NCBI GenBank assembly: GCA_013388755.1 | Contig: JACAEQ010000015.1 | Coordinates: 1 to 39,870, forward strand | DNA from: Chloroflexota bacterium | GTDB taxonomy: Bacteria > Chloroflexota > Chloroflexia > Chloroflexales > Roseiflexaceae | DNA length: 39,870 nucleotides | Reading direction: 5' to 3' | Notes under the pieces: generated by a model | What the model was told of the DNA's origin: nothing | Database searches by the model: none | The model's input: only the letters and a program-made list of their open reading frames with translations | Made by a program: the position numbers and the translations under genes | In this document: one piece after another, positions 1 to 39,870 of the stretch | Numbering within the stretch: position 1 is the first letter of the stretch | Layout: every line of letters begins with the position of its first letter

Positions 1-171
1 ACGGTAGAGTTCGATATCGAGATGGTGAAGGGGTTCAGGAACATCCTGCTCGGTGGCGAAGGGCTGTTCCTGACAACGCTGCGCGGCCCCGGGCGCGTCT
101 GGTTGCAGACCATGCCGACATCAAACCTGGCGAAGGCGGTCGCACCGTATCTTGTCACCACCTCAAGTTGA
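1..171 (+). CDS. AIM24/TIGR00266-family protein, C-terminal fragment
   Basis: The frame is open from base 1 and stops at TGA 169-171, giving about 56 C-terminal residues. The segment [19 protein letters not shown] followed by GRVWLQTMP is typical of the C-terminal end of the AIM24/TIGR00266 family, a beta-rich fold of unclear function found widely in bacteria. The start and most of the protein lie outside the window. It precedes clpC on the same strand, but a strong hairpin and a separate promoter lie between them, so the two are probably not cotranscribed. Family recognised by motif only. Confidence 0.7.
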
Positions 172-191
172 TCGCATATTGTAGGGACACA

Positions 192-235
192 GGGTGCTGC
201 GGTCCTGAGAGTGCAATCCTCAGGACACAGCACCC
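192..235 (+). terminator. Hairpin after the AIM24-like gene
   Basis: An inverted repeat with arms GGGTGCTG..GTCCTGAG and CTCAGGAC..CAGCACCC encloses a short loop (AGTGCAAT-like). Each arm has about 17 paired bases with small mismatches. No clear T-tract follows, so it may be a Rho-independent-like terminator of reduced strength or an RNA-stabilising hairpin. It sits 20 bases after the upstream stop codon. Confidence 0.55.
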
Positions 236-273
236 CTCTCTATGATTCCTCTAGCGCATGCCCATGCCCTATG

Positions 274-282
274 TGCTATACT
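274..282 (+). promoter_or_regulatory. Extended -10 promoter for clpC
   Basis: TGC directly followed by TATACT at 277-282 is an extended -10 element. No good -35 is seen at the right distance. Transcription would begin near 289, leaving a leader of roughly 45 bases before the ATG at 336. The same TGn-TATACT arrangement recurs in this window, for example at 25862-25870. Confidence 0.5.
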
Positions 283-335
283 AATAGTACGCGCTGGCAC
301 CTGCTGGCGCGTCCGATCCTCCGAGGGTAGAGCAC

Positions 336-2813
336 ATGAGACTTGAACGGTTTACGGAGAAAGCGCAAGAGGCGTTCCAGGACGCCCAGGAAATCATGCA
401 TGAGCAGCACCACACCCAGCTGGATGTGGAGCACATTTTCCTGGCCATGTTGCGCCAGCGCGAAGGGCTTGCCATACGCGCTATCGAGCGGCTCGGCGTG
501 GATGGCGAAATGGTCGCGCAGCGCGTCGAGCGCGAACTGGAAAAATCGCCGAAAGTATATGGCCAGTATGGCTATGGCAACCAGGTCTATATCACGCCAC
601 GCACACAGCGCCTCGTCAAACGCGCGGAAGAAGAAGCCAATCGCCTGAATGATCAGTATGTCGGTATCGAGCACCTGCTGATTGCGATCAGTGGCGAGCG
701 CGAAGGCGCATCGTCGCGCATCCTCAACAGTTTCGGTATTGACCAGGAGCGCATTTACCAGGCGCTGATGGATATCCGTGGTCACCAGCGCGCCGATAAT
801 CCGAGCGCCGAGGCGCGTTACGAAGCCCTCTCGAAATACTCGACCGACCTGACCGATCTTGCCCTCCAGGGTAAGCTTGACCCGGTGATTGGCCGTGAGG
901 CCGAAATTACGCGTGTGATCCGCATCCTCTGCCGACGCACCAAGAACAATCCGGTGCTTGTCGGCGAGACGGGCGTCGGCAAAACGGCAATCGCCGAAGG
1001 ACTGGCGCAGAAGATTGCGACTGGCGACGTGCCACTGCCACTCAGGAACCGTAAGTTGCTGGCGCTCGACCTGGCCGGTATGGTCGCCGGGTCGAAGTTT
1101 CGCGGCGAGTTCGAGGAGCGCCTGAAGGCGGTGATGGACGAGGTGCGCAGTAGCGATGGCCAGATTATCCTGTTCATCGATGAGTTGCACACCGTCGTCG
1201 GCGCCGGCGCCGCCGTCGGTTCGATTGACGCCTCCAACATGCTTAAACCGGCGCTCTCGCGCGGCGAGATGCAGGTAGTCGGCGCGACGACAATTGACGA
1301 ATACCGCAAGCATATTGAGAAGGATGCAGCGCTCGAGCGGCGTTTCAGCCCGGTGTTTGTCGAAGAGCCCGATGTCGAGACGACGGTCGAGATGTTGCGT
1401 GGCCTGCGGAAGCGCTACGAGGATCACCACCAGCTGACGATCAGTGATGAAGCGATCACGGCCGCAGCGCGTCTGTCGAGCCGCTATATTACGGAACGTT
1501 TCCTGCCCGACAAGGCAATTGACCTGATTGACGAAGCATCGGCGAAGTTGCGCATTGACATCTATTCTATGCCGAAGGCGCTGCGTGAGCAGGAAGCCGA
1601 GCTGAACCGCCTGCGCCGCGAAGAGGAAGAGGCCGGCGCCCGGCGCGACTATGAACGCGCCGCGACCCTGCGTGCGCGCTTCCTGCAACTTGACGCCGAC
1701 TTCGAACGCGCCCGCAGCGAATGGCTCAAGAGCTCCAACCTCGATGAAGTGGTGGACGAAGAAGATGTCGCCGCGATCGTCTCCAACTGGACGGGCATTC
1801 CGGTCAATCGCATGCTGGAGACCGAGCGTGAGAAACTGGTAGATATGGAGGCGCGCCTCCACGATCGTGTCATTGGCCAGCACGAGGCGATCGTCGCGCT
1901 CTCCGATGCCATTCGCCGCGCCCGGAGCGGCCTGAAGGATCCGCGCCGCCCGATCGGCAGTTTTATCTTCGTCGGCCCGACCGGCGTCGGTAAGACGGAA
2001 CTGGCCAAGGCGCTGGCGGAGTTCCTGTTCGATAGCGAAGACGCGATGACCCGCGTCGATATGTCGGAGTTCCAGGAGCGCCATACGGTATCGCGCCTGA
2101 TTGGCGCGCCGCCCGGCTATGTGGGGTACGAAGAGGCCGGTCAGTTGACCGAGAGCATCCGTCGCCGCCCCTACCAGGTGGTCCTGTTCGATGAGATTGA
2201 AAAGGCGCATCCCGATGTGTTCAACACCTTGCTGCAACTGCTCGACGATGGCCGCCTGACCGACGCGCAGGGACACACGGTTGATTTCCGCAATACGGTT
2301 ATTATCATGACCTCGAACGTTGGCACCGAACATGTGCGGCAACAGAGCATCGGCCTGGTGCGCACGCACGACAGGAGCGCCGAAGAAGCCGCGCGCCAGC
2401 GGGTCCATGAGGCGCTGCGCCAGGCGTTCCGCCCCGAGTTCCTGAACCGTATTGATGAGATCGTCGTCTTCCAGGCACTGACCGAACAGGAACTGACGCA
2501 GATTATTGACCTGCTGGCGCGCGAGGTCGGTGAGCGGCTGCAAGAACAGGGAGTAACACTCGAACTGACGCCGGCCGCCAAGAAGTTGCTGGTGCGCGAA
2601 GGGTACAACCCGGCCTATGGCGCCCGCCCGTTGCGCCGTACCGTGCAACGCCTCGTCGAAACGCCGCTCTCGCGGAACCTGTTGCGTGGAACGTTCAAGT
2701 CGGGCGATACCATCGTCGTGGATGTTGACCCGAGCAAGGATGAACTGACGTTTACCCGCCGTGAAACACTCGATCTGGGGATGAAAAAGCCGGTTGAGCC
2801 GGTGAGTGGGTGA
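336..2813 (+). CDS. clpC: ClpC-type AAA+ ATPase, Clp protease unfoldase subunit
   Basis: This is an 825-aa Hsp100 unfoldase that would feed proteins into the ClpP peptidase. Order of domains: Clp N-domain repeats (about 1-150), first AAA+ module with Walker A GETGVGKT near residue 210, a short middle region near 429-455 resembling a UvrB/UvrC (UVR) motif, and second AAA+ module with Walker A GPTGVGKT near 547, ending in a D2-small domain. The short middle region points to ClpC rather than ClpB, which carries a long coiled coil. An IGL tripeptide at 672-674 fits the ClpP-docking loop ([LIV]-G-[FL]). No clpP or mcsA/mcsB partner is in view. It appears to be monocistronic. An almost full-length open frame on the opposite strand is a composition shadow. 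Confidence 0.93.
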
Positions 2814-2948
2814 CGCATCCCGACACGCTCGGCTGAATGAGAGCAACGTGCACCAATCTTGCGCCCCGCCGGGCGTGTGGCGCGCAGGAACGGCGGGGCG
2901 TCCACGGATGACGGTTGCGGATCACCGCTGTGGTGACAGGGATGCCAT

Positions 2949-3027
2949 GTCATGGCGAGCGACGCGACCTCTCCACGCAAGCGGAGATTGCTTCAGCCAC
3001 GCGTCGCTCGCGCTCCTCGCAATGACG
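2949..3027. repeat. Palindromic interspersed repeat (REP/MITE-like)
   Basis: The left arm GTCATGGCGAGCGACGCG and the right arm (CGCGTCGCTCGCGCTCCTCGC then AATGAC) are inverted copies, with GATTGCTTC in the middle. Elements built on GTCATTGCGAG...GAAGCAATC are common between genes in many bacterial phyla, and this one has the same core words. It lies in the 377-base stretch between clpC and the next, convergent gene. The rest of that stretch (2814-2948 and 3028-3190) shows no gene I can support. Confidence 0.55.
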
Positions 3028-3190
3028 GGAGGCGTCACGTTTTGCAGATAGGCACCCTGGCCCCATTACCTTGCACATGCGTCCGAATATGGCTCGCGCC
3101 AGGCCACAACGACGCAATCCATCAGCCATGGACGCGCCAGACTCTGGCGGCCTGGCGTCGTTGCGCGACTTTATCTGACATGTATTGCGG

Positions 3191-3661
3191 CTAGCCGTGA
3201 TTGCCGATCATACCGTTCATCAGCGCGATAACACCCACCGCAATCAGTATCAGGGGCCAGAAAACGCTCCAGTTCAGCCCGAACAGGAAGAACACCCCGA
3301 TGACCAGCGGAACCAGCGCGCCGGTGAATGCGCCCCAGGCAGCGCGATCGAGATATCCCTTCTCCTGATAGGCGCTATACGCCGCAATGCCGGTAACGAC
3401 CGCGGGGATAAACAGAAAGAGCGCCCACCAGTTACGCAACCCCGTCGCGACGCCCATATTCTGCAACAACAGCAACCCGCCAATCACGATCAGGATCGTA
3501 CCACCGACCCAGATATACTGATCTATTGCGCGCTGGCGATATTCGCGCGAACGCAGGCCATGCGCCGAACCCGCAGCACGGCCATGCTCAGACCCATACC
3601 CGGCGGCATCTGTCACGTGCGTGGCGCTATTCCTCGCCCGCTCGTCAAGTGTATCCTTCAT
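3191..3661 (-). CDS. Small multi-pass membrane protein (LiaI/LiaF-like TM region)
   Basis: A 156-aa protein. The N-terminal 45 residues are hydrophilic and the rest forms about four membrane segments (IWVGGTILIVIGGLLLLQNMG; WWALFLFIPAVVTGIAAY; ALVPLVIGVFFLFGL; VFWPLILIAVGVIALM). The closely spaced last pair with its FWPLILIAVGV motif resembles the LiaI/LiaF-like (DUF5668) transmembrane unit, often linked to envelope-stress sensing. The start at 3661 is chosen because AAAGGAGT lies about 10 bases upstream. The frame can extend 21 codons further upstream but that puts the ribosome site inside the gene. It converges with clpC and diverges from SURF1. Function unknown. Confidence 0.75.
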   Translation of the reverse strand: MKDTLDERARNSATHVTDAAGYGSEHGRAAGSAHGLRSREYRQRAIDQYIWVGGTILIVIGGLLLLQNMGVATGLRNWWALFLFIPAVVTGIAAYSAYQEKGYLDRAAWGAFTGALVPLVIGVFFLFGLNWSVFWPLILIAVGVIALMNGMIGNHG

Positions 3662-3820
3662 CGTCGAGGTGACTCCTTTCAGGCATACCCTCTTGTTCCT
3701 ATGTTGCAAGGGTAGCCCCGACACGCGCTACGGTCATCTACCAACCGCCCTGTCTGTCACCTGACCTTCGACGGATCGGGAGTCTCCATCGTTTGATGGA
3801 GCAAACGAGACAAAACCGGC

Positions 3821-3826
3821 TATAAT
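3821..3826 (+). promoter_or_regulatory. Candidate -10 element upstream of SURF1
   Basis: A perfect TATAAT lies in the divergent region between the small membrane protein and SURF1. No convincing -35 is present. Downstream, in the predicted ~165-base leader, a perfect 12-bp palindrome CCACGATCGTGG occupies 3932-3943 and could be an operator or nothing. The rest of 3662-3998 holds no supported gene. Confidence 0.35.
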
Positions 3827-3998
3827 GCCGCTATGCGCGTAAGCGGCAGGTCTAACGGAATTGGTATGGAAACCCGCCGCAGGCCTCCACTCTTCAGGGC
3901 ATGCAGTCAGGCGGGGTCTCACAGGCCCCACCCACGATCGTGGAACGAGTGTGAATACGCATCTATTCGCGGGAAGAAACAGCGATCGCAGGAGTCTC

Positions 3999-4739
3999 AT
4001 GGTTCGCGTACTCTTTAGCGGCAGACGTCTGATCGCCACCCTCCTGATCATTCTTGGCGCCGGTGTGTTTTGCTGGCTCGGTTTCTGGCAACTCGACCGG
4101 CATTATCAGCGCGCGGCGCTGAATCAGCGTATCGCCGCCGGCCTGGCTCAACCGCCAGCGCCGCTCAACACTGCCGGCGACCTGGCAACGCTCGATTACC
4201 GGCCGGTTACGATACGCGGCGTCTTCGACCCGGCGCATGAGATCTTGTTACGCAATCGTTCGCTGAATGGCATCACGGGCTATCACATTATCACGCCGTT
4301 ACGGCTGAGTGACGGCAGTGGCGCGGCAGTACTGATCGATCGCGGCTGGATTCCTCTCACAGAGTCAACCCCCGACGCACGACGGAAACTGGCGCCCGCG
4401 CCGGGCGAAGTCGTCGTTGCAGGAATTGCTCGCCAGCCGGAAGTCTATCTCGGCGGTCCGAAAGACCCGCCGCCTGGGCCGGAACGACCACGTCTCGACG
4501 CCTGGTTCCGTGTCGACGTCGCACGTATTCAGAAACAGGTGCCGTACCCGCTCTTACCGATATTCATCGAAACACAGCCGGTTCCCGGCGCACCACCGGC
4601 ACTCCCCCAGCCCGTTCCACCGCCGGAACTCGATGCAGGGCCACACCTGGGCTACGCCCTCCAATGGTTTGCCTTCGCGATCATTCTCGTGGCAGGCTAT
4701 GGTGCCATTCAATATCGCTCGCTGCCGCCACCATCGTGA
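3999..4739 (+). CDS. SURF1 family cytochrome c oxidase assembly protein
   Basis: A 246-aa membrane protein of the SURF1/Shy1 family, which assists haem a insertion and assembly of cytochrome c oxidase. The family layout is complete: an N-terminal TM helix running into the hallmark GFWQLDR (about residues 27-33), an extracytoplasmic domain with RNRSLNG..GYHI and the second hallmark DRGWIP, and a C-terminal TM preceded by HLGYALQWFAFA. The start at ATG 3999 is preferred because it begins just before the first membrane helix and has GGAG four bases upstream. A longer in-frame start at 3861 would add a non-conserved 46-residue extension. No oxidase subunits are nearby. Confidence 0.9.
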   Translation: MVRVLFSGRRLIATLLIILGAGVFCWLGFWQLDRHYQRAALNQRIAAGLAQPPAPLNTAGDLATLDYRPVTIRGVFDPAHEILLRNRSLNGITGYHIITPLRLSDGSGAAVLIDRGWIPLTESTPDARRKLAPAPGEVVVAGIARQPEVYLGGPKDPPPGPERPRLDAWFRVDVARIQKQVPYPLLPIFIETQPVPGAPPALPQPVPPPELDAGPHLGYALQWFAFAIILVAGYGAIQYRSLPPPS

Positions 4740-4803
4740 GGCCGCAGCGTGCGCCGTCCTGCTCCGTGTGGCTCCTGGAGCGTGCACCTCCCGGGGAGAA
4801 ACT

Positions 4804-5616
4804 ATGCCCGACTTCAGCCAGCATCAGATCATCATCAACTCGGTACGCCTCAATTACTACCGCACCGGCAGCGGGCCAGCGGTCATTCTGGTGCATGGTC
4901 TCACCGACCACGCACTCTACTGGTCGGCGCTGGCACGCGCCCTGGCCGCCGACTATGATATGGTGATGTACGACTCGCGCGGCCACGGCGCGTCCGACCC
5001 GTCGCCGACCGACTACCGCCTGGAAACCCTGGCCGGCGACCTCGCAACCCTTGTCGGAAGCCTGGGCCTCGTACGCCCGGCAGTCATCGGCCATTCGATG
5101 GGCGCCTCAACCGCCTCAATCGCCGCAGCGACCCATCCCGGCCTCTTCCGCGCCATCGTTCTGGAAGACCCGGTCTGGCGCAGCGTCACGCCTGAGGGCA
5201 CGCCGGATATGGCGACCGTTCAGATGGGATGGCGCGCCGATCTGCTTACCATGAAGGCGATGGATCGGGCAGCCTTGCTGGCGCGCGTTCGTGGCGAATC
5301 GCCCGGATGGAGCGACGAAGACTACGAACAGTGGGTCGATTCCAAACGGGCCGTCAATCCTGACGCACTGGGCGTTCTGCCGTCGTTCGCGCGCATATGG
5401 CCCGATGATGTGCGCGCCATCGACTGCCCACTCCTGCTGCTCACCGGCGAACCGGAGCGTGGCGCGATTGTTGACCCGGGGGCAGCAGAAATTGTGCGGC
5501 AACTCCAGCCCGAGGCGCGTATCGTACGGATCAACGGCGTCGGACACCAGGTGCGGCGTGAAGGGTTTGCGACCTATCTGCGCGAAGTACGCGAGTTTCT
5601 CAGGCAGGCGCCATAG
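4804..5616 (+). CDS. Alpha/beta-fold hydrolase
   Basis: A 270-aa alpha/beta hydrolase. Visible features are the oxyanion-hole region HGLTDHALYW (31-40), the nucleophile elbow GHSMG with Ser98, an acidic residue in the GEPERGAIVDP region, and a C-terminal GVGHQVRREGF supplying His248. Substrate cannot be told; close relatives are annotated loosely as esterases, haloperoxidases or dienelactone-type hydrolases. The start at 4804 has GGGGAGAA directly upstream (4793-4800). It lies 64 bases after SURF1 on the same strand and may be cotranscribed with it. Confidence 0.85.
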   Translation: MPDFSQHQIIINSVRLNYYRTGSGPAVILVHGLTDHALYWSALARALAADYDMVMYDSRGHGASDPSPTDYRLETLAGDLATLVGSLGLVRPAVIGHSMGASTASIAAATHPGLFRAIVLEDPVWRSVTPEGTPDMATVQMGWRADLLTMKAMDRAALLARVRGESPGWSDEDYEQWVDSKRAVNPDALGVLPSFARIWPDDVRAIDCPLLLLTGEPERGAIVDPGAAEIVRQLQPEARIVRINGVGHQVRREGFATYLREVREFLRQAP

Positions 5617-5877
5617 CAGCGGCATCGCTCCTGCCGCCAGCACCGCCAGTCTTCGCACGCCTTGCAAAAAGCGACGGATAGCACCGGTATCGCCGCTGCC
5701 CGCCAGAACCGCCAGCGGTTGCGATCGCCGCCGCATAACGGATGGTTGGGCCGCACTCATCTGAATAGCTCGTGTTCAGGCTCGTTCTGCCGGACAGATG
5801 GACGTGAATAGGAGTTGCGGCACGAAGGTAGCTGTGCTAGGCTATGACCAACAAACGGTGTGCGATGAGCGACCAGT

Positions 5878-6153
5878 ATGAGCTTGATCTTTGAATGGGA
5901 CGATCGCAAAGCGAAAACGAATGCCCGCAAACATGGGGTGACATTTGCCGAAGCTGCGACCATCTTCAGTGACCCGTATCTCATCACCTTCGGTGATGAA
6001 GAACACTCGGAAAGCGAAGATCGATTCATCAGTATTGGTCAATCAGAACGAGGACGGGTATTGTTAGTGGTGCATGCAGATCGCGAGCATACGATTCGAC
6101 TGATCAGTTGCCGCAAAGCTACGGCGCAGGAGCGCATGTATTATGAGCGATAA
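5878..6153 (+). CDS. brnT: BrnT-family ribonuclease toxin
   Basis: A 91-aa protein with the BrnT pattern: FEWDDRKAKTNARKHGVTFAEAATIF at the N-terminus, then a DP.(20).SEDRFISIGQSERGRVLLVVHADR strand region and a C-terminal RLISCRKATAQERMYYE. BrnT toxins are RelE-fold RNases that inhibit translation. The start at ATG 5878 gives the usual length, but no clear Shine-Dalgarno site is seen. Its stop overlaps the start of the antitoxin by 11 bases, the normal toxin-first order of brnTA operons. Upstream, TTGCGG 17 bases before TAGGCT (5815-5843) is a weak candidate promoter. The 261 bases after the hydrolase contain no other supported gene. Confidence 0.88.
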   Translation: MSLIFEWDDRKAKTNARKHGVTFAEAATIFSDPYLITFGDEEHSESEDRFISIGQSERGRVLLVVHADREHTIRLISCRKATAQERMYYER

Positions 6154-6469
6154 ACGAGACCATAGCGACGCAAATGACGAAGAGATGCGCGCTGAATACA
6201 ACTTCAGTGGGCGAGTTGGTATTCGTGGAAAGTATTATCAACAATTACGCGATGGATATACTCTCAAAATCCATCGCGAGGATGGCACCACACTGGTACA
6301 GCAGATAACCCGCCCCGAAGGAACCGTGACGCTTGATCCAGATGTACAGGACTATTTTCCCGACTCGGAAGCCGTGAATACGGCATTACGGACATTAATC
6401 CAATTAGTCAAGCCGAAAAAGAAGAAGCGAAGTACTGCATCAGCGACCCCTAAGACGCAATCGTCATAA
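6143..6469 (+). CDS. BrnA-like / CopG-type antitoxin
   Basis: A 108-aa protein directly overlapping brnT. The C-terminal half has VTLDPDVQDYFPDSEAVNTA followed by LRTLIQLV, a ribbon-helix-helix DNA-binding segment of the kind that autoregulates toxin-antitoxin operons. The N-terminal part (EYNFSGRVGIRGKYYQQLRDGY) resembles small antitoxins with a DFSGGVRGKYY-like motif rather than classical BrnA, so this looks like a variant antitoxin paired with a BrnT toxin. The tail KPKKKKRSTASA is basic. It presumably neutralises BrnT and represses the operon. Confidence 0.8.
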   Translation: MSDKRDHSDANDEEMRAEYNFSGRVGIRGKYYQQLRDGYTLKIHREDGTTLVQQITRPEGTVTLDPDVQDYFPDSEAVNTALRTLIQLVKPKKKKRSTASATPKTQSS

Positions 6470-6568
6470 AACCTCAAATGCGCGTGAGACGTGGGACGGA
6501 TGCGCGCATCACATCAGATAGACTCTTACTGATTCACTCTATCGGTAAAGAAATCGAGCAAGGGCAGA

Positions 6569-7300
6569 TCACCCCAGCAGATCGAGAATGTCGCCCGGCG
6601 TCGTGATAATCGCATCAGGATGAATATCATCTGGCAGGGCGAACTCCGGGCTTCGAATCCAGACCGCGCGCATCCCCACCGCCTGCGCACCGCGAATATC
6701 CTCGCGCGGGCTATCGCCGACGAACACAGCGTTCTCAGGTGCGACGTCAAGGCGCTCGAGCACGTGCATGAAGATCTGCGGGCGTGGTTTCCAGACGCCC
6801 AGGTCGCCGGAGAATACGGCATACTCGATATGCTCCAGCAACCCCAGGGCCGCCAGGTCCTCGCGGTGCAACTCGCCGGGCCAGATCGTATTGGAGATCA
6901 AACCGGTACGGATGCCGCGCGACCGCAGCGTGGCCAGCGCCGCACCTGCGCCAGGCATGGCTGTCACGCCATCTCGTAGTGGCCGGGCATAATGATGGAC
7001 AGCTTCAAGCAGCGCACCGTCAGACAGTGCTAGATCATGATCCGCAGCGCCTGCCGCGATCCAGTCAGCGGCGCGCAGGTTGATATGGCCGCCGGTCGCC
7101 TGCTCCCACCCTTCGGCCAGGCGTACAAACATGCGCTCCACGAATGCTTCTTCCTGCGCAGCGAGCGGATGCCCCTGCGCGACGAGATAGCGATAGAGGC
7201 CACGGATGCCGCGTTCCTCAAACTCGCGCCACGTCCCATTGCCAGGACGCACAAACTTCAGCAACGTGCCGCCCATATCAAAGACAACTGCTCGAATCAC
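6569..7300 (-). CDS. HAD-superfamily hydrolase
   Basis: A 243-aa HAD protein. Motif I is VVFDMGGTLL: the nucleophilic Asp8 is present but the usual second Asp (DxD) is Gly, a variant seen in a subset of HAD hydrolases and likely to affect the acid/base step. Motif II is GLISNT, motif III the Lys in LGVWKPRPQIF, and motif IV VFVGDSPREDIRGA. The start is GTG at 7300, with GGAGG about 5 bases upstream, and overlaps the stop of the preceding coiled-coil gene by 4 bases (GTGA), which implies translational coupling. It ends the minus-strand cluster. The substrate is unknown. Confidence 0.87.
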   Translation of the reverse strand: MIRAVVFDMGGTLLKFVRPGNGTWREFEERGIRGLYRYLVAQGHPLAAQEEAFVERMFVRLAEGWEQATGGHINLRAADWIAAGAADHDLALSDGALLEAVHHYARPLRDGVTAMPGAGAALATLRSRGIRTGLISNTIWPGELHREDLAALGLLEHIEYAVFSGDLGVWKPRPQIFMHVLERLDVAPENAVFVGDSPREDIRGAQAVGMRAVWIRSPEFALPDDIHPDAIITTPGDILDLLG

Positions 7301-7566
7301 GGCTTCCTCCCGGCAGCCTCAACGATCTGCCGCAACCATTCGCTCCACGCCTGACGATTTTCGATCACAATGCGCCGCACCTGTTCAAGATCGCCATCCT
7401 GCGCCGCCTGATGCGAGCGCGCCAGTGACTCCTGAAATGCCCGTGCCATTTCCGCTGCTGCGCGCCGCATTTCAGCATTGACGGCGCGCTGACGTTCAAG
7501 TTCAGCCTTGAGGTATGCGATCAAGCGCTGCGCTTCTTCAAGCGTAAGATTTGCTTCTGGTTCCAT
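7297..7566 (-). CDS. Small coiled-coil protein
   Basis: An 89-aa, highly charged, helical protein (LTLEEAQRLIAYLKAELERQ, AAAEMARAFQESLARSHQAA) with heptad-like spacing, so probably a coiled coil. The end ENRQAWSEWLRQIVEAAG is amphipathic. There is no signal peptide or membrane segment. The start at 7566 is a guess: no ribosome site is clear and a start 16 codons further upstream (7614) is also open. It overlaps the HAD gene by 4 bases, which supports its being real. Function unknown. The 168 bases between it and the FemAB-like gene show nothing else. Confidence 0.6.
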   Translation of the reverse strand: MEPEANLTLEEAQRLIAYLKAELERQRAVNAEMRRAAAEMARAFQESLARSHQAAQDGDLEQVRRIVIENRQAWSEWLRQIVEAAGRKP

Positions 7567-7734
7567 GGCAGTGTTTGTAGCAGGCAGAAACCGTGTGAGA
7601 TCACAATGGCGCATCCTAATGCCGCAAATCCCCCTTGCGCCCGGCCACCCTATCCGCCCTCAGCATGGCAGGGCCCGCACTCCTTCGATGAGTTCAGGGC
7701 ATCAGTCTGCGACCGTGACCCACCGGCCGCAGCT

Positions 7735-8838
7735 TCATCCCTCGGTGCGCCGGCGCCAGAGCGCATACAATGGTGGGAGAAACACCCGATCGTAGGCCGG
7801 GAGATAACGCACGACGCTGCCGCCGAACCCTTTTTTGAAGCGATAGACGCCATAGAGCGGATCGTTCTGCGCTTCCGCCTCCAGGCGCGCACGCGCGGCA
7901 GGATCGGCGCATACAGCGGCCTGGCCCAGCCCATCGGGTATGCCCCAGAAATCGTAGCATGTGGCGCCGCGCGTGCGCGCCCACTGGATCGCCTGCCACT
8001 GGATGGCGTGCTGAGCGCCGCAGCGCAATCCTTCCACCGTTGAACCGCTGTACAGGTAGACCGCCGTCTGTCCCCATGCCGCCGTGATAGCCGCAGCAAC
8101 CGTCACGCCACGATGATCCGCCAGCCACAGACGCACCGCATCCCGCAGCACGTCCAGCACGCCAGCATAGTAGGCACGTGCATGGATGGCGAACTCCGCC
8201 CGCGCACCGGTTGCCTGCATAATCGCGTAAAACGCATCCAGATCGGCGGGCGCGCCGCCTGCCCGCACCTCGACGCCTTCTCGTGCAGCGCGCTTGATGT
8301 CAGCGCGATGTCCTTTGCTCATCGCCGCCAGCAGCCGCTCAGGTTCAGGCATCAGTTCAAGATGAATAGTACTGCGCGGCTGGATGGTTGTCGCCGGCCG
8401 CATGCCACGCTGGAGCAGCACCGCATCCAGCGCCGCCCCACGCTCATCATCAGCCGATACATTCGGCTCCAGGCGCGCGAACACCGCTCGCTGCCGGCGC
8501 GCCAGCCGGTCGAGTGCATCCAGCAGAAGCCGATCAATGACGGCATCGCCGCTGAAAAGCGGGCCACGCGGCACATACAGCACACACAGGCCGAAACGCC
8601 GGCGCTCCAGCACCAGCGCTCCGGCGCGGATGGCCGTCCCCTCAATGGCAGCAAGTATGTGCCGTTTCCAGCCAAAACGCGCTTTCAATGCGCCCCAGCC
8701 AGATGATTGCAGGAGATGGCCATCGTTATGAAGAGCGACGAAGCTATCCCAATCCGCGGGATCCGGCGATATGATGGCAACCGGCGCGGTGACCAGCTTG
8801 CCTGCGGCAGAGTCGTGCATAACTGGATGCCACCCCAC
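7735..8838 (-). CDS. FemAB/FmhB-like peptidyltransferase (GNAT fold)
   Basis: A 367-aa protein resembling the FemABX family, which uses aminoacyl-tRNA to add residues to peptidoglycan stem peptides or related substrates. Visible are two GNAT-like halves; HLLQSSGWGALKARFGWKRH near the N-terminus; the middle segment MSKGHRADIKRAAREGVEV; AVYLYSGSTVEGLRCGAQHA; and the C-terminal CYDFWGIPD and LYGVYRFKKGFGG motifs. The start is GTG 8838, 3 bases after the PIG-L stop, with GGAG about 10 bases upstream inside the preceding gene; ATG 8820 is an alternative. Pairing with a PIG-L deacetylase suggests cell-envelope or glycan modification. Confidence 0.85.
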   Translation of the reverse strand: MGWHPVMHDSAAGKLVTAPVAIISPDPADWDSFVALHNDGHLLQSSGWGALKARFGWKRHILAAIEGTAIRAGALVLERRRFGLCVLYVPRGPLFSGDAVIDRLLLDALDRLARRQRAVFARLEPNVSADDERGAALDAVLLQRGMRPATTIQPRSTIHLELMPEPERLLAAMSKGHRADIKRAAREGVEVRAGGAPADLDAFYAIMQATGARAEFAIHARAYYAGVLDVLRDAVRLWLADHRGVTVAAAITAAWGQTAVYLYSGSTVEGLRCGAQHAIQWQAIQWARTRGATCYDFWGIPDGLGQAAVCADPAARARLEAEAQNDPLYGVYRFKKGFGGSVVRYLPAYDRVFLPPLYALWRRRTEG

Positions 8839-8841
8839 GAC

Positions 8842-9621
8842 CTACGCGCTCCGCCACACGCGCTCGGCATAGCCGCCATGCGCCGGGTGCAGGGAGGCAT
8901 GGTAGGCAGTGATCGCCGCCGTCATCGCCGTCACCCCGCCGAACAGGGCATCCATCTGGCTGGCATAGGCGGCGATTGCTGCAATTTTGGACTTCAGGGC
9001 ATGCTCATCAAAGGGAACACACCGCGCAATGAGCGGCCGCCCGATCAGAGCCAGTCGTTGCTCGACGGCCCGCGGCGCCAGCGCATAGTTGATATCGTCA
9101 TAAAAAGCGACGGGTAGGGTGGGAAGCGAAGCTGCAGCTTCAAACACCGCCAGGTGATCCACGTGATCGCCAACACCCAGCGGCAGATAGATGGTGGCCT
9201 GTGGTGCGCCACGGTGCAACGCCATGAGCAGATCACGCACCTGTGACATCATCGGATCGCCCGGCACCGGTGGGCGATAAAGTGTCGCGCGGCTATCATA
9301 CACATCCGGAACGCGGTAGATTGCGTCGAGCATCCCCGCATAATGATAGTCGGCTCCCAGGATTGCCATTGCAGCGGCATCCTCAGCCAGGCGAGCGCCC
9401 ATCACCTCGGCGGGGGCAAGGCCCCACTCTGCGTGAAACTCGACGGCCACCGCATTGAAAGATGCACCGGGTGGGGGCGCAGCCGTACAGAGCGTCACAA
9501 CCAGTGCATCCGCCGGAGCCGCCGCAATCGACCCACCACATGAGAGCGCGGCATCATCAAGATGCGGCGAGACATAGATTCGTGAATAATGCGAAAGAGA
9601 CGCGAGATCGGCGAGTTGCAT
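8842..9621 (-). CDS. PIG-L/LmbE-family deacetylase
   Basis: A 259-aa member of the zinc-dependent PIG-L/LmbE N-acetylglucosamine deacetylase family. The metal-binding motif SPHLDDAALSCGG lies near residues 18-30 (His20, Asp22/Asp23), and the second site GVGDHVDHLAV supplies the HxxH-like ligands. Known relatives deacetylate GlcNAc-PI, mycothiol/bacillithiol precursors or antibiotic intermediates; the substrate here is unknown. The start is ATG 9621; a TTG four codons upstream is also open. It directly precedes the FemAB-like gene, so the two are almost certainly cotranscribed. Confidence 0.87.
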   Translation of the reverse strand: MQLADLASLSHYSRIYVSPHLDDAALSCGGSIAAAPADALVVTLCTAAPPPGASFNAVAVEFHAEWGLAPAEVMGARLAEDAAAMAILGADYHYAGMLDAIYRVPDVYDSRATLYRPPVPGDPMMSQVRDLLMALHRGAPQATIYLPLGVGDHVDHLAVFEAAASLPTLPVAFYDDINYALAPRAVEQRLALIGRPLIARCVPFDEHALKSKIAAIAAYASQMDALFGGVTAMTAAITAYHASLHPAHGGYAERVWRSA

Positions 9622-9691
9622 GCGGTCACGCAAGATACACAGAGATAACAGTATTGCGACCAGCGGCCCATCATGATGGCATGGTCAGCCC

Positions 9692-10624
9692 CTAGTTATT
9701 TCGCCAATCGCCACCCAGAAAACCCTGATCCAGCGCCAGTTCGTCAAGCGCCTCGGCCGCTGCCTGCCGGCGTGTCTCATCCTGGCTGCGGCTCAACTGC
9801 TGCAACGCGCGCCGCGCCATCTCACCGCCAATCTGGCCCAGCGCCCAGATCGCCGCCAGCGCGACTTCCGTGTCGTCATCGCCGCACAGCCTGGCCACCC
9901 GCGCAACGATCGAACGCGCATTGTCGGCCATTTCTCCTGCAGCGCGCGCCGCCTCGTAACGCAGCGCAGGCGAGGGGCTATCCATCTCACGACTGACCAC
10001 CGGCAACCAGCGTGGCAACATCGAGCGCCCCATTGCTGCCAGCGCACTTTCGCGCAGCAATTGCTCATCGCTGGCATAGGCGTGCTCGATTTGCTGCTGA
10101 ACATCGTCGCTGCCGGCGAAATAACCGGCGCTTTCCACTGCACGGCGCCGCACTTCCAGCGATTGCCGGGGGTCCCGGATCAGCGCCAGCAACACATCGT
10201 GCAATTCCCGGCCCAGGGCAGCATCAAGTTCCTCGAGTTCGGCGAGGTACGCATACCGACCAAGCACCGTCGCCGTAGCTGCGCGCACATCATCTGACGG
10301 ATCGTCGCGTACCAGAGCCAACAGCCGGCGGATAACAGACGGCGCATCGCACTCCCACAACCCTTCAACGGCACCGGTGCGCACCGCTGCAGCCGGATCG
10401 TCGAGGAGCCAGCGAAATACCTCGGTGAAATCAAGATCGACATTTTCTTCAGCAAGTTCCATCAGGGCATGCACGATCTCAACCCGCCGCTCAACCGGGA
10501 TACGCTGCCACACCGGCCAGACCTCGTCACGGTCGGTGTGCGCCAACCCCGAAAGCGGGCGTAACTCGCTGATCACAAGATGGTCACGCACCGCGAGGGT
10601 GCGCAGGTGGGAAGCAAGATTCAT
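9692..10624 (-). CDS. HEAT-repeat protein
   Basis: A 310-aa all-helical protein with at least five HEAT/PBS-lyase-like repeats, for example DPAAAVRTGAVEGLWECDAP, DPSDDVRAATATVLGRYAYL, DPRQSLEVRRRAVESAGYF, SPALRYEAARAAGEMA and DTEVALAAIWALGQIGGE. Such repeats form solenoid scaffolds for protein-protein contacts and have no catalytic residues. There is no signal peptide. It follows the 618-aa gene after 60 bases that contain a GC-only hairpin and has no clear ribosome site. Its role is probably as a partner of the neighbouring acidic-tailed protein, but this is inferred from position only. Confidence 0.8.
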   Translation of the reverse strand: MNLASHLRTLAVRDHLVISELRPLSGLAHTDRDEVWPVWQRIPVERRVEIVHALMELAEENVDLDFTEVFRWLLDDPAAAVRTGAVEGLWECDAPSVIRRLLALVRDDPSDDVRAATATVLGRYAYLAELEELDAALGRELHDVLLALIRDPRQSLEVRRRAVESAGYFAGSDDVQQQIEHAYASDEQLLRESALAAMGRSMLPRWLPVVSREMDSPSPALRYEAARAAGEMADNARSIVARVARLCGDDDTEVALAAIWALGQIGGEMARRALQQLSRSQDETRRQAAAEALDELALDQGFLGGDWRNN

Positions 10625-10639
10625 GGTTCAGATGGCAGA

Positions 10640-10660
10640 GCGGGGGCCGGCGGCCCCCGC
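10640..10660 (-). terminator. GC-rich hairpin between the 618-aa and HEAT genes
   Basis: A perfect 9-bp stem GCGGGGGCC/GGCCCCCGC encloses a GGC loop. It lies 25 bases after the stop of the 618-aa gene and 16 bases before the HEAT ATG. With no U-tract it is more likely an attenuator or mRNA-stabilising stem that lowers HEAT expression than a complete terminator. Confidence 0.45.
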
Positions 10661-10684
10661 CCCGCAACTCAGGAGAAACACTGG

Positions 10685-12541
10685 CTATTCGTCGTCAAAA
10701 TCATCTTCATCCTCGTCCATCTCTGCATCCGCATCATCGTGGATCGAGGGGGGTGGCGCATAGAACCAGTTACCGGGTGTTTCCTCATCTGGCGTGAAAT
10801 GCTCGCCCTCGGCGAGCAGATGCATCAGATACTCGTGCGATGCCGGGCGAAGCACATTCATCGCCACAAACAGCGTCTCAACGCTGGCGACATAGCGTGG
10901 CTCGGCACGCGTGCCCACCGGATTGCCGACGGTCTCAAACACATGCTCAAGCATCGCATCACCTTTGCGGCGTTCATTCATGGGAAACGCCTTGAGATTG
11001 CGTAGGCGACCATACTGCTGCTGGTTGACCAGCATATCGGTATCAACCGCACAGGCGTAGGAGACATTGGCAAAGGCGAACTTCGGCGTCTTCTTGGTTT
11101 CATCAAGGATCAGCAAGCGATCCTGCGTTTCCGGCTGTTCCTCATATGTCAGCGTAAACGTATGCGGATCGTCGGTACGCATGAGCGTAATCAATGCACC
11201 TGACACCAGATAATCGTGGAACAGCGCTTCGAAACCCTGCAACCACCCGCCGCGATTACCGGTGGGATAGCGCAACTCAACAAGTGTGCTGGCATAGTGC
11301 TGCGGCAGTTCAAAGCGCAGCACGGCGCTGCGCTGGTCGGCCAGCAACGGCGCGGGCAGCAATGCCGCCATGGCACGTGTAAACGGGAGAATGCCATACT
11401 CCCACTCAAAGAACGTCAACACATGGCTGAGTTGCCCATGCTTGCGAATGGCATCAGCGCTCTGCTCAGCCAGGCTGTCATCGAAGCCCTCTTCAAGAAA
11501 ACCGGCGATCTGCCCCATCTCGCTCGCCTTAACGCGCTTGGTACCGATGGCCGGCAGATTGCGCACCGACCAGAGGCGAGCGCCATCAACACCGACGAAC
11601 TCGAAATCTTTCTCACGGCTCAGGCGATAGTTGAGCGCGAAACGGAACACCTCATAGTCGCTCTGGCGCGGGTTATGGTAGAAAATATCGGCGATGATCT
11701 GCGTATCCAGCAGCGGTTCACCCACTTCCTTGATATAATCGCTGATCCGGCGCAGATCATTCTTACCGAAACTCACCAGCGCACTTTCCGGAAACGCCTG
11801 ATTGCCAAACAACACCAGCCGGCGCAGCGGATCGGCTTCGATGGCAGCGCGGAGTTGTGCCATAAGCGTATTGCCATATTGCGCCATCAACTCCACCACC
11901 GGCCGATGCAGATCAATCTGCAGACCATTGGGCAATGTGATGACCGAGTTGATCTGCGCCGGCGCCGCGACCTCGACCGGCCTGACGGGAAGTGTCTCTT
12001 CTACAGGCGGCGCCGCCTCGCCAACCGCTTCTTCGGCGCCCGGCACCGCCTCGATCACCGGCGTCTCAACCACCAGTGCGGGCATGACCGGCGTCAGACC
12101 GGCCTGTTCCTGCCAGTACTCGGAGATAAAGACCGGCTCAACCGTCGTGAGCGCCGGACGCGTGGTCGTCACAACGACACTGATATCATCGACCGGCAGC
12201 GGATTCTCCGGCTCGTACAGCCGATTCCTGAACATGTGCGCCGTGTCGATCTGCGGCTGCACGTACCGCCCGCGCCGCGACGTTACAAACAGCACATCAC
12301 CGTCAACTTCCTGGCGGGTGAATACCGTACTGTTCTCACGCAGCGCCTCGTCGATTCGCCGGGCAGCTTCTTGCGGATCCATCTTGCGCTGCGTCGCGAA
12401 AAAATCCACCAGGTTTGCAAGCGTCTGGCGAATTGGCGCATCGTCGGCAAAAAAGCGCCCTTGCGCCACCATTATCTGATAGATCTCCTCGGCCAGGGTC
12501 CGCTGCTCCACACTACCCTTGAATGTTGGACGCTCGCTCAT
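10685..12541 (-). CDS. Conserved hypothetical protein with acidic tail (618 aa)
   Basis: I do not recognise a family with confidence. The N-terminal ~110 residues (QRTLAEEIYQIMVAQGRFFA through VFTRQEVDGDVLFVTSRRGR) look like a helical unit with a terminal beta hairpin, compatible with a winged helix. Residues about 150-195 are a Pro/Val/Glu-rich linker. About 200-590 is a long mixed alpha/beta region without obvious catalytic motifs, and the last ~20 residues are almost all Asp/Glu. No membrane segments. The start at 12541 overlaps by 4 bases (ATGA) the stop of a 39-codon gene, so translation is coupled. Relatives would probably be found mostly in Chloroflexota. A large open frame on the other strand (11216-12589) is a shadow. 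Confidence 0.75.
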   Translation of the reverse strand: MSERPTFKGSVEQRTLAEEIYQIMVAQGRFFADDAPIRQTLANLVDFFATQRKMDPQEAARRIDEALRENSTVFTRQEVDGDVLFVTSRRGRYVQPQIDTAHMFRNRLYEPENPLPVDDISVVVTTTRPALTTVEPVFISEYWQEQAGLTPVMPALVVETPVIEAVPGAEEAVGEAAPPVEETLPVRPVEVAAPAQINSVITLPNGLQIDLHRPVVELMAQYGNTLMAQLRAAIEADPLRRLVLFGNQAFPESALVSFGKNDLRRISDYIKEVGEPLLDTQIIADIFYHNPRQSDYEVFRFALNYRLSREKDFEFVGVDGARLWSVRNLPAIGTKRVKASEMGQIAGFLEEGFDDSLAEQSADAIRKHGQLSHVLTFFEWEYGILPFTRAMAALLPAPLLADQRSAVLRFELPQHYASTLVELRYPTGNRGGWLQGFEALFHDYLVSGALITLMRTDDPHTFTLTYEEQPETQDRLLILDETKKTPKFAFANVSYACAVDTDMLVNQQQYGRLRNLKAFPMNERRKGDAMLEHVFETVGNPVGTRAEPRYVASVETLFVAMNVLRPASHEYLMHLLAEGEHFTPDEETPGNWFYAPPPSIHDDADAEMDEDEDDFDDE

Positions 12542-12657
12542 GCCTGCTGCTCCCCTGCGAGCACAAGCTCGCGCAGAATCTCAAGATAGCGCTCTGTCAG
12601 GCTCTGGATGTCTTGCGGCTGGCCGGCGGCGCGTACCTGCTGGACCAGCCTGTCCAT
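12538..12657 (-). CDS. 39-aa peptide translationally coupled to the 618-aa gene
   Basis: Reading the minus strand from ATG 12657 gives 39 codons: MDRLVQQVRAAGQPQDIQSL then TERYLEILRELVLAGEQQA and TGA, whose stop overlaps the next gene's ATG by 4 bases. GGAGA sits 8 bases upstream of the ATG, a proper ribosome site, whereas the 618-aa gene has its site only inside this small gene (GGGGAG). The peptide is a predicted amphipathic helix pair and could be a small subunit of the 618-aa protein. It may have been missed by length cut-offs. Confidence 0.6.
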   Translation of the reverse strand: MDRLVQQVRAAGQPQDIQSLTERYLEILRELVLAGEQQA

Positions 12658-12826
12658 TGCCGTTTCTCCATATAGAACGTTTTTACCATCCATGGCGCTG
12701 CCGATCCCATTCCGTTAGCAATAAACACACAAGGCGCAGCCCGGTATCATGTGCCGATGCTGCGCTAGACGCACCCGCATTATAGCATCAATTGCGCGCC
12801 AGGCGCAAACGAGCGGTTGCCGCCGT

Positions 12827-12855
12827 TTGACTTTTGCCGGTCTTTGTGCGACAAT
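12827..12855 (+). promoter_or_regulatory. Sigma-70-type promoter upstream of the chelatase gene
   Basis: TTGACT at 12827-12832, a 17-base spacer and GACAAT at 12850-12855. Transcription would start near 12862, giving a leader of about 155 bases before ATG 13018. The remainder of the gap 12658-13017 holds no other supported gene. Confidence 0.55.
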
Positions 12856-12959
12856 AACGCCGTCCGGCATATGAACAGCTCTGAATCGTCATTGGTTCTG
12901 TGTCTACTAGTCACGGCAGAAGCTGCAGATGCTTCGGCCATATCATAGTCGTCGCAGTC

Positions 12960-12985
12960 CCTCCGGCCACAGCTTCGGCTGGAGG
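12960..12985 (+). promoter_or_regulatory. Leader hairpin covering a Shine-Dalgarno-like GGAGG
   Basis: CCTCCGGCC and GGCTGGAGG pair over 9 bp with one G-U, closing an 8-base loop; alternatively CAGC-TTCG-GCTG forms a stable UUCG tetraloop stem. In the first form the GGAGG at 12981-12985 is buried. If the true chelatase start is GTG 12997, this hairpin would mask its ribosome site. Confidence 0.4.
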
Positions 12986-13017
12986 TGCATTGTGTTGTGC
13001 GGAAGAAGTTGGGGCTC

Positions 13018-14112
13018 ATGCCATCTGAACGGCCGATTTACCCATTTAGCGCACTGGTTGGGCAGGAACGACTCAAACGCGCCCTGATCCTGAACGCGAT
13101 CAACCCACGCATCGGCGGCGTCCTGATCCGCGGCGAGAAGGGAACTGCCAAGTCGACCGCCGTACGCGGCCTGGCACGGCTCCTCCCCCATATCACCGTT
13201 GTTGCCGATTGCCCGTACAGCTGCCCGCCCGATCGGCCATCCGCCATGTGCCAGTCGTGTGTGGCGCGGCTCCGCCGTGGCGAGGAACTTCCGGTGGCCG
13301 AACGGTCCACGCGCCTGGTGGAGCTGCCGGTTGCAGCGTCGGAGGACCGTGTCGTCGGATCGCTTGACCTGGAGCACGCGCTGACGGAAGGGCAACGACG
13401 CTTTGAGCCGGGGTTGCTGGCGCAGGCCAATCGCGGCTTGCTGTATGTTGACGAAGTTAATCTGCTCGACGACCATCTGGTTGATGTGTTGCTCGACGCC
13501 GCGGCGATGGGGATCAATACTGTGGAACGCGAGGGTATCAGTGTGTCGCATCCCGCGCGCTTCATCCTCGTCGGCACGATGAACCCTGAAGAAGGTGAGT
13601 TGCGGCCGCAACTCCTCGATCGCTTCGGCCTGGTGGTCGAGATTTCAGGTATTACCGATGTCACCGGGCGTGTGGCGGTCATCGAGCGCCGCATGGCGTA
13701 TGAGAGCGATCCCGAGGCGTTCGCAGCGGCATGGCAGGATGACGAGGCGGCGCTGGCGCAGCGTATCATCGCGGCACGAGCGTTGCTGCCGGCGGTGGAG
13801 ATTGTGCGCGGCGACATGGCGGCTGTTGCAGCGCTGGCGCTCGATCTGGGCGTCGATGGGCACCGCGCCGACCTGGCGATTCTTGAAACGGCACGCACCC
13901 ACGCCGCCTGGGCCGGTCGGACACGCCTGTCGGTCGAAGACATCCGGCTGGCAGCCGAACTGGCGCTACCACACCGTATGCGTCGCCAGCCGTTCACAGA
14001 AGTGAAACTCGACGAAGCGCGCGTTGGCCAGATCCTTGAACGCGTGAAGGGCGACCTCGGTGATGAGGCCACTGCCGACGCCGAGCACGTAAAAAAAAAG
14101 TCGATAGCCTGA
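13018..14112 (+). CDS. chlD: Chelatase ChlI-like AAA+ part of fused ChlI-ChlD (zero-frame product)
   Basis: The zero frame encodes a 364-aa AAA+ protein of the Mg/Co-chelatase small-subunit type, which powers metal insertion into a tetrapyrrole. [20 protein letters not shown], Walker [10 protein letters not shown], a Cys-rich insert ([18 protein letters not shown]), Walker [12 protein letters not shown] and [20 protein letters not shown] are all seen. It ends at TGA 14110, just after a run of nine A, while the VWA half continues in the -1 frame without a start of its own. Start: ATG 13018 fits the family; GTG 12997 with GGAGG 11 bases upstream is possible. Such fused proteins are usually annotated as putative cobaltochelatases; no cobN/chlH subunit is nearby. 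Confidence 0.85.
14091..14100 (+). other. Probable programmed -1 frameshift site (A-AAA-AAG)
   Basis: The zero-frame codons are GTA AAA AAA AAG TCG ATA GCC TGA. The heptamer A AAA AAG is the classic bacterial -1 slippery sequence (as in dnaX). The zero-frame stop (14110-14112) and the last upstream stop of the -1 frame (TGA 14061) bracket the site. Slipping here gives a 690-aa ChlI-VWA protein, the normal length for the fused family. Six bases downstream AGCC-TGAC-GGCT, then CTGG-CGAG-CCAG, can form small alternative stems. No upstream Shine-Dalgarno stimulator is close. RNA polymerase slippage on A9 is an alternative mechanism. Confidence 0.8.
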
Positions 14113-15089
14113 CGGCTGGCGAGCCAGACAGCGAATCGCGTGCTGGTGAAGAGCATGAGGGGATCCCGCCGGCAGCAAGTGCCGCCAGTGCAGCCGATGC
14201 CGCGCCAGGCAGCGCCGATAAGGGCGATGGCGGGAAAACCTTTAGTTCCGATCAGGTGTTTCAGCCGAAACGCCTGGAAGGCAACCGCGACCGGCTGCAG
14301 CGGCGCTCGCCTGGTAAACGGAGCCGCACGCGCACAACGCGGAAGCAAGGGCGGTACATTACCAGCCGACCGGCCCGACGCGTCACCGATCTGGCGCTGG
14401 ACGCGACGTTGCGTGAAGCCGCGCCGTACCAGCGCCAGCGCCGTGAGGAGGATGTCGCGGTTGAACGCAAACGGCGCGTGATTGTGCGTCGCGGCGATTT
14501 GCGCCAGAAGGTGCGGGTTCGCAAAACACGGAACGCGGTCTGTTTCGTCGTCGATGCGAGCTGGAGCATGGCCGCTGAGGAGCGAATGCGCTCCACAAAA
14601 GCGGCAGTCTTTTCTCTGCTGCGCGATGCCTATCAGCGCCGCGACCGGGTCGGCCTGGTGTCGTTCCAGCGTGATTATGCGACACTGCTGTTGCCGTTGA
14701 CGAATAGTGTCGAACTGGCACAGCGCCAGTTGCAACAGATGCCGACCGGCGGCAAGACGCCCCTTTCGCGCGGCCTGTTGCTGGGCTACGAAGTGCTGGA
14801 CCGGGCGCGACGCCATGATCCTGAAGTGGTGCCGCTGCTGGTCTTGCTGACCGATGGGCAGGCGAATGTTTCCATGGGTGATCTGCCGCCGCAGGCCGAA
14901 AGCTATGCGCTGGCGGATTTCATCGCGGCACAGTCGATCCGCTCAGTGGTCATTGATACCGAACACCCGATCTTTGAGCGCGGGCTGGCGCGCCAGCTGG
15001 CGCATCATCTGAAGGGCACATACTACCGGCTCGAAGATTTGCAGGAGGGTGGGCTCGTCGATCTGGTTCGCGCGGAGTTGAACCATTAA
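14100..15089 (+). CDS. chlD: ChlD-like VWA part of the fused chelatase (-1 frame)
   Basis: The -1 frame runs from the slippery site to TAA at 15087-15089. It begins with an Ala/Gly/Glu-rich linker, then [12 protein letters not shown], a basic [14 protein letters not shown] segment and [18 protein letters not shown], all typical of ChlD/BchD between the AAA+ and VWA domains. The VWA domain follows, with a complete [13 protein letters not shown] (DxSxS), the Thr in GGKTPLSRG and LLTDGQAN. It would bind the AAA+ ring and the catalytic large subunit. If translated alone it would have to start at GTG 14256 or later, with no ribosome site and no linker, which argues that it is made by frameshifting. 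Confidence 0.87.
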
Positions 15090-15144
15090 TATATGCTTGG
15101 AAACCATTGTACAGGCAGACACCTAACCAGGAGGACGGTTGGTC

Positions 15145-16590
15145 ATGACCGATCAGGAGCGCCCCGTCGAGGAGCGGAACGAATTGCTGGGCGACTTGCT
15201 TACCACCGCAAATGATATTGCAGTGATTGAGCCGGAGAACGCCTCAGCACCAGACGGCGCTGAGGCGCCTGAACTGCCGGCTGCTCTGGCGGTTGATGGG
15301 GACGGCCTTGCTGCCCCGATCGAAGCAACCGCTGAGAGCAATGTGACCGCCGAAAGCGCTGCCGCACTCGAAGCGGCACCGGCGCCGGTCGCCGAAAGCG
15401 CTGCCGCGCCCGAAGCGGCAAGTTACCAGGCACCGGAAGAGGTACCGGCAACGCGCCCACGCCGTGTCAAGGATCTGGTTCCGGGCATGGAACTGGAAGG
15501 CCGGGTGACATCTATCGCGCTGTACGGCATCTTCGTCGATATTGGCGTTGGCCGCGACGGCCTGGTGCATATTTCTGAAATGAGCGATACGCGTATTGAC
15601 TCGCCGAGCGATGTCGTCAAGATCGGCGATGTGATCAAGGTGCGCGTGAAGAGTGTTGAACCTGATGGCCGGCGCATCAGCCTGACGATGCGTTCCCGAG
15701 AACGGGTCGCGGAACCACGCGGTGGGCGAGGCCGGAAGAAACCGGAAGTGAATCACCAGGCGCTTGCGGGGCTGCGGGTTGGCGATAATGTCGAAGGGAC
15801 CATCACCGGCCTGGCGCCGTTTGGCGTGTTTGTGGATATTGGCGTCGGCAAGGATGGCCTGGTGCATGTCTCGGAACTGGCCGAAGGTCGGGTGGAGAAG
15901 GCCGAAGATGTTGTACAGGTCGGCCAGACGCACACCTTCAAAATCCTGGAGGTAGATGCCGAAGGTGCGCGCATCAGCCTGAGCTTGCGGCGTGCCCAGC
16001 GCGGCCAGAAGTTGCAGCAACTCCAGAAGGGCCAGATCCTCGAGGGAACGGTCAGTGGCCTCGCTCCCTTCGGTGCGTTCGTTGATATCGGTGTAGGTCG
16101 CGATGGCCTGGTGCATATTTCCGAGCTCTCGAACGCGCGCGTGGCACAGGTTGAGGATGCGGTGAAGGTTGGCGATAAGGTCCAGGTGCGGGTGATCGAT
16201 GTCGACGCACAGAGCAAGCGCATCAGCCTGAGTCTGCGCCTCGAGGACACACCGCGCGAGGAGCCGCCTTTGCCACGCGAGGAGCGCCCCCGCAGCGAGG
16301 GACGGCCACCGCGCGGCGAAGGACGCGGCCCACGCGAAGAGCGACCACCGCGCCCGCCGCGACCGGATCGGTCGAGCGAACGACCACCGGAGTCATACCT
16401 TGCCGCCGATGCCGACGAAGATTTCAGCGGCAATGCAACAATTGAGGATCTGATGTCGAAGTTTGGTGGCCAGCGTAAGGGCGATCGCCGCCGTCGCCAG
16501 GATGATGACGAGAACGAGCCGGAGGATCGCAATTCGCGCCGCCAGCGTGATGCTATCCGCCGTACCTTGCAGCAGATGGACGACGACTAG
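15145..16590 (+). CDS. Protein with three S1 RNA-binding domains
   Basis: A 481-aa protein related to ribosomal protein S1/RpsA-like RNA-binding proteins. Residues 1-110 are acidic and Ala/Glu/Pro-rich. Three S1 domains follow at about 112-185, 211-283 and 295-367, each with the signature GIFVDIGVGRDGLVHISEM or near-identical copies. The C-terminus (370-430) is very rich in Arg/Glu/Pro (RGEGRGPREERPPRPPRPDR), probably disordered and RNA-binding, and ends with ATIEDLMSKFGGQRKGDRRR. ATG 15145 has AGGAGG 10 bases upstream; a TTG two codons earlier is also open. It probably assists mRNA binding by the ribosome. It precedes the rpmH promoter. Confidence 0.88.
   Translation: MTDQERPVEERNELLGDLLTTANDIAVIEPENASAPDGAEAPELPAALAVDGDGLAAPIEATAESNVTAESAAALEAAPAPVAESAAAPEAASYQAPEEVPATRPRRVKDLVPGMELEGRVTSIALYGIFVDIGVGRDGLVHISEMSDTRIDSPSDVVKIGDVIKVRVKSVEPDGRRISLTMRSRERVAEPRGGRGRKKPEVNHQALAGLRVGDNVEGTITGLAPFGVFVDIGVGKDGLVHVSELAEGRVEKAEDVVQVGQTHTFKILEVDAEGARISLSLRRAQRGQKLQQLQKGQILEGTVSGLAPFGAFVDIGVGRDGLVHISELSNARVAQVEDAVKVGDKVQVRVIDVDAQSKRISLSLRLEDTPREEPPLPREERPRSEGRPPRGEGRGPREERPPRPPRPDRSSERPPESYLAADADEDFSGNATIEDLMSKFGGQRKGDRRRRQDDDENEPEDRNSRRQRDAIRRTLQQMDDD
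15349..15420 (+). repeat. Internal 42-bp-period repeat in the S1 gene
   Basis: Two near-identical 30-base units (15349-15378 and 15391-15420) encode AESAAALEAA and AESAAAPEAA in the disordered N-terminus. They look like a local duplication within a low-complexity segment. Confidence 0.6.
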
Positions 16591-16597
16591 CGTTGCC

Positions 16598-16627
16598 TTG
16601 ACATCCAACCATCACCACAGGTATAAT
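16598..16627 (+). promoter_or_regulatory. Consensus sigma-70 promoter of rpmH
   Basis: A perfect TTGACA (16598-16603) and a perfect TATAAT (16622-16627) are separated by 18 bases. It starts only 8 bases after the S1 gene stop. The predicted transcription start is near 16634, leaving a leader of about 130 bases. Confidence 0.88.
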
Positions 16628-16633
16628 CTCTCG

Positions 16634-16660
16634 GACCGGCGCGGCATTGCTGCGCCGGTC
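16634..16660 (+). promoter_or_regulatory. Hairpin at the 5' end of the rpmH transcript
   Basis: GACCGGCGC and GCGCCGGTC form a perfect 9-bp stem around a 9-base loop, starting at the predicted first transcribed base. A stem at the extreme 5' end usually protects mRNA from 5'-dependent decay; attenuation is another possibility, though no T-tract follows. Confidence 0.55.
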
Positions 16661-16763
16661 AGGCATTGCATCAGTGTTGTTCCTGACGGCAATTCGTCCA
16701 GATCGTTCCCGCTGTGCGGCTGGTGTTCCCGGCGCAGAGCATTGTATTACGAGGTTCATATCG

Positions 16764-16937
16764 ATGCCGAAACGAACATGGCAACCAAAGCGTATTCCGC
16801 GCCGGCGCAAACATGGCTTCCTGCACCGTATGGAAACAAAAGACGGGCGCGAAGTGTTGCGCCGCCGTCGCCTGCGCGGCCGCCATCGCCTGACGGTCAG
16901 CGACGATCGCCGCGAGCTTCGCCGCGCCCACCGATAG
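16764..16937 (+). CDS. rpmH: 50S ribosomal protein L34
   Basis: A 57-aa, extremely basic protein starting [20 protein letters not shown] and ending in a run of Arg-rich helix, the standard L34 pattern (slightly longer than the usual 44-47 residues, with an extra C-terminal RRELRRAHR). L34 sits in the large ribosomal subunit. The start at ATG 16764 has GAGG 9 bases upstream. It is followed by rnpA, yidC and jag in the classical order. Confidence 0.95.
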
Positions 16938-17012
16938 GTCAATGGTACGCTGTGGGCGTCGAGTACCATGTACGCTGTTTACCATCCTTGCATCCATCGC
17001 CCACAGTCTGTA

Positions 17013-17408
17013 ATGAAACGTGCCTATCGCCTTCGTGCACCTGAGCAGTATCAGCGGGTCCGCCGCGATGGCCGGAGCTGGGATGTCGCGCTCCTGGCGT
17101 TGAATGCGGCACCAAACCGGCGGCGCGTCTCACGCTGCGGTTTTGTCGCCGCAAAACGGCTGGGCGGCGCCGTCGTTCGGAATCGTATCCGGCGCCGGAT
17201 GCGTGAAGCAGTGCGGTTGATGTATACTGCGATCGATCCCGGGTGGGATCTGGTCTTTATTGCACGCGCAGCGGCGCTTGCCGATATCGACTTTCAGCAG
17301 CTGCAAGCGATGATCCAGCAGTTGCTCCAGCGCGCCGGTGTGTGGAAGCCGGCACAACACCAGGCCGGACATCCACAGGGAACCGTGCCCTCCGGGTATG
17401 TTCACTGA
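17013..17408 (+). CDS. rnpA: Ribonuclease P protein component
   Basis: A 131-aa basic protein, the RNase P protein subunit that supports the catalytic RNA in tRNA 5' maturation. The hallmark RNR motif is present as GGAVVRNRIRRRMREAVR, preceded by RCGFVAAKRLG. The N-terminus MKRAYRLRAPEQYQRVRRDG is typical. The start at ATG 17013 lies 75 bases after rpmH; the upstream in-frame ATG at 16968 would add non-family residues. No strong ribosome site is visible. The small gene yidD, often found next, is absent. Confidence 0.94.
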   Translation: MKRAYRLRAPEQYQRVRRDGRSWDVALLALNAAPNRRRVSRCGFVAAKRLGGAVVRNRIRRRMREAVRLMYTAIDPGWDLVFIARAAALADIDFQQLQAMIQQLLQRAGVWKPAQHQAGHPQGTVPSGYVH

Positions 17409-17500
17409 AGCGCCAGCCGCCCGGCTCTTCTGGCTCAGACACACCGGATTGGCGGCACACGGCGCGCCGAAACAGAACTCGCAAGATTAGGAATGGTGCC

Positions 17501-18505
17501 ATGCCCATCTGGCTCGCATTTGTAGAGTTTCTCAAGCAGGTTCTGCTGATGTTCTATTCGTGGACAGGCAGTGCCGGGTTTGCGATTATTCTGTTCACGA
17601 TCGTTGCACGTGTGCTGATCCTGCCACTGACGATTCAGTCGATCCAGTCAACGCGCAAAATGCAGGAACTGCAGCCCCATATGAAGGAGCTGCAGCGCAA
17701 ATATGGCAAAGATCCGCAGAAACTCCAGGAAGAGACCATGCGTCTCTACCGTGAGTACAAGGTTAACCCGGCCGGCGGATGTCTGCCCATGTTCTTGCAA
17801 CTCCCGATCTTTCTCGGTGTGTATCAGGCGGTGATTAACCTGACGCGCGTCTCGCCTGCCGAATATGCCGGCGATGCCATGCTGCGCGTGCTCGGCGAAC
17901 AGGGGATCACTCTCACGGGTGTGACAGCAGCGCTGAACCAGCCGCAGCTTGCTGGCGGGTTCCTCTGGTTGCCCGACCTGGGCAAGACTGACCCGCTCTA
18001 TATTCTTCCGGTGCTCTCCGTGGTGTTTCAGTTGCTGGTGCAGTTGATGGCAACGCCACGCATCCAGGATCCGCAGCAGAAGGCGATGACGCAGTCGATG
18101 CTGGTCCTGCCAATCGTGTTCGGTTATATCGGTTTCGTCTTCCCCAGTGGCGCCGTGCTCTACTGGGTGGTCGGTAGCATTCTGTCGGTCATTCAGCAGT
18201 ATGTCATTTCTGGCTGGGGATCGCTGGCAAACTATCTGAAGTTCCTGCCCACCGATGCCGGCCTCTTCCCACCGGTCATACCGCCAACCATGCAGACGGC
18301 ACCATCAACGCCGGCGAGTGGAACGGCAACCCCGGATGAGACGCCGCAAAAAGTTGACTTCTGGGACGTGCTGCGGCCCTTGACCGAACAACGCGGCGAT
18401 TCCGGCGAAGCACAACCCGGCGAAAGCGATGCCGGCGCCGAAGCCCCGGAACAGCGCCACACCGGCGCGCCGCCAAATCTGCGTCGCAGGAAGTCGCGCA
18501 AGTAA
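17501..18505 (+). CDS. yidC: Membrane protein insertase YidC/Oxa1
   Basis: A 334-aa insertase of the YidC/Oxa1/Alb3 family, of the short type without the large periplasmic domain of proteobacterial YidC. Visible are the first TM region (SAGFAIILFTIVARVLILPL with the conserved basic residue), a cytosolic hairpin (TRKMQELQPHMKELQRKYGK), PAGGCLPMFLQLPIFLGVYQ, and later helices VVFQLLVQLMATP, LVLPIVFGYIGFVFPSGAVLYW. The C-terminal tail is acidic and then basic (NLRRRKSRK), suited to ribosome contact. The start ATG 17501 has AGGAAT 7 bases upstream. Confidence 0.95.
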   Translation: MPIWLAFVEFLKQVLLMFYSWTGSAGFAIILFTIVARVLILPLTIQSIQSTRKMQELQPHMKELQRKYGKDPQKLQEETMRLYREYKVNPAGGCLPMFLQLPIFLGVYQAVINLTRVSPAEYAGDAMLRVLGEQGITLTGVTAALNQPQLAGGFLWLPDLGKTDPLYILPVLSVVFQLLVQLMATPRIQDPQQKAMTQSMLVLPIVFGYIGFVFPSGAVLYWVVGSILSVIQQYVISGWGSLANYLKFLPTDAGLFPPVIPPTMQTAPSTPASGTATPDETPQKVDFWDVLRPLTEQRGDSGEAQPGESDAGAEAPEQRHTGAPPNLRRRKSRK

Positions 18506-18565
18506 AGCATTACCGCACCGGATTATACCGGCACGCGGTTGTCCGTTTTCCAATCCGAGGGCGCC

Positions 18566-19255
18566 ATGAAAAGCATCGAGATTAGCGCACGTACCGTATC
18601 CGAGGCTATCCGCCTTGCTCTGGCCCAGCTGGGCAAAGATCGCGACGAAGTGGCGATCGAGGTGCTCGAACAGGGCGGGAATGGCGATGAGGCGCTCGTG
18701 CGTGTGACGGTCGTCGACGACGATATTGATGAGACGCCGCCACGCGCGCCGTCGCCGGCAACAGGCTCGCTTGAACAGACGGCGCGCGGGATTCTCGAAG
18801 ACATCCTTGAGCGCATGGATATTGATGGCTATGTGACAGCTGTGCTCAGCACCGTTCCTGGCCCGCGCGGCGAACCGGAAGAGACCATTACGCTCCATAT
18901 CGAAGGGGCGGACGAAGAAGCCATGAGCCTGCTGATCGGGCGTCGTGGCGAGACATTGCGGTCGTTGCAGTTTATGGTCAACTTGATAGTGAGCCGCCAT
19001 GTGCAAAAATGGCCGCAGGTGGTGGTTGACGTTGGCAACTATCGCCAGCGCCGCCAGGAATCACTGGAAGGGCTGGCGCGCCGCATGGCCGAGCGTGTGC
19101 GCCAGAGCGGCCGCCCACTGATGCTTGAACCCATGGGCGCCTACGAGCGGCGAATCGTGCATCTTGCCCTGCGCTCCGATCCGACGGTCTATACCGAGAG
19201 CAGCGGCGAGGGCGAGAACCGAAAGGTCGTCATCTATCCGGCAAAACAATCGTGA
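18566..19255 (+). CDS. jag: Jag/KhpB RNA-binding protein (Jag_N-KH-R3H)
   Basis: A 229-aa cytosolic RNA-binding protein normally encoded after yidC. It has a Jag N-terminal domain (MKSIEISARTVSEAIRLALA), an Ala/Pro linker, a KH domain with a GRRGETL version of the GxxG loop (about residues 110-160), and a C-terminal R3H domain (LEPMGAYERRIVHLALR). Relatives (KhpB/EloR) bind many RNAs and affect cell elongation. The start at 18566 has GAGG upstream. Confidence 0.93.
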   Translation: MKSIEISARTVSEAIRLALAQLGKDRDEVAIEVLEQGGNGDEALVRVTVVDDDIDETPPRAPSPATGSLEQTARGILEDILERMDIDGYVTAVLSTVPGPRGEPEETITLHIEGADEEAMSLLIGRRGETLRSLQFMVNLIVSRHVQKWPQVVVDVGNYRQRRQESLEGLARRMAERVRQSGRPLMLEPMGAYERRIVHLALRSDPTVYTESSGEGENRKVVIYPAKQS

Positions 19256-19318
19256 GCACGGCATGGCACGCAACCGGACGGCCACGCGCCAGCACGATCG
19301 CTTGCCGTCACTTCTTGC

Positions 19319-20149
19319 ATGATGACACCTGATTATCTCCTGCTCGGCCATTTCACCCGTGACGTGCTCCCCGACGGCAGCCGTATACCAGGCGGCACCG
19401 CCATCTATGCCGCACTGACTGCCCACCGGCTCGGACGCAGGGCCGGAGTCGTGTCTGCGCGCGCAACCCTCCCGGATGGCTGGCCCACTGCGATTGGCGT
19501 CACGTTCATCAACGGGATGGAGACGCCCATCTTCGAGAATCGTTACACGCCGGATGGGCGGGTGCAAATCCTCCACGCATCTTCCGGTGCGATCACGCTC
19601 GATCATGTGCCGCTCGCCTGGCGTGACGCACGCATCGTGCATCTTGGCCCGATCCTCGCGGAGACGCCCGAAGAACTGGCATATGCCTTTCCGCACGCCT
19701 TGCTTGGCATGACCCCGCAGGGTATGATGCGCAGTTGGAGCGCACAGCTGCCGGCGGCAATCCAGTACCTGCCATGGAAACCGTCAGCACGCCTGCTGGC
19801 GCGGATGGATGCGCTCGTCATGAGTATCGAGGATGTGCGCGGTGACGAGGCGCTCGCCCGCTCGTACGCACAACACTGTCGCCTGGTGGCGCTGACGCGT
19901 GGTGCAGCCGGCGCGACACTCTTCGTTCAGGGCCAGCCGCACCATATCGCGGCATGCCCGGCCGCCGAACGCGATCCCACCGGCGCCGGCGACGTCTTTG
20001 CCGCGGCCTTGCTGATTCGGCTCGACGAAACCGGCGATCCGCTCGAAGCGGCACACTTTGCTGCCTGCGTGGCCGCGCGTAGCGTTGAAGGGCTCGGGCC
20101 AGGCAGTATTCCGACCCGGGAGGAGATTGGACGCTCCATAGAACCCTGA
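19319..20149 (+). CDS. PfkB-family carbohydrate kinase
   Basis: A 276-aa ribokinase/PfkB fold kinase. The N-terminal GGTAIYAALTAHRLG corresponds to PfkB signature 1, and the C-terminal DPTGAGDVFAAALLIRL is signature 2 with the catalytic Asp in GAGD. The lid region seems short and some substrate-binding residues are not recognisable, so the sugar (or nucleoside) is unknown. Two successive ATG codons (19319, 19322) are possible starts, with no ribosome site. The first overlaps the stop of a possible 19-codon ORF (19263-19322). Confidence 0.83.
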   Translation: MMTPDYLLLGHFTRDVLPDGSRIPGGTAIYAALTAHRLGRRAGVVSARATLPDGWPTAIGVTFINGMETPIFENRYTPDGRVQILHASSGAITLDHVPLAWRDARIVHLGPILAETPEELAYAFPHALLGMTPQGMMRSWSAQLPAAIQYLPWKPSARLLARMDALVMSIEDVRGDEALARSYAQHCRLVALTRGAAGATLFVQGQPHHIAACPAAERDPTGAGDVFAAALLIRLDETGDPLEAAHFAACVAARSVEGLGPGSIPTREEIGRSIEP

Positions 20150-20331
20150 GAGTCTTCCGGGAAGGTTGAGCAGGGCAAGGGATGGGTTCTATCAACCGTA
20201 CCGCAAGATAGATGTGGCGGTTATCTGGTGCAGCGGTGTGATTCGGGCGTGAGCAGAGATGATACCTGGCGGCGGGCGCGCGGCAGAGCCGCCGCAACCC
20301 GCCACCCCGCCTGCTTACCTGACAACCACTC

Positions 20332-21540
20332 TCACCGGCGTTCATCAATGCGGCGCGGCGTTAACCGCGGGCCGCGCGCTCCCAGTGGCCCGGTGGAATG
20401 CTCTATCGTATGGCCGCGATCGGCAGTCAGGCCAATGCTTGGCTGTTGCGGCCCATCGCTGCTCGATCGGCCCACCTCGGCAGCACGCAACTCCTCTGCC
20501 TGTATGAGCAACTCCGGCGCCGGCTCGTAAAAGAAATTCAGCGCCTCCCCATGCCGATCGATCCCTGTGGCGACAACCAGCACCCGGCTGCCTGCAGGAA
20601 TGCCACCCGATGCCATCAGATCGGCGAGCGGCGCCTCCACCAGTTTGAGCAGTTGCTGGCGTAACGGGCGCGCACCAAATCGTGGCTCGAAACCCTTCCG
20701 CAAGACATACTCGCGCGCCTGTTCGGTTAACGTGACATGGATCCCATGGCGCAGGTACTGCTCATTGGCCTCGAGTAGCATCCGGTCAAGCACCTGGCGC
20801 AGTACCTCGCTCGAGAGTGGCCGGAACGCGATGATCTCGTCAAGACGATTGATCCATTCAGGTTGAAATACCTTCTGCAGTGCCTCAAAGCCAATCTGGT
20901 AGATCTGCTGGCCGGTCGACTCGACATCCTGATGCGACGTGCGGAACCCGATTGTGCGCCGGTCGAGAAAGTCAACCATCTCTTTCGCGCCGACATTGGT
21001 TGTCAGAATCACGATGCTACTGTGGAACGATACCCGCCGCCCGCCATTGAGCAACAGAATCTCGCCATCTTCCATAATCTGCAGCAACAGGTTCCACAAT
21101 TCCGGCTGACCCTTTTCAATCTCATCAAACAGCACGACGCTATTGTCCTGCTCGATGATATCGGGATTCAACAACGGCTTCTGGTCGCGGCCGACATACG
21201 ACGGCGGCGCACCGACCAGCGCCGAAACCTCATGACCCTGGCTGAACAATGAACAATCGATCTTGAGGAACGCCTCACCATCAGGACGGAGCAATTGTGC
21301 AAGTCGTCGCACGGTCGCCGTCTTGCCCACACCGGTCGGCCCCAGAAACAGGAGCGTGGCACGCGGACGGCGCGGGTTGCCCGCCGAAAACCCGTAGCGC
21401 GCACGGTTCAACAAGCGCACCAGCGACTCGATCGCGCGCTCCTGGCCGAAAATAGCGCTGCGTAGCTTCCGCTCAACATCATCCAGCGGGTTGAGTTGGC
21501 CGCGGACGGCGCGCTGCATACTGGAGGGAGCCTGTTCCAT
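20332..21540 (-). CDS. Single-ring Clp-type AAA+ ATPase (D2-only)
   Basis: A 402-aa protein matching only the second AAA+ module plus D2-small domain of ClpA/ClpC. Walker A GPTGVGKT is at 67-74, Walker [10 protein letters not shown] at 135-143, sensor 1 TTN at 180-182, an arginine-finger region NRLDEIIAF and sensor 2 GARPLRQ. An IGF at 197-199 matches the ClpP-docking tripeptide. It lacks the N-domain and first ring, and the last ~70 residues are a Ser/Gly/Arg-rich tail. The start 21540 has GAGG 7 bases upstream. It might act with ClpP as an unfoldase with an unusual architecture. Gap 20150-20331 shows no gene. Confidence 0.83.
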   Translation of the reverse strand: MEQAPSSMQRAVRGQLNPLDDVERKLRSAIFGQERAIESLVRLLNRARYGFSAGNPRRPRATLLFLGPTGVGKTATVRRLAQLLRPDGEAFLKIDCSLFSQGHEVSALVGAPPSYVGRDQKPLLNPDIIEQDNSVVLFDEIEKGQPELWNLLLQIMEDGEILLLNGGRRVSFHSSIVILTTNVGAKEMVDFLDRRTIGFRTSHQDVESTGQQIYQIGFEALQKVFQPEWINRLDEIIAFRPLSSEVLRQVLDRMLLEANEQYLRHGIHVTLTEQAREYVLRKGFEPRFGARPLRQQLLKLVEAPLADLMASGGIPAGSRVLVVATGIDRHGEALNFFYEPAPELLIQAEELRAAEVGRSSSDGPQQPSIGLTADRGHTIEHSTGPLGARGPRLTPRRIDERR

Positions 21541-21687
21541 CAGAATGCCTCACAAGTACAGACGAAGCACGATGTTGAAGCGATTATAGACAACGGCTAC
21601 TGGCTCCTGCAAGAGAGTTAGTGAGCGAAATCGCGTCAGGTGCGTGACGGACATGCTATGGTTTTCACCGGGTGCGTTTACAGCGAG

Positions 21688-21731
21688 TTTAACGGCGCCA
21701 TAATCGAAAGTTAACCTCAAGCGGCTATAGT
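21688..21731 (+). promoter_or_regulatory. Triple 11-bp repeat and -10 in front of the orphan regulator
   Basis: Three units of exactly 11 bases follow one another at 21688-21698, 21699-21709 and 21710-21720, with cores TTTAAC, CATAAT and GTTAAC. Next come TATAGT (-10) at 21726-21731 and ATG at 21739. This is the geometry of PHO-box-like sites bound by OmpR/PhoB-family dimers in place of a -35, so autoregulation is likely. The transcription start would fall on or within a base of the ATG. Confidence 0.55.
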
Positions 21732-21738
21732 TGAGACT

Positions 21739-22467
21739 ATGACAACAATACTGCTGGTAGAAGACGATAGCGTATTGCTTGAAACGCTGTGCTACAACCT
21801 TGAGCAGGCGGGGTTTGACGTTGAGACGGCTGCAGATGGTCTTGCGGGCCTGGAGATGGCGCGCCGGGTGCATCCTGATCTCATGATCCTGGATGTTATG
21901 CTTCCCGGGCTTGACGGCTTCTCTATCTGTCGTGCCATTGCCAGAGAAACATTCATTCCGATTGTCATGCTGACAGCCCTGCAGGATGAGTCGCATCGTA
22001 TCGCCGGGCTCGAGCTTGGGGCGATCGACTATGTGGTCAAGCCATTCAGCATGGGGGAGTTGCTGGCGCGTGTGCGGGCAATTCTTCGCTGGAAGGAACG
22101 GCAACGGCAAACACCGACGCCCGATGTGTTGCACTCCGGGCCGGTGCGGCTCGATCGGAGCAGTCGCAGGGTGTGGTACGAGGGACGCGAAATCGAACTA
22201 TCCCACAAGGAGTTTGATCTCCTGGCATGCCTCATGCACAACAGCGGCATCGCCCTGTCGCGTGATCTGTTGCTGGAACGAGTCTGGGGTGATGATTTTC
22301 TTGGCTCGAACCGCACCATCGATGTGCATGTGCGCTGGCTGCGTGAAAAACTGGAGCCTGACCCGGCGAATCCGGTCCTTATCCGGACCGTGCGCGGCAT
22401 CGGGTATCGTTTCCAGGATCCGTCGGCCGAGCCGGTTGAGCGAGCGAACGTAACAGGAACATCCTGA
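21739..22467 (+). CDS. OmpR/PhoB-family response regulator (orphan)
   Basis: A 242-aa regulator with a receiver domain (acidic pair D9/D10, phosphoacceptor D52 in LILDVMLPGLDG, Thr79, Lys101) and a winged-helix effector domain (SHKEFDLLACLMHNSG, NRTIDVHVRWLREKLE, IRTVRGIGYRF). No histidine kinase adjoins it. The mRNA is predicted to be leaderless since the -10 ends 8 bases before the ATG and no ribosome site exists. Targets are unknown; PhoB-like DNA sites upstream suggest self-control. Confidence 0.92.
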   Translation: MTTILLVEDDSVLLETLCYNLEQAGFDVETAADGLAGLEMARRVHPDLMILDVMLPGLDGFSICRAIARETFIPIVMLTALQDESHRIAGLELGAIDYVVKPFSMGELLARVRAILRWKERQRQTPTPDVLHSGPVRLDRSSRRVWYEGREIELSHKEFDLLACLMHNSGIALSRDLLLERVWGDDFLGSNRTIDVHVRWLREKLEPDPANPVLIRTVRGIGYRFQDPSAEPVERANVTGTS

Positions 22468-22482
22468 GACCGCCGCCGGATG

Positions 22483-22959
22483 TTACCTTCGCGATCGCTC
22501 TTTCAGCGCGCGTTCAACCTCGCGGTGCGCCTCACGACGCGCCAGATCTTCGCGTTTGTCATACAGCTTTTTCCCGCGTGCCAGTCCCACCTCGACCTTG
22601 GCCCGTCGCCCCTGTAGATAGAGCCGCAGCGGTACCAGCGTATACCCCTGGCGATCGACCTGGCCGGCAATACGGGAAATCTCGCGCCGATGGAGCAGCA
22701 GTTTGCGTGGGCGCGTCGGCTCGTGGTTGTAGTAGATGCCGGATTGCTCGTATGGCGCGATGTGTACATCGTACAGCCAGGCTTCACCATTGACGATACG
22801 TACGTAGCCACCGCGCAGGTTTACCTGGCCAGCGCGGATCGACTTGATCTCACTGCCGGTCAGCACGATCCCTGCTTCGTAGCTATCTTCGATGAAGTAG
22901 TCGTGGCGCGCCTTCCGGTTATCGGCGACGACTCGCTGATTGTTGTTCCCGCGTGCCAT
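22483..22959 (-). CDS. smpB: SsrA-binding protein SmpB
   Basis: A 158-aa tmRNA-binding protein for trans-translation rescue of stalled ribosomes. Typical segments: NRKARHDYFIEDSYEAGIVL, GSEIKSIRAGQVNLRGGYV, NGEAWLYDVHIAPYE, and the C-terminal LYDKREDLARREAHREVERA that enters the mRNA channel. ATG 22959 is chosen from family length, with AAAGG 6 bases upstream; the open frame extends 67 codons further without similarity. It is convergent with the orphan regulator. No ssrA gene was seen in the window. Confidence 0.95.
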   Translation of the reverse strand: MARGNNNQRVVADNRKARHDYFIEDSYEAGIVLTGSEIKSIRAGQVNLRGGYVRIVNGEAWLYDVHIAPYEQSGIYYNHEPTRPRKLLLHRREISRIAGQVDRQGYTLVPLRLYLQGRRAKVEVGLARGKKLYDKREDLARREAHREVERALKERSRR

Positions 22960-23134
22960 GGCGGGCCTTTCTGCTTCATTGATTCGCGTTCCGCGCCCTG
23001 GGGGGTGTTCGCGCAACGATTGTTCCGCAGAGTATACCACCCCGCCCGACTGTTTGCCGGCGCGCCAGGTACCGTTTCCCGGACGTTCGCATGTTGCTGG
23101 CTCTCCTGTCGTGGTGGTACCCGTCTGCCATTGA

Positions 23135-23152
23135 TCGGAGGCGCCGTGTCGG
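23135..23152 (+). repeat. 18-bp repeat, copy 1
   Basis: TCGGAGGCGCCGTGTCGG occurs here, in the gap between smpB and pyrF, and identically at 24458-24475 in the sigma-factor leader, same orientation. Confidence 0.7.
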
Positions 23153-23160
23153 ATAGGCAT

Positions 23161-23979
23161 TCAGCGTGCAACAAGCGCCGTATTGATCGAGTCGCGCAGG
23201 CGCTGCGCGGCACGGCGCGCCGCCGCGGCAAAATGGGGCCCATCATCGGCGTAGAGAACGGCACGCGATGCATTGACAATTGTCAGTGGCTCGCCAGTTG
23301 CCGCGGCGGCGCGCACGGTCAGGGCCGGATCGCCGCCCTGCGCCCCTACCCCTGGAATCAGCAGGAGCATGCTCGGGCAGGCGCGCCGCACGGCGATTAA
23401 CGCGTCCGGTTGTGTGGCGCCTACGACCAGCCCGACATTGCCATGGACGTTCCAGACGTCACGCGCATAGTCGGCGACGGCCATGTATAGGGGACGCCCA
23501 TCGGCCAGCGGTATATCCTGTAGATCGGCGCTGCCAGGATTTGATGTCTTGCAGAGAATAAAGCAGCCACGGTCGGCATAACGCAGAAATGGATCCAGTG
23601 CATCCCCGCCAAGATACGGATTGAGCGTGACGGCATCGGCGCCGAGGTGGTCAAACACGGCACGCGCATACGCTTCGGCGGTCGAACCAATGTCACCCCG
23701 TTTTGCATCGAGGATCACGGGTGGCCCGGGGCGCAACTTGATGAGTCGATCGAGTGCATTCATACCAGCGGCGCCCAGTGCTTCAAAGAATGCGATATTC
23801 GGTTTGAACGCGCATACGAGATCCGCGGTCGCTTCGATGATGGCGGCACAAAATGCGAAGACGCCGTCAGCATCTGCACGCATGTGGGGCGGCAGACGGC
23901 CAGGTTCAGGATCGAGCCCGACACACAGCCAGCTCTGATTCTGCCGGGCAACAGCGAGCACTGCTTCGCGAAACGTCAT
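23161..23979 (-). CDS. pyrF: Orotidine 5'-phosphate decarboxylase
   Basis: A 272-aa enzyme of the longer OMP decarboxylase subtype, making UMP from OMP at the end of pyrimidine synthesis. SWLCVGLDPEPGRLP starts the barrel; the catalytic cluster is VILDAKRGDIGSTAEAYA with D91, K93 and D96; later PYLGGDALDPFL, VGATQPDAL and LLLIPGVGAQGGD match the phosphate-binding part. ATG 23979 has a GAGAGGGA a few bases upstream. A TATAAT on the minus strand at 24104-24099 could be its promoter. No other pyr gene is nearby. Confidence 0.95.
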   Translation of the reverse strand: MTFREAVLAVARQNQSWLCVGLDPEPGRLPPHMRADADGVFAFCAAIIEATADLVCAFKPNIAFFEALGAAGMNALDRLIKLRPGPPVILDAKRGDIGSTAEAYARAVFDHLGADAVTLNPYLGGDALDPFLRYADRGCFILCKTSNPGSADLQDIPLADGRPLYMAVADYARDVWNVHGNVGLVVGATQPDALIAVRRACPSMLLLIPGVGAQGGDPALTVRAAAATGEPLTIVNASRAVLYADDGPHFAAAARRAAQRLRDSINTALVAR

Positions 23980-24192
23980 CGTTCCCTCTCATTACCACAA
24001 CCGGCACACATCCACACACATGGTCACATTCGATAGCCAGTGGCCGCATCGTAAACTCCAACCGTGAACAGCTACCGTCAGGTGCAACCACGCGCAAGAT
24101 TATAATGTCTGCGGCATACCATGATGCGCGTGATCGTATGCGAACGCCAGATTCATGTCAAGCCGATCACGGATAGCGGTAAATCGCGCCAC

Positions 24193-24291
24193 TATTCCAC
24201 AGCCACGTGTGGAAAACATGCGTTCTCAGGCGCTGGCACGCGGTGGCCCATGTGGATAAGTGGAAAACCTGTTTATAACATCAGTGGACAA
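24193..24291. other. Cluster of DnaA-box-like 9-mers (possible origin or DnaA-regulated region)
   Basis: Within 99 bases there are five sites of the TGTGGANAA type: TATTCCACA (reverse, 24193), TGTGGAAAA (24208), TGTGGATAA (24251, the perfect consensus TTATCCACA), AGTGGAAAA (24259) and AGTGGACAA (24283). They are followed by an AT-rich stretch from about 24297 to 24343. It lies in a 535-base gene-free region between divergent pyrF and sigma genes and 5 kb from rpmH-jag. dnaA itself is not in view. The remaining part, 23980-24192, shows no gene. Confidence 0.5.
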
Positions 24292-24296
24292 AGGGG

Positions 24297-24326
24297 TTGA
24301 CTTTAACGACTTACTAATGTTATAGT
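24297..24326 (+). promoter_or_regulatory. Promoter of the sigma factor gene
   Basis: TTGACT at 24297-24302, 18 bases, TATAGT at 24321-24326. Start would be near 24333, leaving a leader of about 180 bases. The -35 lies 6 bases past the last DnaA-box-like site, so bound DnaA could affect this promoter. Confidence 0.65.
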
Positions 24327-24343
24327 AGCGTGAGAAATAAAAG

Positions 24344-24410
24344 GGACGCCACGTTAGCGTCCTGGCCAGACAACGCACCCCGGGGCTTGGAGTCTTCTGC
24401 TCTTAGCCCC
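24344..24410 (+). promoter_or_regulatory. Two hairpins in the sigma factor leader
   Basis: Hairpin 1: GGACGC/GCGTCC (24344-24362, 7-base loop). Hairpin 2: GGGGCT (24382) with AGCCCC ending 24410, inside it a GAG/CTC pairing. A pyrimidine-rich CTCTTGTTGCC follows hairpin 2. They may be an attenuator, a thermometer-like or a protein-bound leader. I know of no family that matches. Confidence 0.4.
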
Positions 24411-24457
24411 CTCTTGTTGCCATCAAGGCCACGTGGCGATCGTTAATCAAGCGTCGG

Positions 24458-24475
24458 TCGGAGGCGCCGTGTCGG
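24458..24475 (+). repeat. 18-bp repeat, copy 2
   Basis: Exact second copy of the 18-mer at 23135-23152. It lies 40 bases before the sigma ATG. The GGAGG within it is not at Shine-Dalgarno distance. Confidence 0.7.
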
Positions 24476-24514
24476 CTCCGGCGACCAGTAGTGCATCAAT
24501 AAGAAGGCAGACAC

Positions 24515-25696
24515 ATGGCCACCGAGATCGTGGAGCGAACACAACAGGAATGGGCGCGGACGCTCGAGCATTTACTTGATGTCGCGCGAACCCACGGGTT
24601 CCTGACGTATAGCGAAATACTCGACGCGTTGCCACAACCGGAGCATCATGTTGCTGATGTGGACCAGTTGTACGCGCTGTTGCAGGCCGAGGGCATTCGC
24701 GTCGTTGAGAGCCCGGCGGAGGCGGCTGAGAATGGGCAGAACGCCGAAGATGATCTTCTGGCCGAATTGCCGGATCTGGCCGATGTGGCGCTCGATGATC
24801 CAGTGCGCATGTACTTGCAGGAGATCGGGCAGGTGCCGTTGCTCTCGGCTGAACAGGAAGTGATACTGGCCAAAGCAATGGAGGCCGGGCACCGGGCACG
24901 TTGTGCCCTCGAGCGCGAGGAGTATGGCTCCTGGCACGAACGTATGCTGTATGAGCAACAGGTGGCAAGTGGCAGTGAAGCTCGCCAGCACCTGATCCAG
25001 GCCAATCTGCGGCTGGTCGTCTCGATCGCCAAGAAGTACACATCGTATGGCCTCACGATGATGGATCTGGTGCAGGAGGGGAACATTGGCCTCATGCGTG
25101 CCGTTGAGAAGTTCGACTATACGAAAGGTCATAAATTCTCAACCTACGCAACCTGGTGGATCCGCCAGGCGATTACCCGGGCGATTGCCGACCAGAGCCG
25201 GACGATTCGCCTGCCGGTTCATATGGGTGAGGCTATCAGCCAGGTGAAGCGTACATCCCACAAACTGCAACAGACGATGCAGCGTGAACCGACGCCAGAA
25301 GAGATTGCCGACGCAATGGGGATCAGTTCGACCAAGGTGCGGCGTACACTTGAGGCATCAATGCATCCCCTCTCACTGGAAATGCCGGTAGGTCAGGAAG
25401 GTGAAGGGCGCATGGGTGACTTCATCGAGGATGATCGAGTCTCGACGCCGGCTGAAGCTGCTGCTGCCTCCATGTTGCGCGAACAACTGGAAGAAGTATT
25501 GCAGAAGCTCCCCGAACGTGAGCGCAAGATTATCCAGTTGCGCTATGGCCTGAAGGATGGCCGTTATCGCACACTTGAGGAAGTAGGGGTGGAGTTCGGC
25601 ATCACGCGTGAGCGGATTCGCCAGATTGAGGCGGTCGCGTTACGTAAGTTGCGCCATCCCCATCTGGGTAAGAAGTTGCGCGGCTACCTCGACTGA
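24515..25696 (+). CDS. sigA: RNA polymerase primary sigma factor (sigma-70)
   Basis: A 393-aa primary-type sigma factor. It has a region 1.1-like N-terminus ([13 protein letters not shown]... [17 protein letters not shown]), region 1.2 [18 protein letters not shown] near 94, region 2 ([39 protein letters not shown]), region 3 ([20 protein letters not shown]) and region 4 ([20 protein letters not shown]). All DNA-contact regions are complete. AAGAAGG lies 7 bases before ATG 24515. A clear terminator follows. Whether it is the only group-1 sigma of the cell cannot be judged here; it could be a group-2 paralogue. Confidence 0.92.
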
Positions 25697-25713
25697 ACCC
25701 TGCCTGCTCTGCC

Positions 25714-25748
25714 CCCCTCGCCCGATGACGTGCGAGGGGTTTGTTTGT
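25714..25748 (+). terminator. Rho-independent terminator of the sigma gene
   Basis: CCCCTCGC and GCGAGGGG form an 8-bp stem around a 10-base loop, directly followed by TTTGTTTGT. It lies 18 bases after the stop codon. Confidence 0.88.
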
Positions 25749-25861
25749 GTAGCCCCGCTATCGCCTCCTTTATACTCATGTCATCGGGCCTGACCCGGCG
25801 GCAACCGCCCGGAATGACAACGATCATCCCGCCCCGCAATGCCCGGCAAACGCACGACTCC

Positions 25862-25870
25862 TGGTATACT
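25862..25870 (+). promoter_or_regulatory. Extended -10 upstream of the pterin dehydratase gene
   Basis: TGG followed by TATACT (25865-25870). No good -35. Predicted leader is about 170 bases. The rest of 25749-26045 holds no gene I can support. Confidence 0.4.
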
Positions 25871-26045
25871 ACTTTCGTCAGGTAGCACGGCGCTGTCACC
25901 GGCATCCCATGCACCCTGAGTCGTGCATGCGGAGCAAGGGTTGCAGACCTCGTGGCCGGCAGTGGATAGAGTGGCATACTGCCGGCGAGTACCCGGCGCT
26001 CAGTGCCTGGATGATGAGTGGATCCCTGCGCATAAGGAGTTGCAG

Positions 26046-26327
26046 ATGGCAGAAAAACTGAGTGAGGCCGAGATCGTGGAGCGTCTCGGTGAACTGACCG
26101 GATGGACGCGCGATGGCGATGAGATTCGCAAGACGTTTCAGCTCCCATCGTTCCCATCGGCAATTGCATTTGTGGTCAATGTCGGCTTCCTGGCCGAAGC
26201 CGCAGGCCATCATCCCGATATTGATATTCGCTGGCGCAAGGTGACGTTGAGCCTCACGACCCATGATGCTGGCGGGCTGTCGCAGAAAGATTTCGATCTC
26301 GCCGAGCAGCTTGACGAGATTATCTGA
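26046..26327 (+). CDS. 4a-hydroxytetrahydrobiopterin dehydratase (PCD/DCoH)
   Basis: A 93-aa pterin-4a-carbinolamine dehydratase. WTRDGDEIRKTFQLPSFPSA, the catalytic GHHPDIDIRW motif, and VTLSLTTHDAGGLSQKDFDL match the family. It recycles the 4a-hydroxy pterin made by aromatic amino-acid hydroxylases; in bacteria lacking such hydroxylases it may act on molybdopterin-related substrates. No hydroxylase is nearby. ATG 26046 is set by AAGGAG at 26034-26039. A longer in-frame ORF from 25923 has no similarity. Confidence 0.93.
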   Translation: MAEKLSEAEIVERLGELTGWTRDGDEIRKTFQLPSFPSAIAFVVNVGFLAEAAGHHPDIDIRWRKVTLSLTTHDAGGLSQKDFDLAEQLDEII

Positions 26328-26337
26328 GTTGCATGCG

Positions 26338-26889
26338 GTGAGCGATCGAGACGCAATCGATCATGTGGGCACTTTGCCGATTGGGCGCGGCTGGACGTAT
26401 CGTCTGCGCCAGCTCATCGCCGCACTCACCGCGCGCGTGCGCCCCGATGAACGGGCGCTGCTTGCTCGCATCCTGAATGATGAGCAGGTGCGGTTGTTCG
26501 AGGCTATGCCGCGTTTCGACCAGCGGCATAGTCTCGATGTGTATTATGCGCTGGCACGCGCCGGGTATGATCATCCTCAACTCCTGCAGGCTGCGCTATT
26601 ACACGACTGTGGCAAGGTCGATTCGGCAGGGCGCACCATTCCGCTTCTCTACTATGGCCTGATTGTGATCCTCCAGCACAGTGCGCCACGCCTCTACATA
26701 TATGCTGCGCGTCACGGTCACGGGCCGTTGCGCCCTTTTGCCGTCCACGCTGGCCATGAGCAGCGAAGCGCCACGTATGCGGCAGCAGCCGGTAGTGATC
26801 CGGTTGTGGTACAGATACTCCGTGATTATGCGACGAAACGCTCGACTCCGCTGACCAGCGCGTTGCGCGCCGCAGATGATATGCATTGA
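26338..26889 (+). CDS. HD-domain protein
   Basis: A protein of about 183 aa with an HD phosphohydrolase domain: the first His in RHSLDVYYALARAG, then LQAALLHDCGKVDSAGRTI with the HD pair, and a later helix with HAGHEQRSATYAAAAGSD that could give further metal ligands. Substrate unknown (small relatives act on nucleotides). The start is uncertain: GTG 26338 or TTG 26329 come right after the pterin dehydratase stop, and ATG 26263 would overlap that gene. Probably cotranscribed with the dehydratase. Confidence 0.75.
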   Translation: MSDRDAIDHVGTLPIGRGWTYRLRQLIAALTARVRPDERALLARILNDEQVRLFEAMPRFDQRHSLDVYYALARAGYDHPQLLQAALLHDCGKVDSAGRTIPLLYYGLIVILQHSAPRLYIYAARHGHGPLRPFAVHAGHEQRSATYAAAAGSDPVVVQILRDYATKRSTPLTSALRAADDMH

Positions 26890-26988
26890 TTCGACCTGGC
26901 GACGCCGCTTATCCGAGACGCCGGGCATCGGGCGATATGCACCCTCCACACGCGGAATTGCCTGCCCGCCGGCAGCGGGAGCCATGCC

Positions 26989-27813
26989 ATGATTGGCGAT
27001 CAGCCTGATTACACCATCACACTACCGGTGTTCGAAGGGCCGCTCGATCTCTTGCTGCGTCTGATCGAACGCGAGGAACTGGATATCACTACGGTTGCGC
27101 TGGCACATGTCGCCGAACAGTATCTTGCGCATGTTCGTGCCATGCATGCGCCCGATCCAGCATCACTCTCATCCTTTCTGACGGTTGCAGCCCGGCTGTT
27201 GCTGTTGAAGTCGCGCGCGTTGCTGCCGCGCCCACCGTCCGCTGCTGATGATCCAGGTGACGATGGCACCGACCTGGTGCGCCAGCTTCACGAGTATCAG
27301 CGCTTCAAGCAACTGGCTGCCATCCTGCGCCGCATGGAAGGGCGGGTTACCTATGCGCGCCTTGCGCCGCCGGCCACGCCACGTATGGCTGCACTGGATC
27401 ATACGCTTGCTGACATGATCGCCGCAGTGCAACGCCGTATGCAGTTACGGTTGCCGCTCGATCCGCCTGTTGCGGCGCTGCCCGCGCCAAAAATCGTGAC
27501 TGTCGGCGAGATGGCGGATCGTATTCGATCCCGGCTCCTCGAACGCCCCTGGATCGCGTTTGAAGAAGTGCTCTCACTGGCGGCACAGCGCATCGAGATC
27601 ATTGTTGCGTTGTGGGCGGTTCTTGAACTGCTCAAGCGGCGCGCCATCCTGGCGGAGCAGGCCGAATTGTTCGGCGCGATCGTCATCCGGCGCGGCCCGC
27701 ATCTGCATGATGTCGATCTCCACGCACTGGCGCTCGATACGGAAGCGGAGACCGGCCGGCAGGAATACTATCATCCGCACATGTCGCAGCAAGACAAACC
27801 TGGCGCATACTGA
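26989..27813 (+). CDS. scpA: Segregation and condensation protein A
   Basis: A 274-aa kleisin that bridges SMC heads with ScpB in chromosome condensation. The N-terminus VFEGPLDLLLRLIEREELDITTVALA and SFLTVAARLLLLKSRALLP are diagnostic, and the C-terminal winged helix is seen in FEEVLSLAAQRIEIIVALWA VLELLKRR. GGGAG lies 7 bases before ATG 26989. scpB is not adjacent. It is followed after 39 bases by a kinase with its own promoter. Confidence 0.94.
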   Translation: MIGDQPDYTITLPVFEGPLDLLLRLIEREELDITTVALAHVAEQYLAHVRAMHAPDPASLSSFLTVAARLLLLKSRALLPRPPSAADDPGDDGTDLVRQLHEYQRFKQLAAILRRMEGRVTYARLAPPATPRMAALDHTLADMIAAVQRRMQLRLPLDPPVAALPAPKIVTVGEMADRIRSRLLERPWIAFEEVLSLAAQRIEIIVALWAVLELLKRRAILAEQAELFGAIVIRRGPHLHDVDLHALALDTEAETGRQEYYHPHMSQQDKPGAY

Positions 27814-27836
27814 TGGGCACGGCTCTGCAGTAAATA

Positions 27837-27846
27837 ATGGTACAAT
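27837..27846 (+). promoter_or_regulatory. Extended -10 of the GAF-kinase gene (leaderless)
   Basis: TGG then TACAAT (27841-27846), with ATG at 27853. The predicted transcription start falls on the ATG, and no ribosome site is present, so the message should be leaderless. Confidence 0.5.
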
Positions 27847-27852
27847 AATCGT

Positions 27853-30078
27853 ATGGATCATTCCCCGGCCCGCATCCAGTCGCATCTTTCCGCCATGGAC
27901 GTGGCGCGTCTCCTGCCGCTCGGCGATCTGCTGGCGCTCGGCGCGCAACACGGCGCGGATATTTCGCCCGAAACGCTGCTGCAGGATGTTGCTGACGCGT
28001 TGCGGCGCGTATTCGGGTTACCGCGCGTCTATGTGCGCCTGCGTGATGTGGATACCGACGTGCTCCAGGCGTGCGCATTCGCCGGGATCAGTGAGGCGAC
28101 AGTGGCACGATTACGCGCTGCGCCGGTGGCACCGGGGCGCTACCAGGCGCTCCTCCAACCACGCTATCGCCTCAGCGAGTCCTACCTTGTGCCTGGCGAT
28201 GAGACCGCGGGCCCTGAAATAACAGTACAGTGCGATGAGTTGCGCACGCTGATCATTCCACTCCGCGGGCGCAGCGATCGCTTGCTGGGCGCAATCTATG
28301 TGGCGCCGCCGGCCGACCCTGCAGCGCTCGACCCGGCGCAGGTGCGCGTGCTCGAGGCGGTGGCGCGTCAGGCCGGTCAGGCGCTCGAACATGCACGCAT
28401 GGCAGCGCGTATGCAACGGCTGCTGACCAAAGAACAGTTGCTCGTCGAGCTTGGACGCGATGTCAGTACAACCCTCGAACTGGAGCAGATTCTGCAGCGC
28501 ACCATTGAGCACCTGCGCCACGCTTTTCCACACTGCGCCATTGTCTTGCTGAATGATGCCGACGAACTCGAAGTGACGGCTGCGTCCTGCGCCATTGATG
28601 AAACAATGCGCCAGAAACGGCTGAAAGTTGGTGAAGGGATCTGCGGTTGGGTCGTGCAGACAGGTCAGCCGTTTCTGAGTAACGATACGTTACACGAAAC
28701 GCGAGTGCGCCCTGCGATCGTTGATGGTACCGGTGATGTGCCAGCTTCCTATGTCGCCGTCCCGTTGCGAACGGGGGGCAAAGTGATCGGTGTGCTGAGC
28801 GCCCATGCCGATCGGCTCAATGTCTTCACCTATGAAGATGTTGATTTACTGGAAGCGGTTGCCGCGCAGATCGGGGGCCCGATTGCAGGTGCACGGCTGT
28901 ACCAGGAAGCGCAACGACTCGCCGAACAGGTGCGGCGCCGGAACAAACAGCTTGAGGTCATCAATGCGCTGGCACGCATGGCCGTCTCTACGATCGATAT
29001 CGAACGCATGCTGCGTACAGTCGCGCTCCAGATTCAGCAGGGATTCGGCTATGGTCACGTCGAGGTGTTCCTGGTGGCTGAGGAGGCACGCGAGTTCGTG
29101 CTGGCGGCACAGGCGGGCGTGCTGGCACAAGATCATGCCGTCTATCATCAGGCGCTGGATTCCGGCGTGCTCGGGCGCGCCTTCCATACCGCAACAACGA
29201 TCCGGGTCGATGATGTGCTGCTGGCGCCGGATTATGTGGCAACACGCGAATCTTCCATCCGGTCGGAACTGTGCGTGCCGATCGTCGCCAGTGGGCGCGT
29301 GCTGGGCCTGCTGAACCTGGAATCACGCCGGGTGGCTGCATTTGGCGACGAAGATGTGGCAACGCTGGAGACGGTCGCCGATGTGCTGGCCAGCGCGATC
29401 GAGAATGCGCGGCTCTACCAGCGTGCCCAGGAAGCGGCTATTCTTGAGGAGCGCAGCCGCCTGGCACGCGACCTGCACGACTCGGTGTCACAACAACTGT
29501 TTAGTATGACGCTGACGGCCCGGGCGGTGCGTTCCCAGCTCGGCAAGAACCCCGCGCGTACCGTGGAACAGCTTGAGCGCCTGCAAGAGACCGCGGCAAC
29601 CGCGCTGGCCGAAATGCGCGCGCTGATTTTTCAGTTGCGCCCCCCCGGCCTGAGCGAACAGGGGCTGATTGCAACCATCCAGCAGCACGTGGCGTTGTTG
29701 AAACGGCGCGAGGGGCTGTCCGTCGCATTGAGCGTGACCGGCGAGGAGCGCTTTGGTCGTGGCATTGAACAGGCGATCTACCGCATTGCTCAGGAGGCGT
29801 TGAATAATGTGGTTAAACACGCCGGTGCCAGCCAGGTATCGGTGTGCCTTGACCTCTCACCGCAGGAAGTGCGGCTGCGTATCACCGACGACGGGCGCGG
29901 CTTCGATCCGACGACGGTGAGTCATGGTCGCCATCTGGGGCTTATTAGCATGCGCGAGCGCGCACACGAGATTGGCGGGCGATTCGAACTGCATACCCGG
30001 CCAGGGATGGGCGCCGAAATTGTCGTGGTGGTGCCGCGACATGCCGATGAGCACGAAGAACGCTCCGTCCAGCGCTGA
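27853..30078 (+). CDS. GAF-domain sensor histidine kinase, NarL-partner type (HisKA_3)
   Basis: A 741-aa cytosolic kinase. It has three GAF domains (about 20-180, divergent; 195-350; 370-515), then a dimerisation/phosphoacceptor helix of HisKA_3 type (EERSRLARDLHDSVSQQLFS, phospho-His542) and a C-terminal HATPase domain with RIAQEALNNVVKHAGAS, DDGRGFDP and HLGLISMRERA. No membrane segments, so it senses an internal ligand or redox state. Next to it, 70 bases downstream, lies the LuxR/NarL-type regulator it should phosphorylate. Predicted leaderless. Confidence 0.93.
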   Translation: MDHSPARIQSHLSAMDVARLLPLGDLLALGAQHGADISPETLLQDVADALRRVFGLPRVYVRLRDVDTDVLQACAFAGISEATVARLRAAPVAPGRYQALLQPRYRLSESYLVPGDETAGPEITVQCDELRTLIIPLRGRSDRLLGAIYVAPPADPAALDPAQVRVLEAVARQAGQALEHARMAARMQRLLTKEQLLVELGRDVSTTLELEQILQRTIEHLRHAFPHCAIVLLNDADELEVTAASCAIDETMRQKRLKVGEGICGWVVQTGQPFLSNDTLHETRVRPAIVDGTGDVPASYVAVPLRTGGKVIGVLSAHADRLNVFTYEDVDLLEAVAAQIGGPIAGARLYQEAQRLAEQVRRRNKQLEVINALARMAVSTIDIERMLRTVALQIQQGFGYGHVEVFLVAEEAREFVLAAQAGVLAQDHAVYHQALDSGVLGRAFHTATTIRVDDVLLAPDYVATRESSIRSELCVPIVASGRVLGLLNLESRRVAAFGDEDVATLETVADVLASAIENARLYQRAQEAAILEERSRLARDLHDSVSQQLFSMTLTARAVRSQLGKNPARTVEQLERLQETAATALAEMRALIFQLRPPGLSEQGLIATIQQHVALLKRREGLSVALSVTGEERFGRGIEQAIYRIAQEALNNVVKHAGASQVSVCLDLSPQEVRLRITDDGRGFDPTTVSHGRHLGLISMRERAHEIGGRFELHTRPGMGAEIVVVVPRHADEHEERSVQR

Positions 30079-30148
30079 CACCCACCGTGCGACCCGGTTC
30101 GCACTCCCGGGAACAGGGTAACCATTGGTGAACGAAAGGAGCGATCCC

Positions 30149-30796
30149 ATGGAGCGAGTGAGTGTCCTTCTGATTGATGATCATCGCGTCGTCCGCCAGG
30201 GGTTGCGCGATTTTCTGGAGTCGCAGGACGACATCGAGATTGTCGGTGAGGCGGCAAGTGGCGAAGAAGGGGTGAAACTGGCGCAGGAACGTCTCCCCGA
30301 CGTCGTGCTGATGGACATGGTGCTGCCGGGGATCGACGGTGTCGAAGCAACCCGGCGCATCAAGGCCGTCTGCCCATCGACACGCATCATCGTGCTGACA
30401 TCGTTCGCCGATGACGACAAGGTCTTTCCTGCCATCAAAGCAGGCGCGATCTCCTATTTGCTGAAGGATGTCCAGCCCGAAGAACTGGCGCGCGCCATTC
30501 GCGCTGCGCAGCGCAATGAAGCTGTCTTGCATCCCGAGGTGGCGGCCAAGTTGATGCAGGAGTTCAGCACCCCGCGGACCACCGATGATTCGGTGGAGCA
30601 ACTCACCGAGCGCGAACTTGATGTGCTGCGCCAGATCGCGCATGGCAAGAGCAATAAAGAAATCGCCGACACCCTCATTATCAGCGAGAAGACGGTCAAG
30701 ACCCACGTATCGAATATTCTCTCGAAACTCCATCTCGCCGATCGCACGCAGGCGGCGATCTACGCATTGCGCCAGCGCCTGGTGCCGATGGACTGA
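30149..30796 (+). CDS. NarL/FixJ-family response regulator
   Basis: A 215-aa regulator: receiver domain with acidic D10/D11, phosphoacceptor D56 in VVLMDMVLPGIDG, and Lys106 in YLLKDV; and a LuxR-type helix-turn-helix (LTERELDVLRQIAHGKSNKE then IADTLIISEKTVKTHVSNIL). AAGGAG 7 bases upstream sets ATG 30149. It is the partner of the upstream GAF kinase. Predicted to bind DNA as a dimer after phosphorylation. Its gene converges with the next regulator; the 81 bases between hold only a weak 6-bp stem AGCGGG/CCCGCT (30840-30864). Confidence 0.94.
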   Translation: MERVSVLLIDDHRVVRQGLRDFLESQDDIEIVGEAASGEEGVKLAQERLPDVVLMDMVLPGIDGVEATRRIKAVCPSTRIIVLTSFADDDKVFPAIKAGAISYLLKDVQPEELARAIRAAQRNEAVLHPEVAAKLMQEFSTPRTTDDSVEQLTERELDVLRQIAHGKSNKEIADTLIISEKTVKTHVSNILSKLHLADRTQAAIYALRQRLVPMD

Positions 30797-30877
30797 GGTG
30801 AAACACCAGCGATTGGTACGACAGGCGCGCCTCGCAGGCAGCGGGTGCGCACGCCATGCCCGCTGAGTGCGGCTCGT

Positions 30878-31612
30878 TCAGGTTGACGCCGGCCCCTTGC
30901 CCAGATCAACGAAGCGATACCCGATGCCGCGCTCGGTGAGAATATAGCGCGGGTTGGCCGGATCTTCCTCGATCTTCTGGCGCAAATAGGTCACATACAG
31001 GCGCAGATAGTGGGTTTCATCACGATATTCCGGCCCCCAGACCTTGCTCAACAGTTGCTCGTGGGTCATCACATACCCGGCGTTCTGCACCAGATGGTAC
31101 AGCAGACGATACTCCGTCGGGCGCAGGTTCACCCGTTCGCCATTGACGAGTACCTCGCGCCGCGCGAAATCAATCTCAAGCCGGTCGTCAACCCTGACCA
31201 GCGTCTGTGGCGCCGGTGGAGGCGTATAGTGGCGGCGCAACACGGCGCGAATGCGGCTGACCAGTTCACGATGGCTGAATGGCTTGCCGATATAGTCGTC
31301 GGCACCCAGTTCTAACCCTTTGATGCGGTCGTCCTCATCGTCTTTCGCCGTGAGGACCAGCACCGGCACCGACGACGACTGGCGCAGTCGCCGCAGTGTC
31401 TCGAAGCCATCCATGACCGGCATCATAATATCGAGCAGCACCACGTCGGGCATCTCGTCGCGCGCTTTTTCGAGCGCCTCGCGCCCGTTCGCCGCGCTGA
31501 TAACCCGGCACCCCTCAAGTTCCAGGTTCATACGCATGAAGTTGACCATGCGCGGCTCATCATCAACCACCAGGATCAACTTGTCTTTGAGTTCTGCCAT
31601 GCGGTATTCCAT
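30878..31612 (-). CDS. OmpR-family response regulator
   Basis: A 244-aa regulator with receiver domain (acidic residues D17/D18, phosphoacceptor D61 in [13 protein letters not shown], Lys110) and winged helix ([51 protein letters not shown]). The start is ATG 31612, 3 bases after the kinase stop; ATG 31600 four codons later is also possible. Cotranscribed with the upstream GAF/PAS kinase, its presumed partner. The [14 protein letters not shown] wording is close to KdpE-like regulators, but no kdp genes are seen. Confidence 0.93.
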
Positions 31613-31615
31613 CTC

Positions 31616-33319
31616 TCAGGGCCTGGCCCCATGATCTTCCAGTAAGGGAACCTCGGTCTGTGCCGGTGCCGTGGCGGCAATCTCAGGCTCGGTCGCCGGT
31701 GCCGCATGCACGACCGGCATTGCCGCAGGACGACCAGGTGCTTCGACAGGCATCTGCTGATCGCCAAGCACCGGCGTTGCAAGCGGCAGCGTAAACGAAA
31801 AACGCGATCCGCGCCCTGGCCGGCTGTCGACCCAGATACGCCCCCCCTGGGCCTCGACGATTGCGCGTGACAAAAACAACCCCAGGCCAGCGCCTTGCGT
31901 CTCGCGACGCAACCGATTGTCAACCCGGTAGAAGCGGCGAAACAGTTTCTTTTGCTCCTCAGGTGGAATGCCGATCCCCTGATCGCTGACGGCAATAATC
32001 GCATGATCGCCGCTCAGGCGCGCTGTAATCCGGACGATCCCACCATCAGGGCTATACTTAATCGCGTTACTGACCAGATTCTCCAGCACCGTGCGCGTAC
32101 GTTCATAATCGGCATGGACCGGCGGGAAGTCTTCCGGGATCCGCAATTCAAAGGTAAACTTCTCACCGGCCTGGGGCGCAAAGCGCTCGACAACCCGGCG
32201 GGCAAGCGGCAGCACCGGCCAGTCGCTCAATTCGAGGCGCACACCATCGGCCTGCAGGCGCGATACTTCCAGCAGGCCGTTGATCTGCTGCGCCAGGCGA
32301 TCGGCCTCTTCGACAATAACGGCAAGCCCGTCGCGAAGCGTGGCCGCGTCCCAGTCGGCATCGTTGCGCGCCAGCGTTTCGGCATACCCTTTAATAATGC
32401 TGACCGGCGTCCGTAATTCGTGCGAGATGACGGAGATGAACGTATTCTGCATCTCAGCATCGATCCGTTGTTCAGTGATGTCGCGCACATTGGCGATCGC
32501 ACTGACAAACGCCCCCGTCGGGCCGCGTTGCGCCGCATAGCGGCTCTGCACATAGAGGCGCCGCCCGTCGCGTGTATCGATCCAGCCCTCGACGATCGGG
32601 TTAGGTTCCGGGGGCCGGCGCTGCAACGGGCAATCGACCAGACAGATATTCGCGCCCTGCGGCGTATGAATGGCCAGTACCTCGGCGCACGGCCGCCCGA
32701 TCGCCTCTTCACGCGGCCAGCCGGTCAGTTGTTCCATGGCGCGATTAAAGGTTGTAATGCGCCAGCGTGCATCAAGGATCATGACGCCGTCGGCGCTATT
32801 CTCGATCAGGGCATCGAGATGTTGTTTTTCGCGCAGCACGCTCTGGAAGAGACGGGCATTCGAAACTGCGATGGCCGCCTGATCAGCGAATGCCATGAGC
32901 AGTTCGCGCTCTTCGGCGGTAAACTCAACATTCAGGGCGGCGCGGAACACATAGATCACGCCAATGGTTGTATTGCGAAACGTGAGTGGGAGCGCGCTCA
33001 TATGACGGAGCGGCCGGCCAATGTCGGCGCCGACGTCGCGCAGGCGCTGGGCCAGCGCCGGCTGATCGTCCAGCGGGGTTGCCAGCAAGTCGGCAAAGGC
33101 CGGCCAGTTCTCACGCTCCAGCCCGGAAGCTGCATACACGCGAGTGACCCCATCGTCGTTGCGTAGCGCGATCAGGCCTGAATTACCGGCCAGCAGATCT
33201 ACGGCAACTTCGATCACCAGGTTGAGCACACTGGGCAGATCGAGCTGGGCTGTAATTGCGCGGCTGATGCGCAGCAGCGACTCGCGCTGCCGCAATCGCT
33301 GATCGTATCGTTCTAACAT
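31616..33319 (-). CDS. GAF-PAS sensor histidine kinase
   Basis: A 567-aa cytosolic kinase. GAF domain (about 15-165), PAS domain (about 170-285, DALIENSADGVMILDARWRI), HisKA with the H-box FISVISHELRTPVSIIKGYAE (phospho-His about 300), and HATPase with N-box (ENLVSNAIKYSPDGGI), DQGIGIPPEE and GAGLGLFLSRAIVEAQGG. A Pro/Ala-rich tail of ~70 residues follows. ATG 33319 has GGAG 10 bases upstream. The frame continues upstream only as the antisense of Hsp20 and is not coding. Partner: the regulator just downstream. Confidence 0.93.
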   Translation of the reverse strand: MLERYDQRLRQRESLLRISRAITAQLDLPSVLNLVIEVAVDLLAGNSGLIALRNDDGVTRVYAASGLERENWPAFADLLATPLDDQPALAQRLRDVGADIGRPLRHMSALPLTFRNTTIGVIYVFRAALNVEFTAEERELLMAFADQAAIAVSNARLFQSVLREKQHLDALIENSADGVMILDARWRITTFNRAMEQLTGWPREEAIGRPCAEVLAIHTPQGANICLVDCPLQRRPPEPNPIVEGWIDTRDGRRLYVQSRYAAQRGPTGAFVSAIANVRDITEQRIDAEMQNTFISVISHELRTPVSIIKGYAETLARNDADWDAATLRDGLAVIVEEADRLAQQINGLLEVSRLQADGVRLELSDWPVLPLARRVVERFAPQAGEKFTFELRIPEDFPPVHADYERTRTVLENLVSNAIKYSPDGGIVRITARLSGDHAIIAVSDQGIGIPPEEQKKLFRRFYRVDNRLRRETQGAGLGLFLSRAIVEAQGGRIWVDSRPGRGSRFSFTLPLATPVLGDQQMPVEAPGRPAAMPVVHAAPATEPEIAATAPAQTEVPLLEDHGARP

Positions 33320-33342
33320 CGTTCTAATGCTCCGTAGACGGC

Positions 33343-33351
33343 ATTCTAACA
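33343..33351 (-). promoter_or_regulatory. Extended -10 of the GAF-PAS kinase
   Basis: Minus strand TGT followed by TAGAAT (33348-33343). Transcription would start near 33336, leaving a leader of about 17 bases with GGAG. It stands back to back with the Hsp20 promoter. Confidence 0.45.
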
Positions 33352-33360
33352 CACGCCGCC

Positions 33361-33402
33361 TATACTGCTCAACAGACACCAGGGTGTGCAGCGGTGCACA
33401 CC
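33361..33402 (+). promoter_or_regulatory. Hsp20 promoter and overlapping palindrome
   Basis: TATACT (-10) at 33361-33366; then GACACC, AG, GGTGTGCA-GCGG-TGCACACC. The last pair (33383-33390 and 33395-33402) is a perfect 8-bp inverted repeat spaced by 4, and ACACC at 33376 adds a third half-site. It covers the predicted transcription start (about 33373), a likely operator of a repressor or an RNA stem. It is not a CIRCE sequence. Confidence 0.5.
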
Positions 33403-33430
33403 AGAAACAGAAGCGGAGGAGGAAACAACC

Positions 33431-33874
33431 ATGGCAAACCTGACTCGTTGGGATCCGTTCCAGGACATGATGACCCTGCGCGAGGCGATGAACCAGCTCT
33501 TTGAAGAGAGCTTTGTTCGGCCGGACCTGACGCGGGGTGGCTTTGTGCCGGCGCTCGATCTGAGCGAGACGGAGGACGCCTTCATGGTTGAGGCTGCCGT
33601 TCCCGGGCTGAAGCCAGAGGATCTGGAAGTTACGGTGGAGAACAATCTGCTGACGATCAAGGGTGAAATCAAGCACGAGGCCGAGGAGACCAGGCGCAAT
33701 TACCATCGCGTCGAGCGCCGCTATGGCGCCTTCCAGCGCCAGGTGACCTTGCCGCGCACGGTCAAGGCCGATGCCATCAAGGCCTCGCTGAATAACGGTG
33801 TGTTGCGGTTGGAAATCCCCAAGGCTGAGGAGGTCAAGCCGCGCCGCATCCTGATCAATCCGTCGAACAACTAA
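33431..33874 (+). CDS. Hsp20-family small heat-shock protein
   Basis: A 147-aa alpha-crystallin-type chaperone that holds unfolded proteins. MANLTRWDPFQDMMTLREAM begins the N-terminus; the crystallin domain spans about 45-135 (FVPALDLSETEDAFMVEAAV, ELEVTVENN-like region, GEIKHEAEETRRNYHRVERR, FQRQVTLPRTVKADAIKASL, NNGVLRLEIPK). GGAGGAGGAA lies right upstream. Divergent from the GAF-PAS kinase and followed by a very strong hairpin. Confidence 0.94.
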   Translation: MANLTRWDPFQDMMTLREAMNQLFEESFVRPDLTRGGFVPALDLSETEDAFMVEAAVPGLKPEDLEVTVENNLLTIKGEIKHEAEETRRNYHRVERRYGAFQRQVTLPRTVKADAIKASLNNGVLRLEIPKAEEVKPRRILINPSNN

Positions 33875-33950
33875 GGCGCGACGGCGACAAGGCCAGGAAT
33901 GGTGCGGCAGAGGCAATCACTCGCAACAACAGGCCATTCTGGAACGTGAG

Positions 33951-34001
33951 GAATGCGGTGGTGTACGTTTGGATGACGTCGAAACGTACATCACCGCATT
34001 C
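33951..34001 (+). terminator. Long hairpin after Hsp20
   Basis: A 20-bp stem: GAATGCGGTG at 33951-33960 pairs perfectly with CACCGCATTC at 33992-34001, and GTGTACGTTT with AAACGTACAT, with one G-U. The loop is 11 bases (33971-33981). No T-tract follows. Likely transcript end or stability element. The rest of 33875-34283 holds no supported gene. Confidence 0.6.
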
Positions 34002-34283
34002 GCTTGCTGTCTGACGGCGCGCATCCCCGGACACCCCCTGGCACAACACCACCCGAACCATTTCCCCTGTCATCATTGATCACCGCCAGGCGCGGTTGTG
34101 TCGGCAACGTTTTCCCTTTACACCAGGATTGCACGACACACTGCAACCTGTTAATACTTACATGCCGTCACCCGGATGGCCGTCGCTCATGTCAGCCAGC
34201 ACAGCGCGCCCGGCGCTATCTGATCGGCTCAACATCTCAATGTCAGGCGACAAAGTGGCACGATTACTATTTACAAGTAGCAC

Positions 34284-34312
34284 TGGACAGGGCAAGATCG
34301 GTGTGCTATTAT
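34284..34312 (+). promoter_or_regulatory. Promoter of the small HTH gene
   Basis: TGGACA at 34284-34289, 17 bases, TATTAT at 34307-34312, with TGC just before the -10. Confidence 0.55.
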
Positions 34313-34391
34313 CACAGCGCACGGCCCTTGCAACCGCGAGCCCGGCTGCCGGAAGCGATCACTCGAGGCGTGAGCGTAGAGGTGCGCATCT

Positions 34392-34679
34392 ATGCGACTT
34401 GATCTGAGCAGTAAGAGAGCCAGAAAACTCATCCGCGAGCACGAATTGAGTGAGGAAGAGATTTTACAGATCGTTGCATCAGCGCGCATTAACCTGGCGA
34501 CATTTGACCCGGAATATCGTACGAATGTCACCCAGATTGCGGACGATCTCCGCAAGAGCCGGCCAACGATCTATGGCTGGGCTGATCGAGCGCTCGCCGC
34601 GACGATCCACTCTCTGCGCAACATCCGCACCGGGCGACCGCCGAAAGAGCGTGAGCGCAGCAGCAACCTCGAATCCTGA
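34392..34679 (+). CDS. Small helix-turn-helix protein
   Basis: A 95-aa protein with a C-terminal HTH: TNVTQIADDLRKSRPTIYGW followed by ADRALAATIHSLRNIRTGRPPK, like the DNA-binding arm of recombinases and transposase-associated regulators. The N-terminus is a charged helix (SSKRARKLIREHELSEEEILQIVASARINL). GAGG lies about 9 bases upstream. No partner is adjacent. A transcriptional regulator or a remnant of a transposase are both possible. Confidence 0.65.
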   Translation: MRLDLSSKRARKLIREHELSEEEILQIVASARINLATFDPEYRTNVTQIADDLRKSRPTIYGWADRALAATIHSLRNIRTGRPPKERERSSNLES

Positions 34680-34749
34680 GCCGCCGCAATAACGATGCTG
34701 CAATCACGTCGCTACTGCTTCGATCACGTCCGCGTATGAAACGGTGTAG

Positions 34750-34844
34750 TATAATAGCGGGCAGATGACGGCAGTGAAGCCGCAGTGCATCACAGGCGAG
34801 ATCGGCGCGGCGGGAGGGTTGCTGTACGGCCTGTGTGCTATAAT
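34750..34844 (+). promoter_or_regulatory. Tandem promoters of the roadblock-MglA module
   Basis: Two perfect TATAAT boxes lie upstream of the roadblock gene: 34750-34755 and 34839-34844. The second has TGC directly before it (extended -10). No clear -35 for either. Gap 34680-34930 otherwise holds no gene. Confidence 0.5.
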
Positions 34845-34930
34845 ACGGCAAGGCGAGCCGGCTGCGTATCACACACGCATCGTGCCCGTCATCCTCGGCG
34901 CCAGCCGCTACACGCAAGGTGGAGTACCGC

Positions 34931-35425
34931 ATGGATCCACAGCTGACGAGTCAGATCGTCCCGATCGAAGAGGTCAAGGTCATTGAGGAATGCCTTGTGC
35001 GCCTGGCCGAGGATACCGGCGGCAACTATGTGTTGCTGCTCGACAAGAGTGGCCAGGTCATCACGGCGCAAGGCGATGCCGCACGCCAGGATATTACGGC
35101 CCTGGGCGCGTTAATCGCCGGCACATTCGCCTCCTCGCGCGAAGTTGCCAAGCTTCTGCGCGAAAAAGACTTTCGCCAGCTCTTCACGCAGGGCGTTCGT
35201 GAGAACATCTTCATTGCACTGATCGAGGACCAGTGGATTCTGTGCATCATCTTCAACAAAGGGACGCACATCGGCCTGGTCAAGGTATTGACGAAGAAGG
35301 CCACGGATGATCTGAGTGTGGTCCTCGAGCGCGTACGCGAACAACAAAAGGCGCGCGACGATGTACTCGGCTCGTCGTTCCGCACCTCCATGGAGGATAC
35401 GATCGACCTCCTGTTCCGCGACTAG
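34931..35425 (+). CDS. Roadblock/LC7-domain protein (MglB-like)
   Basis: A 164-aa protein with a roadblock/LC7 fold: YVLLLDKSGQVITAQGDAAR, ALGALIAGTFASSREVAKLL, FIALIEDQWILCIIFNKGTH, IGLVKVLTKKATDDLSVVLE. Such proteins act as GAPs or regulators of MglA/Rab-like small GTPases. Its neighbour is a MglA-type GTPase, which fits. ATG 34931 has AAGGTGG about 8 bases upstream; a GTG four codons earlier is open. A C-terminal helix of ~30 residues extends past the roadblock. Confidence 0.88.
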   Translation: MDPQLTSQIVPIEEVKVIEECLVRLAEDTGGNYVLLLDKSGQVITAQGDAARQDITALGALIAGTFASSREVAKLLREKDFRQLFTQGVRENIFIALIEDQWILCIIFNKGTHIGLVKVLTKKATDDLSVVLERVREQQKARDDVLGSSFRTSMEDTIDLLFRD

Positions 35426-35487
35426 CCGGTCACTGCCGCGCGTCCCCGCCGCCTGGCATGGCCGCCAGCATGCAGACGAGAGGATCT

Positions 35488-36063
35488 ATGGCCCTGATCA
35501 ACGTTGCCGCGCGAGAGATTCATTGCAAGATTGTGTATTACGGCCCTGGCATGAGCGGGAAAACAAGTAACCTGCAGTATATCCATAACCAGGTGCCGAA
35601 AGAAGCGAAAGGCGAACTGCTCTCGATTGCAACCGAGACGGAACGTACGCTGTTTTTTGACTTCTTGCCGCTCGATCTTGGTAAGGTGCGTGGCTTCCAG
35701 ACCCGCTTTCATCTCTATACGGTGCCCGGCCAGGTACTCTACGAGCGTACCCGCGTTGCCGTGCTCAACGGCGCCGATGGGGTGGTATTCGTGGCCGACT
35801 CGCAACGGCATAAGCTCGAAGAAAATATTCGTAGCCTGCGTGAACTGGCAGTCAATATCACAAAACAAAATAAGAAGTTCCAGGAGTTCCCGGTCGTCCT
35901 GCAGTATAATAAACGTGACGTTCCAGGGGCACTCCCTACCGCAACTCTCGATAAGTATCTCAATACGCTCGGTTGGCAACGCTATGAGGCGACTGCCACC
36001 AATGGCAGCGGTGTCTTCGATACGCTCAAGGCGATTAGTAAGCTGGTCATCAGCAAACTGTAG
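35488..36063 (+). CDS. mglA: MglA-like small GTPase
   Basis: A 191-aa Ras-like GTPase of the MglA family, which controls polarity and gliding in myxobacteria. P-loop GPGMSGKT, the switch-region TERTLFFDFLPLDLG, the Gln in YTVPGQVLYERTR, and the guanine motif YNKRD are visible. The start MALINVAAREIHCKIVYYGP fits the family; other ATGs (35458, 35470) are upstream. Spacing to the roadblock gene is 62 bases and to the DUF4388 gene 54 bases, so they are one operon. In Chloroflexota it could govern filament gliding, by inference. Confidence 0.93.
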   Translation: MALINVAAREIHCKIVYYGPGMSGKTSNLQYIHNQVPKEAKGELLSIATETERTLFFDFLPLDLGKVRGFQTRFHLYTVPGQVLYERTRVAVLNGADGVVFVADSQRHKLEENIRSLRELAVNITKQNKKFQEFPVVLQYNKRDVPGALPTATLDKYLNTLGWQRYEATATNGSGVFDTLKAISKLVISKL

Positions 36064-36117
36064 CGGGGTGCCGGTCGCAGATCCTGTATGCTGCAACCGG
36101 CGACCTGGATGGGTGCC

Positions 36118-36924
36118 ATGGCACTTGCGGGCGATCTGAGCGAGTTTTCGCTCACCGACATCATCCAGCTGGTCGAGCTGAGTAATAAATCCGGTGCGGT
36201 CCATCTCCAGGGTCAGCGTGGTTCGCAAGAGATCGATGGCTGGCTCTATTTTCGCGATGGCCGGATCATTGGTGCACGGCTCGGCATGTTGCCCCCTCTT
36301 GAAGCGGCATATACGTTCTTCACGCTTGCTGCTGGCCCGTTCCGTTTCCACGAGGATGTGCTGCTCGAAACACCAACCATTACCCAGAGCAACAATATGA
36401 TCATCATGGAAGGCATTATGCGCCAGGAAGCCATGGCGCATATCCAGGATCAGATGCCTTCTCTGACGATGATCCCGCGCCTGGTGCCGAACCCGGCATC
36501 AACCGGCAATGAAATCAGCCTTGAGGCGGACGAATGGCGCGTGCTGACAATGGTGAACGGTAAGAATACGGTTGGCTTTATCGCGCAGCGCAGTGGCCTC
36601 GGTGAGGTGCGCACCTGTGAGATTATTGCGCGCCTGCTGACGAGCGGCCTGGTGGAAAAACGCGAAGTCAGCCTCACTGAAGCGTTGTTCCCTGAACTTG
36701 AACGAATTGTGCTGGCATCGCTCGGCCCGACGGCCCGTGCACTGCTGGCTGAGGCGTATGTACGCGCCGGTATCCACGACCAGGACTCCGCAACGCCTGA
36801 ACAGGTTGCCACGGCGCTCGATACGTTTGAGGCGTCAGCAACCCGAGCGTTCGGCGTGAATCGCCTCCGCGAGCCGATGAGCGAGATGCGCGCCATTGCC
36901 GAGCAGGTGTTCAGCAGCCTCTGA
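36118..36924 (+). CDS. DUF4388-domain protein
   Basis: A 268-aa protein. The N-terminal ~100 residues (GDLSEFSLTDIIQLVELSNK, SGAVHLQG, GWLYFRDGRIIGARLG, AAYTFFTLAAGPFRF) are a DUF4388 domain, known as a sensor/scaffold near MglA-like GTPases. A middle region (LEADEWRVLTMVNGKNTVGF IAQRSGL) resembles a winged helix, and the C-terminal ~70 residues are helical. Follows MglA; likely an effector or regulator of it. ATG 36118 is chosen since the domain starts at its second residue. Confidence 0.87.
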   Translation: MALAGDLSEFSLTDIIQLVELSNKSGAVHLQGQRGSQEIDGWLYFRDGRIIGARLGMLPPLEAAYTFFTLAAGPFRFHEDVLLETPTITQSNNMIIMEGIMRQEAMAHIQDQMPSLTMIPRLVPNPASTGNEISLEADEWRVLTMVNGKNTVGFIAQRSGLGEVRTCEIIARLLTSGLVEKREVSLTEALFPELERIVLASLGPTARALLAEAYVRAGIHDQDSATPEQVATALDTFEASATRAFGVNRLREPMSEMRAIAEQVFSSL

Positions 36925-36971
36925 TCATCCTCATACCCTTGACCCGGTTGCATGCGATCAATCATCCGCTG

Positions 36972-36980
36972 TGGTACAAT
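36972..36980 (+). promoter_or_regulatory. Extended -10 of purH
   Basis: TGG followed by TACAAT (36975-36980), as in the GAF kinase. The predicted start is near 36987, and the leader is about 228 bases, including one of the purH-flanking repeats. I could not match a ZTP or purine riboswitch in it. Confidence 0.5.
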
Positions 36981-37010
36981 ATCGCGTCACGATCTACCAT
37001 CGTCCGAATG

Positions 37011-37060
37011 ACAGGGCGTATGCGGTGACGCGAACTCCGCTTTAGCCTGCGGCAGCGCGG
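37011..37060 (+). repeat. purH-flanking repeat, copy A
   Basis: ACAGGGCGTATGCGGTGACG, then CGAACTCCGC and TTTAGCCTGCGGCAGCG. Aligned with copy B (38732-38785) it matches nearly all positions apart from a few substitutions and a 4-base insertion in B. Confidence 0.6.
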
Positions 37061-37214
37061 AAGTGCGGCTGGTGAGTCGCTCCGGCTGGTTGCTCTGCCA
37101 GAGGTAACGAAGCCAGGCTGTACGCTGCAAAGGATAGCGATCGCGTCACGTGTGTGAATGAGCAGTTGCGCGTGCGCATCGCCTACAACTGCCGTTCAAG
37201 CAACAGGAGGCTAT

Positions 37215-38732
37215 GTGCGCGCGCTCCTTAGTGTCTCTGATAAGCGTGGCATCGAGGCGTTCGCCGCTGGCCTGGCCGAACTCGGCTATGAGATTATTTC
37301 GACCGGCAATACGGCGCGCGCGCTGACGACTGCCGGCGTTCCGGTCCGGCCGGTCAGCGATATCACCGGGTTCCCCGAAATCCTCGACGGGCGGGTCAAG
37401 ACGCTGCACCCGGCAGTACACGGCGGTATCCTGGCGCGCCGCGACTCGCCGGCCCATATGGCGGCGCTGGTGGACCACGGCATCGCCCCGATCGATCTTG
37501 TCGCTGTCAATCTCTACCCGTTTGCCGCTACGATTGCACGTCCCGAGGTTACACTCGCCGAAGCGATCGAACAGATCGATGTCGGCGGGCCGGCCATGGT
37601 GCGCGCTGCCGCAAAGAATCATGAGTCGGTGCTGGTTGTCGTGAACCCTGATGACTACGATGCGGTGCTGGCAGCCCTGCGCATGCGAACTGTATCACCT
37701 GAATTGCGCCGGCAACTCGCGGGGCGCGCCTTTGCCCATACTGCCGCGTATGATGCAGCTATCGCCGCTTATCTGGCACATGACCCGTTCCCGGCGACAT
37801 TGCCGCTGGCGTTTCATAAGGCGCAAGATCTGCGCTATGGCGAGAATCCGCATCAGCGTGCCGCGCTCTATGGCGACTTCCATACCTTCTTTGAGCAATT
37901 GCACGGCCGCGAATTGTCGTATATCAATATTCTCGATATCGCCGCTGTTCAGGAGCTTGTTGAGGAGTTCGATCCGCAGGCAGGGGCGGCGCTTGCTATC
38001 GTCAAACATACAAACCCGTGCGGCGTGGGCTTCGGCACAACGCCGCTCGAAGCCTGGGAAAAGGCATTCGCGACCGATCGCGAGGCGCCGTTCGGCGGCA
38101 TTATCGCTGTGAACCAGCCCCTCGATCTGCCACTGGCGCAGGCGATCGACGAGATTTTCTCCGAGATCGTCATTGCGCCGGCATTTGCCGCTGACGCACT
38201 GGCGCTGCTGCGCACCAAGAAAAACCGTCGCCTCATGCGCGCACTGCGCCCGGTCAGCCGTGAGCGTGGTCTCGCTTACCATAGCGTGCCTGGCGGCATT
38301 CTGGCGCAGGAACCGGATCGGGCACCGCTTGCCGAGGAATCGTTCCAGGTCGTGACACGGCGCGCACCAACGGATGATGAAGTGCATGCATTGCGGTTTG
38401 CCTGGCGCGTCGTCAAGTATGTCAAGTCGAATGCGATTGTATTCGCCGGCGCTGATCGCACGCTTGGCATCGGCGCCGGCCAGATGAGCCGCGTTGATAG
38501 TGCGCGCGTCGCGGTGTGGAAGGCACAGCACGCCAGCCTCTTGCTGGCGGGGTCGGCAGTGGCCAGTGATGCGATGTTCCCGTTCCCTGACGGCGTCGAG
38601 ACCGTCGCGGCAGCGGGGGCAACGGCGGTCATCCAGCCCGGCGGCTCGGTGCGTGATAGCGATGTCATCGCTGCCGCCGATCGGCTGGGTATCGCCATGG
38701 TCTTTACCGGCCAGCGTCATTTCCGTCACTAA
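37215..38732 (+). CDS. purH: Bifunctional AICAR formyltransferase / IMP cyclohydrolase
   Basis: A 505-aa bifunctional enzyme for the last two steps of IMP synthesis. The N-terminal MGS-like cyclohydrolase domain has ALLSVSDKRGIEAFAAGLAE, STGNTARAL, GFPEILDGRVKTLHPAVHGG and DLVAVNLYPF; the transformylase domain has the catalytic KHTNPCGVG (about 263-271), DREAPFGGIIAVN and VKYVKSNAIVFA. The start is GTG 37215, with AGGAGG only 4 bases upstream; ATG 37213 overlaps it out of frame, and ATG 37158 is in frame but lacks a ribosome site. Confidence 0.94.
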   Translation: MRALLSVSDKRGIEAFAAGLAELGYEIISTGNTARALTTAGVPVRPVSDITGFPEILDGRVKTLHPAVHGGILARRDSPAHMAALVDHGIAPIDLVAVNLYPFAATIARPEVTLAEAIEQIDVGGPAMVRAAAKNHESVLVVVNPDDYDAVLAALRMRTVSPELRRQLAGRAFAHTAAYDAAIAAYLAHDPFPATLPLAFHKAQDLRYGENPHQRAALYGDFHTFFEQLHGRELSYINILDIAAVQELVEEFDPQAGAALAIVKHTNPCGVGFGTTPLEAWEKAFATDREAPFGGIIAVNQPLDLPLAQAIDEIFSEIVIAPAFAADALALLRTKKNRRLMRALRPVSRERGLAYHSVPGGILAQEPDRAPLAEESFQVVTRRAPTDDEVHALRFAWRVVKYVKSNAIVFAGADRTLGIGAGQMSRVDSARVAVWKAQHASLLLAGSAVASDAMFPFPDGVETVAAAGATAVIQPGGSVRDSDVIAAADRLGIAMVFTGQRHFRH

Positions 38733-38785
38733 CAGGACGTACGCGGTGGCGCGAATGCCGCCCCTTTTAGCCTGCGGCAGCGTGG
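38726..38785 (+). repeat. purH-flanking repeat, copy B
   Basis: Begins in the last purH codons (CAC TAA) and carries ACAGGACGTACGCGGTGGCG and TTTAGCCTGCGGCAGCG. Its first 26 bases are identical to 38876-38901 and its body is related to copy A before purH. Confidence 0.65.
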
Positions 38786-38836
38786 TATGCACCATCATAA
38801 GAGAGACATACCGCTCTGCCGAAGGCTAGAAGAGCT

Positions 38837-38870
38837 GTTACGCGGGTCGTCTGCAAGACGACCGCGTAAC
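38837..38870 (+). terminator. Hairpin downstream of purH
   Basis: GTTACGC(G)GGTCGTCT pairs with AGACGACC-GCGTAAC: 15 base pairs with a single bulged base and a 3-base loop GCA. No T-tract. It lies between repeat copies B and C. Confidence 0.6.
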
Positions 38871-38875
38871 TCGTA

Positions 38876-38901
38876 TCACTAACAGGACGTACGCGGTGGC
38901 G
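38876..38901 (+). repeat. 26-bp repeat, copy C
   Basis: Exact copy of 38726-38751, offset by 150 bases. Next to it, 38920-39050 is GC-rich with repeated CACCGCCGGCGG words and inverted GCCGGCGGGC/GCCGGCCCGC units. No gene is supported in 38733-39193. Confidence 0.65.
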
Positions 38902-39193
38902 TACCAGCAGGGTGGCCTGGCGGGCGTGCCGCCCTCCAGGGTCCATCATCCGGTGGCGGGAAGGCGGTCGCAACGCGGAAAAGGACGCCGCACCGCCGGC
39001 GGGCGGGCACGCCGGCCCGCCACTGCACCGCCGGCGGCGCGACTGCGTCACTCGTAGCAATGAGAGAAGTTTCGCAGTCCATCACCAGCAGGGTGATCCT
39101 GGCCTTCGGCAAAGCGTGCTCGGCCGATTTTACGGTGTTCGGCGATGCTGTTATGATACCGGTCCAGTGTCGCCGTTCTCTGCTGTGACCAAT

Positions 39194-39637
39194 ATGTTTA
39201 TACCTCGTTACGACGCCTATATCTTTGATCTCGACGGAACCGTCTATCTTGGCGATGCGCTGTTGCCCGGCGCGGCAGAGACGATCGAACGGCTACGCGC
39301 GTCCGGCGCTCGTATTGTGTACCTATCGAATAATCCGACGCGTACACGCGCCCAGTATGCCGCGAAGCTCACCTCGCTGGGAGTGCCGACGGGGTTCGAA
39401 GATATCGTCAACTCGTCGTTTGTGATGGTGCGCTGGTTGCTGAAAGAATCGCCAGGCAGCCGCCTGTTTGTGGTCGGTGAGCAACCGCTCTGCGACGAAC
39501 TTGCCGCCGCCGGGTTCGAGCTTGCCGACAGCGCCGAAGGCGTCCGGTTCGTCGTCGCCTCTTTTGACCGGACATTCGTCTATCGCAAGTTGCAGATTGC
39601 ATTTGACGCGATACGTGCCGGCGCGCGTCTTGTCGGC
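39194..39637 (+). CDS. HAD-IIA (NagD-like) phosphatase, N-terminal part, broken at a junction
   Basis: ATG 39194 opens a frame with HAD motif I FDLDGTVYLG (D12, D14), motif II YLSNNPTRT, and VVGEQPLCDELAAAGFELAD, FVVASFDRTFVYRKLQIAFD and AIRAGARLVG, all typical of subfamily IIA phosphatases up to residue 148. In relatives TNPD follows; here the frame continues without a stop to the end of the window, but as the antisense of the ferredoxin. The expected caps and motifs III-IV are missing. So only about 148 of 260 residues are real. Confidence 0.8.
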
Positions 39638-39853
39638 GTTCACGGCAATCCAGTCCTTCTGATCGGCGGGCACGTCGTCCTGGGCGAAGATGGCTTCCAC
39701 CGGGCAGGCCGGAACGCACGCATCGCAGTCGATGCATTCGTCGGGGTTGATGTAGAGCATCTTCTCGTCGCCGTAGAAGCAGTTGACGGGACAGACCTCT
39801 ACGCAGTCGGTGAATCGGCAGCCATCGCAGTTGCCGGTGACGACGTAGGCCAT
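39323..39853 (-). CDS. Ferredoxin with non-native C-terminus (7Fe/8Fe type)
   Basis: Reading from ATG 39853, residues 1-75 are a bacterial ferredoxin: cysteines C9, C12, C17, C21, C25 in NCDGCRFTDCVEVCPVNCF and C40, C43, C46, C50 in DECIDCDACVPACPVEAIF, enough for two Fe-S clusters (a [3Fe-4S] or [4Fe-4S] plus a [4Fe-4S]). GAGGAGG lies 4 bases upstream of the ATG. After about residue 75 the frame goes on to 39323 purely as the antisense of the HAD gene, so the last ~100 residues are not native. The true 3' end of the ferredoxin gene is missing here. Confidence 0.82.
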   Translation of the reverse strand: MAYVVTGNCDGCRFTDCVEVCPVNCFYGDEKMLYINPDECIDCDACVPACPVEAIFAQDDVPADQKDWIAVNADKTRAGTYRVKCNLQLAIDECPVKRGDDEPDAFGAVGKLEPGGGKFVAERLLTDHKQAAAWRFFQQPAHHHKRRVDDIFEPRRHSQRGELRGILGACTRRIIR

Positions 39854-39870
39854 GTGGTCCTCCTCAGAGT

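Follow-up and report, generated by a model that had tools for sequence, protein, structure and literature searches.

The window, a 39,870-nucleotide stretch of Roseiflexaceae DNA, carries three head-to-tail DnaA-box-like 9-mers immediately upstream of the near-consensus sigma-70 promoter of an RpoD-like sigma factor gene, and this arrangement recurs in the same register in 14 genomes. Judging from sequence comparison, we think it likely that the cluster is a transcription-control region through which DnaA would modulate the sigma gene by way of the three promoter-proximal boxes. A limited number of genes are known to be under transcriptional control by DnaA. Here, we describe the array and its conservation, weigh the locus against a separate candidate for the replication origin (oriC), and then consider a LexA-like palindrome and an RNA leader that accompany the promoter. 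Coordinates are given in Table 1.

Table 1. Features at the sigma gene locus and positions of the box triplet in four genomes. Array offsets are relative to the first -35 hexamer base.
Feature	Position	Strand	Sequence or evidence
pyrF, divergent gene	23161..23979	-	TIGR02127
Weak 9-mer	24193..24201	+	TATTCCACA, 2 mismatches to TTATCCACA; relatives without counterpart
9-mer overlapping left arm of palindrome	24208..24216	-	TGTGGAAAA, 1 mismatch to DnaA consensus; not kept as DnaA box
LexA-operator-like palindrome	24213..24226		AAAACATGCGTTCT; pattern ARAAC-N4-GTTCT
DnaA box 1	24251..24259	-	TGTGGATAA on +, TTATCCACA on -; perfect consensus; start at -46
DnaA-box-like 9-mer 2	24259..24267	-	AGTGGAAAA, 2 mismatches; offset -38; one-base overlap with box 1
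DnaA-box-like 9-mer 3	24283..24291	-	AGTGGACAA, 2 mismatches; offset -14; ends 5 bp 5' of -35 hexamer
Sigma-70 promoter	24297..24326	+	TTGACT - 18 bp - TATAGT, near-consensus
5' leader hairpin 1	24343..24363	+	GGGACGC...GCGTCCT; 100% of cells paired, two pairs changed on both sides
5' leader hairpin 2	24382..24410	+	GGGGCT...AGCCCC, then conserved TCTTGTTGCC
RpoD-like sigma-70 factor, 393 aa (group 1/2)	24515..25696	+	TIGR02393, 358.2 bits, cut-off 354
Triplet, own genome	C33:920-969 (L003 920-969)		Beside DUF151 gene
Triplet, G008	C1:135640-135689		
Triplet, G032	C1:1967010		
Triplet, G031	C1:2627651		

DnaA boxes at the sigma gene promoter

An earlier note on this DNA described five DnaA-box-like 9-mers within 99 bases, one of them a perfect consensus (24251), in a 535-base gene-free region between divergent genes; all five are present, and the gap is as described, running from pyrF (minus strand, start 23979) to the sigma gene (start 24515). 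The note had proposed conservation of the 9-mers as a check, which three of them pass: those at 24251, 24259, and 24283 are kept in relatives and form a head-to-tail array, in one orientation and in register with the sigma-70 promoter. Those at 24193 and 24208 are not kept as DnaA boxes, and the former is probably a chance match. The AT-rich segment that had been pointed out beside the boxes is also real, but it is the sigma-70 promoter rather than an origin element.

Could the cluster as a whole be a coincidence, favoured by the length of the intergenic region? In favour of this, the 9-mers at 24193 and 24208 lack a conserved DnaA-box counterpart, but the cluster exceeds both shuffled and real-sequence backgrounds, and its conservation in fixed register is a further argument against coincidence. 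Four TTNTCCAC cores fall within 100 bp at the sigma locus, while the window, shuffled 100 times (first-order), never gave more than two; in 1.67 Mb of relatives' DNA, at least three cores per 100 bp were found at only three places, all of them oriC-like triplets. A GTGGANAA-N0-3-GTGGANAA pair occurs once in the 5.08-Mb own genome, at the sigma locus. DnaA boxes thus adjoin this promoter above chance expectation; for the three promoter-proximal 9-mers coincidence is already contradicted, and for the cluster we regard it as very improbable. The own-genome DnaA bears the canonical C-terminal recognition motif GRDHTTVMYGCEKI, and the exact DnaA 9-mer is over-represented across that genome (28 occurrences vs 8 for the reversed pattern).

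The gene downstream has one close orthologue per genome in the order, at 75-91% identity over near full-length matches. It had been taken for the primary sigma gene. Its product does pass the RpoD C-terminal equivalog-domain model (358.2 vs 354 bits), but it is neither the only nor the best RpoD: the genome encodes five related sigma-70 genes, and a 541-aa protein on contig C85 scores 394.4 bits against the same model. Whether the window sigma is the primary sigma of the genome is thus uncertain, and we refer to it as RpoD-like.

Conservation of the array across two families

The array was found in 14 genomes representing eight genera and two families, with six genera in the family of the window (its own genus g1, plus g2, g4, g5, g6, and g7) and two in a second family (g21 and g22). 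All 14 have a copy at -14/-15 and all but one (13/14) a copy at -37/-38; position -45/-47 is usually occupied as well, with box 1 at this offset in g1, g2, g21, g22, and four of the six g7 genomes. Degenerate remnants are visible in g11 and g23. The divergent neighbour is pyrF in the own family; pyrF was not found near the sigma gene in the second family, yet the register of the array is the same, which argues that the array goes with the sigma promoter. Conservation of the boxes with the gene and in register to its promoter supports the suggestion in the earlier note of a putative DnaA-controlled sigma promoter.

The same fixed register bears on whether the boxes might be a DnaA reservoir or reactivation site, of the datA or DARS kind, whose proximity to a promoter is incidental. 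They do form a DnaA-box cluster outside the origin and, in a complete Roseiflexus-like genome, lie at a distance of about 100 kb from the oriC candidate described below. However, a titration site would have no need of a register to the -35 hexamer held within 1-2 bp across eight genera, and the array tracks the sigma gene rather than a fixed chromosome position. We consider this explanation improbable.

Somewhat less improbable, though still unlikely, is that the sites belong to a different transcription factor whose motif (TGTGGANAA direct repeats) resembles a DnaA box. Apart from box 1, most copies in the array depart from the strict consensus, with A, C, or G as first base and any base at the seventh position, and two of the copies are densely spaced (8-10 bp). 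A further point against the DnaA reading is that neither spacing (8-10 or 23-24 bp) is a clean multiple of the helical repeat. Against a different factor, g1, g2, g22, and one g7 genome have best copies identical to the DnaA consensus, and the GTGGANAA pair, restricted in the own genome to this locus, gives no hint of a regulon under another factor.

Modulation by DnaA, our preferred reading, would not extend to the whole order. Almost every orthologous sigma gene in the order retains a AGGGGTTGAC...TATAGT block on its 5' side, whether boxes accompany it or not. In g3, g8, and most Chloroflexaceae, including all Chloroflexus-type genomes tested, the core promoter persists but boxes are missing. 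Because so many relatives lack the boxes, DnaA input appears optional and its control not essential. At two g3 loci (L014 and L017), a conserved palindrome, TTGTGCG...CGCACAA, takes the place of the boxes just 5' of the sigma promoter.

The sigma locus as a possible origin of replication

The earlier note also raised the possibility that the region is oriC, with DnaA assembling on the cluster and melting the AT-rich flank. Several features are compatible with this: a perfect box with several near boxes and an AT-rich stretch, and the nearby rpmH-rnpA-yidC-jag block, which we identified by HMM (rnpA and jag) or by ORF reading (yidC and rpmH); it ends 4.9 kb away, at 19255. G008, a complete Roseiflexus-like genome, has dnaA at the start of the record and the sigma gene at 237 kb, inside a broad skew minimum; global skew is weak in this genome, and GC skew was too noisy to discriminate in the window itself and in the Roseiflexus-like genome alone.

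Other evidence argues against an origin here. The note had suggested locating dnaA, and in the own genome dnaA and a separate set of boxes are found on contig C7, not on the contig of the sigma gene; adjacency to dnaA, common though not universal for oriC, is thus lacking. The note had also suggested a GC-skew analysis. With skew sampled in 20-kb pieces, two complete Chloroflexus-type genomes (G031 and G032) place the origin at or near another conserved box triplet and not at the sigma locus, which does not lie at the skew switch in these genomes and fits poorly (G032, -0.003 vs 0.021 at the triplet; G031, 0.022 vs 0.042). In both genomes the orthologous locus has no boxes. Whereas an oriC box cluster should be kept universally, the orthologous locus is boxless in most of the order, and the AT-rich stretch is accounted for by the promoter. 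Given the location of dnaA, the skew misfit in Chloroflexus-type genomes, and the missing boxes in most of the order, we dropped the oriC interpretation, which we now consider extremely unlikely.

A conserved box triplet as candidate oriC

The other triplet consists of three TTWTCCACA boxes in one orientation, with starts at +0, +20, and +41. It occurs once per genome in 53 of the 158 genomes of the class, and a reversed-pattern control gave zero. In all 21 relatives' loci checked, it adjoins a DUF151 (bifunctional nuclease) gene. In G032 (5,258,541 bp), the best skew origin is at 1.96 Mb and the triplet at 1.967 Mb (fit 0.0210), while an origin at dnaA has the wrong sign (-0.0088 vs 0.0210). 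In G031, the triplet scores 0.0418 vs a best value of 0.0429 at 2.28 Mb, with mixed signs from 2.28 to 2.6 Mb, and dnaA scores -0.026. Local GC skew in G008 changes from -0.08 to +0.07 at the triplet. On this basis, the triplet is a better oriC candidate than the sigma gene cluster, and it is probably the oriC of Chloroflexales, located away from dnaA.

Judged by GC skew, dnaA (at the record start) seems to be close to the replication terminus in both G031 and G032. The comparison suggests that dnaA is not an origin marker in Chloroflexus-type genomes and offers a sharp oriC candidate instead; this side result may outweigh the sigma promoter finding itself.

A LexA-like palindrome and a conserved RNA leader

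Upstream of the array, the palindrome AAAACATGCGTTCT occurs at an equivalent site in seven genera, -83 to -87 (about -84) from the -35 hexamer. A strict GAAC-N4-GTTC scan of lexA promoters gave almost no matches; a looser scan and a weight matrix, the latter built from 12 lexA-promoter sites chosen by eye, did yield sites. Among 300-bp background stretches, the own palindrome ranks in the top 0.4%, and those of two relatives score above all 4000, so by this matrix of eye-picked sites the palindrome resembles the lexA operators of its own clade. Since the lexA sites were chosen by eye, we treat the matrix evidence as supportive, not conclusive. The palindrome lies 84 bp 5' of the -35 hexamer in the window and does not overlap the core promoter, unusually distant upstream for a classical repressor site.

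Downstream of the promoter, an alignment of the 5' leader contains two hairpins with the motifs GGGGTGCC...GCGTCCC and GGGGTTTGAG...CTCACCCC-ATCTTNTTGCC (24343-24410). Both are kept in the two families, with 92.8% of cells paired and both-side changes in 5 of 16 pairs; the 13 both-side-changed cells compare with 4.3 in shuffles and are well above slid controls. Taken by itself, the own leader shows no better folding than shuffled sequences, so the support comes from the alignment, and an Rfam search of the leader matched no family. The conserved segment may act as a regulatory leader, or it may be a small RNA transcribed from the sigma promoter.

Another motif, TTGACANNNCGTGTAWTATGT, recurs between the leader and the sigma gene, 3' of the leader at loci L171, L177, L178, and L181 and near the start codon at L012 and L016. 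It is a candidate for a second promoter or another operator.

Proposed control of the sigma gene

From sequence comparison we infer DnaA binding, LexA binding, the sign of regulation, and its physiological purpose, as follows. DnaA would bind the three head-to-tail boxes directly 5' of the -35 element, where it would be placed to contact RNA polymerase. Bound DnaA may then modulate transcription of the sigma gene, such that sigma supply would track the state of DnaA, and with it replication initiation. Activators and modulators commonly bind just 5' of the -35 hexamer, a position at which the core promoter stays unobstructed. Since the boxes are located 5' of the core promoter without overlapping it, we lean slightly toward activation. 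The core promoter is near-consensus and persists in boxless relatives, which suggests that the effect is probably one of tuning rather than an on/off switch. The LexA-like operator about 84 bp 5' of the -35 hexamer probably contributes a DNA-damage input.

More tentatively, and with somewhat less than even confidence, we propose that an RpoD-type sigma gene of Roseiflexaceae and related Chloroflexaceae answers jointly to DnaA and LexA at a single ancestral promoter, coupling global transcription capacity to the initiation of replication and to DNA damage, and that parts of the lineage have since lost the boxes. Through a phased, conserved DnaA array at an RpoD-like promoter, replication initiation would be tied directly to global transcription, and this in an early-branching phylum in which little work has been done on either process.

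Comparison with known systems

The genome paper of Chloroflexus aurantiacus, a member of the same order, places oriC at dnaA, drawn at the top of its map (PMC3150298). That published origin differs from the sampled skew in a Chloroflexus-type genome, which points to about 1.97 Mb and the conserved triplet. A literature search for a mapped Chloroflexales oriC returned nothing beyond the genome paper.

For the sigma promoter, the closest likeness is Escherichia coli rpoH, a heat-shock sigma gene repressed by DnaA (Wang and Kaguni 1989, as cited in PMC8203912), where, in the account given there, DnaA acts on transcription of a sigma gene via sites in the promoter region. In contrast to that repressed heat-shock sigma gene, the gene here is RpoD-like and has a fixed three-box array 5' of the -35 hexamer. 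Our literature search on DnaA and sigma factors returned rpoH as the sole precedent. The array also resembles dnaA autoregulation, in which a box cluster lies by the promoter of a replication or growth gene; here, the target is instead a sigma gene, and no origin function is attached. Finally, the E. coli rpsU-dnaG-rpoD operon has a LexA site, and a sigma-70 gene is thereby tied to both replication and SOS. In E. coli the tie is an operon shared with primase, whereas in the Roseiflexaceae window DnaA boxes and a LexA-like palindrome at a promoter would provide it.
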